Source: Candidatus Bathyarchaeota archaeon
GTDB lineage: Archaea; Thermoproteota; Bathyarchaeia; Bathyarchaeales; Bathycorpusculaceae
Reading direction: 5' to 3'
Length of the DNA: 64,000 nt
Assembly (NCBI GenBank): GCA_026014705.1
Contig: JAOZHU010000015.1
Span: 62,001 to 126,000, forward strand
Shown here: positions 1-64,000 of the stretch, one piece after another
Position numbering within the stretch: position 1 is the first letter of the stretch
How the letters are laid out: every line of letters starts with the position of its first letter
Notes under the pieces: generated by a model
What the model was told of the DNA's origin: nothing
What the model saw: the letters and a program-made list of their open reading frames with translations, nothing else
Databases searched by the model: none
Program-made: the position numbers and the translations under genes

Positions 1-426
1 AGTCGCGGGCACAGGTTGATTAGCCCGCAAGTTCTCCAGCATCCCCGTGATTTCTTCTTTGCTGGGCTCATACACGTAGCCTGCAGCCGCAGCGTTGGCG
101 AAGCACACGGGACATTTCAGGTTGCACCTGTTTGTTACGTCGATTATAGCCAGCGCCGTGTGCGATTTGTGCTCGGGGCATATGCCGCAGTCGTAGGGGC
201 AGCCTTTCACGGTTTTCGTCCGCGGATTAGCCATGCCGTCGCCGTCGTACCTGAACTTCTCCGCCCGCTGGTACTGCTCGTAACTTGACCAGTATAACTC
301 TTGGAAAGCGCCGTGCTCAGCGCATTCTTTTTTGATGTAAACTTTGCCATCGTCCTCGAATATTGTTGCGTCCAGAACTTTGAGGCATTCAGGACAGATG
401 GTCTTCGTGTTTTTGATTACGTTCAT
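1..426 (-). CDS. Tes-like radical SAM protein (tetraether lipid synthase family), 3' part cut by window edge
   Basis: Reading the minus strand from the ATG at 426 gives an open frame of 142 codons running off the left edge. The N-terminus has a zinc-binding pattern (CPEC near residue 11 and a later CAEHG), then GCPYDCGICPEH, then the radical SAM motif CNLKCPVC at about residues 106-113. Cys-rich N-terminus, the GCP-DCG-C block and TNRCNLKCPVCFA in this order are typical of the MJ0619/Tes family, which joins archaeal lipid tails to form macrocyclic or tetraether lipids. Only the N-terminal third is present, so the family call rests on the N-terminal signature. It is divergent from the TrmB regulator at 514, with about 87 bases between the starts. 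Other radical SAM methylases with the same N-terminal pattern are possible. Confidence 0.72.
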   Translation of the reverse strand, partial: MNVIKNTKTICPECLKVLDATIFEDDGKVYIKKECAEHGAFQELYWSSYEQYQRAEKFRYDGDGMANPRTKTVKGCPYDCGICPEHKSHTALAIIDVTNRCNLKCPVCFANAAAAGYVYEPSKEEITGMLENLRANQPVPAT

Positions 427-513
427 GTTTTCCACTTACTTTTTAGTCGTTAAACTTTTCGAAGCACTTAAGAATAATACAGCACATAATAAGGTTTCCA
501 AACGTTTCCTAAG

Positions 514-1287
514 GTGAGTGAGGGGAGAAAAAGCGATTTGTCCATAAGCGAGAACACGCGCGTGACCCTGCGAGAAATGGGCTTGAATGCTTACGAAATC
601 GACGCCTACACAGCGCTGCTTGAAGAAGGCGAACTGACCGCCATGGAGATAAGCCAGAAAGCCTCAGTGCCTTACTCGAAAATCTACGAAGTCTTAAACT
701 CGCTGAAAGAGAAAGGCTGGGTGAAAAGTTCAGAAAGCCGCCCCACCCGATACTATCCAGTATCGCCAGTCGAAGCCGCAGCGTTTACCAAACTGAAGAT
801 TGAGGACCAGTACCACCGCTGGGAGCAAGCGGTTGCCAATGAACTACAGCCCCTTTACGAGAAGCGGGAGCTCGTGGAACGCGCTGACATACTCATGCTT
901 CACGGACAGCTAGCGGTCACGGCTAAGCTGGAAGAAGTTCTGAAAAAAGCCACAAAGGAAATCATGGTTGCAGCGCCAGAATTCGCCCTACCCATAATGA
1001 CCGCGGCAGAATCACTGATGAATAGCGTAAAAAAAACCGTTAACGTTAAGCTCATGGTGGCTGGGAAAACAGACAACTGGCTTTTCCTCAAGAAATCCGC
1101 CAGCGTAAGCGAGCTACGCGTGAGAGACCACATGTTCGGCGGCGGCGTAATCGCTGACGGCAAAGAAGCCATGCTTTTCCTCGGCGAAAACAAACCCAGC
1201 CTAGTAATATGGAGCAACCATGTGGGCTTAGTCGGGTTTGCGCGTGAATATTTCCAGTTTCTATGGGACACCTCTGCCGCCGTATAA
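514..1287 (+). CDS. TrmB-family transcriptional regulator
   Basis: A 257-residue protein starting at GTG. Residues about 15-85 form a winged helix: a TrmB-type segment (LREMGLNAYEIDAYTALLE), then a recognition helix region with VPYSKIYEVLNSLKEKGWV. A short coiled linker (about 95-115) leads to a C-terminal domain of about 130 residues that resembles the phospholipase-D-like effector domain of TrmB proteins. TrmB regulators sense sugars or other small molecules and act as repressors or activators at archaeal promoters. The gene is divergent from the Tes-like gene, so the shared 87-base spacer is a likely target. The ligand cannot be told from sequence. Confidence 0.85.
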   Translation: MSEGRKSDLSISENTRVTLREMGLNAYEIDAYTALLEEGELTAMEISQKASVPYSKIYEVLNSLKEKGWVKSSESRPTRYYPVSPVEAAAFTKLKIEDQYHRWEQAVANELQPLYEKRELVERADILMLHGQLAVTAKLEEVLKKATKEIMVAAPEFALPIMTAAESLMNSVKKTVNVKLMVAGKTDNWLFLKKSASVSELRVRDHMFGGGVIADGKEAMLFLGENKPSLVIWSNHVGLVGFAREYFQFLWDTSAAV

Positions 1288-1626
1288 ACTTTGGCTTCAA
1301 GCAAAAAGCCGCAGAAATAACACACAGAAAACTGCAAACAACTAATTCTGCCGTAAAATGTCTCCAAGAAACAAGCGCGTTAGGTAAGTAGTATTCAACA
1401 AACGAGGCGACAAGGAACTGGGCAAAGCTAACGGAAACCGCTCCAGCTTCCTCAAATAGGTACATCGCTCTTTCCGAGCCGCTTTTTCGTTCAAGTCTCT
1501 TTTGCTCCGAGAAGGCACACACATTTCGTTATGCAATGGTGAATTATGGTTTTTTGGATGGCAACGGTTAAAAACTCTGGGCTACACAGAAATATTTAGA
1601 TACTTGCCGAAGGTGTGATAAGAGCA
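1288..1626. other. Intergenic region, about 340 bases
   Basis: No convincing coding region is seen; the minus-strand open frames here lack family features and overlap the end of the TrmB gene. The right end has A/T-rich segments (TTAAAAACT near 1569, AATATTTAGATA near 1590) that could serve as the promoter for the ferredoxin gene that follows. Confidence 0.4.
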
Positions 1627-2244
1627 ATGTCGCCTGCAAAAATTGAATCGCGGAAATTCGTTGCGGTTGACCCTGACAAGTGCACTGGATGTGGCATCTG
1701 TGAGTATGCATGCGCAACTGAAAAGGAAGAGTCTCTTGGAAACCCCATTTGTTCTCGAATCCGCGTTGTTCGAATGAAGCCTCTGTTCAATTTCGCTCTT
1801 GCTTGCCGCGCTTGCGAAGACGCCCCATGCGTGAAATCTTGCCCTGAAAAAGCGCTGGTGCAGTCTGATGTTACTGGCTTGATTATGGTTAAAGACAAAC
1901 AGTGTAAAGGCTGCGACTGGTGTGTGCAAGCTTGCCCGCATGGCGGCATCATGATTCACTCTGACACTGGGAAAGCTGTGGTCTGCGACCTTTGCGGCGG
2001 AGAACCCAAATGCGTCGAGTTCTGCCCAGAAGAGGCATTGGAGCTTGTTTCCAGCGACGAGGAAGCAGACAAAAAGTTCACTGGCGCATTAGAGAAGCTC
2101 CCTGCAGAAACTGAACGGTTGGCTGCCATCGTCAAGAATAAAGAATGGAACACCTTGCTAGCGGACGCTGAACAACGAGCCATGAAAGTCACCGACAAGC
2201 TTGAAGCGCTGCGTAAGAAGGCAAACTCGAAGAAACGCAAATAG
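1627..2244 (+). CDS. Polyferredoxin-type 4Fe-4S protein (HycB/CooF-like electron carrier)
   Basis: The protein of about 205 residues has four cysteine groups: CTGCGICEYAC, CRACEDAPCVKSC, CKGCDWCVQAC and CDLCGGEPKCVEFC, enough for four [4Fe-4S] clusters. The layout is that of the HycB/CooF/DmsB electron-transfer subunits, which pass electrons between an oxidoreductase and another carrier. The last 60-70 residues are charged and probably coiled. An in-frame GTG at 1615 is an alternative start, but ATG 1627 is preceded by AGGTG at 1611-1615. No partner catalytic subunit lies next to it: the neighbours are TrmB upstream and a convergent deacetylase-fold gene. It may therefore work with an enzyme encoded elsewhere. 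Confidence 0.82.
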   Translation: MSPAKIESRKFVAVDPDKCTGCGICEYACATEKEESLGNPICSRIRVVRMKPLFNFALACRACEDAPCVKSCPEKALVQSDVTGLIMVKDKQCKGCDWCVQACPHGGIMIHSDTGKAVVCDLCGGEPKCVEFCPEEALELVSSDEEADKKFTGALEKLPAETERLAAIVKNKEWNTLLADAEQRAMKVTDKLEALRKKANSKKRK

Positions 2245-2281
2245 CTTGTCTCACCGTTTTACGTTAGCTTCCACAACATCG

Positions 2282-3130
2282 CTACTGTTTTGCTTCGAAG
2301 CCTCTCAACAGCTGATCGATGTCTTGCCCGTTTTTTTCACCCATATAGCCGCCTTCCAAAACGAAAAAAGTCGGCTTCTTCAATGCCGCAATGCGTTTGC
2401 CTATTTCATTGTAACTGTTTTCGGTTAGACCAAGCGACGCTAAATCGCCCATGTGTGTGTCAAAACCTGCAGAAACCGCCACAACCTCAAACTTGTTAAC
2501 ATCAACCATGCTTAAAGCGTGGTCAAGCGTCTTCAGGTACATGTTTTCACCGCAGTCAGCTGGCAACGGAAAATTAATGCTGTTCCCTTCTGTGCGTGCG
2601 CCAGTGCCCGGATAATGCGGATGCCGATGCAGCGAAACGTATACTGTTTTCGCGTCGCCTTGGAAGATCTCCTGGGTTCCGTTTCCATGGTGCCCATCAA
2701 TATCCAATATCAAGGCTGGCTTGTTTAGGTTTTTCACGGCTATGGCGATGTTGTTCAGGTAGCAGAATCCTCTTGTGTGAACGCCCAGTGCTGCCCCGTT
2801 TTTTCCCGCGTGGTGCCCTGGCGGTCTCGTAATCGAGAAACCGTTGGTTTTGGCTGCCAGCAGAGCGCTTCCTGCTGAAAGCCTAGCGTATTCGTAGATG
2901 TTGTCGTATGCTGGTGTGTCTGCGTCTTCAACTAAGCCTTTTTTGAGGTTCCATATGTACTCTGCGTCGTGCACTTTCAGAAGGTCTTCTTCGGTTGCTG
3001 GTGCTGGTTCCAGAAACTGGTATCCTTTTTCCTTCAGGATTTCCTGCGCGGTTTTGATTCTTTGCGGTCCTTCGATGTGCCATGCGCCGTAGCCTAGGCA
3101 TTTTTCTGCGAAAATTATCTTTGTGTTCAT
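2282..3130 (-). CDS. Histone deacetylase / acetylpolyamine amidohydrolase family protein
   Basis: Arginase-fold deacetylase of about 282 residues. It carries the paired histidines in RPPGHHAG (about residues 103-110), the metal-site motif LDIDGHHGNGTQ (about 142-153), and AGFDTH, which supplies a second metal-binding Asp; near the C-terminus there is LEGGY, the usual late glycine-tyrosine motif. The family removes acetyl groups from lysines or polyamines using zinc. The open frame extends four codons upstream to an ATG at 3142, but the internal start at 3130 gives the typical MNTKIIF beginning. It is convergent with the ferredoxin gene and divergent from argS. The substrate (Alba-type lysine, acetyl-CoA synthetase lysine or acetylpolyamine) cannot be decided from sequence. 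Confidence 0.88.
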   Translation of the reverse strand: MNTKIIFAEKCLGYGAWHIEGPQRIKTAQEILKEKGYQFLEPAPATEEDLLKVHDAEYIWNLKKGLVEDADTPAYDNIYEYARLSAGSALLAAKTNGFSITRPPGHHAGKNGAALGVHTRGFCYLNNIAIAVKNLNKPALILDIDGHHGNGTQEIFQGDAKTVYVSLHRHPHYPGTGARTEGNSINFPLPADCGENMYLKTLDHALSMVDVNKFEVVAVSAGFDTHMGDLASLGLTENSYNEIGKRIAALKKPTFFVLEGGYMGEKNGQDIDQLLRGFEAKQ

Positions 3131-3240
3131 GGTTTCTTGCATCCATACATAGATAAGCGACGCTTTTCAAATTAAAATACAACGTGCTCTTAAAGATTTA
3201 CCGCGCGTTTGGAAATGAGCAGCAATAGGAGTAAGCGTTG

Positions 3241-5187
3241 ATGGTTTCCGAAAACCCATTCGGTGAGTTCCGCCGAGAATGCGAAGGCGCTTTAGGGTAT
3301 GCGCTGGAAAAGGTTCTTCCCGAAATTAGAGTTGCAGCTTTGCCTTTAAGCAAACCGCCGAACATCGAGTTTGGGCAGTTAGCCTCTTCGCTGTGTTTTG
3401 AGTTGGCTAAGAAGCTTAATCAGAAACCGCAAGCTTTAGCTGAGCAATTAGTTAAAGCCATTGACAAAGTGGACTTCTCTTTAATCGCCAAGGTGTCTTC
3501 TGTTGGCGGCTACGTGAATTTCCACGTGGATTTCGCCAAGTTCTCGGCTTTGACTCTCGCGTCAATTAGGCAGTTGGGTTACGGTTATGGCTTTTTGAAA
3601 ACTGCGAAGCCGCTTAAGGTCATTATTGAGCACACAAGCGTTAATCCACTTCATCCCATCCACATTGGGCAGGCAAGGAACCCGATGCTGGGTGACGCTT
3701 TGGCGCGTATTCTCCAGAGCAGAGGACACGCGGTTTCCAAGCATTATTACATTGACGATGTGGGTCGCCAGTCTTCAGTCATCGCTTACGGCTACGTTAA
3801 GCTGGGTAAGCCGCAGCCAGACGAGAAAGCAGACCACTTCGTGGGTAAAATCTACACTGTCACGAGCTGCATAGTGGAAATTAACCGTTTGAAGAAAGCG
3901 CTTGTCATGGCGAAAGCCGTTGGGGACATGGATGAAGTCGCCAGAGTCAATAAGGAACTTGACGATTGGGTATCCATCGCCGCTGAGCTTAAAGAAAAGT
4001 TTCCGTCTATCTTCGACAAGCTTTTGGCAAAGATAAGCGAAGACGAGAACCCTGAAGAAGAAATCAACAAGCTTAACCGCGCTTACGAAAAAGGCGAGCC
4101 TGCTGCTAAAGCGCTTATTCGCGAAGTGAGCGAGCTTTGCTTGGAGGGCTTCAGAGAAACGCAGAAACGCGTCGAGGTTTTCTACGACTCGTGGGATTGG
4201 GAAAGCGACTTCGTGTGGAGCAGCCAAGTCTCTGAAGTTCTCCAACGGTTAAAGGCTTCTCCGTTTGTTTTCAGCGAAGGTGGCGTCTTGGAGTTTGATG
4301 CTGAAAAAACCGCGCGTGAATTGCAGTTGAAAGCGAAGTTGGGTTTAAGTGAGGCTCATGAGATTTCGCCGTTGACGCTTGTGCGGGCTGACGGCACTAC
4401 CCTTTATACTACTCGGGATGTTGCTTACACTTTGTGGAAATTCAGCAGGTCGGAGAAGGTCATTAACGTCATCGGTATGGAGCAGTCTTTGGCGCAGTTG
4501 CAGTTGAAGCTTTTGCTGTATGCTTTAGGCTATGGCCAATATGCTGAGAATTTTGTGCATTTCGCTTACAATTTGGTCACGTTGCCGGGTTATAAGATGT
4601 CCAGCCGTCGCGGTCGCTACATCACTTTTGACGAGGTTTTGGATGAAGCGGTTGAACGTGCTTATGAGGAGGTTTCGAAGCGTTCGCCGAGTTTGACTGA
4701 GGCTGAGAAACGGAAAATCGCCAGCTTCGTAGGCGTCGGTGCGGTGCGTTACGCGCTTGTGGATGTTGATGCGTCAAAGCCTGTAGTTTTCACGTGGGAC
4801 AGGGTGTTGAATTTTGAGACCAACAGTGCGCCGTACGTGCAGTATACTCATGCTCGGGCGTGCAGCATCTTGCGTAAGGCTGAGAAGCAGCCTGAGACGC
4901 CTGCTTTCGAGTTGTTGTCTGAAAGGCTGGAGCGTGAGCTCGTTTTGGCTTTGGCGGGTTTTCCTGAGATATTCGTTGAAGCGGCGGATTACTTGAAGCC
5001 TAATTTGATTGCCGATTACGTGAACGCGCTTGCCGACAAGTTTAACACTTTCTATAATGCTTTGCCTGTTTTGAAGGCGGAGCCGTTGGGGCTCAGTGAT
5101 GCGCGTGTTGTTTTGACTGACGCTATTCACATTGTGCTTCACAACGCGTTGGATTTGATTGGTGTGGTGGCGCCTGAGAAAATGTGA
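3241..5187 (+). CDS. argS: Arginyl-tRNA synthetase
   Basis: Class I aminoacyl-tRNA synthetase of 648 residues that charges tRNA-Arg. An N-terminal additional domain (about 1-115) precedes the Rossmann fold. The HIGH motif is HIGQ at residues 141-144, within NPLHPIHIGQARN, and the KMSKS counterpart is KMSSRR at about 452-457. The C-terminal helical anticodon-binding domain includes FETNSAPYVQYTHAR, which is typical of ArgRS. A TTG at 3238 is in frame, but ATG 3241 sits nine bases after AGGAG (3227-3231). Between about residues 185 and 285 there is a charged helical insertion common in archaeal forms. A tRNA-Arg(CCG) gene lies in the same window at about 36.0 kb. Confidence 0.97.
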   Translation: MVSENPFGEFRRECEGALGYALEKVLPEIRVAALPLSKPPNIEFGQLASSLCFELAKKLNQKPQALAEQLVKAIDKVDFSLIAKVSSVGGYVNFHVDFAKFSALTLASIRQLGYGYGFLKTAKPLKVIIEHTSVNPLHPIHIGQARNPMLGDALARILQSRGHAVSKHYYIDDVGRQSSVIAYGYVKLGKPQPDEKADHFVGKIYTVTSCIVEINRLKKALVMAKAVGDMDEVARVNKELDDWVSIAAELKEKFPSIFDKLLAKISEDENPEEEINKLNRAYEKGEPAAKALIREVSELCLEGFRETQKRVEVFYDSWDWESDFVWSSQVSEVLQRLKASPFVFSEGGVLEFDAEKTARELQLKAKLGLSEAHEISPLTLVRADGTTLYTTRDVAYTLWKFSRSEKVINVIGMEQSLAQLQLKLLLYALGYGQYAENFVHFAYNLVTLPGYKMSSRRGRYITFDEVLDEAVERAYEEVSKRSPSLTEAEKRKIASFVGVGAVRYALVDVDASKPVVFTWDRVLNFETNSAPYVQYTHARACSILRKAEKQPETPAFELLSERLERELVLALAGFPEIFVEAADYLKPNLIADYVNALADKFNTFYNALPVLKAEPLGLSDARVVLTDAIHIVLHNALDLIGVVAPEKM

Positions 5188-5516
5188 TAATCCAGCGTTG
5201 ACCATGCTGAAAATTAGCTGTAGGCTTATTTGGTTCTGTGAGCGGTGCGCGGAGTATACCCTCTATAGGTTTCTGCATTGAACCGCTATTAGGCTTCAAA
5301 TATGCTTGTGCGGGGCTTTAGCGTTTAATGGCGTTGCATTGTCTCTTTGAGGGTGGTTTATGGTGCGGCTGAGCGTGATTTTTCCTTAGGTTCGCGTTGG
5401 GTATTGTGTCTACGGTTTGCTGAGTGCTGGCTGGTTTGGGTGGGCGGAGACGGTTTGCGAGTTTTGGGAAAAATTTTAAGTGGGGTTAAGGCTTTTGTTT
5501 GCACGTGAAGCTGTCC
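5188..5516. other. Intergenic region with probable promoter for the fusion gene
   Basis: A G/T-rich stretch of about 330 bases without a coding region I can support. AAAAATTTTAAG at about 5469-5480 is a plausible TATA box, 25-45 bases upstream of the TTG 5499 and ATG 5517 candidate starts, which would give a very short leader. No RNA gene was recognised. Confidence 0.4.
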
Positions 5517-7946
5517 ATGAGTGCCTTGACGCTTTTCTCTGGGCGGTTGCGCTTGCGATTTTCAGTTGTGGCAGTGATTGTTGCGTTGGTTTTGGCTGCT
5601 TCGGTTGTTTCTTCGCGGGCTGTTTCTGAAGTGCCCGCTGTGGAGTGGAGTAAGACTTACGGCGAGTTGCAGGTTAATTCTGTTGTTCAAACTGCGGATG
5701 GCGGGTACGTTTTGGCTGGCAGTTATGGCGACGAAGTGGCTGTGCTTGCTAAAGTTGATTCGGCTGGCGGGTTACAGTGGCGGAAGTCGTATGGCGCTGA
5801 GGTTTTTGGTGCCGCCCCAAGCGTTGTGTCTGTGGTGCAGACAGCCGATTTGGGCTTTGCGTTGTTCGGTGAAGGCGGGTACCTTGTTAAGACTGATACC
5901 GACGGGGTTGTTCAGTGGAGCAGGAATCTGGGTTTGGCGGTTTCGGTTGTAGGCGCAGGCAGCGTTGAGATGGGTATCCAAACCAGTGATGGCGCTTATG
6001 TTTTGGTGGGGAACACGGCGGGTGTTACTGGTGAAAACGTTGCTTGGCTCATTAAGACCAATGAACAGGGCGATGTTCTGTGGAATAAGACGTTTACTGG
6101 CGGTTTTAATGTTCGTGTTGTGTTGGAGACGAACGACCGTGGCTGTGGGTTGGCGGGTAGTTGGCGTTATGATTTCTGGTTTGCGAAGATTGATGTTAAC
6201 AGTAACTTGCAGTGGAGTCAAACATACGCTTATGGTGAGCCGACTGATTTTCATTATGTTTCCTCTGCCGTGGCGACGAAGGATGGCGGTTACGTGCTTG
6301 CGGGTGCAGGTGACTGGCGTGCCAGCGGCGGAGTGGTTCCTTGGCTGATTAAGATTAATTCGCAGGGGCATGGACAGTGGAGTCTGCCGTATGGGCACAT
6401 TCCTTCTACAGGTTTCAGTGCGGTGGTGCAGACTGCCGATGAAGGGTACATGGTGGCTTTGAGCGATAGTCCCACGCTGATTAGGATGGATTCTTCTGGC
6501 AGCGAAAAGTGGGATTTGACCTATGCGGATTTGGCTAGTTCAAGTTCTGGCAGGTATCCGATTTATGTGCTTCCGCCTTACAGTGCTTCTTCGTTGATAC
6601 GAACCAGCGACGGCGGCTACGCTGTCGCAGGCACCGTTTCCTATAGCACCAGTTTGCTTGCTAAGGTTTCGGCTGAGCCTGACTTAGCGCCGCCCACGGT
6701 TTATGTTTCAAGCCCGCAAAACAAAACGTATGACACGAGCGATGTTGTGTTGACTTTCACGGTGAATGAGCCTGTTTCGTGGGTTGGTTACAGCCTCGAC
6801 GGGCAAGACAACGTGACCATTGCTGGGAACACGACTTTGTCTGGGCTTTCGAAGGGCGAGCACGCTCTTGTGGTGTATGCTGAGGACGCTGCGGGAAATA
6901 GAGGTGCTTCGGCGACAGTTTACTTCACAGTTGTTGACCGTTTCCCCATTGAAGTGTTTGCCGCCGCGGTCGTTACCGCGGCTGTTGTTAGCTTTGTGTT
7001 GTTGTTCCGTTTTAAGCCGCAAGTTTTGAGGCGTTACGTCGGCAAACAGGCGTTTAAGGCGATTGTGGACAATGGCGTTGTTAGGAGCTTAATGATGGTT
7101 GGTTTGTGCATTGTTCTGGTGCTTGTTCAGTTTTTCTTTCCCTTTTTCTACTTATCGTCTGTTTCCAGAAGTCAGGGTTCCCAGTTCGAAGTGGGTGTTA
7201 GCTACGTTTACGAGCAAGATAACGTTGGACAAATTTACGATGAAGTAGCCCGTATTCGCGGCTTGGGCATAAGCGTAATCCGCGTGAACATGGTGTGCGA
7301 CTCGTCTGAGTTGAATGATTATATGAACAGCATGACTGATGTGTTTTTCACTGCGGCTCAGCAGTTAAACATGCGTGTTGCGCTGATAATTCATAACAAT
7401 GCAGCGCCGGATGAGATTCGGTATTACCTTAACCGCTGGGGTAAATATCTTGCTTACGTGCAGATCCTCAACGAGCCCGAGTTATCCTCGTCATGGGATG
7501 TGGGTGCCTTGTTCACGGATGACGAGGCAGTGTCCAAGTTTGAGCAGGTGCACTCGATAGTCAAGGAGTATCATCTTTCTGCGCAGCTTTACACTAACTT
7601 CGGTGCAGGCTTCATCGTTCGCTCCAACTTGCCCATCAAATTCAGCGAGAAGCTCAACTTCGTAGGCTACGACGTTTTCATGGAGTCGTTCCTGACTCTC
7701 TCCCCAACTTTCATTCAGCTTCTCCAAAAAATAACCAACAAGGACATCGTCATAACCGAGTTCGGCATGTCCACAAGCGATGACGCTGCTCAAAGCGACT
7801 ATATCACACGCGGACTCAACCTCTTCAAGAACATGGGGCTCAAGGGATGCTGGATAGTCTACTGGAACAGCGCAAACAACGATTACGGAATCCGCGGAAG
7901 ACTCGCTGAAAAAACAATAGGTGAATGGATTGCTCAAAACGCTTAA
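5517..7946 (+). CDS. Membrane/surface fusion: propeller-like repeats, Ig-like domain, two TM segments, TIM-barrel glycoside hydrolase-like domain
   Basis: About 809 residues. A signal/anchor helix (about 15-35) is followed by about 400 residues of repeats with the pattern QTxDGGYxLAG...KTD..G...W, probably a beta-propeller. An Ig-like domain follows (about 395-470, SSPQNKTYDTSDVVLTF ... GYSLDGQ), then a TM helix (about 478-500), a second TM helix (about 528-552), and a C-terminal barrel of about 250 residues. The barrel has ILNEPE (Glu about 653) and ITEFG (Glu about 748), which look like the acid/base and nucleophile of clan GH-A glycosidases. The TTG at 5499 is an alternative start. The 3' end overlaps the next gene by 26 bases. 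The exact glycosidase family and substrate are unknown; activity is inferred from the two glutamates. Confidence 0.75.
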   Translation: MSALTLFSGRLRLRFSVVAVIVALVLAASVVSSRAVSEVPAVEWSKTYGELQVNSVVQTADGGYVLAGSYGDEVAVLAKVDSAGGLQWRKSYGAEVFGAAPSVVSVVQTADLGFALFGEGGYLVKTDTDGVVQWSRNLGLAVSVVGAGSVEMGIQTSDGAYVLVGNTAGVTGENVAWLIKTNEQGDVLWNKTFTGGFNVRVVLETNDRGCGLAGSWRYDFWFAKIDVNSNLQWSQTYAYGEPTDFHYVSSAVATKDGGYVLAGAGDWRASGGVVPWLIKINSQGHGQWSLPYGHIPSTGFSAVVQTADEGYMVALSDSPTLIRMDSSGSEKWDLTYADLASSSSGRYPIYVLPPYSASSLIRTSDGGYAVAGTVSYSTSLLAKVSAEPDLAPPTVYVSSPQNKTYDTSDVVLTFTVNEPVSWVGYSLDGQDNVTIAGNTTLSGLSKGEHALVVYAEDAAGNRGASATVYFTVVDRFPIEVFAAAVVTAAVVSFVLLFRFKPQVLRRYVGKQAFKAIVDNGVVRSLMMVGLCIVLVLVQFFFPFFYLSSVSRSQGSQFEVGVSYVYEQDNVGQIYDEVARIRGLGISVIRVNMVCDSSELNDYMNSMTDVFFTAAQQLNMRVALIIHNNAAPDEIRYYLNRWGKYLAYVQILNEPELSSSWDVGALFTDDEAVSKFEQVHSIVKEYHLSAQLYTNFGAGFIVRSNLPIKFSEKLNFVGYDVFMESFLTLSPTFIQLLQKITNKDIVITEFGMSTSDDAAQSDYITRGLNLFKNMGLKGCWIVYWNSANNDYGIRGRLAEKTIGEWIAQNA

Positions 7947-8367
7947 GCCCGCTAAACCTGTCTTCATCCACGGCGCGATAATAGTCGCCGCGCTAGTCAT
8001 AACCCAGTTGCTGCTGGATGCGGCGCAAAACTCTTTCCTGCTTTACATGCCGCCCATAGGCTTCGCCTTCTTCCTCTTCACCCAGTACGGCATCCAGCCA
8101 ATCATAATTGGCGCATTAAACGTCGCCGTCCTGCAACGCTTGCACAAGCTGGATGAATGGCAAACAGGCTTCTGGCTAAACGGCTTATTCCTGCTGCTCA
8201 CATTCACCACAATCAACATCATCCTGCAAACAGTCACAGGCTTACCCTTCGCGCCGTGCATCGCAATAATAGACATCGTTCTACTGCCATACCCGTTTGG
8301 GTATCTGGGTAAATTCAGCAACAGGCAACGCAAAAAATCAAACAACAACCAATTAACCAACAAATAG
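7921..8367 (+). CDS. Small polytopic membrane protein, function unknown
   Basis: 148 residues from GTG, with four probable membrane helices (about 15-33, 40-58, 85-105 and 110-125) and a basic, Asn/Gln-rich tail. It overlaps the end of the propeller/glycosidase fusion by 26 bases in another frame, which suggests co-transcription and coupled translation. I do not recognise a family. The tight coupling suggests it helps export, anchor or act with the upstream surface enzyme, but this is inference. A downstream TTG at 7930 is an alternative start. Confidence 0.6.
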   Translation: MNGLLKTLKPAKPVFIHGAIIVAALVITQLLLDAAQNSFLLYMPPIGFAFFLFTQYGIQPIIIGALNVAVLQRLHKLDEWQTGFWLNGLFLLLTFTTINIILQTVTGLPFAPCIAIIDIVLLPYPFGYLGKFSNRQRKKSNNNQLTNK

Positions 8368-8583
8368 CCGCCCTCAGCACATGATGTGCCTGTTTATATT
8401 TCTATACCGTTACGCCGATAGACTGAATTGAGAAAGTGAGATTTGAGATTGAATTGTGGAATAGATTTCTTGTTCATGCTTGATTGGTGATTTTTTCTTG
8501 AGGCTTAGACAAGCGGATCATGTGCCGATTTTGGTGTTCACTATAATATTCTGTTTTGTAATTAAAACTCCGAATTGTGGCAT

Positions 8584-8644
8584 TACCACGAAATATGTTC
8601 GCTAGGCGTCATAGCCGAAAACCGAACAACATTTCATAAGCAAC
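8584..8644 (+). repeat. Degenerate repeat R1 (copy of R2 and R3)
   Basis: Bases 8609-8644 (36 bases, from TCATAGCCGAAAACC to CATAAGCAAC) are identical to 12619-12654. The preceding 25 bases are still alignable without gaps to the same place in R2, starting with TAyCACGA. Read in one frame, R1, R2 and R3 give related peptides (VIAENRTTFHKQ, IIIAENRTTFHKQ, IVIADKSFMKQ), so the repeat may derive from a coding sequence. R1 lies about 217 bases before the secreted repeat-protein gene at 8861. Confidence 0.7.
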
Positions 8645-8727
8645 AGTCATCAGTGAAATTGATTTGGTATCTAATGTTTATTAATCAGTGGATGATTAGC
8701 CTAAAGCACATCCAGAGTAATTCTATT

Positions 8728-8815
8728 GCTGAGGCATTCTGGCTTAAACAGCAAAAAGAACACACATAGCTCGTGCTGAGGCTTCACAATAACCGTGTTT
8801 CTTTCTACTTCAACA
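8728..8815. pseudogene. Decayed copy of the end of the 15.2 kb secreted-protein gene and the 3' end of the SCP2 gene
   Basis: This stretch aligns with 15663-15762 in the same orientation. Shared blocks include GGCTTAAACA followed by an A-rich run with AACAC, then CGTGCTrAGGCTT, then a degenerate match to the last codons of the SCP2 gene (minus strand). The frames are broken, so it is a remnant. With R1 just before it, it has the same order as R3, secreted gene and SCP2 end at 14.94-15.76 kb, but with the gene between deleted. Confidence 0.55.
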
Positions 8816-8860
8816 CGTGCCAAAAGAAATTAGAGCGAGATAAAGCTTAGTTTTGACTGG

Positions 8861-10093
8861 ATGCTTATGAAAAATAGAGTCTTCGCCGTGGTTTTCATTT
8901 TGGCTCTTTCATTGTTGGCAGGAGTTCTGTTATCGTTCATTTTGGCTTCTGCTATTCCCTTCGCGACTGCTTCGTCGGTTTTCTACCGAACTTATGGCGG
9001 AACGGAAATGAAACTGAGCAAAGCGTATGATGTGGTTCAGACGGCTGACGGTGGATACGCCATAGGAGGCATCATTGAGCCGTTTAGTGGTGGTGACCGC
9101 AATTTCTGGCTTGTTAAGACTGATTCCGCTGGCAATATGGACTGGAACCGAACCATCGGCGGCTCAAAAGACGATTTCGCATATTCTGTTGTTCAGACTG
9201 CTGATGGCGGATACACCATGGGAGGTTACACAAACTCCTTTGGCGCAGGCGGTTACGATTTCTGGCTAGTCAAAACTGACGCTATAGGCAATTTGTTGTG
9301 GAACAGAACATACGGAACCTCAGGAAACGAAAAAGCGTACTCAATGACGCAGACACGTGACGGCGGCTATGTCCTAACTGGCTCAGATTTTTGGCTTGTC
9401 AAAACAGACCCAGCAGGAAACATGGAGTGGAACCAGACGCATGGACCAAAAAAAGTCGGTGACTTTGCAACTTCTGTTGTACAGACGGCGGACGGCGGAT
9501 ACGCCCTAACAGGCGGAAGCGACGCATGGCTCATTAAAACTGATTCAACAGGCAACATGGAATGGAACAAAACATACGGAGACTTAGAAGGCGGCAACCC
9601 CGAAGCCATAGTTCAAACAAACGACGGCGGATACGCCATAGCCGGCACAAAAAGCTCCAGTTTCTGGCTTGCAAAAACTGACTCCGCGGGAAACATAGAA
9701 TGGACCAAAACATACACACTCTCAACAGTAGGCGATTGGTGCCAATCCATGATTCAAACAAAAGACGGCGGATACACACTAGCAGGCACAAAAGGCTACA
9801 CCACCATGATACTGCTCAAAACCGATTCATCAGGCAACATCGCATGGAACAAAACATACGGATACGGAAGCGCCAACGCTGTCATTCAAACCAGCGACGA
9901 CGGCTATGCACTAAGCGGCTACAACTCAGAACAAGGCTACCCAACCTTCTGCCTAGTAAAAACCGACGACACGGGCGTAATCCCAGAAATCCCACAATCC
10001 CTCATCGCGCCACTAGTCATTGCCGCAACACTGACAATAATTGCAGCAGCCGCAGCCACCAGAAACAAAACAAAGTTACACACCACACACTGA
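8861..10093 (+). CDS. Secreted repeat protein (propeller-like) with C-terminal PEF-CTERM-like anchor
   Basis: 410 residues. The N-terminal signal sequence (about 5-32) is followed by seven to eight repeats of about 45 residues with the pattern VQTxDGGYAxxG...FWLVKTDSxGNxxWNxTYG. This is the same repeat type as the N-terminal half of the fusion gene at 5.5 kb and probably forms a beta-propeller. The C-terminus has IPEIPQS, a TM helix (about 380-398) and a short basic tail, similar to PEF-CTERM sorting signals handled by archaeosortases. The first third is G/T-rich on the coding strand and the last two thirds are strongly A/C-rich with almost no G at third positions. The role, perhaps binding or cell-surface structure, is unknown. 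Confidence 0.72.
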   Translation: MLMKNRVFAVVFILALSLLAGVLLSFILASAIPFATASSVFYRTYGGTEMKLSKAYDVVQTADGGYAIGGIIEPFSGGDRNFWLVKTDSAGNMDWNRTIGGSKDDFAYSVVQTADGGYTMGGYTNSFGAGGYDFWLVKTDAIGNLLWNRTYGTSGNEKAYSMTQTRDGGYVLTGSDFWLVKTDPAGNMEWNQTHGPKKVGDFATSVVQTADGGYALTGGSDAWLIKTDSTGNMEWNKTYGDLEGGNPEAIVQTNDGGYAIAGTKSSSFWLAKTDSAGNIEWTKTYTLSTVGDWCQSMIQTKDGGYTLAGTKGYTTMILLKTDSSGNIAWNKTYGYGSANAVIQTSDDGYALSGYNSEQGYPTFCLVKTDDTGVIPEIPQSLIAPLVIAATLTIIAAAAATRNKTKLHTTH

Positions 10094-10139
10094 ACGCCAA
10101 ACCACACAAAAACTCCCCAACCACCCCAAACAACCACTT

Positions 10140-10169
10140 CTATTTATAGTATATAAAAGGGGGGTATAG
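10140..10169 (+). promoter_or_regulatory. Promoter element A: TATA box plus G-run, upstream of dhs paralogue 1
   Basis: CTATTTATAG, then TATATAAAA (10150-10158), then GGGGGGTATAG (10159-10169). Nearly the same arrangement occurs at 12409-12438 (minus) before the second dhs paralogue and at 44774-44804 (minus), with a weaker match at about 40966-40990. The TATA box would place transcription near 10180, giving a leader of about 70 nt. The GTATAG after the G-run is part of the shared block, so conservation goes beyond a basal TATA box. Confidence 0.65.
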
Positions 10170-10252
10170 AAAAAAATCACACAACAACACACACAAACAC
10201 AAACAACAAATTTCAAATACAACCCAACTAATCTAAAACGAGGTGCACACTA

Positions 10253-11317
10253 ATGACCGAACCATACCTCACCAAAAAACTCCAACCCATCCACGTAAAA
10301 CAAAAAACCATCTCACAACTCCTCACAGAAATGAGCCGAACAGCCTACCAAGGAAGAAAACTAGGCGAAACAGTCGACATCTGGGAAAACATGATAAAAG
10401 AAAAAAACCTCACCATCGCCATGGGCTTAGCAGGCTCCATGAGCACCGCAGGACAATGGACAATAATCAACTGGCTCATCCAAAACCGCTACATCGACGT
10501 ACTCGTAAGCACAGGCGCCAACGTATCCGAAGACATCGTCGACGCCATGGGATTCGGCTACTGGCAAGGCACCCACATGGCAAACGACGAAGCACTACTC
10601 AAAGCAGACATCAACAGATACTACGACGTATTCGGCAAAGAAACCGACTACCGCAAAATGGAAGAACTCATCACAGACTTCGTCCTCACCCTCAAAACCG
10701 ACCACCCATACTCATCCCCAGAATTCTTCCACCTACTCGGCAAATATCTCAGCAACAAAAAAATCCCCGCCATAGCCGCAACCGCCTACGAAAACAACAT
10801 CCCCATATTCAGCCCAGCCATGGTCGACAGCGCCTACGGCGAAACCTTCCTCATGGCAAAAAACCAAGGACACAACATAATCCTCGACAGCGTAAAAGAA
10901 TTCGACCAATTCGTCACCATAGGCACCAAAACCCGAGACATCGGCGTAATCTACATCGGCGGAGGAGTGCCAAAAGACCTAACACAACTCATCGCCATAT
11001 CCGTATCACCGAAAACCAACGACCAAGGCGTAACAGGAAGAGACGGACACCTGCGCAAAGGACTCCAAGAATACTACTACCCACACAAGTACGCCATACA
11101 AATAACCACCGATTCCCCGCAATGGGGCGGATTATCAGGCTGCACGCTGGAAGAAGCCGTAAGCTGGGGCAAAATCAACAGCGAAACAGGAAAAAGAGCC
11201 GTCTGCTACTGCGACGCAACCATCGCCTTGCCGCTGATAACGCACGCGTTGAACGAGCGTGTGAAGACAAAACGCAAAGGACCCGACATGACGTGGCTCT
11301 TCAAGGACTTAACTTAA
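10253..11317 (+). CDS. Deoxyhypusine synthase family protein, paralogue 1
   Basis: 354 residues with the DHS fold: an N-terminal segment, MGLAGSMSTAG and VSTGANVSED in the NAD-binding part, and near the C-terminus EEAVSWGKI, with the catalytic-type lysine at residue 307. DHS transfers the aminobutyl group of spermidine to a lysine of aIF5A. This protein is longer and more divergent than the neighbouring paralogue and could act on another amine acceptor, as homospermidine-synthase-like members do. It ends four bases inside the 3' end of the convergent paralogue. The coding strand is extremely A/C-rich and poor in G. GAGGTG lies 7-12 bases before the ATG. Confidence 0.82.
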   Translation: MTEPYLTKKLQPIHVKQKTISQLLTEMSRTAYQGRKLGETVDIWENMIKEKNLTIAMGLAGSMSTAGQWTIINWLIQNRYIDVLVSTGANVSEDIVDAMGFGYWQGTHMANDEALLKADINRYYDVFGKETDYRKMEELITDFVLTLKTDHPYSSPEFFHLLGKYLSNKKIPAIAATAYENNIPIFSPAMVDSAYGETFLMAKNQGHNIILDSVKEFDQFVTIGTKTRDIGVIYIGGGVPKDLTQLIAISVSPKTNDQGVTGRDGHLRKGLQEYYYPHKYAIQITTDSPQWGGLSGCTLEEAVSWGKINSETGKRAVCYCDATIALPLITHALNERVKTKRKGPDMTWLFKDLT

Positions 11318-12249
11318 ACATCGTTCAACCTGCTCAGCAACGCGTTCACCATCACAGGCAGTATCACCGAAGCGTCACCTTCAATCATAACGCGCTTTGC
11401 CTGCGCGCTGATTTTTCCCCATGAAACCGCTTCCCGTGGTCGCGCACCGCTGAGGCTGCCATCCCACTCGTCTGCCGTGCTTATGTATACGACGTAGTCT
11501 AAGCCGTCTTTGAATTGGTTCCACCATATTGTGTGGTGTTTGGAGATTCCTCCGCCGATGATTAGTGCGCCTGTTTTTTTGGCGGTGAAGACTATGTCGC
11601 TCAGTTCGCCTGAGTCTTTCAGCAGATTAAGCTTGAAGTTGTGGTCTTGGCTGAAGAGCCATGTTTGGTAGCCTGTTGCGCCGTCTGTTATGCCTGGTAC
11701 GTAGATTGGTATGTTGTTTTTTGCTGCCCAGTAGAGTATGGAGGTTTCGTTGCAGATGCGTTTGCCTATTTCTTGGCAGAGTTGGCTGGTTGAGATTTCG
11801 CGTGTGCCTTCTTGCCATAGGTTTTCTAATAGTATTTGCATTTTTTGTTCGATTATTGTGCCGTAGCTGTCGTTTGGGACGAGTACGTTGCCTAGGCGGT
11901 TTATGCCTTTTTCGTGCAGTTTGGCGTCGTTCATTGTGAATGAGCCTTTGTAGTAGTTTCGCCAGCATCTTGCCATGTCGTGGTCTATTGTGCCGCAGGT
12001 GGTTATGATTACGTCGATGAGTTTGCGTTTTGTGAGTTCTTTGAGGATTCCGCGTGTGCCTGTGGCTACGAGGTTTCCTGTGAATGAGAGGAATTTGGTG
12101 CAGTTGGGTGTTTTTATCATGCGTTCTAGTATTTTTGTGCCTGTGGCTAGTTTTCCGGCTGTGAATCCCCATGCGTTTTCCATTTGGGTTACGAGTTCGT
12201 TTACTGTGGTTTCTTTGTGTGGTTCGTAGTCTCTGATGGGTTCGTTCAT
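11314..12249 (-). CDS. dys: Deoxyhypusine synthase, paralogue 2 (more canonical)
   Basis: 311 residues, the usual length of archaeal DHS. Visible motifs are FTGNLVATGTRG, IITTCGTIDHD (NAD site), GIT-DGATGYQTW, IGGGISKHHTIWWNQ, STADEWDGSLSGA and REAVSWGKI, with the lysine at residue 279 that carries the enzyme-imine intermediate. It would make deoxyhypusine on aIF5A, needed for translation. It is convergent with paralogue 1, overlapping it by four bases, and its promoter element at 12409-12438 matches that of paralogue 1. Like its partner, its coding strand is A/C-rich. Which paralogue is the true aIF5A enzyme is inferred from motif conservation only. Confidence 0.85.
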   Translation of the reverse strand: MNEPIRDYEPHKETTVNELVTQMENAWGFTAGKLATGTKILERMIKTPNCTKFLSFTGNLVATGTRGILKELTKRKLIDVIITTCGTIDHDMARCWRNYYKGSFTMNDAKLHEKGINRLGNVLVPNDSYGTIIEQKMQILLENLWQEGTREISTSQLCQEIGKRICNETSILYWAAKNNIPIYVPGITDGATGYQTWLFSQDHNFKLNLLKDSGELSDIVFTAKKTGALIIGGGISKHHTIWWNQFKDGLDYVVYISTADEWDGSLSGARPREAVSWGKISAQAKRVMIEGDASVILPVMVNALLSRLNDV

Positions 12250-12408
12250 TGCGTGTTCCTTCTTGTTGTGGTTTTAGTATTCGGGTGTTAGGATAAATAG
12301 GTGTCGAAGCGTTTGCGGTTTGTTCAGTTGGGCGTTTGATGGTTTCGGGTTTAGGCGGCTGAAGCGGAGTTTGGGGCGAAGCTTTTATGCGCTGGCGCTT
12401 GGGAAAAA

Positions 12409-12438
12409 CTATACCCCCCTTATAAATACTATAAATAG
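12409..12438 (-). promoter_or_regulatory. Promoter element B: TATA box plus G-run, upstream of dhs paralogue 2
   Basis: Read on the minus strand it is CTATTTATAG, TATTTATAA, then GGGGGGTATAG, followed by TTTTTCCCA. Element C at 44.8 kb shares this downstream TTTTTCCCA and the next 15-20 bases approximately (GCrCyAGmrCGCA). The element lies about 160 bases before the dys start, so the leader would be long (about 130 nt). Confidence 0.65.
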
Positions 12439-12593
12439 CGTTGGAGGAGGCGTTGTTCAGAGTTAGCTGCTGGTTACGGTTTGTGTGTTATTTTTGTTGG
12501 TTGTTGCGAGAGACTTTGGGCAAGCGTCTGCTGATGCAGATCGCAGAAGCTTAAAAGCATTTTGTTTTGCAGTATGATTCATAATCTTAACAG

Positions 12594-12654
12594 TATCACG
12601 ATTCAGACTCGGATATTATCATAGCCGAAAACCGAACAACATTTCATAAGCAAC
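12594..12654 (+). repeat. Degenerate repeat R2
   Basis: 12619-12654 is identical to 8609-8644 (R1). 12598-12611 (ACGATTCAGACTCG) is identical to 14946-14959 (R3). R2 therefore bridges the two other copies. It lies about 160 bases before the secreted-protein gene at 12814. Confidence 0.7.
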
Positions 12655-12813
12655 TACACCCCAAACAAAAAATGCACAACATGCAGCAAAGTAAATCCCG
12701 AGACTATCCTCTCGGAGACGTGTCACCACATAGTCCCAATCAAGTAACAGAAAAGAGAACGAACAAAGTGAAAAGAGGAGAATAGAAGAAAATAAAAAAA
12801 AAGTTTTGCGTCT

Positions 12814-14073
12814 GTGGTCTTATGCGCAGTATTGCTAGTGGCATCCTTGGTGGTGCTGACGCCTCCAGCAGTTCATGGAACTGATTGGAACGGTTGGGTT
12901 GGTTATCCTGGTCCAGACAGTTACTCCCGTTGCACACATGTTGGCACTTTTAATACGTCAGGGGATACGTTTACGGCGCTAAGTATAATTGGATGGTATG
13001 GAACGCTCCCCCCTGCTTATGTTCGGGGAAACTGGACTTTCCTAAGAGGTTACGGCGGAGGCGGTGGAGGACTTTATCCCACCGATAGCCCCATGTTCTG
13101 CACTTGGTGTTATGGCTCATACAGCTTTATTTACTATGACTACAATGTACCTGTATGGGGACCAGGATATACTGTTAACCCCGTTTGGGCATATTACCAG
13201 ACTTGGATAAAATACCTCAGCTACTTTTCCCCTGCGCGTCAACCTTCTCTGCAAGGCAGTGCCGCATCCTATTTCATTAATCCGGCTAACGGTAGCCGAT
13301 GGTATGTATCTTCGATAATCCCGCCGAGTTTAATGACCGCAGGATACCCGCGGAAATCGTCATCGGTGCAAACACCTCAGTCTTCAATATTACTTTCGGT
13401 GCAGTCTGTGCAACTGTTAGAATATAAACCGCAATTCAACGTTGATGTAGCCTATGCCTTTGTGGGTAAAGGTTCTTCCGAGGAGCCTCACAGCCATTTT
13501 GGTTGGGATATAAACTATCCTGAAAGTCAATACCCATCTGCTGTCTATCTTAATGTCACGCGCGCTTCGAATGCTGAAACCAAATTATATGATGCCTTAC
13601 TCGAGGTTTTCCTGATCGAGTTGATCTCGGATAAAGGACCTGTGGAGAGCTATGCGTATTTTGAGGGGACAAATTTTACGCCTTCTTTCTCAGACGCTGC
13701 GCTGGCATCGCTAACCGCCCATATCTACGACCTGATCGATCTGAACGCTGTCAGTGGAGTCAGTGGTCATTTCCGTTTTAACTGGACCGATAGCACATCG
13801 GTCTTGAGCAGGCACGTTGGGTCGCTTGGTGCATACTCAAATAAGCCCAGTGGGCTTGGCTTATGGAGGTCTGGAGAACCTGGCATGGTTTCCGTGAACA
13901 TCCGCAGAATAGGCTGTGTAACAATGAATGGCAGTTCCATTTCGAGCCGTGTTAATGTAGCGAGTGCCAATGTGGCACTTAAACTTGAGAAAATTGGAGA
14001 TGGCTTTCTCTACAACAAGATGGTGCCTACAGATAAACTGCTGCAAACAGATTTGTTCCATTTGCACACGTGA
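12814..14073 (+). CDS. Secreted protein of unknown function
   Basis: 419 residues from GTG 12814. A hydrophobic signal segment (about 1-20) is followed by a mature part rich in Gly, Tyr, Trp and Ser, including a six-glycine run around residue 75 and several NxS/T glycosylation sites. No known domain was recognised. The signal peptide lacks a basic N-region at this start, but the codons just upstream read KKSFAS in frame down from a TAA at 12793 with no start codon. The true start may be lost, or the poly-A run may have changed length. Codon use is less biased than in housekeeping neighbours, consistent with a fast-evolving surface protein. Confidence 0.55.
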   Translation: MVLCAVLLVASLVVLTPPAVHGTDWNGWVGYPGPDSYSRCTHVGTFNTSGDTFTALSIIGWYGTLPPAYVRGNWTFLRGYGGGGGGLYPTDSPMFCTWCYGSYSFIYYDYNVPVWGPGYTVNPVWAYYQTWIKYLSYFSPARQPSLQGSAASYFINPANGSRWYVSSIIPPSLMTAGYPRKSSSVQTPQSSILLSVQSVQLLEYKPQFNVDVAYAFVGKGSSEEPHSHFGWDINYPESQYPSAVYLNVTRASNAETKLYDALLEVFLIELISDKGPVESYAYFEGTNFTPSFSDAALASLTAHIYDLIDLNAVSGVSGHFRFNWTDSTSVLSRHVGSLGAYSNKPSGLGLWRSGEPGMVSVNIRRIGCVTMNGSSISSRVNVASANVALKLEKIGDGFLYNKMVPTDKLLQTDLFHLHT

Positions 14074-14198
14074 ATATCTCATACTGCTTTACGTCAATCT
14101 ATTTTTGGTTTTTACACATATATTTATATATAATGTAACAATCCCTAATTATTACATAAAAGTTAATAGTAAGTTAATCGTATTATTATTGAATATTT

Positions 14199-14762
14199 AT
14201 GAGCAATAAAGCATTAGCCATACCCTTCATTTGGATGCTCCTTTTATCAGTGGTAGTTGGAACAAGAATAGTTTACTTGGCAGAAGCGAACCCAATTCCA
14301 CCACCAGATCCTTACTGTAATATCTCAATATACTCTCCGCAGAATAAGACGTACAACACTGAACCTGTCCGCTTAAGTTTCGCTGTAAAAACTAATTATG
14401 AATTGGGCTCCTATCAATACTTCTACTTTTTAGATGGGCAAGATATACAAACAAGTTTTAAAGTTGAAGAAATTCAGGATTTTGGGCCATCCGCAGAGTA
14501 TCACCATGCGGGGCAAGCAGTCTTGCCAACATTGTCTGATGGGTGGCACAACGTGACAGTTTTTATAGGTTACGTGGACGCTGACGGAGCGATACGCACC
14601 GCCGAGGTAGATCCTCTCTTCGCCACAGCGCATTTCAATTTTAGCGCTGTTTCTCAGCAAGAACCTTTCCCAACACTATGGCTTGTTGCCGCGATAGTCA
14701 CCGCGGCAACGGGCGCAACAGCTTTTGCGGTCTACTTCTTAGCCAAGAAAAGAAACAAATAA
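14199..14762 (+). CDS. Secreted, membrane-anchored Ig-like protein
   Basis: 187 residues. An N-terminal signal helix (about 7-28) is followed by ANPIPPPDP and an Ig-like domain beginning IYSPQNKTYNTEPVRLSF, the same opening as the Ig-like domain in the fusion protein at 5.5 kb (SSPQNKTYDT). A C-terminal TM helix (about 160-181) with a basic tail (KKRNK) anchors it to the membrane, with the domain outside. Small Ig-like surface proteins like this are common in archaea; the ligand is unknown. The ATG overlaps an A/T-rich region (TATATTTATATATAATG near 14120) that could supply the promoter. Confidence 0.65.
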   Translation: MSNKALAIPFIWMLLLSVVVGTRIVYLAEANPIPPPDPYCNISIYSPQNKTYNTEPVRLSFAVKTNYELGSYQYFYFLDGQDIQTSFKVEEIQDFGPSAEYHHAGQAVLPTLSDGWHNVTVFIGYVDADGAIRTAEVDPLFATAHFNFSAVSQQEPFPTLWLVAAIVTAATGATAFAVYFLAKKRNK

Positions 14763-15183
14763 AAAAAGTCCGCTCCTTTAGAAATGCGGAAATTCCATGT
14801 CTTGCATCAATCGTAGTTTACGTTCTTAGCAACATCTTAACACTTCTCGCTTCAGTTGCTGTATCATGCAAAATTTTGCTCATAGCTAATGGCTTCTCAG
14901 CAATGTATTCTATCTTGTACTATCGTTCAGAATCGCAATGGTGCTACGATTCAGACTCGTCTATCGTGATAGCTGATAAGTCCTTTATGAAACAAACCAA
15001 GATGGTGCCTTTTACGAAAGGCTATTGCAAATTGCTGGTGAGACATAAAATTAAAGAGAAACGGTGCAGATTGTGTTTTACAAGCTTAAAGGCTTTAATC
15101 TCGCGGTTCGTTTGGAAGGGTTAGAGTCAATGTCGAATCAATTTTCGAACAAGCATTCTAGCCGGACCAAGACAAAGGATTGC
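14763..15183. other. Intergenic region with repeat R3
   Basis: About 420 bases. The forward frames across it (14678-15124 and the upstream part of 15064-15687) have no family features. The only structure I can support is R3 and the peptide-like similarity it shares with R1 and R2. Confidence 0.4.
14942..14995 (+). repeat. Degenerate repeat R3
   Basis: 14946-14959 is identical to 12598-12611 (R2), and similarity continues through TATyrTsATAGCyGA to about 14976, then weakly to TTTATGAAACAA. R3 is about 190 bases upstream of the secreted protein gene at 15184, so all three copies precede secreted-protein genes on the same strand. Confidence 0.55.
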
Positions 15184-15687
15184 ATGGAGAAGTTGAGTTT
15201 GCTTTTGTTTGTTGCTATGTTAATGTTGCTTATGCCGATACATTTAGTCAAAGCCGATAACTGGGTTGAGGTTGCCCGATTTGAAGGAACTAGTGGCGTG
15301 TCTGAAAAACATTTTACGTGCGATTACTTTGAATGGCGAATCAGATGGGCATTCGACCCGGGCCACTATCATTTCTTTCCCCAATACCACACCTTTTCCG
15401 TCGCCACTTACCGCGAAGGAGAGGACACGAACCCTGTCAATTCAATTTTTGAGATGGCAAACGGAAGCAGAAGCGGAACCTCATACATCCACGACAGCCA
15501 CGGGCAATACTATATGGCAATTCGCGCCCTCGACTTGGACAGCTACACAATAATAATTGAGCAAAACACAGATGCTATCCCAGAATTTCCCTCATGGGTT
15601 ATCTTGCCATTGCTTCTTGCAGCAACCGCAGCAGCCGTAACCCTCAGAAAGCATCTATGCCGAAGCCGCCGCATCAGTGCGGCTTAA
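15184..15687 (+). CDS. Small secreted protein with PEF-CTERM-like C-terminal anchor
   Basis: 167 residues from ATG 15184, chosen because a typical signal peptide (MEKLSLLLFVAMLMLLMP...VKA) begins there; the frame is open further upstream to 15064. The mature domain of about 100 residues is rich in aromatic residues and His and was not recognised. The C-terminus reads IPEFPSW, then a TM helix (about 137-155), then a basic tail. The PEF motif, TM and basic tail are the tripartite form of PEF-CTERM sorting signals. The same kind of tail occurs in the 8.9 kb protein. Its 3' end and the SCP2 end have a decayed copy at 8.73-8.82 kb. Confidence 0.6.
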   Translation: MEKLSLLLFVAMLMLLMPIHLVKADNWVEVARFEGTSGVSEKHFTCDYFEWRIRWAFDPGHYHFFPQYHTFSVATYREGEDTNPVNSIFEMANGSRSGTSYIHDSHGQYYMAIRALDLDSYTIIIEQNTDAIPEFPSWVILPLLLAATAAAVTLRKHLCRSRRISAA

Positions 15688-15724
15688 ACAACAAAACAAA
15701 CACTTGACCAATTCGTGCTAAGGC

Positions 15725-16060
15725 TTAGAGGAATCCTGTTTCCTTCAGTTTCAACGCAAGCGCTATGTTGCCTTTGAACCGAATTTTACCCGCGAAAAAA
15801 GCCCTTTCAGCGCTGACTCTACCGTTAACCAAGTCCATGTAATCTGTCTCCGCCATGCTAATCGCCATGGTCGGCGACGGATGCACTCCCTCCTTAACGC
15901 TCAACTTCTGGTCTCTTATTGTAACTGTCCACGAGCCACCGTTTACCCCTGATATGTCCACTTGAACCGTGACATCTACTCCCTCAGCCTTGTCTGCTTT
16001 GAACCTGCTCGGTAAGACTTTCTCGAAAAACTCCCTAGGTGTTTTAGCTTCCACCAGCAT
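15725..16060 (-). CDS. SCP2 sterol-binding-domain protein
   Basis: 111 residues covering one SCP2 domain: the N-terminal helix TPREFFEKVLPSRF, the central strands (VDVTVQVDISG, SWTVTIRDQ), then MAISMAETDYMDLVNGRVSAERAFFAGKIRFKGNIALALKL, the usual end of such proteins. SCP2 domains bind lipids or fatty acyl-CoA in a hydrophobic tunnel; the archaeal role is unclear. It lies 41 bases after the aldolase gene on the same strand and may be the last gene of the cofE-aldolase unit. Confidence 0.85.
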   Translation of the reverse strand: MLVEAKTPREFFEKVLPSRFKADKAEGVDVTVQVDISGVNGGSWTVTIRDQKLSVKEGVHPSPTMAISMAETDYMDLVNGRVSAERAFFAGKIRFKGNIALALKLKETGFL

Positions 16061-16101
16061 ATCCCTCTTCTACACGCTGTTAGCTACTGTATTACTGTGT
16101 T

Positions 16102-16734
16102 CTATGTTTTGAACTTTTTCTTCAACTCTGATAGGCGGCTTACTCTTCCGCCAGACAGCGCCATAACTGCACGCTGAATCTTGGCAGCTTCCTCAACCAT
16201 CTCATTCAGGCAGCAAGCAGCTTCCACAGACACGCCAACCGTGACGATGCCGTGGTTCTCAAGAATAACCGCGTCAAAACTCGCCATCTTCTCCTGAACC
16301 GCCTCCGCAAGCGCCACGGAACCCGGCTGCAGGAAAGGCACAACAGGCACGCCGTTAGGCAGAAGCATAAAAACCTCAATCTGCAACGGCAAAATCGCTT
16401 TTCCAGCTATTCCGAAAGCTGTCGCCGTAGGCGCATGCGTGTGCACCACTGCCATCACGTCCCCTCTTGCCCTGTAAATTGCTGCGTGCATAGGCGTCTC
16501 CGCAGAAACACCCCGCGCTCCACTAATCTTGTTTCCATTCAAATCAACGAGAACAAGTTCTTCAGGCTTTAAAGAATCCATGCGCGCCCCTGAAGGCTTT
16601 ATCAGAAACATGTTTGCGCCGGGAATTCTGGCGCTAATGTTCCCGCTGGTTCCCTTAACCAAACCCTTAACAGCTAATTCTCTGCCTGCCCGCGCAATTT
16701 CCTCGCCGACAACGCTGAGTGCGTCTCTGCTCAT
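16102..16734 (-). CDS. Class II aldolase (fuculose-1-phosphate aldolase-like), probably for F420 lactate supply
   Basis: 210 residues with the class II aldolase/adducin fold. GTSGNISARIP near residue 30 binds phosphate; the metal ligands are in VVHTHAPTA (about 98-106) and ILENHGIV (about 158-165). Fuculose-1-phosphate aldolase splits its substrate to DHAP and lactaldehyde. In Methanocaldococcus the homologue is linked to lactaldehyde, hence lactate, for coenzyme F420. Here its start overlaps the cofE stop by four bases, so the two are an operon, which supports that role. A general pentose or sugar-phosphate aldolase function cannot be ruled out. Confidence 0.88.
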   Translation of the reverse strand: MSRDALSVVGEEIARAGRELAVKGLVKGTSGNISARIPGANMFLIKPSGARMDSLKPEELVLVDLNGNKISGARGVSAETPMHAAIYRARGDVMAVVHTHAPTATAFGIAGKAILPLQIEVFMLLPNGVPVVPFLQPGSVALAEAVQEKMASFDAVILENHGIVTVGVSVEAACCLNEMVEEAAKIQRAVMALSGGRVSRLSELKKKFKT

Positions 16735-17507
16735 TTTTCGCTTTCCGCCCTCCTGAACAAATCCGCTTCTTTCGGTCTCGTAAGCGCCTGCGCTGAAGCG
16801 TTTTCAGCTGGTTGGTAACTGTAGCCTCTTATTATGGCAACTGGAATTCCCTCATCCGCCTGCCCTATCACAAGCTCAGCTGCTGACGCCAATTCATCCG
16901 CAATGGCGGTCTGCTTTATCCTGAGCACGTAGCCGAACAGGTCTTTTTCTCCGCGCCTATCCCTTATAGGCTTGATTCCAGCCACGCCTATTGCCACGTT
17001 AATCTCGCCCATCCGCAGCGGGCGACCATGAGTGTCAGAAATAATCACGGCAACATCGCAGCCAGTGCGCTTCTTGATTATCTGCCTAATCTCCTGCGCC
17101 GACGCATCGGGGTTTCTAGGCAGCAGCACAACGTTTCTTTCTCCCTGCACGTTGGACTTGTCTACTCCCGCGTTTGCGCATACTATGCCGCTGTTGGTTT
17201 CAGTTATTAGGCTGTTGCGTCCCATGCGCACGATTTCTTTGGTTTCTCCGAGAATGACTTCTACAATGTCTGGTTCTTTGCCAACTTTCGCCGCGGTTTC
17301 CCGCGCCCGCTCAGAAGGCGAAACCTCGTCAAGGTTAACCACGCTTCCCTCCGCTTTGGATATGGCCACGTGAGTGATTACAATAACATCTTTTTCCCGT
17401 ATAGGCGTGCCCTGTTTTTCAGCAGCGCTGCAAATCAGCCCCGCCAAATCGTCTCCTTTAGCTATCAGCGGCAGCTTCTCAACTGGAATCACCTGAATAC
17501 TCTGCAT
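16731..17507 (-). CDS. cofE: Coenzyme F420-0:L-glutamate ligase
   Basis: 258 residues. CofE adds glutamates to F420-0, using GTP and a divalent metal, in the last steps of F420 synthesis. Features seen: an N-terminal block with EKLPLIAKGDDLAGLI, KDVIVITHVAISKAEG, the central LITETNSGIVCANAGVDKSNV, and VAVIISDTHGRPLRMGEINVAIGVAGI, which carries metal and nucleotide ligands. Length and motif order match archaeal CofE. It is the first gene of a minus-strand unit with the aldolase and probably SCP2, and is divergent from the acyl-CoA synthetase gene. F420 supports the idea of a methanopterin/F420-based C1 metabolism. Confidence 0.95.
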   Translation of the reverse strand: MQSIQVIPVEKLPLIAKGDDLAGLICSAAEKQGTPIREKDVIVITHVAISKAEGSVVNLDEVSPSERARETAAKVGKEPDIVEVILGETKEIVRMGRNSLITETNSGIVCANAGVDKSNVQGERNVVLLPRNPDASAQEIRQIIKKRTGCDVAVIISDTHGRPLRMGEINVAIGVAGIKPIRDRRGEKDLFGYVLRIKQTAIADELASAAELVIGQADEGIPVAIIRGYSYQPAENASAQALTRPKEADLFRRAESEK

Positions 17508-17608
17508 TGTGTGCGTCTCCTTCTTTTCTGTGCCATGGTGTACTTGGATGAGAAAACTTTAAAGCTTATCTCCTCTCATCAGCTTGAGTCAAAGCGGCAA
17601 ATATTCGA

Positions 17609-17622
17609 AGTTTTTAAAAACC
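17609..17622 (+). promoter_or_regulatory. TATA-like box upstream of the acyl-CoA synthetase-GNAT gene
   Basis: AGTTTTTAAAAACC about 60 bases before the ATG at 17682. The A/T core is palindromic, so it could also act on the minus strand toward cofE, although CTTTAAAG at about 17560 is better placed for that. Confidence 0.4.
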
Positions 17623-17681
17623 ATAACCTGCTTCTATATCTATCTGCGAATTTGAATTTCTGAATGGCGAGGCGCTGAAGC

Positions 17682-20351
17682 ATGGGGATAGAGTATCTAA
17701 ACCACATTTTCAATCCTAAAAGCGTCGCCGTCATAGGCGCAAGCGAACGGGCAAACGCCATAGGCGCCAAAATCCTCAGCAACCTAATAAACGCAGGCTT
17801 CAAAGGCTCAGTTTTCCCCGTTAACCCTTCCAGACAAACAGTGCAGGGATTAACCGCCTATCCAAACATAACCCGAATACCCTCAAGAGTCGACCTCGCC
17901 GTAATCGCAACGCCTGCTCACACAGTTCCCCAAATAGTGGCAGAATGCGGCGAAGCAGGCGTTTTAGGAATAATCATAATCTCCGCAGGCTTCAAAGAAG
18001 CAGGACCAGCAGGCGCTGAACTAGAAAAACAAATCCTTGAACTTCGAAAAAAACACGGCATCCGCATAATCGGAGCCAACAGCTTCGGCGTAATCCGACA
18101 GAAAATCAACCTTTACGCTACATTCGCGGACAAACAGGCAAACTCTGGAAAAATCGCGTTCATATCCCAAAGCGCCGCCCTATGCGCCTCGGCTTTAGAC
18201 TGGGCTTGGGAAGCCCAAATTGGCTTCAGCACCGTAGTCTCCACGGGCTCAATGCTGGACGTCGACCTCGCCGACTTGATTGACTACTTCGGCGCAGACC
18301 CTGAAACCCGAAGCATCGTACTCTACGTCGAATCCATCAAAAACGCACGCAAGTTCATGAGCGCCGCACGCGGCTTCGCCAGAACCAAACCCATAGTCCT
18401 CGTAAAAGCTGGACGCTTCAAAGAAAGCCTCGAAGCCGCCTTCTCGCACAGTGGCGCCCTAGGCGGAGAAGACGCAGTTTATGACGCCGCCTTCAAACGC
18501 GCAGGCATAATCCGCGTGGAAGCCATACGTGATCTGTTTAACTGCGCGGAAGCGTTGGCGATGCAGCCAACTCCAGCCGCGCCCAACTTAACCATCGTCA
18601 CTAACGCGGGTGGACCAGCAATTATGGCTACGGATAACCTCATCGCCAGAGGCGGCAAACTAACGCAGCTAAGCGCTGAAACCATTTCAGCGTTGAAACG
18701 TGTTTTGCCTGCCTACTGCACCATAGCAAACCCTGTGGACGTTTACGAGGAAGCCAACGCGGAAAGGTTTCGGAGTGCACTGGAGATTTGCATTAAAGAC
18801 GCGGGCAGCGGCGGCTTCTTGGTTGTTTACACTCCTCAGGGCGCCACTGAACCCTTTGCATTTGCGGAAGCCGTTGCCGATGTTGCGAGGCAAGTCAAGA
18901 AACCCGTTCTCACGGCTGTGATGGGTGAAGACAGTCGCTGCCGCGATGCACGAAAGCTTTTGCAGCGGAACAAGGTTCCTTCTTTCGCGACTGCTGAGGA
19001 GGCTGTTTCCGTTTTCATGCACATGTATGCTTATGCTCAAAACTTGGCGCTACTGTACGAGACACCTGAAGAGCTTCAGGTGGAGCCTGCCAACACGGTT
19101 TCGCTTAGGCGTGTTCTGCGGCGGGCGTTTTGCGAAGGGCGGAAAGTGCTTACGTTGCCTGAATCTATGCTTTTCTTGGAGGAGTACCAGATTCCTACCG
19201 TGAAGACGCTTGTGGCGCGGACTCGTGAAGAAGCCGCGGTCCTAGCTTCGGAACTGGGTTACCCTGTTGTCATGAAGGCTTTGTCTCCTCAAATTACGCA
19301 TAAAGCCAAAGTTGGCGGGGTCAAGCTGGATGTTTGTTCACCGCACGAAACCACCGCTTTTTTTGATGAGTTGGCTAGCAGAATTAAGAATTACAGCGCT
19401 GCCGAGTTTCAGGGCGTGGCGATTCAGCCTATGATACGCGAAAGAGGCTACGAATTGCTCATAGGCTCAAAGCGTGATGTACAGTTTGGTTCAGTTATCG
19501 TTCTCGGCATGGGCGGCTCTGCAGCGGAGTTTTTCAGAGATGTGGCTGTAGGTTTCCCACCCTTGAGTCAAGTGCTCGCTAGACGGCTAATTGAGGACTC
19601 TGCCCTCTGCAAACGTGCTTTAGCCAGTGGTTCCCCTTTGAACGTTAAGGTTCTCGAAGCCATTTTGGTAAAGTTTTCGCAGCTGATTACTGACTTCCCT
19701 GAGGTGCGGGAGGTTGACGTGAACCCACTGATTGTGAACAGCGACGGCGCTGTCGCAGTGGACGCGCGGCTGGTGCTGGATTGGGAGCGAATGATGCGTG
19801 AAGTAGCTGAGCATCAGGATTCACTGGCTATTGCCGCGTATCCCAAAAAGTACATCGCTGTTCGTGAGTTGAAAAACGGCGCGCGCGTGCTTCTGCGTCC
19901 AGTCAAGCCTGAAGATGAAAAGCGATTTAACGAGTTCTTGATGTCGCTTTCTGAGGAAACGATGCGGTTCAGGTTTTTCCAGATACTCAAAGAATGGTCT
20001 CATGACGTTTTAACGCGGTATTGCAACTTGGACTATGACCGCGAAGTAGCAATTGTAGCCGAGCCCCAGCAAGACCCCAAGCGGATAATCGGCGCTGGAC
20101 GCGTAATCACTGAGCCTGACGGACGGAGCGGCGAGTTCGCCGTGTTGGTGGGCGACGAATGGCAGGGCTTGGGGCTTGGGTTGCGGTTGATGGATTACAT
20201 CGTTGCGGTTGCCCGGGACATGCGGTTAGAGCGAATTTTTGGTTATGTATCCGCTTATAACTACAAGATGCTGCGCATGTGCGCCAAAATAGGCTTCGAT
20301 TTAGAGCCGCTGGATGAGGAGACAGTTAAGCTGGTTTTGACGCTGTCCTAA
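17682..20351 (+). CDS. ADP-forming acyl-CoA synthetase fused to a GNAT acetyltransferase (PatZ/Pat-like architecture)
   Basis: 889 residues. Domain order: CoA-binding Rossmann (about 1-140; VAVIGASERANAIG), succinyl-CoA-ligase-like (about 145-290), a second flavodoxin-like region (to about 450), ATP-grasp (about 490-710; PVVMKALSPQITHKAKVGGV), and GNAT (about 730-889; VLVGDEWQGLGLGLRLMDY). ADP-forming acetyl-CoA synthetases convert acetyl-CoA, ADP and Pi to acetate, CoA and ATP. The bacterial PatZ/Pat proteins have the same layout but are lysine acetyltransferases whose ligase half is thought inactive. Here the phospho-histidine equivalent is present as His256 in FSHSGALGG, so ligase activity is plausible. 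The gene stands before the CODH/ACS cluster, consistent with acetate formation. The 5' third is A/C-rich and the rest G/T-rich. Confidence 0.9.
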   Translation: MGIEYLNHIFNPKSVAVIGASERANAIGAKILSNLINAGFKGSVFPVNPSRQTVQGLTAYPNITRIPSRVDLAVIATPAHTVPQIVAECGEAGVLGIIIISAGFKEAGPAGAELEKQILELRKKHGIRIIGANSFGVIRQKINLYATFADKQANSGKIAFISQSAALCASALDWAWEAQIGFSTVVSTGSMLDVDLADLIDYFGADPETRSIVLYVESIKNARKFMSAARGFARTKPIVLVKAGRFKESLEAAFSHSGALGGEDAVYDAAFKRAGIIRVEAIRDLFNCAEALAMQPTPAAPNLTIVTNAGGPAIMATDNLIARGGKLTQLSAETISALKRVLPAYCTIANPVDVYEEANAERFRSALEICIKDAGSGGFLVVYTPQGATEPFAFAEAVADVARQVKKPVLTAVMGEDSRCRDARKLLQRNKVPSFATAEEAVSVFMHMYAYAQNLALLYETPEELQVEPANTVSLRRVLRRAFCEGRKVLTLPESMLFLEEYQIPTVKTLVARTREEAAVLASELGYPVVMKALSPQITHKAKVGGVKLDVCSPHETTAFFDELASRIKNYSAAEFQGVAIQPMIRERGYELLIGSKRDVQFGSVIVLGMGGSAAEFFRDVAVGFPPLSQVLARRLIEDSALCKRALASGSPLNVKVLEAILVKFSQLITDFPEVREVDVNPLIVNSDGAVAVDARLVLDWERMMREVAEHQDSLAIAAYPKKYIAVRELKNGARVLLRPVKPEDEKRFNEFLMSLSEETMRFRFFQILKEWSHDVLTRYCNLDYDREVAIVAEPQQDPKRIIGAGRVITEPDGRSGEFAVLVGDEWQGLGLGLRLMDYIVAVARDMRLERIFGYVSAYNYKMLRMCAKIGFDLEPLDEETVKLVLTLS

Positions 20352-20401
20352 AGTCCCGAGTAGAAAGGAAAAGTGAACAAAAAAAGGATAAGTGGATTTT
20401 T

Positions 20402-21127
20402 TTAGCTGCGGAATTTCTGCAGTTTCTGCAGCATTTCTTTGTCGCCTTCGGCGTCGCCTGCGCATGTTGCGATTATGCCGTCAACCATGCCTTCTAGCTT
20501 CGCAGCGGTTTTTTCCACGTTTGCCATTGTTGTGGTGACTGGCCACCCGATCATTTTCACGGTTTCCACGTTTTTCGGTGTGCCCACAAGGAAGTACGCG
20601 TAGATGGGTTTGTTCATTTTCTTGCATTCTTTGGCTACTTGCTCGAGTATGGGGAATGTTTTGTCTTCCAGCCTCATGAAGTAGATGAAGTCCCATGCGC
20701 CTTTTGCGCGTTCAATGGTTTCTTCCACTGAGCGCCGCGCTGTCAGTAGGCAGCCTAGTTTTAGGTTTTTGAGTTTCACTTGGGTGCGCAGAAAGTCACG
20801 TGCTTCTTCGCTGGATTTGAGCATTTTTATGGGTTCGCCGTATTTTGGGTTGTCGCCCATTGTGACTGCTAAGCCGTCTAAGCCGATTATGTCCGCTGCG
20901 AGCGCTAAGCCGCCGACTTCGACTGGTCCCTTGTAGTGCAGTATGAAGATGGGGCAAACGTATTTTTCAGGGTACTTCTGTTTGAGTATGCAGCTTACGA
21001 CTACGCCGCTGGGTGCTGGGAAGCCTGCTGCGCTGTCGGTGACGTTCCATCCGTCGACTAGTGGCGCGATTTCTTCTGCTAGCTTTAGGAATTTTCGTGT
21101 TGGAACAAACTCGTTTAGTATCTTCAT
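20402..21127 (-). CDS. Methylenetetrahydrofolate reductase-like protein (MetF family)
   Basis: 241 residues, somewhat short for MetF (about 290). The barrel shows WNVTDSAAGFPAPSGVVVSCILK near the N-terminus, HYKGPVEVGGLALAADIIGLDGLAVTMGDNP (the flavin-side MetF motif GDNP) and KLKNLKLGCLLTARRS. MetF-type enzymes reduce methylene-tetrahydropterin to the methyl form. Beside a CODH/ACS cluster and an F420 gene it may supply the methyl branch of the Wood-Ljungdahl pathway with tetrahydromethanopterin. It is convergent with the acyl-CoA synthetase gene. Cofactor and pterin specificity cannot be read from the sequence. The long gap to the cdh genes means no operon link. Confidence 0.72.
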   Translation of the reverse strand: MKILNEFVPTRKFLKLAEEIAPLVDGWNVTDSAAGFPAPSGVVVSCILKQKYPEKYVCPIFILHYKGPVEVGGLALAADIIGLDGLAVTMGDNPKYGEPIKMLKSSEEARDFLRTQVKLKNLKLGCLLTARRSVEETIERAKGAWDFIYFMRLEDKTFPILEQVAKECKKMNKPIYAYFLVGTPKNVETVKMIGWPVTTTMANVEKTAAKLEGMVDGIIATCAGDAEGDKEMLQKLQKFRS

Positions 21128-21328
21128 TGCAATTTCATCTCTGGGCTAAGGAAGAGAAAGGTTTGCATTAAAAAGCCTTTTGCATTCCTACAATGAGACT
21201 ATTCCTGACTCCGAACGTATAGCTTGTTTGCTTACGACTTTTCTGTTTTGTTTCCTGCTTCTGTCATAAAATGGTTTGAGCGTCATGTTTTTAGGAAGCG
21301 TTTGACAGACTTGTTCTTGGGATTTGTA

Positions 21329-21610
21329 ATGCCGAAACCTGTTCAGAAGTATCTGTTGATGATTAAATTAAGCCCGAATATGGCTGCAAAACTGTACGAA
21401 CCGCTGATTGAGTTTACTGAAAAACCAATGGAAGGCGTAAAACTTGAAGAGGCATACCAAGTTTTCGGTCAATGGGACTTCGCCGTTCTTTTTCAGGCAG
21501 ATACAAACGCTGACGCCCTGCATTTCGTCGGCGACAGAATCCGCTTAATCGACGGCGTGCTCGAAACCTTCACGATACCCTTGGCGCCGATAAAGGACTA
21601 CCGCAAATAG
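21329..21610 (+). CDS. Small Lrp/AsnC ligand-binding-like (GYD/RAM-type) protein
   Basis: 93 residues from ATG 21329. The upstream in-frame part (from 21224) is poorly conserved-looking and is omitted. The protein has the ferredoxin-like pattern of a stand-alone effector domain: KYLLMIKLSP, helix, VKLEEAYQVFGQWDFAVLFQAD, helix and LETFTIPLAPI. Such small domains often bind amino acids or other ligands without a DNA-binding part. It precedes cooC by about 150 bases; a shared transcript is possible but not shown. Confidence 0.55.
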   Translation: MPKPVQKYLLMIKLSPNMAAKLYEPLIEFTEKPMEGVKLEEAYQVFGQWDFAVLFQADTNADALHFVGDRIRLIDGVLETFTIPLAPIKDYRK

Positions 21611-21761
21611 CAAACGCGAATTCCCTTCTTCTTTTTCAGCGTTGTTTCCACGTTAAAAAGTTGATTGAACTGTTCGCTGCTTCTCAGTGGATGCTCGCAT
21701 TTCTCTTTATTTTGAAGAAACATAAATAAACCCTGAAAAGAAAGTCTTTGTTGTGGTATTT

Positions 21762-22541
21762 ATGAAAATTGCGGTTTCTGGCAAAGGCGGCGTCGGCAAA
21801 ACCCTGATCGCTGCAGGCTTAGCACGAGGCTTCGCTGAAAGAGGCTTGAAAACTATGGTTATTGACGCTGACTCGTCGCCGAATCTCGCATTGTCTCTGG
21901 GATTATCTGCTGAAGAAGCCCGCAAAATACTTCCCATATCCGAAAACAAAGAGCTCGTTGAATCCAAAACGGGCACAGGTTACTCAGGCGTATACCGCTT
22001 ATCGTTCACAGTAGACGACATAATCCGCGACTACGCCGTGGCTACTCCCTTCGGCGTGAACCTCATAGTAATGGGCACCGTGCAGTCAATGGGTTCAGGC
22101 TGCATGTGCGCGCCAAACGCCGTTGTCCGCGCTCTGCTACGTCACTTAATCGTGGAAAGCAACGAAGTAGTCGTATTGGACATGGAGGCTGGCGTCGAGC
22201 ACATCGGCAGAGGCACGGCGCAGCGAGTAGACGCCTTGTTGGTTGTCGCGGATGCAAACTTGAAAGCCTTAGAAATCGCCAAGCACATAAACGACTTAGC
22301 AGCAAAAGCGGGAATGACGCACATCTTTCTCGTGGGCAACCGCGTCTTGAACAGCGCGCAGGAAGAAGTGATAAAGAGTTTCGCGGCTCAGAACAGCATG
22401 AACCTGCTTGCCTTCGTGCCTTTTGACCAGAAAATAATCGAGTCGGAGATGCGCGGCGAAACCCCGCTGAGGCACAAGGACTACGCGGCGGTGCAAGCCA
22501 TAGACAACATGTGCGAAACGCTTGCGAAAAAGAACATCTAA
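21762..22541 (+). CDS. cooC: CooC-type nickel-insertion ATPase for CODH
   Basis: MinD/NifH-like P-loop ATPase of 259 residues. The deviant Walker A is SGKGGVGKT (residues about 6-14) with the signature lysine; Walker A' is in MVIDADSSPNLALSLG. A CxC pair occurs in GSGCMCAPNAV, the metal-binding Cys pair of CooC that binds Ni or Zn between the two subunits of the dimer. CooC uses ATP to mature the [NiFe4S4] cluster of CO dehydrogenase. The ATG at 21762 is favoured over the GTG at 21753. It is 48 bases before the next CooC-like gene and upstream of cdhA. Confidence 0.93.
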   Translation: MKIAVSGKGGVGKTLIAAGLARGFAERGLKTMVIDADSSPNLALSLGLSAEEARKILPISENKELVESKTGTGYSGVYRLSFTVDDIIRDYAVATPFGVNLIVMGTVQSMGSGCMCAPNAVVRALLRHLIVESNEVVVLDMEAGVEHIGRGTAQRVDALLVVADANLKALEIAKHINDLAAKAGMTHIFLVGNRVLNSAQEEVIKSFAAQNSMNLLAFVPFDQKIIESEMRGETPLRHKDYAAVQAIDNMCETLAKKNI

Positions 22542-22589
22542 ATTACCGCTTGCATAATGCTACATGTGGGATGTGAAAGAAAAGTGAAA

Positions 22590-23354
22590 ATGATTGTGGT
22601 TGTCGGTCGCGGCGGGACGGGTAAGTCCAGCTTTGTTTCTTTGATGACTAAAGGCTTGATTGAAGCGGGCGAAGCGCCGCTGCTGCTGGTTGATGCTGAC
22701 CCCGACCAGAACTTGGCTGAAATGGTAGGCGTGGACCTGAAAGAAGCTGGGAAAAACACCATCTCCGAGCTACTTGTGAGCACGTTCATCGAGCAAGGCG
22801 GCACCACCGTGGGGATTCCGCCCACTGAGCGCATCGAAAGCAAAATCTGGTCCAGCGGACTCTTCGAAAGCAAAAGCTTTGACTTCCTCGCTGTTGGCAC
22901 GAAATGGGTTGAGGGCTGCTACTGCATGCCTAATTCGGCTTTGAAAGGCGCGTTGGAGTCGCTTACGAAGAATTACAAGTACGTGCTCATTGACTCGCCT
23001 GCGGGACTTGAGCATCTGAATAGGCGAATCGCGTCAAAAGTAAACGACATCATCGACATTCTTGACCACTCCAAAAAATCCTTAGACCACGTCAAACGCG
23101 CTTACCGCATAGCTAAGGAAGTGGACATGCAATTCGACAAATTCTACATTGCCGGCGGCTACAGGTTCCCCGAGAAACTGGGCGCCCAAGCTGAAGCTAA
23201 CCTGAAGTTTAAGTATTTGGGCAAAATAACCGCTGATGAACAGTTGGATGAGTATGTTCTTGATGGAAAGTCCCTGCTTGACTTGCCCTCTGATAACCCT
23301 GCTTACGTTTCGGTGAAGCAAATCATGAAAACCGCAGGCTACCTCCCGCAGTAA
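22590..23354 (+). CDS. Second CooC-like ATPase with atypical Walker A
   Basis: 254 residues from ATG 22590 (the frame is open to ATG 22557). It is related to the preceding CooC: Walker A VGRGGTGKSS, LVDADPDQNLAEMVGV, and GCYCMPNSALKGALE with the CxC pair. Walker A has Arg where CooC1 has the signature Lys (GKGG to GRGG), and the protein is divergent from its neighbour, so it is not a recent duplicate. It may mature another Ni site (for example the A-cluster of CdhC) or form a heterodimer with CooC1. Both ideas are inference. It ends 122 bases before cdhA. Confidence 0.82.
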   Translation: MIVVVGRGGTGKSSFVSLMTKGLIEAGEAPLLLVDADPDQNLAEMVGVDLKEAGKNTISELLVSTFIEQGGTTVGIPPTERIESKIWSSGLFESKSFDFLAVGTKWVEGCYCMPNSALKGALESLTKNYKYVLIDSPAGLEHLNRRIASKVNDIIDILDHSKKSLDHVKRAYRIAKEVDMQFDKFYIAGGYRFPEKLGAQAEANLKFKYLGKITADEQLDEYVLDGKSLLDLPSDNPAYVSVKQIMKTAGYLPQ

Positions 23355-23422
23355 CGCATTGTCCAAAATAACCTTACATTCATATTAATCCATTATTACT
23401 TTTGTTAAAAAATTCGGAAAAG

Positions 23423-23430
23423 TTTAAAAA
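23423..23430 (+). promoter_or_regulatory. TATA box before cdhA
   Basis: TTTAAAAA within AAAGTTTAAAAACTC, about 47 bases before the cdhA TTG start. It implies transcription near 23455 and a leader of about 20 nt, so the cdh genes may have their own promoter, separate from the cooC pair. Confidence 0.5.
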
Positions 23431-23476
23431 CTCTGTAAGGGTTGGATAAAGGTAAACCTTTACTGAGGTTTTAGAA

Positions 23477-25825
23477 TTGACAAGTAAAAACGTGCACATG
23501 AAAATAGGCGAAATGAAGACCAGCACTGGTCTCGTCAAAAACCTTGAATTATCCATCGGCAAAATTGTCGATGACTCCTGGACAGAACCCATGGGACCCA
23601 CCCCCATGCCTTCAATATCCACTCTACGCGATTGGGACATGAAACTTCTCAACAAATACAAACCCTTCTACATGCCCGACTGCGACCTCTGCTGCCTCTG
23701 CACATTCGGCAAATGTGACCTGACAGCGGGAAAACGAGGCGCATGTGGCTTAGACATCGCAGCCCAATCATCTCGCATCGTGCTCATAGCCGCCAGCATC
23801 GGCGCCGCAACCCACACGGCACATGCACGCCACATGGTGGATCATCTAATCGAAAAATACGGTCGAAACTTTCCACTAGACGTAGGCGGCTTGAACATCA
23901 AGGTCGAGGCTCCAGTCACGAGGCTTGTTACTGGAATAAGACCTGAAAACCTCGGCGACTTGGATGAAGTTTTAGAATACTGCGAAACTCAAATTACTCA
24001 TTGTCTCTCAGCTGCCCACACGGGTCAAGAGGGAAGCAACTTGGATTTTGAGTCAAAAGCCTTCCACGCAGGAAGAATCGACCAAGTGGGCATGGAAGTC
24101 GCCGATATAGCGCAGGTTTCAGCTTTAGATTTCCCGAAAGCTGACCCTGAAGCCCCACTCATCGAAATGGGCATAGGCACAGTTGACACGTCAAAACCCG
24201 TTATCATGTGCATCGGACACAACGTGGTGCCTTCAGTAGGCATAATCGATTACATGAAAGAAAGCAAACTCGACGGCAAAATGGAAGTCGTCGGCTTGTG
24301 CTGCACCGCCTTCGATAACACACGCTATTATGACCGCGCAAAAATCGTCGGACCAATATCGTGGCAACTGCGTTTCGTACGCGGCGGATTCGCCGACGTA
24401 GTGGTTTTAGACGAGCAATGTATCCGAACAGACATTTTCAACGAAGCCGAACGCGTCAGAGCCCCGGTTATCGCTGCTTCAGAAAAGAACTGCATGGGCT
24501 TCAAAAACCGCACAAACGACCCAGCCGACGAGATAGTCGCCGACCTCGTAAGCGGCAAAGCCACCGGCGTCTTGATACTTGACCCTGAAAAAGTAGGCGA
24601 AGTCGCAGTCAAAGTAGCCAAACAAATAGCGCCAATCAGAAAGAAATACCGCGTTCTTCCCACAATCGAAGAAATCATAGCGCTTGCAAAAACCTGCAGA
24701 CAATGCAACTTGTGCCAAAGAAGCTGCCCGCAAGACCTCCAAATCCCCGCTGCCCTGAAAGCTGCTGCTGAGGGCAATCTTGCACCTCTAACTGACCTGT
24801 ACGAATCCTGCATCGGGTGCGGACGCTGCGAAGAAGCTTGTCCCGTCAAACTGCAAATACACAGTTACATAGTTAAAGCAGGCGAAAAATTCATGATTGA
24901 AGAAACAAACTTCTGCCGCTCTGGGCGAGGCGCCGTTCAAGACGTTGAAATTCGCAATGTTGGCAGTCCAATAGTGCTCGGCGAAATCCCAGGAATACTT
25001 GCAGTTGTAGGCTGCAGTAACTATCCGAAAGGCGGCAAAGACGTTTACGACATATGCCGAGAATTCGCCAGTCGCCGCTACATCGTGGTGACCTCTGGCT
25101 GCTCAGCCATGTCCGCAGGCTCATACAAGAACTCAGAAGGCAAAACACTCTACGAAGAATTTCCAGGCGGATTCGAAGCAGGCGGCGTCCTCAACGTGGG
25201 TTCATGCGTAGCTAACTCGCACATAGCAGGCGCAGCCATAAAAGTAGCTAACATATTCGCCAAACGCAACCTGCGCGGGAACTATGAGGAAATAGCTGAT
25301 TACATACACAACCGCTTAGGCGCCGTAGGCTTAGCGTGGGGTGCTTACTCGCAGAAGGCAGCATCAATTGCTGCTGGTTTCTGGAGCTTAGGCGTTCCAG
25401 TGCTTGTCGGTCCGCACGGCAGCAAATACCGGCGCATGCTCTTGGGCAGGGCAGATAAGCCTGAAAATTGGGAAGTTTACGATGCACGCACAGGCGACAA
25501 AGTCAATGTTGGACCTGCACCTGAGCATTTGTTCCAGACGGTTGAAACGCCACAGGAAGCAATGGTTCAAATTGCAAAGTTGTGCATCAGACCGAACGAC
25601 ACTTGGAAAGGACGCAGCATCAAGTTGAGCCACTACATTGACTTGCACAAGCGTCATTATGGCTGTATGCCGCAGGACCTGCACTTGTTTGTGCGCACTA
25701 TGGCTGATGTGCCAATGACCATGAAGGATGAGGTTACCAAGATACTGGAAGCGAAAGGCTGGAAGGAAACAGTTATTCCAGACCCGACATTGCTTCCTAG
25801 AATGATACGCAAGAAGAAGGAGTGA
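23477..25825 (+). CDS. cdhA: CODH/ACS complex alpha subunit (CO dehydrogenase)
   Basis: 782 residues, the usual length of CdhA. It oxidises CO or reduces CO2 at a Ni-Fe-S C-cluster and passes electrons through [4Fe-4S] clusters. Visible: the N-terminal Cys-rich segment CDLCCLCTFGKCDL (about 68-81), later IMCIGHNVVPSVGII, and a two-cluster ferredoxin insert CRQCNLCQRSCPQ and CIGCGRCEEACPV (about 410-460). Further cysteines in VVGCSNYP, VTSGCSAMSAG and NVGSCVANSHIAGAA are C-cluster ligands in the family. The start is TTG, about ten bases after GAGG at 23464. It is followed by cdhB after 7 bases and heads the cdhABCDE operon. The 3' quarter is less A/C-rich than the rest. Confidence 0.97.
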   Translation: MTSKNVHMKIGEMKTSTGLVKNLELSIGKIVDDSWTEPMGPTPMPSISTLRDWDMKLLNKYKPFYMPDCDLCCLCTFGKCDLTAGKRGACGLDIAAQSSRIVLIAASIGAATHTAHARHMVDHLIEKYGRNFPLDVGGLNIKVEAPVTRLVTGIRPENLGDLDEVLEYCETQITHCLSAAHTGQEGSNLDFESKAFHAGRIDQVGMEVADIAQVSALDFPKADPEAPLIEMGIGTVDTSKPVIMCIGHNVVPSVGIIDYMKESKLDGKMEVVGLCCTAFDNTRYYDRAKIVGPISWQLRFVRGGFADVVVLDEQCIRTDIFNEAERVRAPVIAASEKNCMGFKNRTNDPADEIVADLVSGKATGVLILDPEKVGEVAVKVAKQIAPIRKKYRVLPTIEEIIALAKTCRQCNLCQRSCPQDLQIPAALKAAAEGNLAPLTDLYESCIGCGRCEEACPVKLQIHSYIVKAGEKFMIEETNFCRSGRGAVQDVEIRNVGSPIVLGEIPGILAVVGCSNYPKGGKDVYDICREFASRRYIVVTSGCSAMSAGSYKNSEGKTLYEEFPGGFEAGGVLNVGSCVANSHIAGAAIKVANIFAKRNLRGNYEEIADYIHNRLGAVGLAWGAYSQKAASIAAGFWSLGVPVLVGPHGSKYRRMLLGRADKPENWEVYDARTGDKVNVGPAPEHLFQTVETPQEAMVQIAKLCIRPNDTWKGRSIKLSHYIDLHKRHYGCMPQDLHLFVRTMADVPMTMKDEVTKILEAKGWKETVIPDPTLLPRMIRKKKE

Positions 25826-25832
25826 TGTTGAA

Positions 25833-26375
25833 ATGTCGTGTGAACCTTGGCAATGTTCAGAAATAGCCGCAACGAAAAAAGCAAACCCGATACAGAAGCC
25901 TGAAGTGGCAGTAGCGATGATAAAGAAAGCCGCTCGCCCCATACTAATCGTGGGCAGCAACGCCACTGAACGCTGGATGGAAGGCAAACAACTCATTGAC
26001 TATATCATAGACTTCGCCAAAGCCTCAAAAGTCCCCGTAGTAGCCACAGCGCATATGGTCGGCGAATTCCTTAAACGCGGTTATGAACCAGCAGCGTTCA
26101 TGTCAGCAATGGATATAGGCAATCGCTTGGTTGACCCATCGTGGCAGGGGCTTGACGGCAAAGGTCACCCTGACTTGGCTTTGTTCGTTGGTTTGCCCTA
26201 CTACATGGAAGCGTTGATTCTGTGCGGTCTCAAACATTTCGCTCCCGATTTTCGAACCATAACCTTAGATAACCTGTATCACGCACATGCTAGCTGGTCT
26301 TTCCCAAACGCAACTTTGGAGGACTGGGCTAACAACCTTAAAGTCATGACTCAAAAATTTGAAGGAGGACAATAA
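25833..26375 (+). CDS. cdhB: CODH/ACS complex epsilon subunit
   Basis: 180 residues with a Rossmann-like fold (AARPILIVGSNATERW, VPVVATAHMVGEF, PDLALFVGLPYYMEALI). The epsilon subunit is found only in archaeal-type complexes, where it binds the alpha subunit and may help electron flow to FAD or ferredoxin. It lies between cdhA (7-base gap) and cdhC (start 2 bases after its stop), the typical alpha-epsilon-beta order. Confidence 0.95.
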   Translation: MSCEPWQCSEIAATKKANPIQKPEVAVAMIKKAARPILIVGSNATERWMEGKQLIDYIIDFAKASKVPVVATAHMVGEFLKRGYEPAAFMSAMDIGNRLVDPSWQGLDGKGHPDLALFVGLPYYMEALILCGLKHFAPDFRTITLDNLYHAHASWSFPNATLEDWANNLKVMTQKFEGGQ

Positions 26376-26376
26376 A

Positions 26377-27780
26377 ATGTCAATGTTTAAAGATATACCC
26401 GTCGACGTCGGCGTAATCTACGAAGGCGAACGCATACGCAGAAACGACATGCAAGTGGAACTCGGAGGACCAACCATGAAAGAAAAATTCGAACTAGCCA
26501 AAGTAAGAACCCCTGATGAAATAGAAGATGGAAAAGTAATCATAATCGGCCCCGACATCAAAGACCTGAAGGAAGGCGGCGCCTACCCGCTCGGCATACT
26601 CGTTGAAGCCGCAGGCAAAACGCTGGACCAAGGACTCGAAGGCGTCATCGAGAGGCGCATACACGGCTACATGAACTACATCGAAGGCTTCATGCACCTC
26701 AACCAGCGCTACGACATCTGGATACGCCTAGGCAAGAAATCTTTCCAGAAAGGCTTGAACAGCTTCGAGTACATCGGCAAAGTGCTGTACAGGCTTTTCA
26801 AGAGCGAACTTCCAATAATCGAGAAAGTGCAAATAACCTTCATCACAGACCCCGCAAAAATCAAAGAAATGTACCCCGTAGCACTGCAGGAATATGAAGC
26901 ACGCGACGCTAAAGCGAGGGGCTTGAAAGACGAGGAAGTTGACAAATTCTACGGATGCGTCCTGTGCCAATCATTCGCTCCAAGCCACGTGTGCGTAATC
27001 ACTCCACAACGCTACTCGAACTGCGGCGCGATAAGCTGGTTTGACGGTCGCGCATCCGCAAGCATCGACCCCAAAGGACCAGTGTTCGAAATAGAAAGAG
27101 GCGAAGTGCTGAACGCTGAAAAAGGCGAATTCGCAGGCGTGAACGAAGCCGTCAAAAAGCGAACGCTGGGCGAAGTAAACCAAGTGTGGTTCTACACCGC
27201 GTTTGACCACCCGCACACTTCATGCGGCTGCTTCGAAGCAGTAGCATTTTACATCCCTGAAGTTGACGGCTTCGGCGTAGTAAACAGAAGCTTCAAAGGC
27301 ACAACCGTGAACGGCTTGCCCTTCTCAACCTTAGCTGACTCCACAGCAGGCGGCAGACAAATCGACGGCTTCCACGGCATGTCCATCGAGTACATGCGCT
27401 CCAAGAAGTTCCTGTCGGCTGACGGCGGATGGAACCGCGTCGTGTGGCTACCTAAAGAAGTCAAAGAACGCGTCAAAGACTTCATACCCGCAGACATTGT
27501 TGATAAAATAGCTACCGAAGAAAACGCACAGAACATTGATGCCTTGAAAGCATTCCTGAAAGAGAAAAACCACCCCGTAGTAGCAAGATGGACTGCAGAA
27601 GCGCCAGCGGCGGAAGAAGCGGGAGCCGAAGCAAAAGAGGAAGAAGGCGCAATGGTGCCCGTGGCGACAGCAGCAACTTTGCCGATAATGGCTGGTGGCT
27701 TCAAAATAATCCTTAAAGACGCGAAAATCTACGCTAAAAAAGTCATTGTTCGCTCGATGAAAGACGAGAAGAAAAGCTAA
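26377..27780 (+). CDS. cdhC: CODH/ACS complex beta subunit (acetyl-CoA synthase)
   Basis: 467 residues from ATG 26377, with GGAGG at 26364-26368 nine bases upstream; the frame is open six codons earlier. CdhC holds the A-cluster, where CO, a methyl group and CoA form acetyl-CoA. Cysteines of the A-cluster are in YGCVLCQSFAPSHVC (about 188-202), YSNCGAISWFDGRASAS and HTSCGCFEAV (about 278-287). The C-terminus is an acidic Ala/Glu-rich linker (about 405-425) and a short ending domain, normal for archaeal CdhC. The N-terminal domain of the bacterial enzyme is absent, as expected for archaea. Confidence 0.97.
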   Translation: MSMFKDIPVDVGVIYEGERIRRNDMQVELGGPTMKEKFELAKVRTPDEIEDGKVIIIGPDIKDLKEGGAYPLGILVEAAGKTLDQGLEGVIERRIHGYMNYIEGFMHLNQRYDIWIRLGKKSFQKGLNSFEYIGKVLYRLFKSELPIIEKVQITFITDPAKIKEMYPVALQEYEARDAKARGLKDEEVDKFYGCVLCQSFAPSHVCVITPQRYSNCGAISWFDGRASASIDPKGPVFEIERGEVLNAEKGEFAGVNEAVKKRTLGEVNQVWFYTAFDHPHTSCGCFEAVAFYIPEVDGFGVVNRSFKGTTVNGLPFSTLADSTAGGRQIDGFHGMSIEYMRSKKFLSADGGWNRVVWLPKEVKERVKDFIPADIVDKIATEENAQNIDALKAFLKEKNHPVVARWTAEAPAAEEAGAEAKEEEGAMVPVATAATLPIMAGGFKIILKDAKIYAKKVIVRSMKDEKKS

Positions 27781-27795
27781 ACAAGGTGAAGCCTT

Positions 27796-29013
27796 TTGGC
27801 TGACAAAAAGAAAAAAGAAGAGGACGCTGGACTGCCGTTCAGCCCTGACTTGCTGGAGCTTCTGGCGAAGTTTCAGGAAATTGAGCTGGAAGACTTCATG
27901 CTTGAAGCAGGCGACTTGGAGCTGTGGATGGAATCAGGCGCTTTACCCGCGCAGCTTCTGCCCAAAACAAAAGCCGCTGCGCTGAAGGCCAAACCACTGG
28001 CGCTTATGGCTACCAAATTCCTGCCACCAATCGAAACTTACTCAGGCAAAATCGCCGAAGTCAAGCTTGGCGGAACCAAAGGCGAAGGCGGCACACGCGG
28101 CAAATCCATAATAATCGGCGGCGAAACAGCGCCTGCGTTTTACACGTTTGAGAAGCCCGTGCTTCATCCGCCCGTAGTGACACTTGACGTTTTCGACATG
28201 GAAGTCCCCTTATCCAAGGCCGTGAAAATGCACGTGAAAGACGTTGTAGGCGACCCTGCTGCTTGGGCTAAGCTCGCAGTTGAAAAGTTCGGCGCCGACA
28301 TGGTAACAGTCCACCTAATCAGCATAGACCCGCTGCTGAAGGACGCCACGCCAAAAGCTGCAGTTAAAACCGTAGAGGAAATTACGCAGGCTGTTGACGT
28401 GCCCTTAGTAATCGGCGGATGCGGCGACCCAGTGAAAGACGCAGACGTATTCGCGGAAATCACTGAAACCTTCGCTGGTGAACGTTTCCTCATAAGCTCA
28501 ATAACACGGGACATGGATGTGGAACGCTGCGCCAAATTCGTCAAAAAGAACGGCCACGTAGCATTGTCTTTCACACCCATGGACTTGAACCTAGCACGTG
28601 AGCTTAATCGTAGACTGTATGACTTTCTAGGCAAAGAAGACATAATCATGGACTTGACAACTGCAGCGTTGGGCTACGGCTTGGATTACGCTTTTACTAA
28701 CATGGAACGCGCTAGACTAGCAGGTTTAATGGGTGACGTTGAACTTGCGCACCCCATGTCTTCTGGAACCACGAACGCTTGGGCTGCACGGGAAGCGTGG
28801 CTCAAGATGGCGCCTGAGTGGGAACCCCGCGAGCTCAGGGGTCCGCTGTGGGAAGTAACCACCGCTCTTACACTGCTGCTTGCTGGCGTGGACTTGTTCA
28901 TGATGATGCATCCTGCCGCGGTGAAAACATTGAAGGACGTAACTGCCAAGCTCGTGAGCGGCAAAAAAGCAGACACAAGCAAATTCGCAAACTGGGTTTC
29001 CCTTAAACCGTGA
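27796..29013 (+). CDS. cdhD: CODH/ACS complex delta subunit (corrinoid Fe-S protein, small)
   Basis: 405 residues from TTG. CdhD pairs with CdhE in the corrinoid iron-sulfur protein that carries the methyl group from tetrahydromethanopterin to CdhC. A variable charged N-terminus (about 1-65) precedes a TIM barrel. Motifs: GGTKGEGGTRGKSIIIGGE, PPVVTLDVFDMEVPLS, FGADMVTVHLISIDP, VPLVIGGCGDPVKDADVF, and at the end ELAHPMSSGTTNAWAAREAWL. It is 15 bases after cdhC and 24 before cdhE. The many Met and Ala codons and the length fit the archaeal family. Confidence 0.96.
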   Translation: MADKKKKEEDAGLPFSPDLLELLAKFQEIELEDFMLEAGDLELWMESGALPAQLLPKTKAAALKAKPLALMATKFLPPIETYSGKIAEVKLGGTKGEGGTRGKSIIIGGETAPAFYTFEKPVLHPPVVTLDVFDMEVPLSKAVKMHVKDVVGDPAAWAKLAVEKFGADMVTVHLISIDPLLKDATPKAAVKTVEEITQAVDVPLVIGGCGDPVKDADVFAEITETFAGERFLISSITRDMDVERCAKFVKKNGHVALSFTPMDLNLARELNRRLYDFLGKEDIIMDLTTAALGYGLDYAFTNMERARLAGLMGDVELAHPMSSGTTNAWAAREAWLKMAPEWEPRELRGPLWEVTTALTLLLAGVDLFMMMHPAAVKTLKDVTAKLVSGKKADTSKFANWVSLKP

Positions 29014-29037
29014 GACCATTTGGAGCTGTGAAAAAAT

Positions 29038-30468
29038 ATGACTGAACGCGAAGGAAAAAAAGCTGGAATAAAAGAATTAAGCCCCATAGACATTTACAAA
29101 CTTCTCCCCAAGACCAACTGCAAGGAATGCGGGCAAGAAAACTGCATGGCATTCGCCACCAAAATCGTTAACCGCGAAGTCTCGATTGACCAGTGCCCGC
29201 CGCTAAGGAAGAAAGAGCACGAGAAGGCTTACAAACAGCTGAAGGAAATGCTGAAACCCGCGGTCAAAGAAGTAGTAGTGGGCGTCGGCGAAAAAGCCGT
29301 GAAACTCGGCGGAAAACTCGTCATGTACCGACACGAATTCACATACTTCAACCCAACAGCCATAGCCATTGACGTTACTGACGAAATGTCTACTGACGAG
29401 ATTGCCAACCGCATAAAACGAGCTGAACAATTCAGCTACGAGTACATCGGTTATACACTAAAGCTGGACATGATTGCTGTCCGCTCCACATCAGGCGACG
29501 CAGAGAAATTCAAGGCTGCCGTCAAGAAAGTAGCCGAAACCACTCAGTTGCCGCTGATACTGTGCTCTTTGAACGCGAACGTTCTTGAGTCCGGGTTGAT
29601 GGCTGCTCCAAAAGCAAGGCCTCTCTTGTATGCGGCGACACTGGATAACTGGAAAGACATGGCTGAGCTGGCGCTAATGTACAATTGCCCGCTTGTGGTT
29701 TCTGCGCCGAACGACTTGGACACACTGGTGTCTTTAGCTAAAACGCTGCTGGCTTACGGCGTTCAAGACTTGGTTTTGGACCCTGGTACTTTCCTGAACG
29801 ACGGCTTAGCTGATACACTCAACAATTTCACGATGCTGCGCAGGGCAGCGTGCAAAGGCGGCGAGGAACTTGCTGGCTTCCCATTAATGGGCGTCCCAAT
29901 GGTCGCTTGGATGGACAAAGGCGATACGGCAGAAGAAATCGTGAAATGGCGTGAAGCTTACTCCGCAGCCATTCTGATTGTCCGCTACGCAGATGTAGTC
30001 GTGATGCACGGTACCGACGGCTGGGCTCTTTTGCCTAACACCGTGCTTCGGCAGAACATTTACACTGACCCGCGGAAGCCCGTGGCGGTGGAGCCTGGTC
30101 TGAAGGTGTTCGGTACTCCAGATGAGAATTCGCCGGTGTTCTTCACCACGAACTTTGCGTTGACGTACTACACTGTTGCTTCAGATATTGAAAGCTCAAA
30201 GATGAACGCGTACTTGGTGGTTGTTGAAACCGAAGGCTCAGCGGTGGACAGTGGTGTGGCAGGGCGCAAGCTGACAGCAGACAAAGTTGCCGACGCCATA
30301 AAAGCGTCAGGCGTGGAAAGCAAGGTTAAACACAGGAAACTCATCATCCCAGGCAAGGCGTCAAGGATAAGCGGCGAAATCGAAGAGCTCAGCGGCTGGA
30401 AAGTCCTAGTTGGTCCACGCGACTCCTCGGAAATACCTAAGTACATAATAGACAAGTGGCAACCCTAA
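29038..30468 (+). CDS. cdhE: CODH/ACS complex gamma subunit (corrinoid Fe-S protein, large)
   Basis: 476 residues. The N-terminal [4Fe-4S] domain has the cysteine pattern TNCKECGQENCMAFA...CPPL (about residues 23-60). The middle is a TIM barrel, and the C-terminal third is the corrinoid-binding domain (ANFALTYYTVASDIES and following). CdhE accepts the methyl group onto cobalt and delivers it to the A-cluster. It is the last gene of the operon; a T-rich stretch follows (30478-30492). Confidence 0.96.
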   Translation: MTEREGKKAGIKELSPIDIYKLLPKTNCKECGQENCMAFATKIVNREVSIDQCPPLRKKEHEKAYKQLKEMLKPAVKEVVVGVGEKAVKLGGKLVMYRHEFTYFNPTAIAIDVTDEMSTDEIANRIKRAEQFSYEYIGYTLKLDMIAVRSTSGDAEKFKAAVKKVAETTQLPLILCSLNANVLESGLMAAPKARPLLYAATLDNWKDMAELALMYNCPLVVSAPNDLDTLVSLAKTLLAYGVQDLVLDPGTFLNDGLADTLNNFTMLRRAACKGGEELAGFPLMGVPMVAWMDKGDTAEEIVKWREAYSAAILIVRYADVVVMHGTDGWALLPNTVLRQNIYTDPRKPVAVEPGLKVFGTPDENSPVFFTTNFALTYYTVASDIESSKMNAYLVVVETEGSAVDSGVAGRKLTADKVADAIKASGVESKVKHRKLIIPGKASRISGEIEELSGWKVLVGPRDSSEIPKYIIDKWQP

Positions 30469-30473
30469 AACTC

Positions 30474-30494
30474 GCCTTTTCCTTTTTTATTTCT
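30474..30494 (+). terminator. T-rich stretch after cdhE
   Basis: CGCCTTTTCCTTTTTTATTT just after the cdhE stop. Runs of T on the coding strand end transcription in archaea, so this is a plausible terminator of the cdh operon. Confidence 0.4.
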
Positions 30495-30554
30495 CGGGCT
30501 CTATATGCTTCCTCTTCTTTTGGGAAAAGTAACCCCTGCGACTTGCCTATACTT

Positions 30555-30617
30555 GGTTATAGCTGACGGGTTATCCGTGCAAAGTAGACACCGCACTTTC
30601 ATGAGGGAGCTATAGCC
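30555..30617. ncRNA. Candidate structured RNA between cdhE and the ferredoxin gene
   Basis: GGTTATAGCT (30555-30564) can pair with AGCTATAGCC (30608-30617), ten pairs with one wobble. Inside are two smaller hairpins: ACGG with CCGT (30566-30569 and 30575-30578) and AAAGT with ACTTT (30581-30585 and 30595-30599). This three-stem form lies between two convergent genes. It may be an RNA gene or a two-way terminator; pairing was judged by eye and no family was recognised. Confidence 0.3.
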
Positions 30618-30656
30618 TTCGATGACGTGATAACACCTCTTGGCTTTCCGCAGTCA

Positions 30657-31121
30657 TCATTGTTTTTTGCGCTTGTATCTTTCGCAATACGCTTCGGCTG
30701 TCGGGAAAACTTCTTTTACGCGTTCAACGCGTTTCTTTGCGTTAATCCTGTTCTCTAGCGAAATCAAGTCCCTTGGTTTGCTGAATTTTTCGGTTGTGCC
30801 GTCTTCCCGTTTACGCTTTACCTTTATGCAGTCGTCAACCATGCAGCTTAGCACGCAGGCTCCGCAGTAAACGCACAGATCCTCGGTGATTCCGACTTCG
30901 CCTGTTTTCCAATACAATGCGTTGGTGGGGCATGCTTTAATGCACAGTTTGCATTCGATGCCCCAGCATGTCCGTTTATCTATGCTTATGGTTCCTTCGG
31001 CGAAAAATTCTTTGACGCCTGTTGCTGCCAAAAGCTCTTCTCTTTGCTGCTTTTTCGCTTTGTCTCCGCTGTCTGACAGCAAATTGAATATGTCAACGTT
31101 AGAAGAGCTTTCCTGAGGCAT
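30657..31121 (-). CDS. Dicluster ferredoxin
   Basis: 154 residues. Two cysteine groups, CWGIECKLCIKACP (about 51-65) and CVYCGACVLSCMVDDC (about 80-95), fit two [4Fe-4S] clusters, although the first group has an unusual spacing (C-W-G-I-E-C). The N-terminal 40 residues are polar and the last 40 basic and helical, which suggests docking to a partner. Being beside the CODH/ACS operon but on the other strand, it could be an electron carrier for CODH. That link rests on position only. Confidence 0.82.
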   Translation of the reverse strand: MPQESSSNVDIFNLLSDSGDKAKKQQREELLAATGVKEFFAEGTISIDKRTCWGIECKLCIKACPTNALYWKTGEVGITEDLCVYCGACVLSCMVDDCIKVKRKREDGTTEKFSKPRDLISLENRINAKKRVERVKEVFPTAEAYCERYKRKKQ

Positions 31122-31278
31122 TCAAAGTCCTCTTCAACTGATTATGATTTAAAGCGTATACTATTGCTATGGATTATAATATCTTATCCCAACCCAATGG
31201 CAAAAACTAACATTTTGATGACCGAAACAAAGCCCTTATAACCTTCAGGAACCTCTTAACTCCAGTTGTGAATACGAA

Positions 31279-31464
31279 ATGTGCGAATTCAACGTAATCC
31301 TGAATGGAAAAACAGTTCATAAAGACGTGGTCTACGCAAAAGCCGAAGGCAACAATGTTACCGTGAAAAGCATAATGGGCGAAGTGAAGGAATTCAAAAA
31401 CTGCAAAATCATCGAAGTCGACGTGAACGCAACGCGTTTGGTCTTAACTTCCATAACCCCCTAA
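31279..31464 (+). CDS. cooT: CooT-like nickel-binding protein
   Basis: 61 residues beginning MCEFNVILNGK. CooT proteins are tiny beta-rich homodimers of about 60-66 residues that bind Ni through the N-terminal Cys2, retained here. The rest (VVYAKAEGNNVTVKSIMGEVKEFKNCKIIEVDV) fits the family in length and strand pattern. CooT helps deliver nickel to CODH. The location just after the cdh operon, together with two CooC-like ATPases before it, gives strong context. A TATA-like CTTATAA is at 31234, about 45 bases before the start, so it has its own promoter. Confidence 0.82.
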   Translation: MCEFNVILNGKTVHKDVVYAKAEGNNVTVKSIMGEVKEFKNCKIIEVDVNATRLVLTSITP

Positions 31465-31549
31465 AAAATACTGCCCTCTTTTTTGGTTCTCCCACCAAGC
31501 GCTTAACACTCGACACCCTGCAAACAAGTGCAAATCACTCAGGCATCTG

Positions 31550-32221
31550 CTAACTAATCGGCACAAGGTCACAGTAACAAAAGCGGTTTTCCCGCAGCAC
31601 AACCTCGCCTCTAGTGAACAATATCGGCTTGCCGAAAATTGGACCATCATACACGAACGAGTGAAATTCTCCGTTTTCACCGCACGGGTCAATATTAGCT
31701 GGCAAATCAGCCAAAAACTGCTTGTCAAACTCTCTTCCTGCGAACTCTTCTCCAAGACTATGCGTATCTACGCAGGTAATCACCGCTTTGAAACCCAAGT
31801 CCACGAATTCACTAGCCAGTTCATGAGTATTCCGTTTCCACAAAGGAAAAATGCCCCTTACCCCTATCTTCGCCAACATCTGTTCACGGTACTTCCTCAC
31901 ATCTTCCAAAAAGATGTCACCGAAAACCACAGAGAAAACGCCGCTGGCTAACTGTCTTGTAAAAATCTGCAACATCTTCCGTTCGTATTCCGCGTCCGAA
32001 ATACCCTTCGGAACAAGCATATGCTCCAGCGAGAAACCCAGCGCCTCCACTTGTTGCTCAAGCAAAACGCGGCGAACCCCGTGTATGCTGATTCTGTCAT
32101 AATCCTGCGTTACCGTTGTCAACAGCTTCAACACTTCATACCGCTTAATGTGCAAAACTTCGTAAAGCGCAAGAGCACTGTCTTTTCCACCGCTCCACGC
32201 AACTATCACTTTCTCGGGCAT
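31550..32221 (-). CDS. Dph6-like ATP pyrophosphatase (diphthine-ammonia ligase family)
   Basis: 223 residues with an adenine nucleotide alpha-hydrolase fold. The PP-loop SGGKDSALALYE is at residues 10-21, and GIFPLWKRNTHELASEF is the family's second hallmark; the C-terminal part has NGEFHSFVYDGPIF, found in Dph6. Dph6 amidates diphthine to diphthamide on elongation factor 2 using ATP and ammonia. The N-terminal half is typical of archaeal single-domain forms. Convergent with cooT. Confidence 0.85.
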   Translation of the reverse strand: MPEKVIVAWSGGKDSALALYEVLHIKRYEVLKLLTTVTQDYDRISIHGVRRVLLEQQVEALGFSLEHMLVPKGISDAEYERKMLQIFTRQLASGVFSVVFGDIFLEDVRKYREQMLAKIGVRGIFPLWKRNTHELASEFVDLGFKAVITCVDTHSLGEEFAGREFDKQFLADLPANIDPCGENGEFHSFVYDGPIFGKPILFTRGEVVLRENRFCYCDLVPIS

Positions 32222-32394
32222 AACTCGCGTACCACCCTCTTAAACCATCAAATGCCATCCCGCTTGTTCAGTAGCCAAAGACAGCTATTTATTCTCACCT
32301 GAACCCCTCTCAACCGCTTTACAGCACAGAAACCGTAGCTGCAGCCAATCTAAATATATGCCACTAAACACCAAGCATTTTGCAGGGTAAACCA

Positions 32395-33879
32395 ATGAAA
32401 GTACTGCTCATAAATCCGCCGCAGACTTTTTATCCCGGCTCAGACGCTCCAGCAGGCAACCTCCCGCTAGGCTTAATGTACATAGCTGCCATGCTTGAAC
32501 AAGCTGGTTACAAGGTGGAGATCCTGGATGCCTTCATGACCGAAGCTTCTTTCCTGAAAGTCGGAGACACACTGCAAGTAGGCATGCCCTACGGAAGAAT
32601 AAAAGCGGAAATAGAACGGCGAAAACCCCAAATCATAGGCATAGCCAACCCCTTCACCTGCCAAGTGGATAACGCTGTCAAAGTCGCCCAAATCGCCAAA
32701 GACGCAGACCCCGCCATTGTAACCGTCGTAGGCGGTCCGCACGTAACCGTAGTGCCCACGGAATTCCTAAACCAAGCCCCAAGCGTTGACATCGCCGTTA
32801 TCGGCGAAGGGGAATACACGATGCTGGACATCACCCGCTACGTTGAAGGAAGCAAAGACATCAGCACCGTGCAAGGAATAGCCTACCGTAAAGGTAACAC
32901 GGCAGTGTTGACCCCGCCAAGGACATTGATTAGAAACTTGGACGAACTACCCTATCCAGCTTACCATTTAGTGAACATGGAACAGTACCTTAACCCTGCA
33001 AAAATAGAATATCGCAGTTTCAAGAAGAGGGCAATCTCCATGATAACCAGCAGAGGCTGCCCTTTCAACTGCTGTTTCTGCTCTGTTCACCTGCACATGG
33101 GCAAGGCGTTCAGGGCGCACTCTGCAGATTATGTAGTAAACCACATAGCGCATGTGGTAAGCAAATATCGAGTAAAAACCATATTCTTCGAAGACGACAA
33201 CCTCACTTTCGACTTGAAGAGGTTCGAAGCCATCTGCGACAAGATAATAGAGAAAGGCATCAAATTCGCGTGGGAAACACCCAATGGCATCAGAGCAGAC
33301 TATTTGACTTTACCTCTCCTGGAAAAAATGAAAAAGTCAGGGTGCCAAAGCGTCTTCTTCGGCATTGAATCCGGCGATCAACACGTTTTGGACAACATAA
33401 TCGGCAAAAGCCTCAACTTGAAAGACGTCGTCAAAGTGGCTAAAATGTGCAGGGACATAGGGTTGAAAACAGGCGCATTCTACATAATCGGGTTTCCAGG
33501 CGAAAAGAAAGAAAACATGATGAAAACCGTTTCGCTTGCTCTCAGGCTTAAGCGAGATTTTGATGTTGGGATGCACCTTTTTTATGCAACGCCTTCCTAT
33601 GGCACTAGGCTTTACGAAGAATGCAAACAGAAAGGTTACCTTACAGCGGAATTGACGCCGCGCGCTTTCGCCGAGGTACGTCAGACCAGCGGTGTCCCTC
33701 TCATCGAAACGGAAGATTTTCTGTCAAGCGATGTGAAGGAAATCGCTGCGTTGGCGAATAAAGAATACAAAAAGCTGTCTTTGATAAACCACTTCAAGAA
33801 TCCTGGGTACGCCTTGAAAACTGCGCTGAATTACCCCAACATCGTCATAAAATACCTCAAGAACCTGCACCCTGTGTAG
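32395..33879 (+). CDS. B12-binding-domain radical SAM protein
   Basis: 494 residues from ATG 32395 (the frame is open from TTG 32380). The cobalamin-binding domain (about 1-150) begins MKVLLINPPQ and includes VTVVGGPHVTVVPTE and VIGEGE. The radical SAM domain (about 205-410) has SRGCPFNCCFCSVH with the CxxxCxxC motif, then IFFEDDNLTFDL and GIESGDQHVLDNI. These enzymes methylate unreactive carbons or rebuild rings in lipids, hopanoids, antibiotics or cofactors. Neighbours are a Dph6-like gene and a transglutaminase-like surface protein and do not point to a substrate. It overlaps the convergent gene downstream by 23 bases. Confidence 0.85.
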   Translation: MKVLLINPPQTFYPGSDAPAGNLPLGLMYIAAMLEQAGYKVEILDAFMTEASFLKVGDTLQVGMPYGRIKAEIERRKPQIIGIANPFTCQVDNAVKVAQIAKDADPAIVTVVGGPHVTVVPTEFLNQAPSVDIAVIGEGEYTMLDITRYVEGSKDISTVQGIAYRKGNTAVLTPPRTLIRNLDELPYPAYHLVNMEQYLNPAKIEYRSFKKRAISMITSRGCPFNCCFCSVHLHMGKAFRAHSADYVVNHIAHVVSKYRVKTIFFEDDNLTFDLKRFEAICDKIIEKGIKFAWETPNGIRADYLTLPLLEKMKKSGCQSVFFGIESGDQHVLDNIIGKSLNLKDVVKVAKMCRDIGLKTGAFYIIGFPGEKKENMMKTVSLALRLKRDFDVGMHLFYATPSYGTRLYEECKQKGYLTAELTPRAFAEVRQTSGVPLIETEDFLSSDVKEIAALANKEYKKLSLINHFKNPGYALKTALNYPNIVIKYLKNLHPV

Positions 33880-35749
33880 GTCTTGCTCTCTTTCTTTCTT
33901 TAACGTAAGCGATTGCTGCAACCGCTACAGCTAACAACAATGTCAATTCAACATAAGGCGCAAACGCTTCAAATTCATTTATTGCACTTTCGCTGTCATC
34001 GGCTAATGGCTTGTTTTGGTCGAGCGTTTCGGCTTTTAAATTTTTGAAGGCTATCACCGCGTTCTTATCATAGGTCATTAGGATACCAGATTTTCCTCCG
34101 CGTGCCGTGCTCTCGTTGAGCGCCACGTTTCTCACTAGCGCACCGCTCTCATCATATAATTCAGCGGTTATTTCGTTTTCAGACATTTTTGTCGCGACCC
34201 TGTACCAAGTGTTTTCGCTCGCGGCCAATGACGCGTTCACGAGTGCTGTGTTTTCGCCTTCGAGTTGCTGCGCCATCTGTGATACGTCGTCATCGCTTAG
34301 CACTTTTACGGTCGCAGTGTAGTTTTCTCCGCCAATGTGTTGCAGGGTGAAGCCGAACTGGTTTGCCGTTTGCTCATTCAGCAGCACTGTTTCTTCCGCT
34401 CTCCAGATGGTAATTATTCCTCTGCGTCCGGGCATTCTTATTGCTTGCCAAGTTCCAGGTATCGTTATTGACCGGGGTTTCGGCGTTGTCGTGTTTTGTC
34501 CGTTGCTTAACACTATGAATTCACCGCTGAGGAGCACTGTTTTGCCTGTCAAGTTGCTCTGTAAAATTTCTTTGCCGCGTTGGCTCAGCAAATTCTTGTA
34601 TAGTGCAGCTGGACCTGCGCTGGCTGATGTGCTGCTGAACCCTCCGCCCCAGTAGTAATAAGTTACTTCGCTTGTGGTTGCAGGTTGGGTGAGCCCAATG
34701 AAAACTGTGATTGTTTCACTGTCTGAGCCACTGTAATCCGAAAGCCCAGTCGAGCTTGCTTTGATATGGTATATTCCTGTTGAAGTGAAATTCCAAGTGA
34801 GCGAGTAATTTCCAAATTCGTCTGTTGAAACTTTTTTGAAAGCAACTCGCGAAGAGCCTTCTTGGCTAACGTACACTGCAACGCTTTGTTCTGCTTGCGC
34901 TGGCGAAACAGCCCCTGCTATTGTTAATGTGCGCCAGTTGTCTCCACTGCTTACGTTTTCCGAAGACAATGTTATTGTCACATTGGCGGGCGGCAGAGTG
35001 CCCTCTAAACTTGATGAAATGCGCGCTGGTGATGAAACCTCGCAGTTGCCGAGGGGGATGATGTGCGGTGTAGCCCCAGCGAGGAGTTCTGGGCGGTCGC
35101 CTACCTTCCACTCTGCTAGCGCCGTACATTCAGCCATCCAGTAGGTTTTGTTATTGTATTCAAAGCTTGCAGGCGTCATCCACCATGTCTGATAGGCCGG
35201 CGAGTAGGGCAAGTGCACTCCCACGTTCATGTGGCTGGGGCTTATGTTCTTGTAATAAAGCAATACGACGTCTAAGCCTCCGGCTTTCATTATCGAAGCT
35301 GCAAGAAGCGACAGTACATCGCAGTCGCCTGAATTTTCTATTATTGTTTCGGCTGGATATTTCACGTTACTTTTAATGTACGGGATTTGTCGGACCAGCA
35401 TTAAAACGGCGTTGGCGAACTGTTCGTCGCTGTAAGGCAAATTGTCAGTAACGTTTCGAATGTTTTCTGCGACGGATGCGAAAACTTCGGGTGTTACAAG
35501 TTTTGCGTACATGCTATCGCCGTTTACGAAGTGGCTTTTACTGTGGTAATACTCGTAGAGTGAAGGAGGTATAGACATGTGTAATCTGTGGCTGAAGCGG
35601 TAGTATCCATATTGGGCGTCAAAGGTGTATGTGCGCTCGTAATTGGGTGCAGAGGAATAATCGGCGCCGAAAACTTCCGCTATAGGGCTGATTGGGATTA
35701 ATCCGAGGATGATTAACAGCAACGGTATTTGGTAAAACTTTTTTTTCAT
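33857..35749 (-). CDS. Secreted transglutaminase-like domain protein with C-terminal membrane anchor
   Basis: 630 residues. A signal peptide (about 1-28) is followed by a transglutaminase/protease-like domain: Cys in SGDCDVLSLLAASIMKAG (about 141-158), His in HMNVGVHLP and an acidic residue in WMAECTALAEW, the usual triad order. An Ig-like domain (about 255-345), a further beta-rich domain of about 200 residues and a C-terminal TM helix (about 598-617) with a basic tail follow. It probably faces the outside of the cell. The family cleaves or cross-links proteins or peptides; the substrate here is unknown. Confidence 0.75.
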   Translation of the reverse strand: MKKKFYQIPLLLIILGLIPISPIAEVFGADYSSAPNYERTYTFDAQYGYYRFSHRLHMSIPPSLYEYYHSKSHFVNGDSMYAKLVTPEVFASVAENIRNVTDNLPYSDEQFANAVLMLVRQIPYIKSNVKYPAETIIENSGDCDVLSLLAASIMKAGGLDVVLLYYKNISPSHMNVGVHLPYSPAYQTWWMTPASFEYNNKTYWMAECTALAEWKVGDRPELLAGATPHIIPLGNCEVSSPARISSSLEGTLPPANVTITLSSENVSSGDNWRTLTIAGAVSPAQAEQSVAVYVSQEGSSRVAFKKVSTDEFGNYSLTWNFTSTGIYHIKASSTGLSDYSGSDSETITVFIGLTQPATTSEVTYYYWGGGFSSTSASAGPAALYKNLLSQRGKEILQSNLTGKTVLLSGEFIVLSNGQNTTTPKPRSITIPGTWQAIRMPGRRGIITIWRAEETVLLNEQTANQFGFTLQHIGGENYTATVKVLSDDDVSQMAQQLEGENTALVNASLAASENTWYRVATKMSENEITAELYDESGALVRNVALNESTARGGKSGILMTYDKNAVIAFKNLKAETLDQNKPLADDSESAINEFEAFAPYVELTLLLAVAVAAIAYVKERKRARPTQGAGS

Positions 35750-35931
35750 CTAAGCCCTTCTGTATAGCGGCTTTTTTCAGTCACTCAAAAATTCCTCGGC
35801 GGCTCTTTTTATACTTTTTCCAAAATTGAAAAAACATATGTGTGATTACGCGGTGAGGAGAAAAAGCAGCTTTCTCGCGATATCCCTTTCAACTTTGAAT
35901 ATACACTGCTTGCTGAAGAACACAGTATCTC

Positions 35932-36027
35932 TGGCGGGCCCGAGGGGATTTGAACCCCTGGTCTTCGGCTTTCCCTCGCAGAAGCGTCCGGAGGCCGACG
36001 CCTTAATCCGTGCTGGGCTACGGGCCC
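35932..36027 (-). tRNA. tRNA-Arg (CCG) with a 17-nt anticodon-loop intron and encoded CCA
   Basis: Read on the minus strand from 36027: acceptor GGGCCCG pairs with CGGGCCC (35936-35942), discriminator G at 35935, then CCA at 35934-35932. The D-stem is GCC/GGC, the T-arm AGGGG-TTCAAAT-CCCCT, and the anticodon stem TCGGC/GCCGA. The anticodon loop is 24 nt instead of 7, so an intron of 17 nt sits near position 37. Without it the loop begins CTCCG, anticodon CCG for Arg. CCTC can pair with GAGG across the intron, in line with a bulge-helix-bulge splice site. The exact splice points are uncertain by one base. Confidence 0.92.
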
Positions 36028-36071
36028 GTTTGTTCAGAGTAATTATGCTTTGTAACTTAAGCTAATCGCCT

Positions 36072-36581
36072 TTATTCCTGAATTAGCTCTTCGTTTATCC
36101 ACCAAGCTTTCTTCTTGCCTGATTTCTCTCCAGCGTAATATTCTATCACGGATTTTCCGCATTGTTTTGTGGAGTTTCTCTGGATTTTTCTCAGTCTGTT
36201 TAGGATTAGCCACCTGTTGGTTTTCGTGTAATCTGCCAGTTCAGGCGTGGTTGCGCCTTTGTAATGCATGAGGTAGTCAATGATTTTGTGGTCAGTTTCG
36301 TCGATGCAGAACGTGTGCGGGTTAATTTGTCCATGCTGGTACGACAGCAGTTCCAAGTCTGCGAGGTACTTTCTGACTTCTCCGAATTCGCGTTCAATTT
36401 TGCCCATTCTCTCTTCCAGTTCAAGAAGTTTGTCTGCTTTGGGAGTTTTCTGGAGTTTTTCGATTATGGCTTCGCGGATAAAGCTGCTTCTGTCGCCTTC
36501 TGGAATGCGTATTGCCATCTCATTGTAAACTTCTTCGGGAATTTTCACTGAAATCACTTTGGTTTCGCTCACCGCTATCAC
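36072..36581 (-). CDS. Ribbon-helix-helix / winged-helix transcriptional regulator
   Basis: 169 residues. The N-terminal part (about 5-45) is a ribbon-helix-helix: KVISVKIPEEVYNEM followed by DRSSFIREAIIEKLQK. A coiled linker (about 50-75) joins a C-terminal region (about 90-169) that looks like a winged helix, with ATTPELADYTKTNRWLILNRLRKIQ and a basic C-terminus. Start at GTG 36581, with another GTG three codons on. Two DNA-binding modules in one small protein are unusual. It is divergent from the FBP aldolase/phosphatase gene, so it may regulate it, but nothing proves this. Confidence 0.75.
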   Translation of the reverse strand: MIAVSETKVISVKIPEEVYNEMAIRIPEGDRSSFIREAIIEKLQKTPKADKLLELEERMGKIEREFGEVRKYLADLELLSYQHGQINPHTFCIDETDHKIIDYLMHYKGATTPELADYTKTNRWLILNRLRKIQRNSTKQCGKSVIEYYAGEKSGKKKAWWINEELIQE

Positions 36582-36697
36582 CCAACCTTATTCGAATATG
36601 TGGCTCTTATTATTTCATGGTTTCGCCATGATTTTTCTCGGGAATATCTGAAAAACTTAAATGTAATTCTGCCGAGCTTAACTTGAGGGTTGCGTGC

Positions 36698-37825
36698 GTG
36701 CCAAAAAAAACCACAATATCCTTGATTAAGTGTGATGTCGGCTCCTTGGCCGGACATCATGTTGTTCCGAAACCTCTGTTCAACGTGGCTGAGAAAAACC
36801 TTAAACGAGCAGCAGAAAAGGGCTTGATTAACAACTTCTTGGTGTTTAACGCTGGTGACGATCTTGAGTTGCTCATGCTGCACGAGAAGGGGGAGCAGAA
36901 CATTGAGATACATGAGCTCGCGTGGAACACTTTCAGGGAAGCCGCGGACAAAGCTTTGGAACTGAAACTTTACGGCGCAGGTCAAGACCTCTTGAAGAAT
37001 GCTTTCGTCGGAAACGTCTGCGGAATGGGACCAGGCGTAGCAGAAATGGAAATAGACGAGAGAGCCTCTGACCCTGTGGTAGTTTTTGCTGCTGATAAAA
37101 CCTCTGCAGGTTCATTTAACTATCCACTTTTCCGCATGTTCGCCGATCCCATGAACACGGCTGGTCTGGTTATCGACCCAAACATGACGGGCGGCTTTAA
37201 ATTCGAAGTAGTCGACACTGTGGAAAACAAATCCATAATTCTCAAGTGCCCCGAAGAAATGTACGAGCTGCTTGCCTTGATTGGAACGGTTGGGCGATAC
37301 GCTATCTCTCGAATATGGCGGGCGGCTGACAACTTGATATGTGCCGCAAGCAGTGTGAGTAAACTTTCGCTCATAGCTGGGAAATACGTTGGAAAAGATG
37401 ATCCAGTGATGATTACTCGCGCCCAGCATGGGCTGCCTGCTGTGGGTGAGCTTCTGGCGCCTTTCATGCATAGCTATTTCGTTCAGGGATGGATGCGGGG
37501 AAGCCACTGGGGTCCACTGATGCCCGTTGGACTGAAAGCGTCCAAATGCACAGCTTTCGATGGTCCTCCACGGATTGTTGCTTTAGGTTTTCAAGTGTCA
37601 AATGGCAAGATTGCATGCGACAGCGACGGCGTGCCGTTAGTTGCCGACTTGTTCGATGACCCTGCGTTTGCTTTAGCCAGGCGTGAAGCAATGCACAATG
37701 CTTGTATGCTGCGGCGTATGGGCGAGTTTGAACCAGCACGTCTAGGCTCTGAAGAAATGGAGTACACAACTATACAACAAGTTTTGGCAAAGCTTGGAGA
37801 ACGCTTCAAGCCTGTCAAGGAATAG
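36698..37825 (+). CDS. Fructose-1,6-bisphosphate aldolase/phosphatase
   Basis: 375 residues from GTG 36698, which gives the family's N-terminus (KTTISLIKCDVGSLAGHH) and lies eight bases after GAGGG (36685-36689); the frame is open to TTG 36683. The bifunctional enzyme condenses triose phosphates and removes phosphate, making fructose 6-phosphate in gluconeogenesis. Visible: GSLAGHHVVP (metal site), NAGDDLELLMLH, FVGNVCGMGPGVAEME, FAADKTSAGSFNYPLFRMFADPMNTAGL and GSHWGPLMPV. The archaeal FBPA/P matches in length and motif. Its presence supports autotrophic sugar synthesis from acetyl-CoA. Confidence 0.95.
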   Translation: MPKKTTISLIKCDVGSLAGHHVVPKPLFNVAEKNLKRAAEKGLINNFLVFNAGDDLELLMLHEKGEQNIEIHELAWNTFREAADKALELKLYGAGQDLLKNAFVGNVCGMGPGVAEMEIDERASDPVVVFAADKTSAGSFNYPLFRMFADPMNTAGLVIDPNMTGGFKFEVVDTVENKSIILKCPEEMYELLALIGTVGRYAISRIWRAADNLICAASSVSKLSLIAGKYVGKDDPVMITRAQHGLPAVGELLAPFMHSYFVQGWMRGSHWGPLMPVGLKASKCTAFDGPPRIVALGFQVSNGKIACDSDGVPLVADLFDDPAFALARREAMHNACMLRRMGEFEPARLGSEEMEYTTIQQVLAKLGERFKPVKE

Positions 37826-37852
37826 CCGAACCTCTAAAGGATACTGCATTGT

Positions 37853-38407
37853 CTATGCTTGGGCAGCTAGCGCCATGCGTCGGCTTTCAGCGATTTCATG
37901 CAGTCTGGCGCGCAGGTCTTCGCCTGATAACCTCTTTTCTTTTAATAGCGCCATTTTTCTTGCCAGTTCGATGTCGCCGAGGCATGTAAACCACGCCTCA
38001 AAATCTCCGCGGTTTAGGTGAAATTCGATTGAGTCTGCGCTGACTTCGAGAATTTTGGTACAGAAATCTTGCAGGCTGTGGGCGTAGCAGTTTAACGGTT
38101 TTCCCACGCACCTGTAAAAATGAAACTCTTTGTCCCGCGGCAGGTCTGCTAATATTGCTTTGGCGGCTTCCTTGTTAATTTCAGGTATGCCTAAGGCTTC
38201 TTTGCCTTTTTCGGTTATGCCGTATGATCCCTTTTCAGGCGAGTACGCATATCCCATTCGGGTTAGCCCTACTACGTGCATCATGGCTGACGGGAATTTA
38301 TTTCCTGTTTCTGCTGCTATTTGTGCGACTTTAACGGGTTTGTCATGCAACAGCAGGGTTTCCAATATTTCACGTCTGACAGGTGATAAGCTCATTTGCG
38401 GCACCAT
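37853..38407 (-). CDS. Winged-helix regulator with DUF5752-like domain
   Basis: 184 residues. The N-terminal 70 residues form a winged helix (SPVRREILETLLLHDKPVKVAQIAAETG, SAMMHVVGLTRMGYA, KGSYGITEKGKEAL). The C-terminal 100 residues (KEFHFYRCVGKPLNCYAHSLQDFCTKI, SIEFHLNRGDFEAWFTCLGDIELA) match the pattern of a domain often found beside archaeal glycosyltransferases. It is divergent from the GT4 gene (144 bases), with TATACTATTAGTATGG-type A/T sequence between. A role in regulating the glycosyltransferase or storage sugar genes is inferred from context. Confidence 0.75.
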   Translation of the reverse strand: MVPQMSLSPVRREILETLLLHDKPVKVAQIAAETGNKFPSAMMHVVGLTRMGYAYSPEKGSYGITEKGKEALGIPEINKEAAKAILADLPRDKEFHFYRCVGKPLNCYAHSLQDFCTKILEVSADSIEFHLNRGDFEAWFTCLGDIELARKMALLKEKRLSGEDLRARLHEIAESRRMALAAQA

Positions 38408-38550
38408 TCACTTATTACGTATGCAAACACACTAATCAACTTTTTTAATATACTATTAGTATGGTTGTTCCGTGGTTCTTACCGAATTGAGATAAGTAAA
38501 GCTTTAGTATGCAAAGCACACAGCTAAAGTGGAAATGGTGAACTCTGAGA

Positions 38551-39801
38551 ATGAAGATTGCCGTGCTTGTTTACGAGTACCCACCTAAAATTGTTGGTGG
38601 CTTGGGAACCTACGCTGCTGAGATAACGCGTAAATTTGTCCTAATGGATCATGATGTGACCGTCTTCACTATGAATGATGACGGAGGCACGCTGCCTACT
38701 CGTGAAATCTGGAGAGGCATAGAAATCCATCGCCCGTTACACATTGACGTTTCCGATTCCTTGCCAGACGTCATCGCGGAAGACATCAGAAAATGGGGGC
38801 GAGGTATACACTTATTCGGCAAACTCTTGGTCTACAACTATTTAACTGCGTCAAAGCTAATCAATGAACTCATCAAGAAAGAAGGCATGAAATACGATTT
38901 GGTGGTTGCCCATGACTGGCTTTCAGTAATGGGCGGCGTCACCGTTAAAAAAGAAAGCGGGTTGCCGCTCGTTTTCCATGTTCACTCAACAGAAAAAGGC
39001 AGGACTTTGGGGAATGGTTCCAGCGTAGTAAGCAACATCGAAATGCGCGGCGCCACTAAAGCAGACATGATAATAACCGTGTCTTACGCCATGAAAGACG
39101 AGTTGATACAGCTTGGTTTTCCAAGAGACAAAATCCACGTAAGCTACAATGGGGTTGACCCTAAAAAATACGATCCCGCAAGCGTTTCTGCGGAGCAAAT
39201 TAAGAAAATCAGAGAATATTATGGCTTGAAAGATGACGAACTCATGATTCTATTTCTCGGAAGGCTCGTAGGCGTCAAAGGCGTTGACAAACTAATCATG
39301 TCAATGCCGCACATCTTACCCAAATTTCCAAAAACAAAACTAGTCATAGTAGGCGTAGGCGACCTGCAGGAATACTTGACGAATCTGGTCAGAACCATGA
39401 GATTAGATGATTACGTGAAATTCCGTTTCGATTTCATTTCCGAAGAAGAACGCATCCTACATTACGCCGCATGCGACATCGCAGCGTTTCCCAGCCTTTA
39501 CGAACCATTCGGAATCGTAGCTCTCGAAGCAATGAGCATGGAACGCCCAGTAGTAGTCGGCGCAGCAGGCATCAGCGGCATGCGAGAAATAGTTGTCTGC
39601 TGCAGTGAAGAGCAATGCGGCTACCACGTAGACCCGAACAACCCCTCAGACATTGCATGGGGAATAATGAGCGCCTTGGAAAGCCCCGAAAAGCGGAAAT
39701 GGCTTGGAAAAAACGGCAGAAAAAGAGTTCTCAACGAGTTCACATGGAGCAGAATAGCTGAAAAAACAGCGAATCTATATGAGCAGCTGCTTAAACGCTG
39801 A
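38551..39801 (+). CDS. GT4-family glycosyltransferase (glycogen synthase-like)
   Basis: 416 residues, GT-B fold. The N-terminal domain begins MKIAVLVYEYPPKIVGGLGTYAAEI, with a glycine-rich loop as in glycogen/starch synthase-type GTs, then VVAHDWLSVMGG. The C-terminal domain has ILFLGRLVGVKGVDKLI and FPSLYEPFGIVALEAMSMERPVV, the EX7E-type motif of retaining GT4 enzymes. It would transfer a sugar from NDP-sugar to a glucan or other acceptor. The nucleotidyltransferase gene follows 9 bases later, probably in the same transcript. Confidence 0.88.
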   Translation: MKIAVLVYEYPPKIVGGLGTYAAEITRKFVLMDHDVTVFTMNDDGGTLPTREIWRGIEIHRPLHIDVSDSLPDVIAEDIRKWGRGIHLFGKLLVYNYLTASKLINELIKKEGMKYDLVVAHDWLSVMGGVTVKKESGLPLVFHVHSTEKGRTLGNGSSVVSNIEMRGATKADMIITVSYAMKDELIQLGFPRDKIHVSYNGVDPKKYDPASVSAEQIKKIREYYGLKDDELMILFLGRLVGVKGVDKLIMSMPHILPKFPKTKLVIVGVGDLQEYLTNLVRTMRLDDYVKFRFDFISEEERILHYAACDIAAFPSLYEPFGIVALEAMSMERPVVVGAAGISGMREIVVCCSEEQCGYHVDPNNPSDIAWGIMSALESPEKRKWLGKNGRKRVLNEFTWSRIAEKTANLYEQLLKR

Positions 39802-39809
39802 TTTGCCCA

Positions 39810-40442
39810 GTGCATGGTGAAGAATTGAAAACAGACACTGCAGATTTGAGGCACAAAATCGCGAGAGAAGCCGCCACGCTTCTCTATTTTGGAGAGGAAA
39901 AAGAGTATAAGCAGGCCAAACTGAAAGCGGCAAAAACATTAAGCGGCCATTTTCTTCCAACGAACCTCGAAGTTGCCTTGGAACTTGACCACCTAGCTGA
40001 GGAAACTGAAGGCGCAGCCAGAAAGGAACGGTTAATCCAAATGCGACAAGAAGCCTTGAGCATAATGAAAGCCTTGGCAAGTCATACTCCGCTGTTGATT
40101 GGAAGCGTCTGGCGCGGTACCATTCGCCGAGGAAGCGACATAGACATAGCCGTCTATTGTGATTCTCCGAGTGAAATCGTGAACCTTCTCACGTCAAATG
40201 GCTTTGTTATTTCAAAAACTGAGTGGACAACCGTGACCAAAAAAGGAAAAACCGAAAGTTCATTTCACATACATATCGCGACTCCAGAAAAACAACAGGC
40301 CGAAATTGTCGTTAGAAACATAGAAGAAACAACTCGCGAAAGAAAATGTGAAATCTTCGGAGACGAAATCAAGGGACTCAGCCTTCATGAACTGGAAAAA
40401 CTACTTAAGACTAACCCAGCACAGAAATTCATTCCAAGATGA
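39810..40442 (+). CDS. Nucleotidyltransferase-fold protein
   Basis: 210 residues from GTG, beginning 9 bases after the GT4 gene. The N-terminal 85 residues are helical. The core has LIGSVWRGTIRRGSDIDIAVY (about 93-113), the GSxxRGT..SDID pattern of polymerase-beta-like nucleotidyltransferases with metal-binding aspartates. A second part has HIHIATPEKQQAEIVV. Relatives add nucleotides to proteins, RNA or small molecules. The link with the glycosyltransferase suggests an activated-sugar role, but sequence alone does not show it. Confidence 0.72.
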   Translation: MHGEELKTDTADLRHKIAREAATLLYFGEEKEYKQAKLKAAKTLSGHFLPTNLEVALELDHLAEETEGAARKERLIQMRQEALSIMKALASHTPLLIGSVWRGTIRRGSDIDIAVYCDSPSEIVNLLTSNGFVISKTEWTTVTKKGKTESSFHIHIATPEKQQAEIVVRNIEETTRERKCEIFGDEIKGLSLHELEKLLKTNPAQKFIPR

Positions 40443-40524
40443 AACTGCTTTTCAGGAAAAAGGCAATTAAGGATGTACACCCACGTATTAACACTGTAAA
40501 CCCTTGCTGTTGAGGATTGCAACC

Positions 40525-40872
40525 GTGGAAACTGACAAGAAATCTTTCAAGAAACTGTTCCCGCACCTATCCAAAGAACTTGAGCTTGAAGACAGCAAAG
40601 TCGCCATAAACTCTGTGCGAACCGATTCCGAAGCAGCAGAAGAAGCAACCTCTGACAAGTTTCGCCACTACAACCCCACAGTCGTAGACTTCATCAGACG
40701 ATGCGACACGGAAACAGAAGCCGAGGCAATAATCGCTTACTTAGAGAAAAGAGGCGAATTGACCCCAGAATACGCTAAAGCACTCAGGCAGCAACTGAAA
40801 AAAGAAGGCGTGAGAAGCTTCGGCGCAAAAAAAGAAGAAAACTACTATTTTAAACAAGGCGGACTATGCTAG
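40525..40872 (+). CDS. DUF2095-family archaeal protein
   Basis: 115 residues from GTG 40525, which has GAGG ten bases upstream; the frame opens at TTG 40504. It begins METDKKSFKKLFPHLSKEL and includes HYNPTVVDFIRRCDTETEAEAIIAYLEKRGELTPEYAKALRQQL, the helical core seen in DUF2095 members. Archaea-specific and uncharacterised. The C-terminus (YYFKQGGLC) is conserved in this family and ends with Cys. It is on the + strand 80 bases after the nucleotidyltransferase. Confidence 0.75.
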   Translation: METDKKSFKKLFPHLSKELELEDSKVAINSVRTDSEAAEEATSDKFRHYNPTVVDFIRRCDTETEAEAIIAYLEKRGELTPEYAKALRQQLKKEGVRSFGAKKEENYYFKQGGLC

Positions 40873-40950
40873 ACCCACTGCAAGCAACCTACCACAATAT
40901 GTCCTTTCACACCAGCTACATTCTTCAATGCGCCGCAAAAGGCAAAATCA

Positions 40951-40992
40951 CACTATATAAAGGAACTATAAATAAAGGGGCTGTAGTTCTTT
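40951..40992 (+). promoter_or_regulatory. Promoter-like element D (weaker copy of elements A-C)
   Basis: CTATATAAAG (40953-40962) and ACTATAAATAAAGGGG (from about 40965), then CTGTAGTTCTTTCC. This matches the TATA, G-run, TATAG, TTTTTCCC order of element C, with changes. On the + strand no gene follows: the next genes (TFS and DUF99) are on the minus strand. If active it would make an RNA across 41000-41100. It may also be a decayed copy. Confidence 0.45.
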
Positions 40993-41103
40993 CCGCGTGT
41001 CAAAACTGAGCAAAACAGGCAGCTTACACCGAAAAAGTGCAGCCAGTATCAAAGCAGCAACAAAAGATACCGATGTGCTTTCGCAATAGATGAAACACTA
41101 CAG

Positions 41104-41457
41104 TTAACTGTACTCTCTGAATGTAAAGTTGCATTTCGTGCAACGCAAAAACTGCGTTGAGGATTCATCGGCGCCTCGAGTCTGCACTTGCCAAACGTAA
41201 GCCACATTGTTACCACATTTTGGGCATTCAACCCTGACAGTAGGCAGCGTCCGCAATTTCTGCTCCTCTTTTCCAATAACCGCGACAAGTTTCTGCGGGT
41301 TATGCTGTATGACCTTGCCAACAGGAGGTTCAACTCTGTTGGTTGATTCATGCTTCTTGTACCCGCATTTCGGACAAACAAGCGCCAACGCGGCTTCCTT
41401 CCCGCTCTTGGCCTTCTTAGGCTCAAGACGAGAGCCACATTTTGGACAGAATTCCAT
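41104..41457 (-). CDS. tfs: Transcription factor S (TFIIS/RpoM-like)
   Basis: 117 residues with two zinc ribbons: MEFCPKCGSRL ... LVCPKCGY (about 1-35), and CPKCGNNVAYVWQVQTRGADESSTQFLRCTKCNFTFREYS at the C-terminus. The C-terminal ribbon carries the acidic pair (DE in RGADE) that reaches the polymerase active site and stimulates RNA cleavage in stalled complexes. Length and order match archaeal TFS. Its neighbour on the same strand is DUF99, 55 bases upstream. Confidence 0.95.
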   Translation of the reverse strand: MEFCPKCGSRLEPKKAKSGKEAALALVCPKCGYKKHESTNRVEPPVGKVIQHNPQKLVAVIGKEEQKLRTLPTVRVECPKCGNNVAYVWQVQTRGADESSTQFLRCTKCNFTFREYS

Positions 41458-41512
41458 AACTTAATACTCCGTATTTCGTTATTCGGTTTTAATTCCCTAA
41501 GCACTGTCGCTT

Positions 41513-42121
41513 TTAAACTTTTTCCAAATCAACCCAGTTGGAACTGATTCCTGAGGCAACAATGTGCGCAACACGCAAAGCTTCAGGAATATTGCTCCTC
41601 GTAGAAGTCGACCGCAAAATCCGTCGTGCATCCTCCTTAGAAACCCCGGCAACATGCGCGTATATTTGCGCTTGTCTATGCCGCGTAGCAACCTCCACAA
41701 GGTCTCCAGCGTTAAGAACCACATTCCAGCGCTCGTCGCTTTTAGGCAAATGCTTTAACGCTTCATGAATTTCAGCCAAATTCGGCTTTTCCCTAGTCAC
41801 TGCAATTACGGGAAGCCCCGTTTTCGCGTTAAGCACCTTAATATCCACAACATTGAACCCGCCGAAAGTTATTCCATTAAGCATGATAACTCGCAACTGC
41901 TTATAATGTGGAGAGCGAAGCACCATAGAAGAAATCTTTTCAGTGGCGTCGAATCCATCTACCGTGATTTTAGTGTGCATGATGCCCTCAAGCCAGTAGC
42001 CGCCTCTAAAGACAATGCCCACAACAGGCACTAAAGCTTCGGCATGCGGGGTGAACACGCCGTCATCAACTCCTAAAATGCGAATTTCAGGCTTAACTAC
42101 GTGAAAGCTCTTTTGGCTCAA
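41513..42121 (-). CDS. DUF99-family protein (endonuclease V-like fold)
   Basis: 202 residues from TTG 42121, chosen because GAGGAAG lies seven bases upstream and the family's conserved block KPEIRILGVDDG follows shortly; the frame is open to 42220. Motifs: GGYWLEGIMHTKITVDGFDAT, VIMLNGITFGGFNVVDI and KPNLAEIHEALKHL. DUF99 proteins are archaeal and structurally related to endonuclease V, with a proposed uracil or DNA-repair role. A TATA-like AATAAATTTA at about 42163-42174 fits the chosen start with a leader of about 15-20 nt. Confidence 0.85.
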   Translation of the reverse strand: MSQKSFHVVKPEIRILGVDDGVFTPHAEALVPVVGIVFRGGYWLEGIMHTKITVDGFDATEKISSMVLRSPHYKQLRVIMLNGITFGGFNVVDIKVLNAKTGLPVIAVTREKPNLAEIHEALKHLPKSDERWNVVLNAGDLVEVATRHRQAQIYAHVAGVSKEDARRILRSTSTRSNIPEALRVAHIVASGISSNWVDLEKV

Positions 42122-42474
42122 AACGCTTCCTCGGTAATCAACGTGAATATGGCAGGGAAACATAATAAATTTAACGAGCAGAGACACATGCTTAACAGCG
42201 ATTTTGCCGGAAATGTTCAACTTCTAATGGGTGAGTTGTTGTCGACAAGAAGGTAAAGCCGTAAATGCAAAGGCGGTTGGTAACATCAGAAGCAATGCGC
42301 GTACAGCGGTTTTTGCTCGGGTTACAGAATGCTCCCGTTCCTTATCTGCCCTACTTGGGTCAAGTTAAATTTTGCGCTTTTTTTTTACTTAGGGTAAAAC
42401 AGCAATAGCTCTACGAAAGCTTATTTAAACAGCCATGAAAATATTTAGGTGCAACAGCTCAGAAAGGGAAATCA
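42122..42474. other. Intergenic region with divergent promoters
   Basis: About 350 bases between the DUF99 gene (minus) and the tandem Lrp gene (plus). It holds a TATA-like element for DUF99 (42163-42174) and TTATTTAAAC (42421-42430) for the Lrp gene, with GAAAGGG shortly before its ATG. The rest shows nothing I can support. Confidence 0.4.
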
Positions 42475-43521
42475 ATGCGTAATCACGTGAAAATCGACGA
42501 AATTGACGCCAAGATTTTGAGAACACTTCTGAAAGATGCGCGCACCAGCTTCACTGAAATAGCCCAAGACTGCAAAATCTCGGTTGGTGCTGTAAGAATG
42601 CGGTACAAGCGCCTATGGAAAACAGGCATAATCAACGGCGAAATAATGCTTGTAAACCCCCACAGCTTAGGCTACAAGTACATCATAGATATCGCAATCG
42701 TGACAGCATTAGAAAACGAAAAAGCTGTCAAAGAGTTTCTGTCAGAAAAGCCTTACATCCGCCACGTAGTTGGTCCCATGGGAAAATACAATTTCTGGAC
42801 AAAAGTCGCGTTACACGACGTTAAGATGTTGGCGGAAATACTGGGAGATATAGAGTCTAACCCGCTAATAGAGCACGTGGATGCTTTGATTTGGGCTGAA
42901 GCAGTAAACATTGAGCATGTTGAGAACCTGCGGATTGAACCTTTACCAGTTAACAACACTCAAAAACTAAGTAACGCCCAAAATTCAGTTAACCTATTTG
43001 AGGCTGCACAAATCGATGAGACAGACAGAAAAATTGCTGCAGCGCTTACGCAAAATGCCCGCTTGCCCTTCAGCACAATTGCGGAACAGTTGGGAATATC
43101 CACCAAGAACGTCATCAAACGGTACCAAAAACTGAAGGAAAGAGTGCTGCCTCATGCAACAATAACTGTGGATTTGAATAAGCTGGGATACAAAGCGTTC
43201 GCCCACATGTTTTTAAGAGCAGCAAACAGAAGCAAACTGCCAGAAATCTGTGCACAGATGCTTCAGATACCGAACATGATAGTGATGATTAGGCTTCTAG
43301 GTGCTCATGACCTGTACACTTGCTTTGTTTTGGCAGATTTCGAAGACCTGTTCAAACTGAAACAGCAGATTCGCACGATACAGGGCATTGCGAGAACAGA
43401 GACTTCTTTGAGCCCGATTCATCCCGCATGGCCTTTTCACCTGTTTCCTTCGCTTCTCAAAGGTGAATTAATGGAGCCGAAATTTTGGGGTGTCAATTCA
43501 CCGCGCAATTCGCACAGCTAA
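42475..43521 (+). CDS. Tandem Lrp/AsnC-type regulator (two HTH domains)
   Basis: 348 residues with two Lrp-like units. Unit 1 (about 1-150): HTH VKIDEIDAKILRTLLKDARTSFTEIAQDC, then a RAM-like effector part. Unit 2 (about 180-348): HTH AQIDETDRKIAAALTQNARLPFSTIAEQLG, then a second effector half. A linker of about 30 Gln/Asn-rich residues joins them. Lrp regulators sense amino acids and bind DNA as dimers; this fusion would give a built-in dimer. The second effector half keeps the pattern, so both may bind ligand. The C-terminal 30 residues are extra. Confidence 0.82.
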   Translation: MRNHVKIDEIDAKILRTLLKDARTSFTEIAQDCKISVGAVRMRYKRLWKTGIINGEIMLVNPHSLGYKYIIDIAIVTALENEKAVKEFLSEKPYIRHVVGPMGKYNFWTKVALHDVKMLAEILGDIESNPLIEHVDALIWAEAVNIEHVENLRIEPLPVNNTQKLSNAQNSVNLFEAAQIDETDRKIAAALTQNARLPFSTIAEQLGISTKNVIKRYQKLKERVLPHATITVDLNKLGYKAFAHMFLRAANRSKLPEICAQMLQIPNMIVMIRLLGAHDLYTCFVLADFEDLFKLKQQIRTIQGIARTETSLSPIHPAWPFHLFPSLLKGELMEPKFWGVNSPRNSHS

Positions 43522-43645
43522 ACGGTTGTTAATTGATGCTTAAGATGAGCGCTAATCCTTAATGGATTAGAAAACTCTTGAGTGTAGAATTGAGATTTTT
43601 GTGGATGAGCTGAAGTTGGTGGGTAACCGTGTGGAACGGAGAGAG

Positions 43646-43933
43646 TTAAGCTTTTAGTGCTTTTTCCAGTTCCTTACTGAATTTTTCGTTGGTTTCACGG
43701 GCTTTTTCCGCTGCGCGCCTCAATGCGACTGCAGGTTTTGCAGCGCCTTTCATTCTCACGTAAATTATCGGGTTTGACACCAAGGGGTGTGGTACGTCGT
43801 AGCCAGCCATGTCCACGTTTTCGTCTTCTAAAAGTTTCTTTTGCAGGAGGTTACAGAGACCGTGACCTGCGCCTTCAACTTCGATTTTCAATTCATTCCC
43901 CGTTTTCTTCAAAACCTTTATTTTCACTTTCAA
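43646..43933 (-). CDS. rpo11: RNA polymerase subunit Rpo11 (RpoL)
   Basis: 95 residues from TTG 43933, or 93 from GTG 43927. The open frame extends to 43993, but AAGGAG lies a few bases before 43933 and the family starts near KVKIKVLKKTG. Features: LKIEVEGAGHGLCNLLQKKLLED and GYDVPHPLVSNPIIYVRMKG, then a C-terminal helix. Rpo11 pairs with Rpo3 to assemble archaeal RNA polymerase. It is 14 bases after csl4, so both form one unit. Confidence 0.9.
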   Translation of the reverse strand: MKVKIKVLKKTGNELKIEVEGAGHGLCNLLQKKLLEDENVDMAGYDVPHPLVSNPIIYVRMKGAAKPAVALRRAAEKARETNEKFSKELEKALKA

Positions 43934-43946
43934 TACGCTCCTTCGG

Positions 43947-44531
43947 TTATATTTCCTCGTGGCCATAGTCCACTGGAGTTTTTCGTTTTTCAATGTTTCC
44001 GCATTTAGTGCAAATCATCTCGTACCTCTTTGGTTCAAGCAGGTTTCCGCAGCGGGAGCAAAATGCGTAGACAACGCCTAGATTCTTGTCGTTTGTTGAT
44101 AGGTGGTAGATTTGGTTTTTTTCGCTTATGACTTTGGCGCGAATGATGTCGCCTGGTTTGCACACGTCGTTCATGGAGTCGACGTATCGTTCTTGGACGT
44201 CTGAAATGTGGAGTATACCTGTGAATACTCCTGAGAGTTTCTTTGAGCCTATTTTGAAGATGCGTACGAGGACGTTGTCGGATTGGGCGTTGCCGACTTG
44301 ACCTACAACTGTGCTGGTTACTTTTGGGACGACTGCGCCGTTGATTAGTGGGTATACGGAGACGCGTTTATGGAGTAGATCCATCAGGGCGTGTCCTACG
44401 ATTTTTGAGTAGATGATGCCGTCTTTCACGTAGGTTCCAGAGTCTGGGAGAAATTCTTCGATTACGCCTAGGCGTTCTCCTGGTAGTACTATGTTGCCGC
44501 TTTTTTGTTCAGACATTTTGTTTTCTTCCAT
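43947..44531 (-). CDS. csl4: Exosome RNA-binding subunit Csl4
   Basis: 194 residues. N-terminal domain (about 10-60; IVLPGERLGVIEEFLPDSGTYV), S1 domain (about 65-150; GILHISDVQERYVDSM, KPGDIIRAKVIS) and C-terminal zinc ribbon (CSRCGNLL ... CTKCGNI). Csl4 caps the archaeal exosome and recruits substrates and DnaG. An internal Met six codons in is an alternative start. Upstream (minus-strand) promoter element C lies 243 bases away; it may be its promoter or serve an RNA in between. Confidence 0.93.
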   Translation of the reverse strand: MEENKMSEQKSGNIVLPGERLGVIEEFLPDSGTYVKDGIIYSKIVGHALMDLLHKRVSVYPLINGAVVPKVTSTVVGQVGNAQSDNVLVRIFKIGSKKLSGVFTGILHISDVQERYVDSMNDVCKPGDIIRAKVISEKNQIYHLSTNDKNLGVVYAFCSRCGNLLEPKRYEMICTKCGNIEKRKTPVDYGHEEI

Positions 44532-44996
44532 GTTTTTGCTGCTAGAGTATAAGTTGGTGTCTGGTTTGGTGTATCATTTTAGTTTCTGTGCTGCTCAATA
44601 AACCTTTTGTTCAGATTAGGCAGGTTGCTTTGGGGTTTTGCAGGGGGTGACGAGGTGCAGGCTTGGTTTATTTTTCGTAAGGGGAGGCTGTCGGAAGCAT
44701 TTTTTCAGCTTTTTGTTGTTAACTGTTGCTTCGGTTGTTGTTGCAAGTTCTGCGTTCTAGTGCGTGGGAAAAACTATAGCCCCCTTTATATAAACTATAA
44801 ATAGATTTTGAATGGATTTTTGAGGGTGTTTGAGAGAACTTTGAATTCATGGTTTTGCTTTATAGCTGATTGAGAAAGGTTTTGTGATTTCTATCTAAGT
44901 GGATGTATCATCTACTGTGTCCTTCTTTTCTTTTTTCGCCTATATTCGTTCCTGCCTTGAGTTCTCAGCAAATCCAAACTGCTCAGTTCCATGCCT
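44532..44996. other. Intergenic region with element C
   Basis: About 465 bases between topA and csl4, both on the minus strand. It holds element C. The forward open frame of 65 codons at 44607-44804 has no family features and reads across element C on the wrong strand, so it is rejected. The stretch 44805-44996 is T-rich and holds nothing I can support. Confidence 0.45.
44774..44804 (-). promoter_or_regulatory. Promoter element C (same family as A and B)
   Basis: On the minus strand: CTATTTATAG, TTTATATAAA, GGGGGCTATAG, then TTTTTCCCA and a further stretch resembling that after element B. TATA, G-run, TATAG and TTTTTCCC keep the same spacing as A and B. It lies 243 bases before csl4. The long conserved downstream part with element B suggests a shared leader or small RNA. 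Confidence 0.6.
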
Positions 44997-47126
44997 TTAC
45001 TTGGTTTTCGCGGGGCATTCTGGGTTAAGGCACAAGTTCCAAGGGCGCTTTCCACGCATCCAGATGCGTACTGTTGGTAAACCGCAGCCTTTGCAAACGT
45101 TGCCTGTCGGCTTCACGGAGCCTCTCTGCGGAAGAGGAAAAGCGGTTTTACACTTGCCCTCAAAATAGTTAGTACAGCCCACGAAGCGTTTGCCCGTTTT
45201 TCTTGAATACACGATAACCAGTTTTCCGCCGTGGCATGTTGGGCACGCGCCTACGGTTTTTTCGTCCAGCTTGGCATTTTTAAGCGCTTGGGTCAACTGT
45301 GCGCCTATTACCTTCTCATTTTCCTTCAGCTTCTCTGCGGCAGGCTTTAAAATTTCAATTGCGTTCAGCAGGACGTTTTCTTTTGTTTCCTTTTTCTGCT
45401 GGATTTCACTCATTTTCTCTTCAAGCTGCCTAGTTAGCTCTGGTGACACAACGGTTGGGCAGTATTTTTTCAAAACTTCAGTAACCTTGAAGCCGAGGTC
45501 AGTCACTACGATTCTTTCTTCATAAATGTATTTCCTGTCGTACAGTGTCTGTATGATTCCTGCTCTGGTAGCCTTTGTGCCGACTCCTTCTTTCTCCATT
45601 TTTTTAAGCAGGCTGCTGGGATTGTATCTTGGCGGCGGCTGAGTAAACTTGTCCTCCAAAACCACTTGTTTAACGCTGACTTTTTGTCCCTCATCCATCG
45701 GAGGCAACGATGCGTCTTCTAAGCGAACATAAGGCTTGTAGAAACGCAACCACCCTTCAGCTAAGGTTTGTCTTCCCCTCAGATGGAACCGCTGCCCGTT
45801 GATGGCGATGATGACTTTTACGGTTTGCTGTAATGATGGCCCGCTGAAAGCCGCCATAAACCTCCTGACAACAAGGCTCCAAACGTTTCTCTCAGCGCTG
45901 TCCAGGGCTCTTTCAGGCAGATTCCCAGTCGGGTAAATAGCAGGGTGCGCTGGGTCTTCCATTTTTCCCTCGTTCGGCTTCAGCTCAGGTTTAGCCAGCA
46001 GTTCAGCGGCAAGCGCTTGGTACTCGCGCGTTTTGCCCAGTTTCTTCAGAATGGCTTCGTACCCGATTGCAGGCGGCAGTTTTTGGCTGCTGGTTCTCGG
46101 ATACGAAATCAATGCGTCTAAGTACAACCGCTGCGCGATTTTGGAAGTGCGCATCGGCGTATACTTGAAAAGCCTGTAAGCCTCGCTTTGCAGAGAACCC
46201 AAATCGAAAGGTAACGGCGGCATCTGCTGAAGCCTTTTCGTTTCTATGCTTTCTATTTCGCCGTCTTTTCCTTTGCAAGCGTTGACTACCGCTTCAGCTT
46301 CTTCCTTAATTCTGATTGGGTTCTTTTCATACTCAGCCTCAAAAACCGAGCCACCTATCACCAATGCGGCTTTTATGCTCCAGTACGGCGTGGGCACAAA
46401 ACATTTTATGCTTCTTTCCCGCGCTGCAAGAAAACTGAGCGTGGGTCCCTGCACGCGTCCAGTGCTGAGCGTGGCATATCTGCCACTGTAGTTTTTCGCT
46501 GCTGCAGTCAAGGCTCTTGAAAGGTTTATGCCGTAAAGCCAATCCACTTCATGCCTTGTCAATCCCGCCTCGATAAGCGCAAAATCCAGCTGCGGCAGAA
46601 CCTCAGAGTAGGCTTTTACAATTTCTTCTTTTGTCAGCGTGGAGTATTTCATGCGTTTTGCAGCGCGTTCTTTTTGACCACAAGCATATTTCAATATGCA
46701 GTAGCCGATTATGCTTCCTTCGATGTCGTAGTCGCAGGCGTCGATGAACACGTCTGCTTCCTTCGAGAGTTTAGTAATGGTTTCAAGCCAACTGCGGGTC
46801 CGATTTGCGCCGCGCTTCGCCGAGTACATTGGAACCCAGTGATAACTGAAAACAGGATACTGTCCTTTTTCTTTCTTTTCAGCTGCCACTGTGTACAAAT
46901 GACCCAAGGCTGGAACGACAACTATGTCGCTGTTTCTTTTTGCCACATAATATGGGACGCCTCTTTCCACCTTTCTCTCGGCTTTTCCCGCTGAGTCCAG
47001 TGCGTCGGCTATTCTGTTGGCTGCGTCAGGCTTCTCAGTTACTATTAACGTGTATTTCCCCAAAGGATGTGGTCCACGCTTGATTGAAATTTGTTTCGCC
47101 CTCAAAAAAGTTTGCGATGAAGCCAT
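44997..47126 (-). CDS. topA: DNA topoisomerase I (type IA)
   Basis: 709 residues. A Toprim domain (about 25-165; TLIVTEKPDAANRIADAL, then DACDYDIEGSIIGY with the acidic DxDxEG metal site) precedes the TopA core, with ALISYPRTSS supplying the catalytic tyrosine (about 345). LSTGRVQGPTL and VGTKATRAGIIQTL are family signatures. The C-terminus has two zinc motifs (CPTCHGGKL ... GCTNYFEGKC and CKGCGLPTV ... CLNPEC). It relaxes negative supercoils by passing single strands. The first 23 residues are an extension and the true start could be downstream. Confidence 0.95.
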   Translation of the reverse strand: MASSQTFLRAKQISIKRGPHPLGKYTLIVTEKPDAANRIADALDSAGKAERKVERGVPYYVAKRNSDIVVVPALGHLYTVAAEKKEKGQYPVFSYHWVPMYSAKRGANRTRSWLETITKLSKEADVFIDACDYDIEGSIIGYCILKYACGQKERAAKRMKYSTLTKEEIVKAYSEVLPQLDFALIEAGLTRHEVDWLYGINLSRALTAAAKNYSGRYATLSTGRVQGPTLSFLAARERSIKCFVPTPYWSIKAALVIGGSVFEAEYEKNPIRIKEEAEAVVNACKGKDGEIESIETKRLQQMPPLPFDLGSLQSEAYRLFKYTPMRTSKIAQRLYLDALISYPRTSSQKLPPAIGYEAILKKLGKTREYQALAAELLAKPELKPNEGKMEDPAHPAIYPTGNLPERALDSAERNVWSLVVRRFMAAFSGPSLQQTVKVIIAINGQRFHLRGRQTLAEGWLRFYKPYVRLEDASLPPMDEGQKVSVKQVVLEDKFTQPPPRYNPSSLLKKMEKEGVGTKATRAGIIQTLYDRKYIYEERIVVTDLGFKVTEVLKKYCPTVVSPELTRQLEEKMSEIQQKKETKENVLLNAIEILKPAAEKLKENEKVIGAQLTQALKNAKLDEKTVGACPTCHGGKLVIVYSRKTGKRFVGCTNYFEGKCKTAFPLPQRGSVKPTGNVCKGCGLPTVRIWMRGKRPWNLCLNPECPAKTK

Positions 47127-47291
47127 TCATAGACTTTCACAACCGCAAATTCTCCGCTTGATTCGCCAAAAGCTGCCATTAGCTCGAAAATACTTATTAA
47201 TTGTTCAGAGAATTGTCTTTTAACTTCCTTCTAAAGCAAGGAGCTTTTGAACTGCTGTGAGCATAAGAAATGCGCCAAGAGGTAATTAACA

Positions 47292-48296
47292 ATGTTCGAG
47301 GAACTGGGATTACTAGGTAACGCGTTGGTTCTCCTTGCAGCGCTGGTTGCGCTGTTCAGAACCAGCGACTTGGCGGTTACTCACTCCATAAACGTGGCAA
47401 GCGCTACGGGTTTAGGAAAAACAACCGTAGGCTTCATTCTCGTCGCTTTTTCCACATCTCTGCCTGAATTATTTGTCGCCATATTCGCAGTTTTAGCCCC
47501 GGAAAAAGAAAACGTCAGCGTCTCCATAGGAAACGTGCTGGGCGCAAACATCATCAACATCTGCATGATACTCGGAATATGCTTTCTCTTAGTAACCCTG
47601 AAATATTCTAACAGCGCGCAAAGCATTTCTAAAATGGCAAAGGACGAATTAGGAAGCCTCCATTTCGGACTCTTTGTGGCTTCAATTGTTCCCTTAGCGT
47701 TGCTCTACATAGGCTACGCGAGCCGATTCATAGGTGCCGTACTGTTGGCGATATTCATATTTTACATGTACAAACTTTCTAGAGCCAGAACACCTGTAGA
47801 AGAAGCACCTTCAGGGGCTGAAAAACATAAACTCCGTCGGTACATCACCCTGTCTATTGCAGGTGCTATCGGCGTTGTAGCTTGCGCCTTTTTCATAGTT
47901 GAATCCGCATCCAACATAGCCTACGGCGTCGGCATCCCGCCGATTATAATAGGCGCCACAGTGGTCGCTTTCGGAACAACCGTGCCTGAATTAGCAACAA
48001 GCATTGGCGCTGTGAAAAAAGGACACTTGGGCATGGCTCTAGGCAACATCGTTGGAAGCTGCTTCATGAACATCACGTGCATCCTCGGCATAACTTTGGT
48101 GTCCTCCTCCATCAGCATCACCACAAGTTCCTTATCGAACGTAGCGATTTTCTCGTTAATCGCGAATCTTCTCTTGTGGTATTTCCTGTCAAACGAACGA
48201 ATAGGCTGGCGAGAGGGCGCAATATTGCTCTTCTTGTACTCCGTATTCCTCGCAAGCAGCTTCGGTGGGATACAAATCGCCAGCCCTGCCTCGTAA
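47292..48296 (+). CDS. Sodium/calcium exchanger family protein (YrbG-like)
   Basis: 334 residues with about 10 TM helices in two inverted halves. Alpha-1 repeat: LGKTTVGFILVAFSTSLPELFVAIFA; alpha-2 repeat: IPPIIIGATVVAFGTTVPELATSIGA. The paired GxxxxAxxTSxPE motifs hold the ion-binding Glu. A central hydrophilic loop (about 162-180) separates the halves. It would exchange Na+ for Ca2+ or another cation across the membrane. The gene stands alone between topA (divergent) and a small zinc protein. Confidence 0.9.
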   Translation: MFEELGLLGNALVLLAALVALFRTSDLAVTHSINVASATGLGKTTVGFILVAFSTSLPELFVAIFAVLAPEKENVSVSIGNVLGANIINICMILGICFLLVTLKYSNSAQSISKMAKDELGSLHFGLFVASIVPLALLYIGYASRFIGAVLLAIFIFYMYKLSRARTPVEEAPSGAEKHKLRRYITLSIAGAIGVVACAFFIVESASNIAYGVGIPPIIIGATVVAFGTTVPELATSIGAVKKGHLGMALGNIVGSCFMNITCILGITLVSSSISITTSSLSNVAIFSLIANLLLWYFLSNERIGWREGAILLFLYSVFLASSFGGIQIASPAS

Positions 48297-48403
48297 CTGT
48301 AATAAAAACCGGAATATTCACTGCAACACCGAAATTTCCGGCTCTAGTAATCAATAAATATGCCATGACTGTTATTTTCCTCTATCTCTGGAAGTGAAAT
48401 GCA

Positions 48404-48568
48404 GTGCCTCAGCGCGTCACCTGTCACAGTTGTGGATCTCTGCTGTACGAAGGCGCGGAGCTTAAGCCTCCAGACGAAATCATCCAAAAATATGAAGGCA
48501 AATGCCCCTCATGTGGCAAAAAATTGTCTCTGCTGCCAATCGATGTCGAAGTGAAACCTACAAAGTAA
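48404..48568 (+). CDS. Small zinc-ribbon protein
   Basis: 54 residues from GTG: MPQRVTCHSCGSLLYEGAEL, a helical middle (PPDEIIQKYEG), then KCPSCGKKLSLLPIDVEV. Two CxxC pairs about 34 residues apart would bind one zinc. It lies 29 bases before the methyltransferase gene, on the same strand. Function is unknown; such small ribbons often bind RNA or protein. Coding potential is supported by the balanced Cys pairs and an intact frame. Confidence 0.72.
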   Translation: MPQRVTCHSCGSLLYEGAELKPPDEIIQKYEGKCPSCGKKLSLLPIDVEVKPTK

Positions 48569-48597
48569 GCAGTTAAAACGAAGTCTGGGAAGCTCCG

Positions 48598-49269
48598 ATG
48601 GAAGAAACTCATTGGGAAAAAGCCGCGAAAACGCGCATGGGCAAATATTTGACACGTGTAGAAACAGGCTTCATTCTAAAATCAATCACGCCTTCAAACA
48701 TGCACTTTGTCATGGATGTTGGCGCGGAAGCAGGCAGGTTTTCCCTGATAGCTAAAGACGCTGACGCTGTGACGGTAAGCATTGACATTGATTCTTACGG
48801 GTTGAAAAGACTGAAACTCAAAACCAAACAAGCCAACGTAATTCAAGCTGACGCAAGAAAAATCCCCCTGAAGGACGAAGTATTCGACGCCGTTTTCATG
48901 ATCGAAGTTTTGGATTACATTCCAGAAGTAGAAGAGGCTCTGAAGGAATGCTACCGCACCTTGAAACCAGACGCGCCTCTGTTGCTTTCTTTCGGAAACA
49001 AATCCAGTTTGAAATCAAAACTTAGAAACCTGCATGGAAAATCTTACAGACATTCCTATGCCGCAGTTATTCGCGCATTATCCACAACAGGTTTCACAGT
49101 GAAACAAAAAATGGGGTACAGTTGGCTGCCGTTTGGCAGAACCTCGGAAAATCGACTAGTGCCACTTTTAGCGACAATTGAAAAAACCTTCGCCTTACGA
49201 AGAATGCCACGGTGGAGCCCTTGGGTAATTGTGCATGCTGTGAAACCCAAGTGCTCTTATGCGAAGTAG
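48598..49269 (+). CDS. Class I SAM-dependent methyltransferase
   Basis: 223 residues. The Rossmann core has MDVGAEAGRFSLIAKDADAV (motif I), VSIDIDSYGLKRL (acidic motif II), VIQADARKIPLKDEVFDAVFMIEVLDYI and LKPDAPLLLSFGNK. The C-terminal part (about 150-223) is basic and aromatic. The class methylates small molecules, lipids or proteins. It lies upstream of aglB by about 130 bases and may act on surface sugars or lipids, but that is context only. Confidence 0.85.
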   Translation: MEETHWEKAAKTRMGKYLTRVETGFILKSITPSNMHFVMDVGAEAGRFSLIAKDADAVTVSIDIDSYGLKRLKLKTKQANVIQADARKIPLKDEVFDAVFMIEVLDYIPEVEEALKECYRTLKPDAPLLLSFGNKSSLKSKLRNLHGKSYRHSYAAVIRALSTTGFTVKQKMGYSWLPFGRTSENRLVPLLATIEKTFALRRMPRWSPWVIVHAVKPKCSYAK

Positions 49270-49397
49270 GCATCATGCGTTCTGTCGGAAAGCCATAAAT
49301 AAACGACCATTGTGATATAAACAATTATTAACCACAAGAATAAATAAAAGACTTCACTAAGCGTATAAAGAATGGTTCAATTGGAGACCGCGGAGAC

Positions 49398-51650
49398 ATG
49401 AAAAAAAGCCTTGTCAACAGCCTAAAAAGCTTTGGGAAATTGCGCCTGCAAATCAATCACGCCTCGATAATTGCTTTTTCAGCTTTGTTGCTCATACTCT
49501 TTGTTGCCTTCACCATTCGCATTCTGCCTATCCGCTGGGAAATACCCGCGGGCACCGTTCGCCTAAGCGAATTTGACCCATACTACCAATTCAGCTTAAC
49601 GCGTTACATGGTGCAAAATGGGCTGTTTTCGCCTTATTGGCCAACACCATGGGTGAATACTCAACAGTGGTACCCTCAAGGCTTAAACATGGCGTCTTCG
49701 CTGCCTGCTCTGCCGATGACTACAGCGGCAATTTACAGCATCATATCTTTCATAGGCATAAATATTGATTTGATGACGTTCGCCGCGTTCGTGCCAGCAG
49801 TGATAGGCGCGCTCTGCAGCCTCGTGATTTACTTCGTCGGCAAAGACATGGGCGGAAAACCAGTCGGTTTACTCGCTGCGCTCTTCTTAGCTTTATCTCC
49901 ATCCTTCCTTCAAAGAACTTCACTTGGCTTCTACGACACGGAAATCCTCGGCGTATTATCCCTGCTCATGTTCATGTTCCTCTTTCTAAGAGCCATAGAC
50001 GTGGATAGAACCCTTAACTCATCAATAAAATACTCCATAGGCGCCGCACTCGCGATGGCGTACTTCATCACCGCCTGGGGCGCCGCATACTTCATGCTGG
50101 GGTTAACTGTACTCTTCGTTTTCGTGCTGCTCTTGATGAAAAGATACAACCAGCGCTTGTTGCTTTCTTACAGCATCACTTTCGGCGTAGCACTCTTCGT
50201 AGCGACCAAAGCTCCATACATTTCGCTGAGCTATTTGGTGTCAAGCGCGGTGATACCCGTGGCAGGCATGTTCATCGTGCTCTGCGTTTCAGAACTTCTG
50301 CGCCATAACCCATCCGCAAAAACAAGACTCACGCTCATTGTCGCATCGCTTGCCGTGTTGGTCGGCGGTTTCGTCGTGCTTTGGCAAATTGGATTGCTAC
50401 AAAACATGGCAGGGAAATTCATTTCGGTTTTGGACCCGTTTCTCCGTTCAGCAACGCCGCTCATTAACTCGGTGGCTGAACACAGAATTGCAGGTTGGGG
50501 AAACATCTACTATGAACTGGGAATAGGCGTACTGTTCTTCCTCGCAGGCTTGTACTTTACATTGAGGAACCCGACCAACAGAAACGTGTTTCTATTGCTT
50601 TTCGGCTTAACCTCGCTTTACTTTGGCGCCTCAATGGTGCGCCTTCTCGTGCTTTTCGCGCCCGCCTTCAGCCTCCTAGCAGCCAAAGGAACACTTGGCA
50701 TACTGAAGCCATTCTACACCTTGCTGAAGGAAACACCCAACATCGCCATAAAAACAAAGCGCGGTCTGGCGCGCGTAAGCAAAGAATACAGCGGGACAGC
50801 CATTTTTCTGGTTTTCCTCCTCTTAGTGACGAACCTCGCTTTCTCGCCTCAAAACGGCGGCATGCCCCGCGTTTACGGTCAAGCTTACACGCCTGTAACT
50901 ATCAGCGCCGCTAGTCTTCCAATAGCTCCTTCAGCGCCAGCCGAAGAGTGGATAAACATGCTTAGCTGGACGCAGCATAACCTTCAAGCCACAACCGTTG
51001 TGTGCTCTTGGTGGGATTACGGCTATTGGCTAAGCATAACGGGCAACGTTACGACTTTGGCTGACAACGCTACAATAAATGCAACTCAGATAGAAAACAT
51101 CGGCTTCATCTTTATGGCTAATGAACTGCAAGCGCTAAAAATGCTGGAAAAATATAACGCCACATACATCCTCGTCTTCATCACCATCGGTATCGGTCAA
51201 TCCTCGACTGGGACTACATATGTCGCTAACCCCGGCGGTTTCGGCGACGAAGGAAAGTGGGTGTGGATGGCAAGGATTTCAGGTCAAGCCCGCGACAGAT
51301 TCATCGAAAACAAATTCATCGACTCGAACTCTGCTTGGATTGATGAAAACCAGTTCGGTACTTCGGATAACTCAACTGGAGCATGGATATGGAACGACAA
51401 GGGTAAGAACTCAACGATATACAAGCTTATGAGCTGGGCGAAGCAAACATGGTGCGATGAGGCAGGCATGGGCTACATAGTACCCGACCAAACAGGGGTA
51501 CAACCCACCTACTTTAAGCAAGCTTACTTTGCAGGCTTGGAGTCAAGCTTCATTGAAACCGCACAGAAATACGGTGGCATCATACCCGTCGTTGCCCTAT
51601 ACGAAATCGACTGGCAAAAATACTACAACGACACGAGCCCCACAAGTTGA
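49398..51650 (+). CDS. aglB: Dolichyl-phosphooligosaccharide-protein glycotransferase (AglB/STT3)
   Basis: 750 residues: about 13 TM helices (to about 490), then a soluble domain outside. FDPYYQFSLTRYMVQ near residue 55-70 carries the metal-site DPY motif of the first loop, and CSWWDYGYWLS holds WWDYG (residues 538-542), the STT3 sequon-binding motif. It transfers the lipid-linked glycan to Asn in N-x-S/T sites of surface proteins. The secreted proteins in the 5-16 kb part have many such sites. It is followed 18 bases later by a GPT-like gene, probably of the same pathway. Confidence 0.95.
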   Translation: MKKSLVNSLKSFGKLRLQINHASIIAFSALLLILFVAFTIRILPIRWEIPAGTVRLSEFDPYYQFSLTRYMVQNGLFSPYWPTPWVNTQQWYPQGLNMASSLPALPMTTAAIYSIISFIGINIDLMTFAAFVPAVIGALCSLVIYFVGKDMGGKPVGLLAALFLALSPSFLQRTSLGFYDTEILGVLSLLMFMFLFLRAIDVDRTLNSSIKYSIGAALAMAYFITAWGAAYFMLGLTVLFVFVLLLMKRYNQRLLLSYSITFGVALFVATKAPYISLSYLVSSAVIPVAGMFIVLCVSELLRHNPSAKTRLTLIVASLAVLVGGFVVLWQIGLLQNMAGKFISVLDPFLRSATPLINSVAEHRIAGWGNIYYELGIGVLFFLAGLYFTLRNPTNRNVFLLLFGLTSLYFGASMVRLLVLFAPAFSLLAAKGTLGILKPFYTLLKETPNIAIKTKRGLARVSKEYSGTAIFLVFLLLVTNLAFSPQNGGMPRVYGQAYTPVTISAASLPIAPSAPAEEWINMLSWTQHNLQATTVVCSWWDYGYWLSITGNVTTLADNATINATQIENIGFIFMANELQALKMLEKYNATYILVFITIGIGQSSTGTTYVANPGGFGDEGKWVWMARISGQARDRFIENKFIDSNSAWIDENQFGTSDNSTGAWIWNDKGKNSTIYKLMSWAKQTWCDEAGMGYIVPDQTGVQPTYFKQAYFAGLESSFIETAQKYGGIIPVVALYEIDWQKYYNDTSPTS

Positions 51651-51668
51651 TACTCAGGGAGCGGTAAC

Positions 51669-52532
51669 TTGTTTCCACGAGTTCCTGATCAGCACAAGGC
51701 AGGTAAACCTTTAATCCTGAATGGTTTAGGCGTAACCTACGTCTTGTTCACCACTGTTTATCTTTTTTTAGTGTATTTTTCTGGTTTTCTAAAAGCCTCT
51801 AACGGCGTCAGTGCACCGTTAACATTGGCTGTATGCGTCTTATTCGGCGGTTTCATGGGATTGCTGGATGACTGGATGGACTTGAAATGGCGTTACAAAG
51901 CATTCATGCCGTTAATAGCTGCGTTGCCCCTTGTGTATTTGGCAGTGGAACACGGATTGCGTACGTCCATAGCGCTGCCGTTTATAGGCACGATTGAGTT
52001 TTCAGGCTACTACTATTTCGTGATAATCCCGTTGATTGTCATGATAGTCACCAACACTGTAAACCAGTTGGGCGGCTTGAACGGTTTGGAGACAGTTTGC
52101 CCCGCCATAATTCTGACGGGGTTAATGGCTTTGTCTCCTTCGCATCTGATTCTGATGCTTGGGCCTCTAATCTTTTGGCTTATTCTCGCAGGGTTTAACC
52201 TTCAAGGCAAAATTTTCGTAGGGAACTCGGGGTCATTCGCCATAGGCATGACCGTCGCCTCATTCGCCATAATCACCGACTTAAAACTGCCCTTGCTGAT
52301 TTCCATTATACCCTACGTTGTCAACTCTTCGCTCATACTATTGACCATTTTCCTTACCAAGAAACGGGCAAGCGTCTCGTTCGACGGCGAAAAACTCGTT
52401 TCTGACCATCGAAGGAGCCTAGTTACGCTCATAACCTACAGGCGACCGTTGACTGAGCGCCAAGTAGTCGCCATAATCTCCCTGTTAACTGCTCTCTTCA
52501 CAGCAGCGGCAGCGGCCATTTCGCTGCTTTGA
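51669..52532 (+). CDS. GPT/MraY-type phosphoglycosyl transferase (AglH-like)
   Basis: 287 residues from TTG. About nine TM helices and the family motifs: LLDDWMDLKWRYK with acidic metal residues, NTVNQLGGLNGLET with Asn/Gly for sugar-nucleotide binding, FVGNSGSFAIG, and a late basic segment (DGEKLVSDHRRS). These enzymes join GlcNAc-phosphate or a similar sugar to dolichyl phosphate, the first step of N-glycan assembly. The N-terminus is short: the first TM helix before VPDQHKAGKPLI seems missing, and no longer in-frame start is available before aglB's stop. It is in the same transcript as aglB by spacing. Confidence 0.88.
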   Translation: MFPRVPDQHKAGKPLILNGLGVTYVLFTTVYLFLVYFSGFLKASNGVSAPLTLAVCVLFGGFMGLLDDWMDLKWRYKAFMPLIAALPLVYLAVEHGLRTSIALPFIGTIEFSGYYYFVIIPLIVMIVTNTVNQLGGLNGLETVCPAIILTGLMALSPSHLILMLGPLIFWLILAGFNLQGKIFVGNSGSFAIGMTVASFAIITDLKLPLLISIIPYVVNSSLILLTIFLTKKRASVSFDGEKLVSDHRRSLVTLITYRRPLTERQVVAIISLLTALFTAAAAAISLL

Positions 52533-52624
52533 GCAGTTTTCCCCTTCAGGCAAATTGGCATTTGCGGTTTGTTGTTCGGGTTCAGTAAGTTTAATAGGGT
52601 ACTTCATTTGGATTATTGTTGTTG

Positions 52625-52655
52625 GGCGGGTAGGTGGTCCTCCACCCGTTCCGCC
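52625..52655 (+). promoter_or_regulatory. Hairpin in the leader of the QueT-like gene (candidate riboswitch or translational control)
   Basis: GGCGG (52625-52629) pairs with CCGCC (52651-52655), and inside GGTGG (52633-52637) pairs with CCACC (52642-52646) around a TCCT loop, with GTA/CGTT internal loops. It ends 17 bases before AGGAGG (52673-52678) of the queuosine-precursor-like transporter. The tail AAATAAACCCCGGTG could base-pair with the hairpin in an alternative fold. No known riboswitch class was matched by eye. Confidence 0.45.
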
Positions 52656-52687
52656 TAAATAAACCCCGGTGTAGGAGGAATGGAAAA

Positions 52688-53233
52688 GTGAAGTTTGATA
52701 GTCGAGACGTTACTTTGACCGCTGTCTTTGCGGCGTTGTATACTGTAATGAATGCTGTTCAGATGGTCACGGTTGGGAACCCAACAGTCTATGGTCCAGT
52801 TCAACTACGCGTTGCTGACGCGTTGATTCCGTTGGCGGCTTTGTTCGGTTGGTCAGTGGTTGGCGGCGTTACCATGGGTTGCTTCGTAACTAACGCGTAC
52901 TATTTTGTCAGTCCAACGGATGTGGTTTTTGGTCCAATAGCTAACTTTGTTGCTGCTTGCTTGATTATGTTTCTTAGAAAGCGTCGTTTGCTTGCCTGCG
53001 TTGTTGGCTCTTTGCCTATTGGGTTTATAGTTGGCGGTTATCTTTGGCTGTTCTTTCCGCCGCCTGAAATCTTTAGCACGGTGCCCGCGTGGTTAGCCAG
53101 CATCGCCAGCATCACAATCAGTAGCTTGATTGCAGTGGCTGTCTTCGGATACGCGTTGCTGCTAGTGTTTAGCCGCAGAGGTATTATTGAGCCGTTGAAG
53201 TCCCGTGGACTAAAAGTTGTTGAACAAAAATAA
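52688..53233 (+). CDS. QueT-like queuosine/archaeosine precursor transporter (S component)
   Basis: 181 residues from GTG 52688, preceded by AGGAGG at 52673-52678. The frame is open upstream to 52634 but that part is the hairpin region. About five or six TM helices. The N-terminus has DVTLTAVFAALYTVMNAVQ and VQLRVADALIPLAALFG, close to the RxxEAL pattern of QueT. QueT is the substrate-binding membrane subunit of an ECF transporter for 7-deazaguanine precursors, used in archaea for archaeosine or salvage. The stop directly abuts the convergent polB gene. Confidence 0.72.
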   Translation: MKFDSRDVTLTAVFAALYTVMNAVQMVTVGNPTVYGPVQLRVADALIPLAALFGWSVVGGVTMGCFVTNAYYFVSPTDVVFGPIANFVAACLIMFLRKRRLLACVVGSLPIGFIVGGYLWLFFPPPEIFSTVPAWLASIASITISSLIAVAVFGYALLLVFSRRGIIEPLKSRGLKVVEQK

Positions 53234-55999
53234 CTATGCCAAGAACCTTTCAAGCTTTGTTAAGCCGATGATTTCGTCGAAGCTTAAGCCTAACGCGTCC
53301 AAGACTTGGTCAAAAGTGGAGTGCAAGTACGCAGTGTACTTGTCCACGTCCACCTCGTTTTTTGTAGCTAATTCCACAGGCTTCACGTGTGGTTCTCGTG
53401 TGGTTTTGACGAAGCTGATGAGGTCGCCTGCTCGTATTTCTGCGCCGTTATCTTTCAGGATTTTGGCTGCTTTAACGTGCTGTGGCGTAGTCTTCGTGTA
53501 ATGCTCCAGTTCTTCGCCTAAAACTATGTGGAATGCTAGTTCGCCGAGGTTTTCCCATTCCCTTCTTTTCAGACGCATGTAACGTTCACGAACGATGTCT
53601 GCTATGTCTTTCTTGGCTTTTTCGAACTCCACGGGAGTCTTCACTTGCGATAGTCGTTCCTTCATCTTGTTGAAGGCGTTTTTAATGAAGGCGGGAATGT
53701 GTTTTTTCTTTCCTGTTAGCCCTTTAACGTCAACGGTGCCGTCTTCTAGAACGCCGAGGTAATTCTTTTTGCGGCTGCTGAAAACCGCGTATCTGTAAAC
53801 CTTATCCACATCTATGCCCATCTTCAATTCATGCTCAGTCCAGCGGGTCAATTCCTCAACTTGCTCTCTGGAGGGGTTTTTCAGGAAGAGGCTGTCCGTG
53901 TCACCATAAAGCACTTGGATGCCTAAGCTTTCGGCGTGTTTGAGTATTTGCGTTATAGAATGCCTGCCGATGGCCGCTGTAGCTTCCGCCACTGGAGGGC
54001 AGTACAGGTCGAAGCTGTCGGCACCGAACACGCCGTAGCTAGCGTTCAAAATAACCTTCAAAGCGCCCTGAGCGATGTTGTACCATATCCTTAATTCAGC
54101 AGGCAAAGTTTTGTCTTTGGCTTTCAGCTTGTACCACCGCACACGCAGGTCCCGCAGTGACCCAATCAACAAGCTTTCCATTGCACGCTTTTTCGTGCAC
54201 ACCCAGTGCGGCGTGTCCGGTATCAGGTTGCTTTGGCACTCCGCGTGCGTGCAGAGGATTGATTGGTAGCCGAGATTCCAGACTTTTATTATTGACGGGT
54301 ACAGGCTTGGGAAGTCCATCACAGCCACGTTGAAGTGGACGCCGGGGACTGGCTCAACGACTATGGCGCCCTTGTATTTTTTGCCTTTTATTATCGCTGT
54401 GGTTGCAACTTTGCCTTTTTTGGTGAGTATGTCCTCGGCGTTTGGAATCAGCATGTTTCGTTTGCGGTGTTCGCGGTGCATGAAGTTGCGTATCCACCGT
54501 GACACGCCTTGGCGGCTTACGTCTTCCATGGGCATGCTGCTGATTCTCGCTAAAACGAGGATTAGCTTCATGGGTAACTCGTCTTCGAAGCTTGTCAGCT
54601 TAAATGTGATTTCCGAATCTCTCAAGCAGTAGCGGGCTAGTTCAGTGTAAGTCAATTCGCTGAAGCTTTTCTCTAGCTGGATTTTCTCCACGCCAATCAG
54701 CGCGTTGCCCACATCGCCTAACGTCACATCGCGGTAGCGGTTATTAAAAGCGTAAATCTGAATCGACCTGTTGAAGAAGAATTTGTACAAGTCAATGTGC
54801 ACGCCGTAACGCAGCAGGCAGACGCGTTTGCCCACTTCTATTGGGATGTCGCCTTTGCTTATGCCCAAGTTTATTGCCCGATGCGCCAGATAGCGTAAGT
54901 CGAAGTCGTCGCCGTTGAACGTCAAGATGAACGGGTACTCCCAGAGCACTTCGAAGACGGCTCTGAGCAGTTTCTCTTCGCTTTCAAAGTATTCCACGCT
55001 TACCTCTGCAGGCAAATGCTCATTTCCTTCGCGGACGCCTTCCCGCTTCAAGAGCAGCACTCTCTTCTGGTTATCCGAGGTGTACACGGATACACAGGTC
55101 ACAGGGTAAGCGGCTTCACGCGGATCAGGAACTCTGGTGGATACAGGCGCGGTGACTTCGATGTCTATGGCTGCCCTGCGAAACTTTGGCGCTGGATACT
55201 CCAGCAGTCTCGCCCATGCCTCAGTGTACTCCAACTCTTCCGCTGTGTCTCCTTTGAAGATGCTCTTAATCTGGCTGACTCTTTGCTCGGTTTCCTCCAG
55301 ATTCACCGCGCTGAGACTGCCGTTTTTGACTTCATAAATCATTCCGGGCAGAAGCTGCCTATCGTAAATGTAGCATTGATAATATTTTATTCGGGCTTCC
55401 CACACTTTTGCCTCTTCGCTGTTTGTTATGCCGCCTGAAATTTTCGGGAAGTCCTCGGGGATTATGTCTCTCAAGGTGCCTTCGGGTTTGCCGCCGATGG
55501 CTAAAGGGTCATTCGCGAAGATTTTTGTCACGGTGACTTTTTTGTCTAGAAGCGGGTCGAACTTCTCTTCTAACTCAAAATGGTCAAAACCTTCATGGTG
55601 CACTACTCGGTCGATTTTTTCCAGTTCATGCTGGGAAAGATTGGTCAGACAATAGGGCTTATGCCCAGTGTTATCATACCAGAAATAAATCTTGCCCGAT
55701 TGGGGCTCGTACAGTTTTATCAACGCCTTTTTCAAGTGCCCGTCATAACTTGCGGAAACAAAGTAAGACGGCAACAAGTTTTCAGGCGCAACCGGCGGAA
55801 AAACACGTCGTCTCCCCTCTTTTTTCTGGTTCTCCTCTGCTGTGTTTTTGGCTGGTGCTTCCGCTTTCGCCTCTTCATTAACCATCTTTTTTGGCACTTG
55901 AGAGTAGAAATCTAAGCTTTTCTGCACCATTCCACTCTTAACCTTTAGCGCTATTCTATAAACGGTATAGACTAAAATCTTTACTGGCTTATCAGCCAA
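53234..55999 (-). CDS. polB: DNA polymerase family B
   Basis: 921 residues with an N-terminal exonuclease domain and C-terminal polymerase domain. AAIDIEVTAPVS begins the exonuclease (motif I), TFNGDDFDLRYLAHRA is motif II, and YCLRDSEITFKL is motif III. Polymerase motifs are VAVMDFPSLYPSII (A), KVILNASYGVFGADSF (B) and LYGDTDSLF (C). It is a replicative or repair DNA polymerase. The N-terminal 80 residues are charged (EEAKAEAPAKNTAEENQKKEG) and low complexity; the true start might be ATG at KMVNEEAK rather than 55999. It is convergent with queT and touches it without a gap. Confidence 0.95.
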   Translation of the reverse strand: MADKPVKILVYTVYRIALKVKSGMVQKSLDFYSQVPKKMVNEEAKAEAPAKNTAEENQKKEGRRRVFPPVAPENLLPSYFVSASYDGHLKKALIKLYEPQSGKIYFWYDNTGHKPYCLTNLSQHELEKIDRVVHHEGFDHFELEEKFDPLLDKKVTVTKIFANDPLAIGGKPEGTLRDIIPEDFPKISGGITNSEEAKVWEARIKYYQCYIYDRQLLPGMIYEVKNGSLSAVNLEETEQRVSQIKSIFKGDTAEELEYTEAWARLLEYPAPKFRRAAIDIEVTAPVSTRVPDPREAAYPVTCVSVYTSDNQKRVLLLKREGVREGNEHLPAEVSVEYFESEEKLLRAVFEVLWEYPFILTFNGDDFDLRYLAHRAINLGISKGDIPIEVGKRVCLLRYGVHIDLYKFFFNRSIQIYAFNNRYRDVTLGDVGNALIGVEKIQLEKSFSELTYTELARYCLRDSEITFKLTSFEDELPMKLILVLARISSMPMEDVSRQGVSRWIRNFMHREHRKRNMLIPNAEDILTKKGKVATTAIIKGKKYKGAIVVEPVPGVHFNVAVMDFPSLYPSIIKVWNLGYQSILCTHAECQSNLIPDTPHWVCTKKRAMESLLIGSLRDLRVRWYKLKAKDKTLPAELRIWYNIAQGALKVILNASYGVFGADSFDLYCPPVAEATAAIGRHSITQILKHAESLGIQVLYGDTDSLFLKNPSREQVEELTRWTEHELKMGIDVDKVYRYAVFSSRKKNYLGVLEDGTVDVKGLTGKKKHIPAFIKNAFNKMKERLSQVKTPVEFEKAKKDIADIVRERYMRLKRREWENLGELAFHIVLGEELEHYTKTTPQHVKAAKILKDNGAEIRAGDLISFVKTTREPHVKPVELATKNEVDVDKYTAYLHSTFDQVLDALGLSFDEIIGLTKLERFLA

Positions 56000-56065
56000 G
56001 CGGTTACGAAGCGTCTTTAACTCTTATTTAGCACTGCTGCGTTGTCTATTGCTGTGTGAACCGCT

Positions 56066-57412
56066 TTGTTGAAAGACGCTTGGACGGTTGCCATCGAAAC
56101 CCTCAGCTGGATAGAAATGCAGAAACTAAGCGAACGCCTCGCTTTAACAAGAACAGTCAAGCAACTGAACATTGGAAACGCTGACGCAATAAGATACGGC
56201 TACGGACTTGTGTGCGAAACCGTCAGGCGCAAAAACCTCATAGACAGCTTCATCAACAGCGTGCTGAAACCGAAAACCCTGAGCGAACTCACATTAGGTG
56301 TTCAAGCTTTCCTGCGGCTTTACGTTTACCAGACTCGAATCACAACGCAGTGGGCTAAAACAGACATAGAAGAAGCCGCTGGCATAGCCAAGCTAGCGCG
56401 GGCGATTCTGGGCTGGGGGACCCTGAGCGAAGTTGAACCCTTCTTGGGGCTACTCCTCACGCAAAAACCCGAACTCGAACTGAGAGGCGCAAGTGATGAA
56501 AAACGAGTAGCAATGAAAACGTTTCATCCCGTGTGGTTCGTCAAATACTGCTTTAAACTGCTTGGGCGCAGAGAAGCCCTGGCTTTTCTGGAAGGCAGCA
56601 TGAATCCACCGCCTACGTACATCAGATTAAACACGCTGCGGGCTTCAGAAGAAGAAATTCTGGAAGAACTGGCAAACGAAAATGTTAAACTGGAAAAGAG
56701 TGAACCGCTGAAACACGCCTACAAGGTCACCGCCATAAAGCACGCCCTCACCCGCACATCAAGTTTCCAAAAAGGGCTATTCTACATTCAAGACAAAGCA
56801 AGCTGCTACGCCGCTGAAGCCGCTAACCCAAAGCCCGAAATGACTGTTATGGACGTTTGCGCAGCGCCCGGAGCCAAAACCACGTACATAGCCCAGCTAA
56901 TGCGAAACAAAGGCGAAATTTACTCAGTAGACTACTCCATTCGAAGAATACGAACATGGCAAAAAGAAACATCACGCATGGGCGTAGAAATCACGGAGCC
57001 AATACTTGCAGATGCACGCAGCAATTTGCCCTTCAAAGCAGAAGCTGACATCGTAATCTTGGACCCACCATGCACCAGCACAGGCGCCTTCGGAAAAACG
57101 CCGTCAGCCAAGTGGCGTCTCACCCAGCGCTCGATTGAACGCATGAGCGCAATTCAATGGCAGATAATCAACAACTGCGCTGAAAAAGTGAAAAAAGGCG
57201 GAGTTTTAGCCTACTCCACCTGCAGCATAACAGTTGAAGAAAACGAGATGATAATTGAACGTTTCCTAAAATGGCATCCCGACTTCGCGCTAGAGGAAAT
57301 CAATCCCCAAATGGGTCTGCCAGGATTCAGAGGGCTGACAAAATGTCAGCGGCTTTATCCGCATATTCACCACTGCACCGGTTTCTTCATTGCAAAACTG
57401 CGAAAAACCTGA
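56066..57412 (+). CDS. NSUN/RsmB-type RNA m5C methyltransferase
   Basis: 448 residues from TTG. An N-terminal NusB-like helical domain (about 1-140) is followed by the RsmB/NSUN catalytic domain. SAM-binding: VMDVCAAPGAKTTYIAQL (about 262-279). Cysteines: DPPCTSTG (Cys336) and YSTCSI (Cys386), the usual catalytic pair. It methylates cytosine C5 in rRNA or tRNA. Divergent from polB with about 65 bases between starts. The target RNA cannot be told from sequence. Confidence 0.92.
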   Translation: MLKDAWTVAIETLSWIEMQKLSERLALTRTVKQLNIGNADAIRYGYGLVCETVRRKNLIDSFINSVLKPKTLSELTLGVQAFLRLYVYQTRITTQWAKTDIEEAAGIAKLARAILGWGTLSEVEPFLGLLLTQKPELELRGASDEKRVAMKTFHPVWFVKYCFKLLGRREALAFLEGSMNPPPTYIRLNTLRASEEEILEELANENVKLEKSEPLKHAYKVTAIKHALTRTSSFQKGLFYIQDKASCYAAEAANPKPEMTVMDVCAAPGAKTTYIAQLMRNKGEIYSVDYSIRRIRTWQKETSRMGVEITEPILADARSNLPFKAEADIVILDPPCTSTGAFGKTPSAKWRLTQRSIERMSAIQWQIINNCAEKVKKGGVLAYSTCSITVEENEMIIERFLKWHPDFALEEINPQMGLPGFRGLTKCQRLYPHIHHCTGFFIAKLRKT

Positions 57413-57460
57413 ACCACCAAAAGTTCAATTTTACCCCCCTCCCTCAAATTGCTTTCGTAA

Positions 57461-57536
57461 ATAGAGAAGCGCAGGCAGCGCCTAACCGAGTAGCCGCCAA
57501 CTGCCTATGCACCGAGAGAGCACAGGGCTTCGTGAG
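57461..57536. ncRNA. Candidate short structured RNA between the NSUN and gltB3-like genes
   Basis: AGGCAG (57473-57478) can pair with CTGCCT (57501-57506), with GAAGC (57466-57470) and GCTTC (57527-57531) as a possible outer stem. A T-rich stretch (TCTATTCTTCTATTCTA) follows at 57543-57560. Pairing is only by eye and the inner loop is large, so it may be chance. It lies between two convergent genes. Confidence 0.2.
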
Positions 57537-57581
57537 CGAATCGTCTATTCTTCTATTCTATAATTCCAGCAAGTTTGGTGC

Positions 57582-58385
57582 CTAGTGTGAGTACATGTTT
57601 TGGTAGGGTCTCTTGGAAATGGGCACTATTTTGCGGAATTTGGCGTTCATGATTTTTTCATAGTCAGCGTCAAAATAGCTGCAGAAATCCCGCGCCAAAG
57701 TCTCGATCAGTTGCATGTCACGTTTGCCGACGTTCATTATTCTGGTGCCTTTGCCCAATTCAAGCAGGTCTCCGCGTTCATAGATGACGCCATTGTGCAT
57801 GCCCGTGCCGACGAAACGTGCCTTGCAGCGTTCACCTTCAGGCAAAGTCAAACCCAAAATGAGCATAGCGCCGCCTGCCATATATTCGCCTAGGAAATCC
57901 TGTGCAGTTCCGCCTATGACCAACTGCGGTTTTTTGCCCTGATACTCCTTCATGTGGATGCCTACCCTGTAGCCCACGTCATCGCGGACGAAGATTCTCC
58001 CACCCCGCATCGAATGCCCAGTTATGTCCCCTGTGTGACCGTGGATTACTATTTGTCCTTCGTTCATTGTGTTGCCGCAGCCGTCCTGTGCGTTTCCATG
58101 AACCACAAGTCGTGGGCCATTCATGAACGCGCCCAAATCGTTTCCCGGGGTTCCGTAAATGTCGATTTGAACCTCCCTGTCCAAGTCAGTGCCAATGTAA
58201 CGTTGCCCGCAGACGTTGTGGATTTCAATTTTTTTAGCGCCGTTGCTGCTTATCGCCCTTAAGAGGCTGTTAAGGTCCTTATAGTGCATGCCATCCGAGT
58301 CGATTTTCCACACTTCATCTTCCACTTTCACAGAGGAAAGCAACTTTCTGTCGAGCTCTGCGTTCAATTTTTCTTTCTCAAGCAT
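57582..58385 (-). CDS. Glutamate synthase GXGXG-domain subunit (gltB3-type)
   Basis: 267 residues: a right-handed beta-helix with many G-x-x-G turns (DIYGTPGNDLGAFMNGPRLVVHGNAQDGCGNTM, VIHGHTGDITGHSMRGGRIFVRDDVG). In the large subunit of bacterial glutamate synthase this domain is fused at the C-terminus. In archaea it is a separate protein, and the three separate parts work as a complex. Seven bases after gltB2, so it is the last of five co-directional genes. The C-terminal 40 residues are a short helical ending. Confidence 0.92.
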   Translation of the reverse strand: MLEKEKLNAELDRKLLSSVKVEDEVWKIDSDGMHYKDLNSLLRAISSNGAKKIEIHNVCGQRYIGTDLDREVQIDIYGTPGNDLGAFMNGPRLVVHGNAQDGCGNTMNEGQIVIHGHTGDITGHSMRGGRIFVRDDVGYRVGIHMKEYQGKKPQLVIGGTAQDFLGEYMAGGAMLILGLTLPEGERCKARFVGTGMHNGVIYERGDLLELGKGTRIMNVGKRDMQLIETLARDFCSYFDADYEKIMNAKFRKIVPISKRPYQNMYSH

Positions 58386-58391
58386 CGTCGG

Positions 58392-59903
58392 TTATTCCCC
58401 CGCCATCTTCACGCCTAACACTTTCAATTCAGTGTCCGTTAAGCCTACACCACGCAGGGCCAAACGGTTGCCACGCAAACTCTCAATGGCATTTATGCCC
58501 ATACCGCCCATCATGTCCTTAATCTCCAAGCTCCAGCCCCGAAGCAAATTCACCAGCCGCTCCGACGCGATGTCAGGGTTAAGCCGCTTAGAAATCCACG
58601 GATCACTCGTCGCAATACCCCACGGGCATTTACCAGTATAGCATTTCTGGCAGACAGTGCAGCCCATGGCGACAAGCGCCGCCGTGGCAATATACACGGC
58701 ATCAGCGCCCAAAGCGATTGCTTTGACGATGTCAGCGCTGCCTCGGATACCGCCTGCCGCCACAATCGACGCCTTATTGCGGATGCCTTCATCACGCAAC
58801 CGCTGGTCAACCTGCGCAATAGCTAATTCTATGGGTATGCCCACGTTGTCTCTGATGACTTTCGGTGCAGCGCCAGTAGCACCCCGCACGCCGTCCAAGG
58901 CGATTATATCCGCCCCTGCGCGGACCATGCCGCTGGCGATTGCCGCTGAATTGTGAACTGCTGCGATTTTTACGGAAACAGGCTTGGTGTAATCTGTGGC
59001 TTCTTTCAGCGCGTAAATCAACTGTCTAAGGTCTTCTATCGAGTAGATGTCATGCTGTGGCGCAGGGGAAAGAGCATCCGTGCCCGTGGGAATCATACGT
59101 GTTCTGGCAACGTCTTCGGTGACTTTCTCGCCTGGCAGGTGCCCGCCAATTCCTGGTTTTGCGCCTTGACCTATTTTTATTTCCACAGCTGCGCCAGCGT
59201 CAAGATATTTAGGGTGTACACCAAAGCGTCCTGAAGCTACTTGCACGATGGCGTGGGCGCCGTACTTGTATAGGCTTTGGTCTAAGCCGCCTTCACCCGT
59301 GTTAAAGTAGGTGCCGCATTCAGTGGCAGCCCTCGCTAAAGCTTCATGGACGTTTAGGCTTATTGCGCCGTAGGACATGGCGGAGAACATTATCGGCGTG
59401 TCCAGTCGCAGTTGGGGAGTCAGCTCCGTTTCCAGCACAAGGTCGCCGTTTTCCAGCTCCATTTTCAGCTGGTCTGGCTTTGCGCCTAAATACGTTCTGA
59501 TTTCCATAGGTTCTCTTAATGGGTCTATTGATGGGTTGGTTACTTGGCTGGCGTTTAGCAGGAGCTTGTCCCAGTAGGTGAAGTACGGTTTGTCGCAGCC
59601 CATTCCTGTGAGAACCACTGCGCCTGTTTCAGCCTGCTTTTTGACGTCTCTTAGCGACTCCAATGTCCAATTGTAGTTGTCGCGATAAACGTTGGGGTTC
59701 TTGCGTATGGTTATGGCGTGTGTGGGGCAGAATGTGACGCAGCGTAGACAGTTGACGCAGTTTTCGTCTCTGCTGCAAATCACATCATCTTCAGCGTCGT
59801 AATAGTGCGTATCGTAAGTGCACTGGTTAACGCAGACTTTGCATTTTATGCAGCGGTCTTGGTCTCGTTCCACTAAGTATTCAGGAAGCAAGTAGGTTTT
59901 CAT
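58392..59903 (-). CDS. Glutamate synthase FMN-binding subunit (gltB2-type, ferredoxin domain fused)
   Basis: 503 residues from ATG 59903; the frame is open upstream to 59990, but the internal ATG overlaps the previous stop by four bases and matches family N-termini. Two [4Fe-4S] motifs (CIKCKVCVNQC, CVNCLRCVTFCP; about 16-60) precede the barrel. Motifs: MFSAMSYGAISLNVHEAL, NTGEGGL, IKIGQGAKPGIGGHLPG, SVKIAAVHNSAAIASGMVRAGADIIALDG and IVAAGGIRGSADIVKAIALGADAV, then CQKCYTGKCPWGIAT. It makes glutamate from 2-oxoglutarate and ammonia on FMN. The barrel shows both cluster and flavin motifs intact. Confidence 0.95.
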   Translation of the reverse strand: MKTYLLPEYLVERDQDRCIKCKVCVNQCTYDTHYYDAEDDVICSRDENCVNCLRCVTFCPTHAITIRKNPNVYRDNYNWTLESLRDVKKQAETGAVVLTGMGCDKPYFTYWDKLLLNASQVTNPSIDPLREPMEIRTYLGAKPDQLKMELENGDLVLETELTPQLRLDTPIMFSAMSYGAISLNVHEALARAATECGTYFNTGEGGLDQSLYKYGAHAIVQVASGRFGVHPKYLDAGAAVEIKIGQGAKPGIGGHLPGEKVTEDVARTRMIPTGTDALSPAPQHDIYSIEDLRQLIYALKEATDYTKPVSVKIAAVHNSAAIASGMVRAGADIIALDGVRGATGAAPKVIRDNVGIPIELAIAQVDQRLRDEGIRNKASIVAAGGIRGSADIVKAIALGADAVYIATAALVAMGCTVCQKCYTGKCPWGIATSDPWISKRLNPDIASERLVNLLRGWSLEIKDMMGGMGINAIESLRGNRLALRGVGLTDTELKVLGVKMAGE

Positions 59904-61036
59904 TTGCCTGCCTCCACTACTTTTAAGAGTTCCACGTGTTCTCGGCTGCGAAGTTTGCCAACCACGGGTTCGCCGCCTCGCGGGTACCACACCCTGTCCA
60001 AAGTTGGAGATACAAGCCGCATGGCAGATTCTTCAGAAGACAAATACGCGAAGTCTTCTCTCGTGCCCGCTATCAACGGTCGAAGTTTAATTCTGTCCGT
60101 TAACCCTATCATTTCGCCGTGATGCGCTACGATTATGCTGAATGGGCCATTCATGAGCAAGCTGCCGTATGTCTGGCGCAGCGCACTGAACAGGTGCTGT
60201 TCTTTGGGCGGCAATGCGTCTATTTCGCTCCACAGCGGCGCAGCCAAGATTTTCGCTACTATGTCGATTGGCAGTTGTTGTCTCCGCATCAGCAAATCCA
60301 CGGCGTACGCTAACACTTCGGTGTCTGTCTGCATAGTGCATTTGTAACCGTACATTTCCAAGTAGCGGCGGTTTATGCCATACGATGACAACTCGCCGTT
60401 ATGCACTACTGTCCAGTCGAGGATGTTGAATGGGTGAGCGCCGCCCCACCAGCCTTGGCTGTTGGTTGGGAATCTGCCGTGGCAGGTCCAAATGTATGCT
60501 TCGTATTCTTCTAAGCAGAAGAAGTCGGCTATGTCTTCGGGGAAGCCTACGCCTTTGAATACCCCCATGTTTTTGCCGCTTGAGAAAACAAAGGCGTTCC
60601 CCGCTTCCATGTTTACCCGCATGACTTGCTCTGTCACGTAATCATCTGCCGTCTGGTTCGCTGGTTTCCGTTTGTTGGGTTGAACGAAGTATCGCCAAAC
60701 CAACGGTGGATTCTGAACATTTGCTTCGCGTGTCGGTATCTCCTCTTCCAGCGTTACCTCAAAGTTGCCCTTCAAAAGTTTATCCACTTTTTCTTTTGCG
60801 TCCCTGCGCAGGTACATCACGTGAAACGCGTAGTCTTCCGCATGCTCTGGGTAAATGCCGTAAGCAGCGAAGCCGCCGCCTAAACCGTTCCCGCGCTCAT
60901 GCATGTTCGCTATGGCTTTAACGGGGTCGCGCGGTGAGAAGCGTTTGCCTTCAACGTTCATCATGCCAAATATGGAGCAGCCTGAAAAGTCCTTGTCATC
61001 ATCGTATATATTACCCATCTTGCCCAAGTTCTTCAC
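59900..61036 (-). CDS. Glutamate synthase glutaminase subunit (gltB1-type, class II GATase)
   Basis: 378 residues from GTG 61036, which overlaps the preceding stop by four bases (GTGA). An N-terminal nucleophile hydrolase: the catalytic Cys is in GCSIFGMMN at about residue 20, so about 19 residues must be removed as a propeptide (or the ATG at 61018 starts it with 13). Later motifs HERGNGLGGGFA, WTCHGRFPTNSQGWWGGAHPFNILDWTVVHNGEL and CTMQTDTEVLAYAVDLL are typical of class II glutamine amidotransferases. It makes ammonia from glutamine for gltB2. The next gene overlaps by four bases. Confidence 0.93.
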   Translation of the reverse strand: MKNLGKMGNIYDDDKDFSGCSIFGMMNVEGKRFSPRDPVKAIANMHERGNGLGGGFAAYGIYPEHAEDYAFHVMYLRRDAKEKVDKLLKGNFEVTLEEEIPTREANVQNPPLVWRYFVQPNKRKPANQTADDYVTEQVMRVNMEAGNAFVFSSGKNMGVFKGVGFPEDIADFFCLEEYEAYIWTCHGRFPTNSQGWWGGAHPFNILDWTVVHNGELSSYGINRRYLEMYGYKCTMQTDTEVLAYAVDLLMRRQQLPIDIVAKILAAPLWSEIDALPPKEQHLFSALRQTYGSLLMNGPFSIIVAHHGEMIGLTDRIKLRPLIAGTREDFAYLSSEESAMRLVSPTLDRVWYPRGGEPVVGKLRSREHVELLKVVEAGK

Positions 61037-62316
61037 CGCATTGCCGCCTCCGGGTAGACTTTTTTTCTAGTTGACAATGGCAACGCTGCAAGGCTGAAGT
61101 CGTCTGAGAGCAGCGCTTGTTTGAACCTTTTCACGTTGACGCAGTGTTTCATTAAGTGGAAGAGTATGCCTGTTCTTTCGATGGCGTTCACGAATGTCAT
61201 GCCGACGATCACGTTGTCTCGGAGCACTATTTTTTTGTAAACTTCCTTTTCTGGCTCATGTTTGACTAAGATTTCGTATGCGGCGTCATCTTTCGGGTTA
61301 GTTATGCCGACGGAGATTATGGGTACGCCGAAGTATTTGAGTGCGCTCATCGAAGTGCCGCCGTCGTATTTTGCTTTTTTCCCAGCCATATTGTAGCCTG
61401 CGACTTTGCCTTCTAATTGCGCCAGTGGCCACAGTGGCAGTGAGCGGTTCTCGTTCAACACGAAGTCGTACGCTTCAGCAACGTCTCCGCTGGCGTACAC
61501 GTCTGGAACGGTTGTCTGCATGAATTTGTCCACGATTATACCCCTGTTTGTTTTCATGTCGGTTCCTGCTGCTAACTCTGTGCGCGGGATAACGCCTATG
61601 GCTATTATTACCACGTCGCATTGAATTGAGTCTCCGTTAGTCAGTACTGCGCCGTTGACAACGTGGTCGTTTTCGCGTTTGCCGACTATCCGCTGCACGG
61701 TTTGTCCTGTTACGATTGTGACACCTGCCTTTCTAATGGCGTTCTCAACGATTTTTGCTGCTGTTGAGTCTAGCAGAAGGCTGAGGATTGTGTCTTTAAA
61801 CTCCACCATGGTCACTCTTAACCCGCGTTTTGCCAAGGCTTCGGTTACGCTGACGCCGATCAAGCCCGCGCCGACGACAACTGCACTTTTAGCGTTTTCA
61901 AGCTTTGCAGCCAAGTGCTCGGCGTCCGCAAGTGTGGTGAAAGTGAACACGCCTTCTTTGTCGGCGCCTTCGATTTTTGGGACAAAGGGTTTGCCGCCTG
62001 TAGCCAGCAAGAGCTTCTCGAAGTTTACACGTTCACCGCCGTCAAGCTCCACGTACTTGCCAGTCAGATTAAGCCGAGTTGCAGTTCTCCCTGTTAACGC
62101 TTGCACCGCGTTCTTTTCCCAGAAGTAGTCTTCGCGGCACTTCATCTTCTCTAAAGTTGCTTTTCCGCTGACAAAGTCTGAAATCATCGGTCGCGAATAC
62201 TGCGGCAGAAGCTCCTCTGAAATTACAGTTATCGTGCCTACTGGGTCAACATCACGTATGGCTTCTACCGCGCCGATTCCTGCAGCAGAAGCGCCGATTA
62301 TTACGTATTTTGGCAT
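61033..62316 (-). CDS. FAD-dependent NAD(P)H oxidoreductase of the glutamate synthase operon
   Basis: 427 residues from ATG 62316, which shares its A with the stop of the ferredoxin gene (TAATG). The frame is open to 62583, but that extension is an Arg/His-rich shadow of the ferredoxin. FAD motif VIIGASAAGIGAVEAI (about 4-19), NAD motif VVVGAGLIGVSVTEALAKRG (about 140-159), and VPDVYASGDVAEAYD (FAD end). The C-terminal 120 residues are the dimer domain. NAD(P)H-nitrite-reductase-like proteins feed electrons to ferredoxin and gltB2. It is coupled with its neighbours on both sides. Confidence 0.93.
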   Translation of the reverse strand: MPKYVIIGASAAGIGAVEAIRDVDPVGTITVISEELLPQYSRPMISDFVSGKATLEKMKCREDYFWEKNAVQALTGRTATRLNLTGKYVELDGGERVNFEKLLLATGGKPFVPKIEGADKEGVFTFTTLADAEHLAAKLENAKSAVVVGAGLIGVSVTEALAKRGLRVTMVEFKDTILSLLLDSTAAKIVENAIRKAGVTIVTGQTVQRIVGKRENDHVVNGAVLTNGDSIQCDVVIIAIGVIPRTELAAGTDMKTNRGIIVDKFMQTTVPDVYASGDVAEAYDFVLNENRSLPLWPLAQLEGKVAGYNMAGKKAKYDGGTSMSALKYFGVPIISVGITNPKDDAAYEILVKHEPEKEVYKKIVLRDNVIVGMTFVNAIERTGILFHLMKHCVNVKRFKQALLSDDFSLAALPLSTRKKVYPEAAMR

Positions 62317-62759
62317 TATGGAGTCACCTCTTTGCAAACGAGCGCGCCGTTGGGGCAGTTGGCAACGCACGCAGGAACCTCTAACTCGGAGCAGAGGTCG
62401 CATTTTGCGACTACTTTGCCTGAAACATCCATTTTGATGGCGCCGTAGGGGCAAACCATTATGCATGTCCAGCAGCCCATGCATTTTTCCGCGTTGTGTG
62501 TTACCATGCCTGTTTCTTCGTCTTTGCGCATGGCGCCTGCTAGGCAAGCTGAAACGCATGGCGCGTCCTCGCAGTGGCGGCATTGGATGGCGAATGAGAC
62601 TGGTTTGTTTATTTCCAGTCGCACTCGGCTTATTGGTCGCGGTTGTTCTCTCGTGTAGGCTTTTATGATGTCTTTTGATTTGGAATGCTGCACGGTGCAG
62701 TGGACTTCGCAGAGCCCGCAGCCCATGCAGGCTTCTTCTTTGGCGATTATTCTTTTCAT
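62316..62759 (-). CDS. Polyferredoxin of the glutamate synthase operon
   Basis: 147 residues with four Cys groups: CMGCGLCEVHC, CRHCEDAPCVSAC, CMGCWTCIMVC and CDLCSELEVPACVANC, for about four [4Fe-4S] clusters. Layout is as in the HycB-type proteins and the ferredoxin at 1.6 kb. First gene of the operon ferredoxin-oxidoreductase-gltB1-gltB2-gltB3, where it probably shuttles electrons between the flavoprotein and gltB2. It is divergent from the PhoU-like regulator, with a 270-base spacer. Confidence 0.9.
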   Translation of the reverse strand: MKRIIAKEEACMGCGLCEVHCTVQHSKSKDIIKAYTREQPRPISRVRLEINKPVSFAIQCRHCEDAPCVSACLAGAMRKDEETGMVTHNAEKCMGCWTCIMVCPYGAIKMDVSGKVVAKCDLCSELEVPACVANCPNGALVCKEVTP

Positions 62760-63032
62760 TTGATTTGACGCCTCATTTTCTTTTTAGCGTGAGCAGGTGA
62801 CTGCGGGAAACTTGGAATTCAACATCTCTTGTGCATTTGCCTATATTTTCTGTGAACATTTGTCCAATTAAGCTTGTATGGTCTTTGCGATTGTTTTCGC
62901 TCATTGATTTCGCCTTTCACATAAGTTTTAGCCAGTTAAGTAGCACATATTCTATATAACCATGTTGAAAATCATTTATATGTAAGATAATGAATAGTGT
63001 AATCTACATGAAATATGTGTAAGGTGAAGTGT
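62760..63032. promoter_or_regulatory. Divergent promoter region between the glutamate synthase operon and the AbrB-PhoU gene
   Basis: A/T-rich. On the minus strand GTTATATAG (rc of 62953-62961) is a TATA-like box for the operon, although it is about 190 bases upstream. On the plus strand ATTTATATGTAAG (about 62975-62988) could serve the regulator. The regulator's start GTG 63033 follows AGGTG at 63022-63026. No other feature is seen. Confidence 0.35.
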
Positions 63033-64000
63033 GTGGCGGAAAAAGACTTAGGGTATAGACGAGTCCAATGCACAGGAAGAGGCTCATACATCATATCGCT
63101 CCCAAAAGAGTGGGTGCAAGACATCGGATTGAAGAGAGGAAGCGAAATTGCCTTCACCGTTCAGAGTGATTCGTCGCTGGTGCTGGTTCCGAGAAAACTC
63201 AAAGAAAGAGACGAAAAAGACGAAAAATCTAAGCTAAGAGAATACTACGTGGTCTCTGACCCGAAACGCGACTCTGAATCAGTGTACCGCATGATAAAAG
63301 CTTTGTACGCCATAGGCGCCGATGTAATACGCGTGCACTTCAAAAACGCCGAATACGCTGAAAAGCAGAAAACAGAAATAAAGAACCTTGCCCGCGACAC
63401 TTTTCTAGGCTCAGAAATAATCGAGGAAACAGCTGACGAGATTACTTTTCAAATCCTGATACGGCATTCAGAATTTCCAATTGAAAAAGCCGTGCGAAGA
63501 ATGGCTATAATCGCCCTTTCAGCAAACCGAGACGCCATTTCAGCTTTAAAAAATGGCGGCACAGAAATCTTTCAAGGCGTCGTTAACGCGCGCAACGATG
63601 TAGACCGCTTGGCGCTCTATGTTGTTCGTCAACTGAAGTGGGGCATCGAAAGGAACCTCTTCAGAGAATTAGGGTTTAACACTCCGAAGGAGTTCCTACT
63701 ATACCGAATCGCTGTGAACGACATAAAAACCATTGGCGAGAATGCACTTAACATAGTAAACAGCCTCTCAAAGTTCCAGAAAATGGTTGAAGATCAAACG
63801 CTTTTCATTAAAGAGCCTGTTGATGAGGAAATCTATTCTCAACTGCTCAGGTTCAACGCTGCGGCGCATCAACTATTTGAAGAAGCTACCCATGCAATGT
63901 TCAAAAGAGAGTACAGAGATGCGGAGAAAATCATTGCCAAGCGTGCCTCCTTCGTCACGTTGGAAAACGAACTAATCACTTTGATGTCCAGTAAGAAACT
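63033..64000 (+). CDS. AbrB/SpoVT-PhoU-type regulator, 3' end cut by window edge
   Basis: At least 322 residues from GTG 63033 (GTG 63024 is also possible). The N-terminal 50 residues form a swapped-hairpin AbrB-like DNA-binding domain: YRRVQCTGRGSYIISLPKEWVQDIGLKRG. Then PhoU-like helical bundles begin (about 90 onward; DSESVYRMIKALYAIGADVI, and later VDRLALYVVRQLKWGIERNL). Archaeal PhoU-like proteins with this N-terminus are thought to control phosphate uptake or membrane-transport genes. The last part is outside the window. Confidence 0.82.
   Translation, partial: MAEKDLGYRRVQCTGRGSYIISLPKEWVQDIGLKRGSEIAFTVQSDSSLVLVPRKLKERDEKDEKSKLREYYVVSDPKRDSESVYRMIKALYAIGADVIRVHFKNAEYAEKQKTEIKNLARDTFLGSEIIEETADEITFQILIRHSEFPIEKAVRRMAIIALSANRDAISALKNGGTEIFQGVVNARNDVDRLALYVVRQLKWGIERNLFRELGFNTPKEFLLYRIAVNDIKTIGENALNIVNSLSKFQKMVEDQTLFIKEPVDEEIYSQLLRFNAAAHQLFEEATHAMFKREYRDAEKIIAKRASFVTLENELITLMSSKK

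Follow-up and report, generated by a model that had tools for sequence, protein, structure and literature searches.

A promoter-like interspersed repeat, apparently undescribed, in one family of Bathyarchaeota

A shared element near two dhs genes

The locus raises the question of whether a TATA box with an adjoining G-run, found before each of two deoxyhypusine synthase (dhs) paralogues, is a control element of these genes or part of something more widespread. The window, that is, the whole 64,000-nucleotide stretch of Candidatus Bathyarchaeota DNA that was analysed, carries four copies of the element (A to D) and the following features.

10139-10186, plus strand: element A, A-run spacer subtype, from its sequence and a profile match of 30.7 bits
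10150-10158, plus strand: TATA box of A
10159-10164, plus strand: G-run of A
10165-10169, plus strand: TATAG of A
about 10179-10182, plus strand: start predicted for A from the TATA spacing
10253-11317, plus strand: dhs paralogue 1, downstream of A (Pfam DS, E 1.9e-88)
11314-12249, minus strand: dhs paralogue 2, downstream of B (Pfam DS, E 3.6e-112)
12389-12438, minus strand: element B, T-run spacer subtype, profile match of 46.5 bits, grouped with the repeat family
about 12396-12398, minus strand: predicted start of B
40964-40999, plus strand: element D, a weaker copy, profile match of 26.0 bits
43947-44531, minus strand: Csl4-like exosome gene, downstream of C (Pfam ECR1_N, E 5e-12)
44753-44805, minus strand: element C, T-run spacer subtype, profile match of 48.8 bits and exact pattern match
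about 44761-44763, minus strand: predicted start of C

The two dhs paralogues converge, and their ends share four bases where the stop codons meet (10253-12249). The preliminary description had placed a shared element at 10140-10169 (plus) and 12409-12438 (minus), and a consensus derived jointly from A, B and C is indeed matched there with 0 mismatches in A and 1 in B, against 0 matches expected from 100 shuffles. C (44774-44804, minus) and the weaker D (about 40951-40992, plus) are likewise present where they had been located. C, B, A and D are the only strong matches in the window to a 54-position, sequence-only profile trained on 35 copies from the source genome; as A to D were in the training set, their bit scores are not independent evidence, and the whole-genome counts are stronger.

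B and C had also been described as staying similar further downstream (TTTTTCCCA, then GCrCyAG). This similarity is genuine and is explained by the T-run spacer subtype and the predicted-start motif that both copies have; element D has the downstream part of it as well (GGGGCTGTAGTTCTTTCCG). The view that the element is more than a basal TATA box beside a G-run was borne out, and the additional conserved part lies at the predicted start site. An Rfam search of the window returned only a tRNA, which rules out a known RNA family as the identity of the element.

A repeated core with promoter geometry

The genome-wide motif search that the preliminary description had proposed gave 33 matches to the short pattern in the source genome (2.0 Mb, 44 contigs) and 3 to the reversed pattern, a control that rules out a chance TATA box beside a G-run; the genome was analysed through such searches and through the sequence surrounding their hits. 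With the profile, 84 copies were found at E 0.01 or better; these E-values are rough, and 76 of the 84 lie below 1e-4. When the 84 copies were stacked, the conserved blocks followed in the order T[AT]T[AT][AT]A[AT]A, RGGGGC, TATAG, an 8-base spacer and TCCnAGC[AG]CA. Conservation extends from the beginning of the TATA box to just past the predicted +1 and drops outside these limits.

In the profile of the 84 copies, the TATA box occupies offsets -5 to +3 and a conserved GCR offsets 25-27, consistent with the archaeal core-promoter geometry of a TATA box about 23-30 bp before a purine start, from which the start was predicted. Transcription in Pyrococcus furiosus starts 23 bp downstream of the final conserved A of the TATA box (PMC6640164), and with this spacing the +1 of the element falls on the conserved GCR. 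Spacers are of about three types (T-run, ACTGCTCC and A-run), and which of them occurs does not visibly depend on gene orientation. Upstream of the TATA box, the BRE position shows a weak preference for A in the source genome and a near-fixed TTCAACC in genus g7. The G-run with TATAG (GGGG-CTATAG) is the best conserved part of the stack, ahead of the TATA box, a pattern that would equally suit a site bound by a different protein. No conserved RNA was seen after the element: conservation falls off shortly past the predicted start, and at aligned sites nothing is conserved directly after the core.

A dhs gene and other targets checked have promoters of their own

The first dhs gene of the window has a separate promoter about 50-60 bases downstream of element A.

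10205-10252, plus strand: own promoter and leader of dhs (AAATTTCAAATAC ... CTAATCTAAAACGAGGTGCA), separate from A and conserved in most of the Bathyarchaeota dhs orthologues compared

Most of these orthologues keep AAATTTCAAATA, followed by a leader that ends in ACGAGGTGCA, and the core was found in none of the approximately 46 orthologue upstream regions compared; two such regions (L063 and L064) carry the companion U module described below, in antisense orientation. The proposed link to the dhs paralogues thereby loses its support, and dhs-specific control was rejected: the repeat family is not a dhs control switch. Own promoters distinct from the element were also seen at the GAPDH and HdrC genes, and a winged-helix gene has its own TCTTAAAT box, conserved with or without the element. 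As a separate promoter is retained at every gene checked, the element comes in addition to it. It does not look like the main short-leader promoter of the adjacent gene, given a median distance of 133 nt to the start codon and own promoters in between where checked.

The genes to which sense copies point in the source genome, several of them named from sequence and not from a family search, include rpL3, rpS15, aIF1A, aIF1, NAC, thermosome, GAPDH, fructose-bisphosphate aldolase, Hsp20, Trm112, an Elp3-like gene, MoeA, ilvD and a Snf7-like gene. In genome G211, they include Gar1-like, Hsp20, TrmO, archaeosine TGT, malate dehydrogenase, NikR and MFS transporter genes. The targets are mixed housekeeping genes. 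The comparison of orthologous promoters, suggested earlier as a test of the element, gave a divided answer: the element is absent at dhs orthologues, but it is far above chance genome-wide and common to other genes across genera.

Placement relative to genes

Placement was assessed with gene calls from a simple caller, which missed some genes. All but one of the 84 copies (83) are intergenic, in both orientations; 31 are tandem sense, 20 divergent, 14 convergent and 15 tandem antisense, and 4 lie at contig or patch ends. Fifty-one copies point at a gene start, and for these sense copies the median distance to the start codon is 133 nt. Antisense copies directed toward the 3' end of a gene make up 30 of 81; their median distance to the stop codon that they face is 37 nt, and 17 of the 30 lie within 45 nt of it. 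In tandem gaps, sense copies exceed antisense copies by 31 to 15 (P 0.026), and among the loci fetched from genus g7, antisense layouts exceed sense ones. Element D faces the 3' end of a TFS-like gene at 41104-41457 (minus), which has a Pfam TFIIS zinc ribbon match; because the caller missed this gene, D lies about 105 nt from its stop codon rather than 514 from the next gene.

Distribution and site sharing

In a pattern search of 201 genomes of the class, nearly all matches fell within the family of the window, and two single hits lay outside it. A profile search of 81 genomes of this family, with stricter filters that lose weak copies, gave 72 matches in the source genome, 71 in G211, 38 in G176, 27 in G099, 25 in G034 and 23 in G108. 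No profile match was obtained in 56 of the 81, including species of the same genera as carriers.

Eleven sites, on the same side of orthologous genes, are common to G211 and the source genome, where about 1 was expected for the 43 G211 elements considered; these were the best-scoring copies, a choice that may inflate sharing. At these 11 sites, little can be aligned beyond the element and the gene's own promoter. Antisense as well as sense sites are common to different genera, and the spacer subtype can differ at one site between genera. For two species of genus g7, the majority of the copies fetched have a partner at the orthologous site of the other species. One pair of copies in this genus lies just beyond the 3' end of the 16S rRNA.

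When one G211 locus was compared in G216, the orthologous segments lay on different contigs and no clean empty site was obtained. The synteny of two g95 genomes is broken at both elements of a locus (L263 against C83, C86 and C87 of G216). Elements may therefore be rearrangement points, with fragmented assemblies as the alternative.

A companion module and local copies

Upstream of many core copies there is a second repeat, the U module (CATATTTGAAGCCTATTAGTGGTTCATTGCAGAAACCTATAGAGGGTCTATCCC), which has a sharp left edge, stands alone or doubled and recurs in relatives. Element B carries a remnant of this upstream module (CGCCTCCTCCAACG). Six tandem pairs of the core were found, every pair on the same strand and 42-62 bp apart. 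Near-identical inverted copy pairs with abrupt ends were also present, one of 90 bp at 100% identity and one of 73 bp at 97%, lying 3.8 and 7 kb apart, respectively. The 90-bp pair (L261:1663-1752 and L261:5486-5575) is centred on a core element and suggests recent local copying or gene conversion. The ends of its two copies are not inverted repeats of each other, and inspection by eye revealed no target duplication. No terminal inverted repeats were seen in the family, and an unusual hairpin was absent in four of five sequences folded.

Candidate carriers, enzymes and factors

Three pattern scans of IMG/VR were without match, and a viral origin was discarded. An additional TFB as the reader of the element was rejected because most genomes, element-bearing or not, have two full TFB genes. 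An autoregulated winged-helix regulator was rejected on similar grounds: its gene (C38:102106) occurs in 28 of 30 genomes, both where the element is found and where it is not. Mobilisation by a Y1/RAYT enzyme found no support, since Y1 transposase is absent from 13 of 14 element-bearing genomes tested and present in 1. The searches revealed neither a mobilising enzyme nor an empty site with target duplication.

A portable core promoter as the preferred reading

The best explanation, to which we give a probability of about 0.5, is that one family of Bathyarchaeota harbours short, mosaic, interspersed repeats made up of portable promoter modules, and that the element forms the core of these repeats. 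The promoter-like repeat is genuine and apparently previously undescribed; no report on promoters or repeats in Bathyarchaeia was found in the literature searched. The core would represent a complete core-promoter cassette, composed of TATA, G-run, TATAG, 8-base spacer and AGCRCA at the predicted +1, in which the G-run directly downstream of TATA takes the position of the eukaryotic BREd and may be read by TFB. The family probably spread by copying of this core into intergenic gaps, alone, in tandem or behind a U module. Judged from the sequence, TBP and TFB most likely bind the element and RNA starts in the element's own direction. Sense copies would then give an extra upstream start to the genes at which they point, and antisense copies an antisense start at the genes whose 3' ends they face. 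The promoter role would be one without an obvious product, as 30 of 81 copies face a gene 3' end and nothing like a conserved RNA was seen downstream of the element. It is doubtful that the element goes further and forms a distinct archaeal promoter class, in which a dedicated factor would read the G-run and TATAG and about 80 sense and antisense starts would be switched on together.

The chief alternative is that the element serves as a site for some DNA-binding protein, such as a repressor or a chromosome-organising or boundary protein; it would then look like a promoter without being used as one, and its orientation relative to genes would matter little. The predominance of GGGG-CTATAG in the stack agrees with this, as do the occurrence of both orientations, the sharing of antisense and sense sites alike between genera and the lack of anything conserved directly after the core in aligned sites. 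However, the spacing from TATA to +1 and the purine at the predicted start closely fit a core promoter. We know of no cognate protein for the element, and the winged-helix gene beside one copy, occurring as it does in genomes with and without the element, is not an obvious matching factor. We consider such a protein site possible, though rather improbable. The operator of a translation and RNA-metabolism gene set proposed in the preliminary description, that is, a regular promoter of those genes, is far less plausible and in our judgement very improbable. Its attraction lies in sense targets such as rpL3, rpS15, aIF1A, aIF1, the two dhs genes, csl4 and the Elp3-like gene, together with the excess of sense copies in tandem gaps; but the element is missing at dhs orthologues, the remaining targets belong to metabolism, chaperones, transporters and regulators, and the genes keep their own promoters. 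The 30 antisense copies directed into gene 3' ends and the antisense excess among the loci fetched from g7 also argue against it.

A non-autonomous mobile repeat of the MITE-like or REP-like kind, with an incidental promoter appearance and with common sites produced by repeated insertion into the same gaps, is unlikely in our estimation. It would account for a copy number that varies between 0 and more than 70 in one family, for near-identical local copies with sharp ends, for the synteny breaks between G211 and G216 and for spacer subtypes that differ at the same site between genera. Against this, no terminal inverted repeats were seen, four of five sequences folded had no unusual hairpin, the 90-bp copies showed no visible target duplication, the Y1 transposase is missing from nearly all element-bearing genomes tested, and both positions and motif are kept over the species divergence in genus g7.

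Relation to known systems

The eukaryotic BREd is a G/T-rich block directly downstream of TATA, where TFIIB touches DNA. The element has a block in the same position but differs in its near-invariant G-run followed by TATAG, and the contact with archaeal TFB is putative. REP and BIME sequences are small modules that combine as intergenic mosaics, often right behind stop codons. The modules described here do the same, but the element is not palindromic, and the RAYT-type Y1 transposase is missing from most genomes that bear it. Correia elements and other bacterial MITEs are short multicopy intergenic repeats that bear promoter sequences beside genes (PMC10969869). The element resembles them in being short, multicopy, intergenic, patchy among related genomes and provided with promoter sequence near genes; unlike them, it has neither terminal inverted repeats nor target duplications that could be found, and its conserved unit is the promoter itself. 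The element resembles the archaeal TATA/TBP-TFB core promoter in having a TATA box with a predicted purine start at the usual distance from it (PMC6640164). It departs from that promoter in the fixed GGGGGC-TATAG block that fills the gap downstream of TATA, and in the placement of its copies, which either supplement a gene's own promoter from further upstream or face the end of a gene. As for an upstream BRE, it is weak in the elements of the source genome, while those of genus g7 have a near-fixed TTCAACC.

Promoter-carrying repeats are known in bacteria, the Correia elements among them. What is conserved here, by contrast, is an entire archaeal core promoter that includes an unusual G-run and TATAG block; it is distributed through a lineage without cultured members, and different genera have it at the same gene ends. 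Provided that it is transcribed, archaea would have in it a portable means of gaining new sense and antisense transcripts, and it would offer a natural experiment on whether TFB is steered by the sequence just downstream of TATA.

Observations at individual loci

A lone U module was identified from its sequence in the window.

5241-5304, minus strand: U module, CATATTTGAAGCCTAATAG...TGCAGAAACCTATAGAGGGTATAC, matching the U consensus over 37 bases

It is directed toward the 3' end of a gene whose end lies at 5187. In genus g7, the 16S rRNA copies mentioned above (L239 and L240) lie just past the 3' end of the rRNA and point back toward it in both species. Four loci of G130 (L236, L239, L254 and L260) have GGGAGGGG where those of its sister species G155 (L214, L240, L242 and L238) have an ordinary G-run, as though the copies in one genome had changed in concert, although the pair L254/L242 may not be the same site.

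Follow-up and report, generated by a model that had tools for sequence, protein, structure and literature searches.

Why does a Candidatus Bathyarchaeota genome keep two genes of the deoxyhypusine synthase (DHS) family tail to tail, and do the two proteins, here called A and B, perform the same reaction? The genes lie in a 64,000-nucleotide stretch of contig JAOZHU010000015.1 (hereafter the window), and from protein families, motifs, trees, gene content and gene pairing we infer the substrate of A, its product and the use of that product by B. The two are probably pathway partners, one making a polyamine and the other drawing on such a compound when it activates a translation factor. In the reading that we favor, with a probability of roughly two in three, B is a canonical DHS, A couples small amines to a homospermidine-type triamine, and A probably provides the donor for B.

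Protein families, active-site motifs and phylogeny of A and B

The first-pass annotation of this locus described two DHS-fold genes meeting tail to tail with a four-base overlap, each retaining the lysine of an EAVSWGK motif. The open reading frames bear out both points (Table 1): the TTAA common to A and B is the end of a stop codon on either strand, and the motif ends at the lysine listed for each protein. Pfam DS scores were 296.9 bits for A and 374.8 bits for B (cut-off 27), and no PF01916 gene other than A and B was found in the genome of the window (96.4% complete). The two proteins share 98 of 304 aligned residues (32%), and they fall into different families: A scored 451.9 bits on NF002006 (cut-off 434) and B 442 bits on NF002294 (cut-off 350), each scoring far lower on the model of the other. 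A remained below the cut-offs of NF002699, the model named 1,9-bis(guanidino)-5-aza-nonane synthase (234 bits; cut-off 500), and of NF001980 (198 bits; cut-off 450). Among the matches listed, the closest named relatives of A were 86% identical and came from Candidatus Bathyarchaeota genomes. Its predicted structure was confident (pLDDT 93, pTM 0.92), and a Foldseek search with this model returned human DHS as top matches, with TM values by query length of 0.71-0.79 in the best 50 rows.

Table 1. Features of the paired DHS-family genes, in window coordinates.
Feature	Coordinates	Strand	Remarks
Gene A, DHS-family protein (NF002006), predicted homospermidine-type (small amine) synthase	10253..11317	+	354 aa; K307; K241-D242-L243 replacing K-H-H
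Gene B, canonical archaeal deoxyhypusine synthase (NF002294)	11314..12249	-	311 aa; K279; K237-H238-H239
Overlap of both stop codons, TTAA, 4 bases	11314..11317	.	From ORF coordinates; overlap length differs between relatives
Promoter-like element CTATTTATAGTATATAAAAGGGGGGTATAG before A, TATA-box type, general in genome	10140..10169	+	28/30 bases match B copy
Same promoter-like element before B	12409..12438	-	28/30 bases match A copy

The active-site motifs separate the two types. B loci read GGG[IV][SA]KHH, and the A loci found by profile read GGGVPKD[LF][IT]Q, with D242 invariant across 28 A homologues. PMC7226451 describes His288 of human DHS as an invariant proton acceptor/donor; alignment maps this residue to the second histidine of the KHH of B and to L243 in A. 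A candidate stand-in for this residue in A, His278, was rejected, being invariant in 11 sequences and not in 28.

In a first phylogeny, the branch dividing the A side from the B side received support of 100/97, and the A clade 100/99. The labels A, B and C in this tree were assigned by motif (A being PKD or PKN), so that the motif of those rows holds by construction and the tree's own result is that the motif group forms one clade. A motif filter left L234, L236 (both NF002699 proteins), L240, L242 and L246 out of this tree; L234 and L236 entered a second one. There, the Trichormus and Sphingomonas proteins passing NF002699 joined A, apart from B, at 100/99, and A as a clade separate from the NF002699 members received weak support (81/59). 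These two proteins, one cyanobacterial and one from a Sphingomonas plasmid, are homologues of assayed enzymes, with a function predicted from the model match; like A, they lack the histidines.

Given their separate, fully supported clades, their 32% identity and the loss of KHH in A, A and B are not redundant copies. The annotation had held that a shared recent clade with identical active-site residues would argue for redundancy; the trees and motifs gave neither, and both trees rule out a simple duplication of one enzyme. Its further suggestion, a different substrate for one of the paralogues, is supported by the separate clades and differing active-site motifs, and by the occurrence of A in bacteria without eIF5A described below.

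Relatives of the window's genome hold further DHS-like genes. A third clade (motifs GGGVPRN and PETGGLSGST) comprises L131-L138 and L143, from families f1, f4 and f6; one member, L134, adjoins a universal stress protein gene (Pfam), and genes judged similar by eye lie near L137 and L143. In family f4, a DHS gene with a PKHY motif (L117:3508-4932) lies directly downstream of aIF5A, and its motif makes the aIF5A-linked DHS there neither A nor B type. In five loci (L118, L121, L123, L124 and L144) a further DHS gene, A-like or of the third type, lies in a cluster whose other genes, varying by locus, encode pyruvoyl arginine decarboxylase and arginase-family, GNAT, metallo-beta-lactamase, GCS2 ligase and Pfam-less proteins; this cluster may make a modified polyamine.

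Conservation of the gene pair, and a general promoter element

The pairing of A and B is widely conserved in the window's family, f1, in which 70 of 90 genomes carry A, at 72 places. For 60 of these, B is found on that contig too (50 convergent, 10 tandem with A before B, none divergent), and for the remaining 12 on a different one. By domain ends, 33 of the 50 convergent pairs are less than 300 bases apart and 17 are separated by 0.6-4.1 kb. This count, made among the matches listed, left out some third-copy and non-f1 PF01916 places, so that "unlinked" is a weak statement outside the window's family. Sequences yielded 45 distinct pairs, 35 convergent and 10 tandem; open frames of ~663 aa of B type, considered as A-B fusions, proved to be two separate tandem genes. 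Convergence is also seen in two aigarchaeal pairs, L206 and L232, with gaps of 3 and 8 bases; one comes from a genome named Aigarchaeota and the other groups with Calditenuaceae. In L206 the B gene scored 399.8 on NF002294, above the cut-off of 350, and the A gene 422.3 on NF002006, below that of 434. A quick tree built from 113 A proteins places the tandem lineage, and likewise the aigarchaeal pairs, away from the window's lineage. This distribution suggests that A/B pairing arose repeatedly; alternatively, it may reflect loss from an old pair. The conserved pairing is the new element of this work: no such A/B gene pair was found in the open-licence literature on Bathyarchaeota and deoxyhypusine, the body of print to which this statement refers.

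The junction itself is variable. The first-pass annotation had raised the possibility of antisense control through the overlapping 3' ends, and such control, or transcriptional collision, might be the reason why the pair is kept. In agreement with this, 22 of the 35 distinct convergent pairs overlap (12, by 4, 8 or 17 bases) or lie within 18 bases of each other (10). However, the overlap ranges from 17 bases to none, 578-4003 bases separate the genes of the other 13 convergent pairs, 10 of all 45 pairs are tandem, and inserted genes break the junction. The overlap is thus no conserved design, the suggestion of antisense control finds no support, and we hold this explanation of the pairing to be very improbable. 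The genes found between convergent A and B in two genera (L101-L110 and L112) appear, by eye, helix-turn-helix-like and toxin-antitoxin-like.

The annotation had also assigned A and B the same promoter element and, from it, a linked role under shared control. The element is real: the two copies are nearly alike (Table 1), and its core GGGGGGTATAG has three matches in the window with at most one mismatch, a count reached by none of 100 shuffles. It is not, however, specific to the pair. Allowing three mismatches, the 25-base core occurs in 27 copies in the window's genome, against none for a reversed-pattern control. This promoter class, TATAGTATWTAWAAGGGGG[G/C]TATAG, several copies of which are identical over 25 bases, stands before rpl3 and the genes for thermosome, aIF1A, glycerol-1-phosphate dehydrogenase, class II aldolase and others, some of them housekeeping genes. 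Furthermore, no such element was shared between the upstream stretches of A and B in 20 other pair loci from 19 genomes, a comparison in which L060 offered just 50 bases before A and L012 and L057 are one and the same pair. We therefore rejected the promoter as a specific sign of shared control; the case for a linked role comes from the conserved pairing, and a promoter general in this genome adds nothing to it. An association of the element with A/C-rich transcripts was likewise not supported (27 sites, Wilcoxon p=0.17).

Both genes show a marked codon bias. The frequency of T at third codon positions of the coding strand is 0.01 in A, 0.04 in B and 0.04 in the gene at 20402-21127, the lowest values of the 35 window genes tabulated. 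This depletion was not seen in ten relative loci. Within the window's genome, T-poor third positions recur in rpl3, the glycerol-1-phosphate dehydrogenase gene and others behind the same element, and are absent from the genes for aIF5A, arginine decarboxylase and agmatinase. The bias would fit high expression of A and B and does not prove it.

A-type genes in bacteria and the predicted polyamine pathway

Among the matches listed, A-type genes are present, at 47-58% identity, in several bacterial groups, namely Patescibacteria, Dadabacteria, Thermodesulfobacteriota, Zixibacteriota, Chloroflexi and others. We surveyed eIF5A in 30 A-carrying genomes (15 bacterial and 15 archaeal, mostly metagenome bins) chosen from 80 listed loci, and found it in none of the bacteria and in all of the archaea. 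Fourteen of the 15 bacteria have no PF01916 gene besides A, the exception being a Zixibacteriota genome with two, while 14 of the 15 archaea carry two or three such genes; in the remaining one, Aenigmatarchaeota assembly G275, aIF5A is present and A is the only DHS gene. In five bacterial loci (L173, L174, L176, L177 and L181) the gene order is SpeD-like, A, agmatinase-family; Pfam searches on a sample of them returned AdoMet_dc in three and Arginase in one. Clusters of speD, speY and speB for homospermidine have been published (PMC10407285), and these loci resemble them. An agmatinase-family gene lies upstream of A in the G275 locus (L182), and in Bathyarchaeia beyond the window's family A directly precedes a pyruvoyl arginine decarboxylase gene (L116, L150 and L170, with Pfam applied to L116; L116 and L170 belong to near-identical genomes). 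Most of the remaining loci that were read showed no polyamine gene next to A.

These data bear on two alternatives. A might be a second DHS that also modifies aIF5A, redundantly or under other growth conditions; it keeps the DHS fold and K307, the NF002006 label reads DHS, and G275 has aIF5A with A alone. We nevertheless consider this unlikely, given the separate clade of A, the loss of its His288 equivalent, its presence in 15 bacterial genomes without eIF5A and the polyamine genes adjoining it. In Trypanosoma brucei, DHS paralogues form mixed tetramers with higher activity (PMC7780104), and the conserved pairing would be compatible with a tetramer in which A tunes B. Yet A retains the catalytic lysine and, in 14 bacteria of the 15, is accompanied by no other DHS-family gene and so needs no B partner there; we consider a mixed tetramer unlikely as well.

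The window's genome encodes a pyruvoyl arginine decarboxylase, an agmatinase above the TIGR01230 cut-off and a second arginase-family protein, leaving open a route from arginine through agmatine to putrescine. It also encodes one aIF5A (156.7 bits), so that the substrate of B is present. No match to spermidine synthase, AdoMet decarboxylase or carboxynorspermidine decarboxylase (nspC) was found in this 96.4% complete genome. With no known spermidine route there, the product of A is likely the triamine pool and the donor for B, and A feeding B would explain the lasting pairing of their genes.

In the mechanism that we propose, A would join two small amines through lysine-imine chemistry like that of B. 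These would most likely be a pair of putrescines or of agmatines, supplied by the arginine decarboxylase and agmatinase encoded elsewhere in the genome. Homospermidine would arise directly, or after agmatinase removes the guanidino groups. B would then use NAD+ to transfer the aminobutyl group of the triamine to the lysine of aIF5A. For A the most plausible reading is a SpeY/CdmS-type small-amine synthase, and for the donor of B it is the product of A or spermidine, with spermidine uptake as a further source that the cell may have. Archaea might use homospermidine as donor (PMC5178350), and a title cited in PMC7226451 and PMC6105217 reports a reverse reaction of DHS that yields spermidine or homospermidine. 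Against A as an amine synthase stand the NCBI label of NF002006, "deoxyhypusine synthase", an annotation whose cut-off A passes, the failure of A to reach the NF002699 and NF001980 cut-offs, and the combination of genes in G275.

Alternatively, the product of A could be a caldomycin-like guanidino triamine, kept as such or used by B, so that aIF5A would receive an agmatine-derived group. The nearest named tree relatives of A pass NF002699, an enzyme of this type couples two agmatines (PMC10981699), and agmatine is the main polyamine of haloarchaea (PMC5178350). The agmatinase of the genome, and the agmatinase-family genes adjoining A in several relatives, favor instead removal of the guanidino groups, and we regard a retained guanidino triamine as improbable.

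The distribution of these genes across the class was less clear-cut. At least 245 of 256 genomes have a PF01916 match, and at least 158, by hand count from the class table, have two or more, so that the annotation's premise of a single DHS in most archaea fails here. With thresholds set from gaps in the score listings, NF002006 matches of at least 366 bits, taken as A, occur in 108 genomes and spermidine synthase matches of at least 140 bits in eight; none of these eight carries A, compared to 108 of the other 248 (Fisher p=0.011, a value that ignores kinship). In family f27, among the matches listed, 23 single-copy genomes have no A, with a strong spermidine synthase match in one genome only, indicating that a missing spermidine synthase need not call for A. 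Since the p value ignores kinship and family f27 does not fit, we rejected a class-wide replacement of spermidine synthase by A.

A stronger version of our preferred reading is more tentative, and we put it at somewhat less than even odds: the homospermidine of A, or its guanidino precursor, would be the regular aminobutyl donor of B in a spermidine-free hypusination of aIF5A. The pathway would then act as one unit, accounting for genes that came together repeatedly, in both convergent and tandem order in Bathyarchaeia and in convergent order in Aigarchaeota, and the product might perhaps be handed over directly from A to B. If so, the label "deoxyhypusine synthase" would be wrong for most members of NF002006. 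The model would be misnamed for the proteins of many archaea and bacteria, whose predicted polyamine pathways would change accordingly. The substrate of DHS has been raised as a question for haloarchaea, given agmatine as their main polyamine (PMC5178350). The pair would offer a concrete answer, for a large and mostly uncultured class, as to the amine used to modify aIF5A where archaea lack spermidine genes.

Comparison with known systems

The closest solved chain to B is PDB 8put_A ("Probable deoxyhypusine synthase"; 318 bits over B residues 4-306), which we take to be the DHS of Sulfolobus solfataricus. B resembles this and other archaeal DHS proteins (NF002294) in its KHH motif and catalytic lysine, and differs in having an adjoining DHS-fold paralogue and a genome with no spermidine route seen. 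The S. solfataricus DHS was assayed in vitro on aIF5A with spermidine, upon which a new peak appeared (PMC6105217).

A shares its fold, its catalytic lysine and the absence of KHH with the DHS-like homospermidine synthase SpeY and with CdmS (NF002699), to which it forms a sister clade; it differs in missing the NF002699 and NF001980 cut-offs and, in Bathyarchaeia, in being paired with a true DHS. To our knowledge, no activity has been described for the clade of A. The AlphaFold model of caldomycin synthase is reported to have a DHS-like structure (PMC10981699).

Mixed DHS tetramers of the trypanosome type contain one subunit without the catalytic lysine, whereas both lysines (K307 and K279) are present in A and B. 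The Haloferax plasmid DHS-family protein (L235), which may be HVO_B0182, passes NF003052 and, although labelled C by motif, falls on the B side of the tree, unlike A. Haloferax volcanii likewise has two DHS-family genes, HVO_2297 and HVO_B0182, the second being proposed as a homospermidine synthase; the passages of that paper on these genes place HVO_2297 near aIF5A and name no A/B pair (PMC5178350). Finally, plant homospermidine synthases are DHS duplicates that turned to triamine synthesis (PMC7780104), as is proposed here for A, but they stem from lineage-specific duplications, whereas A defines an old clade common to archaea and bacteria.
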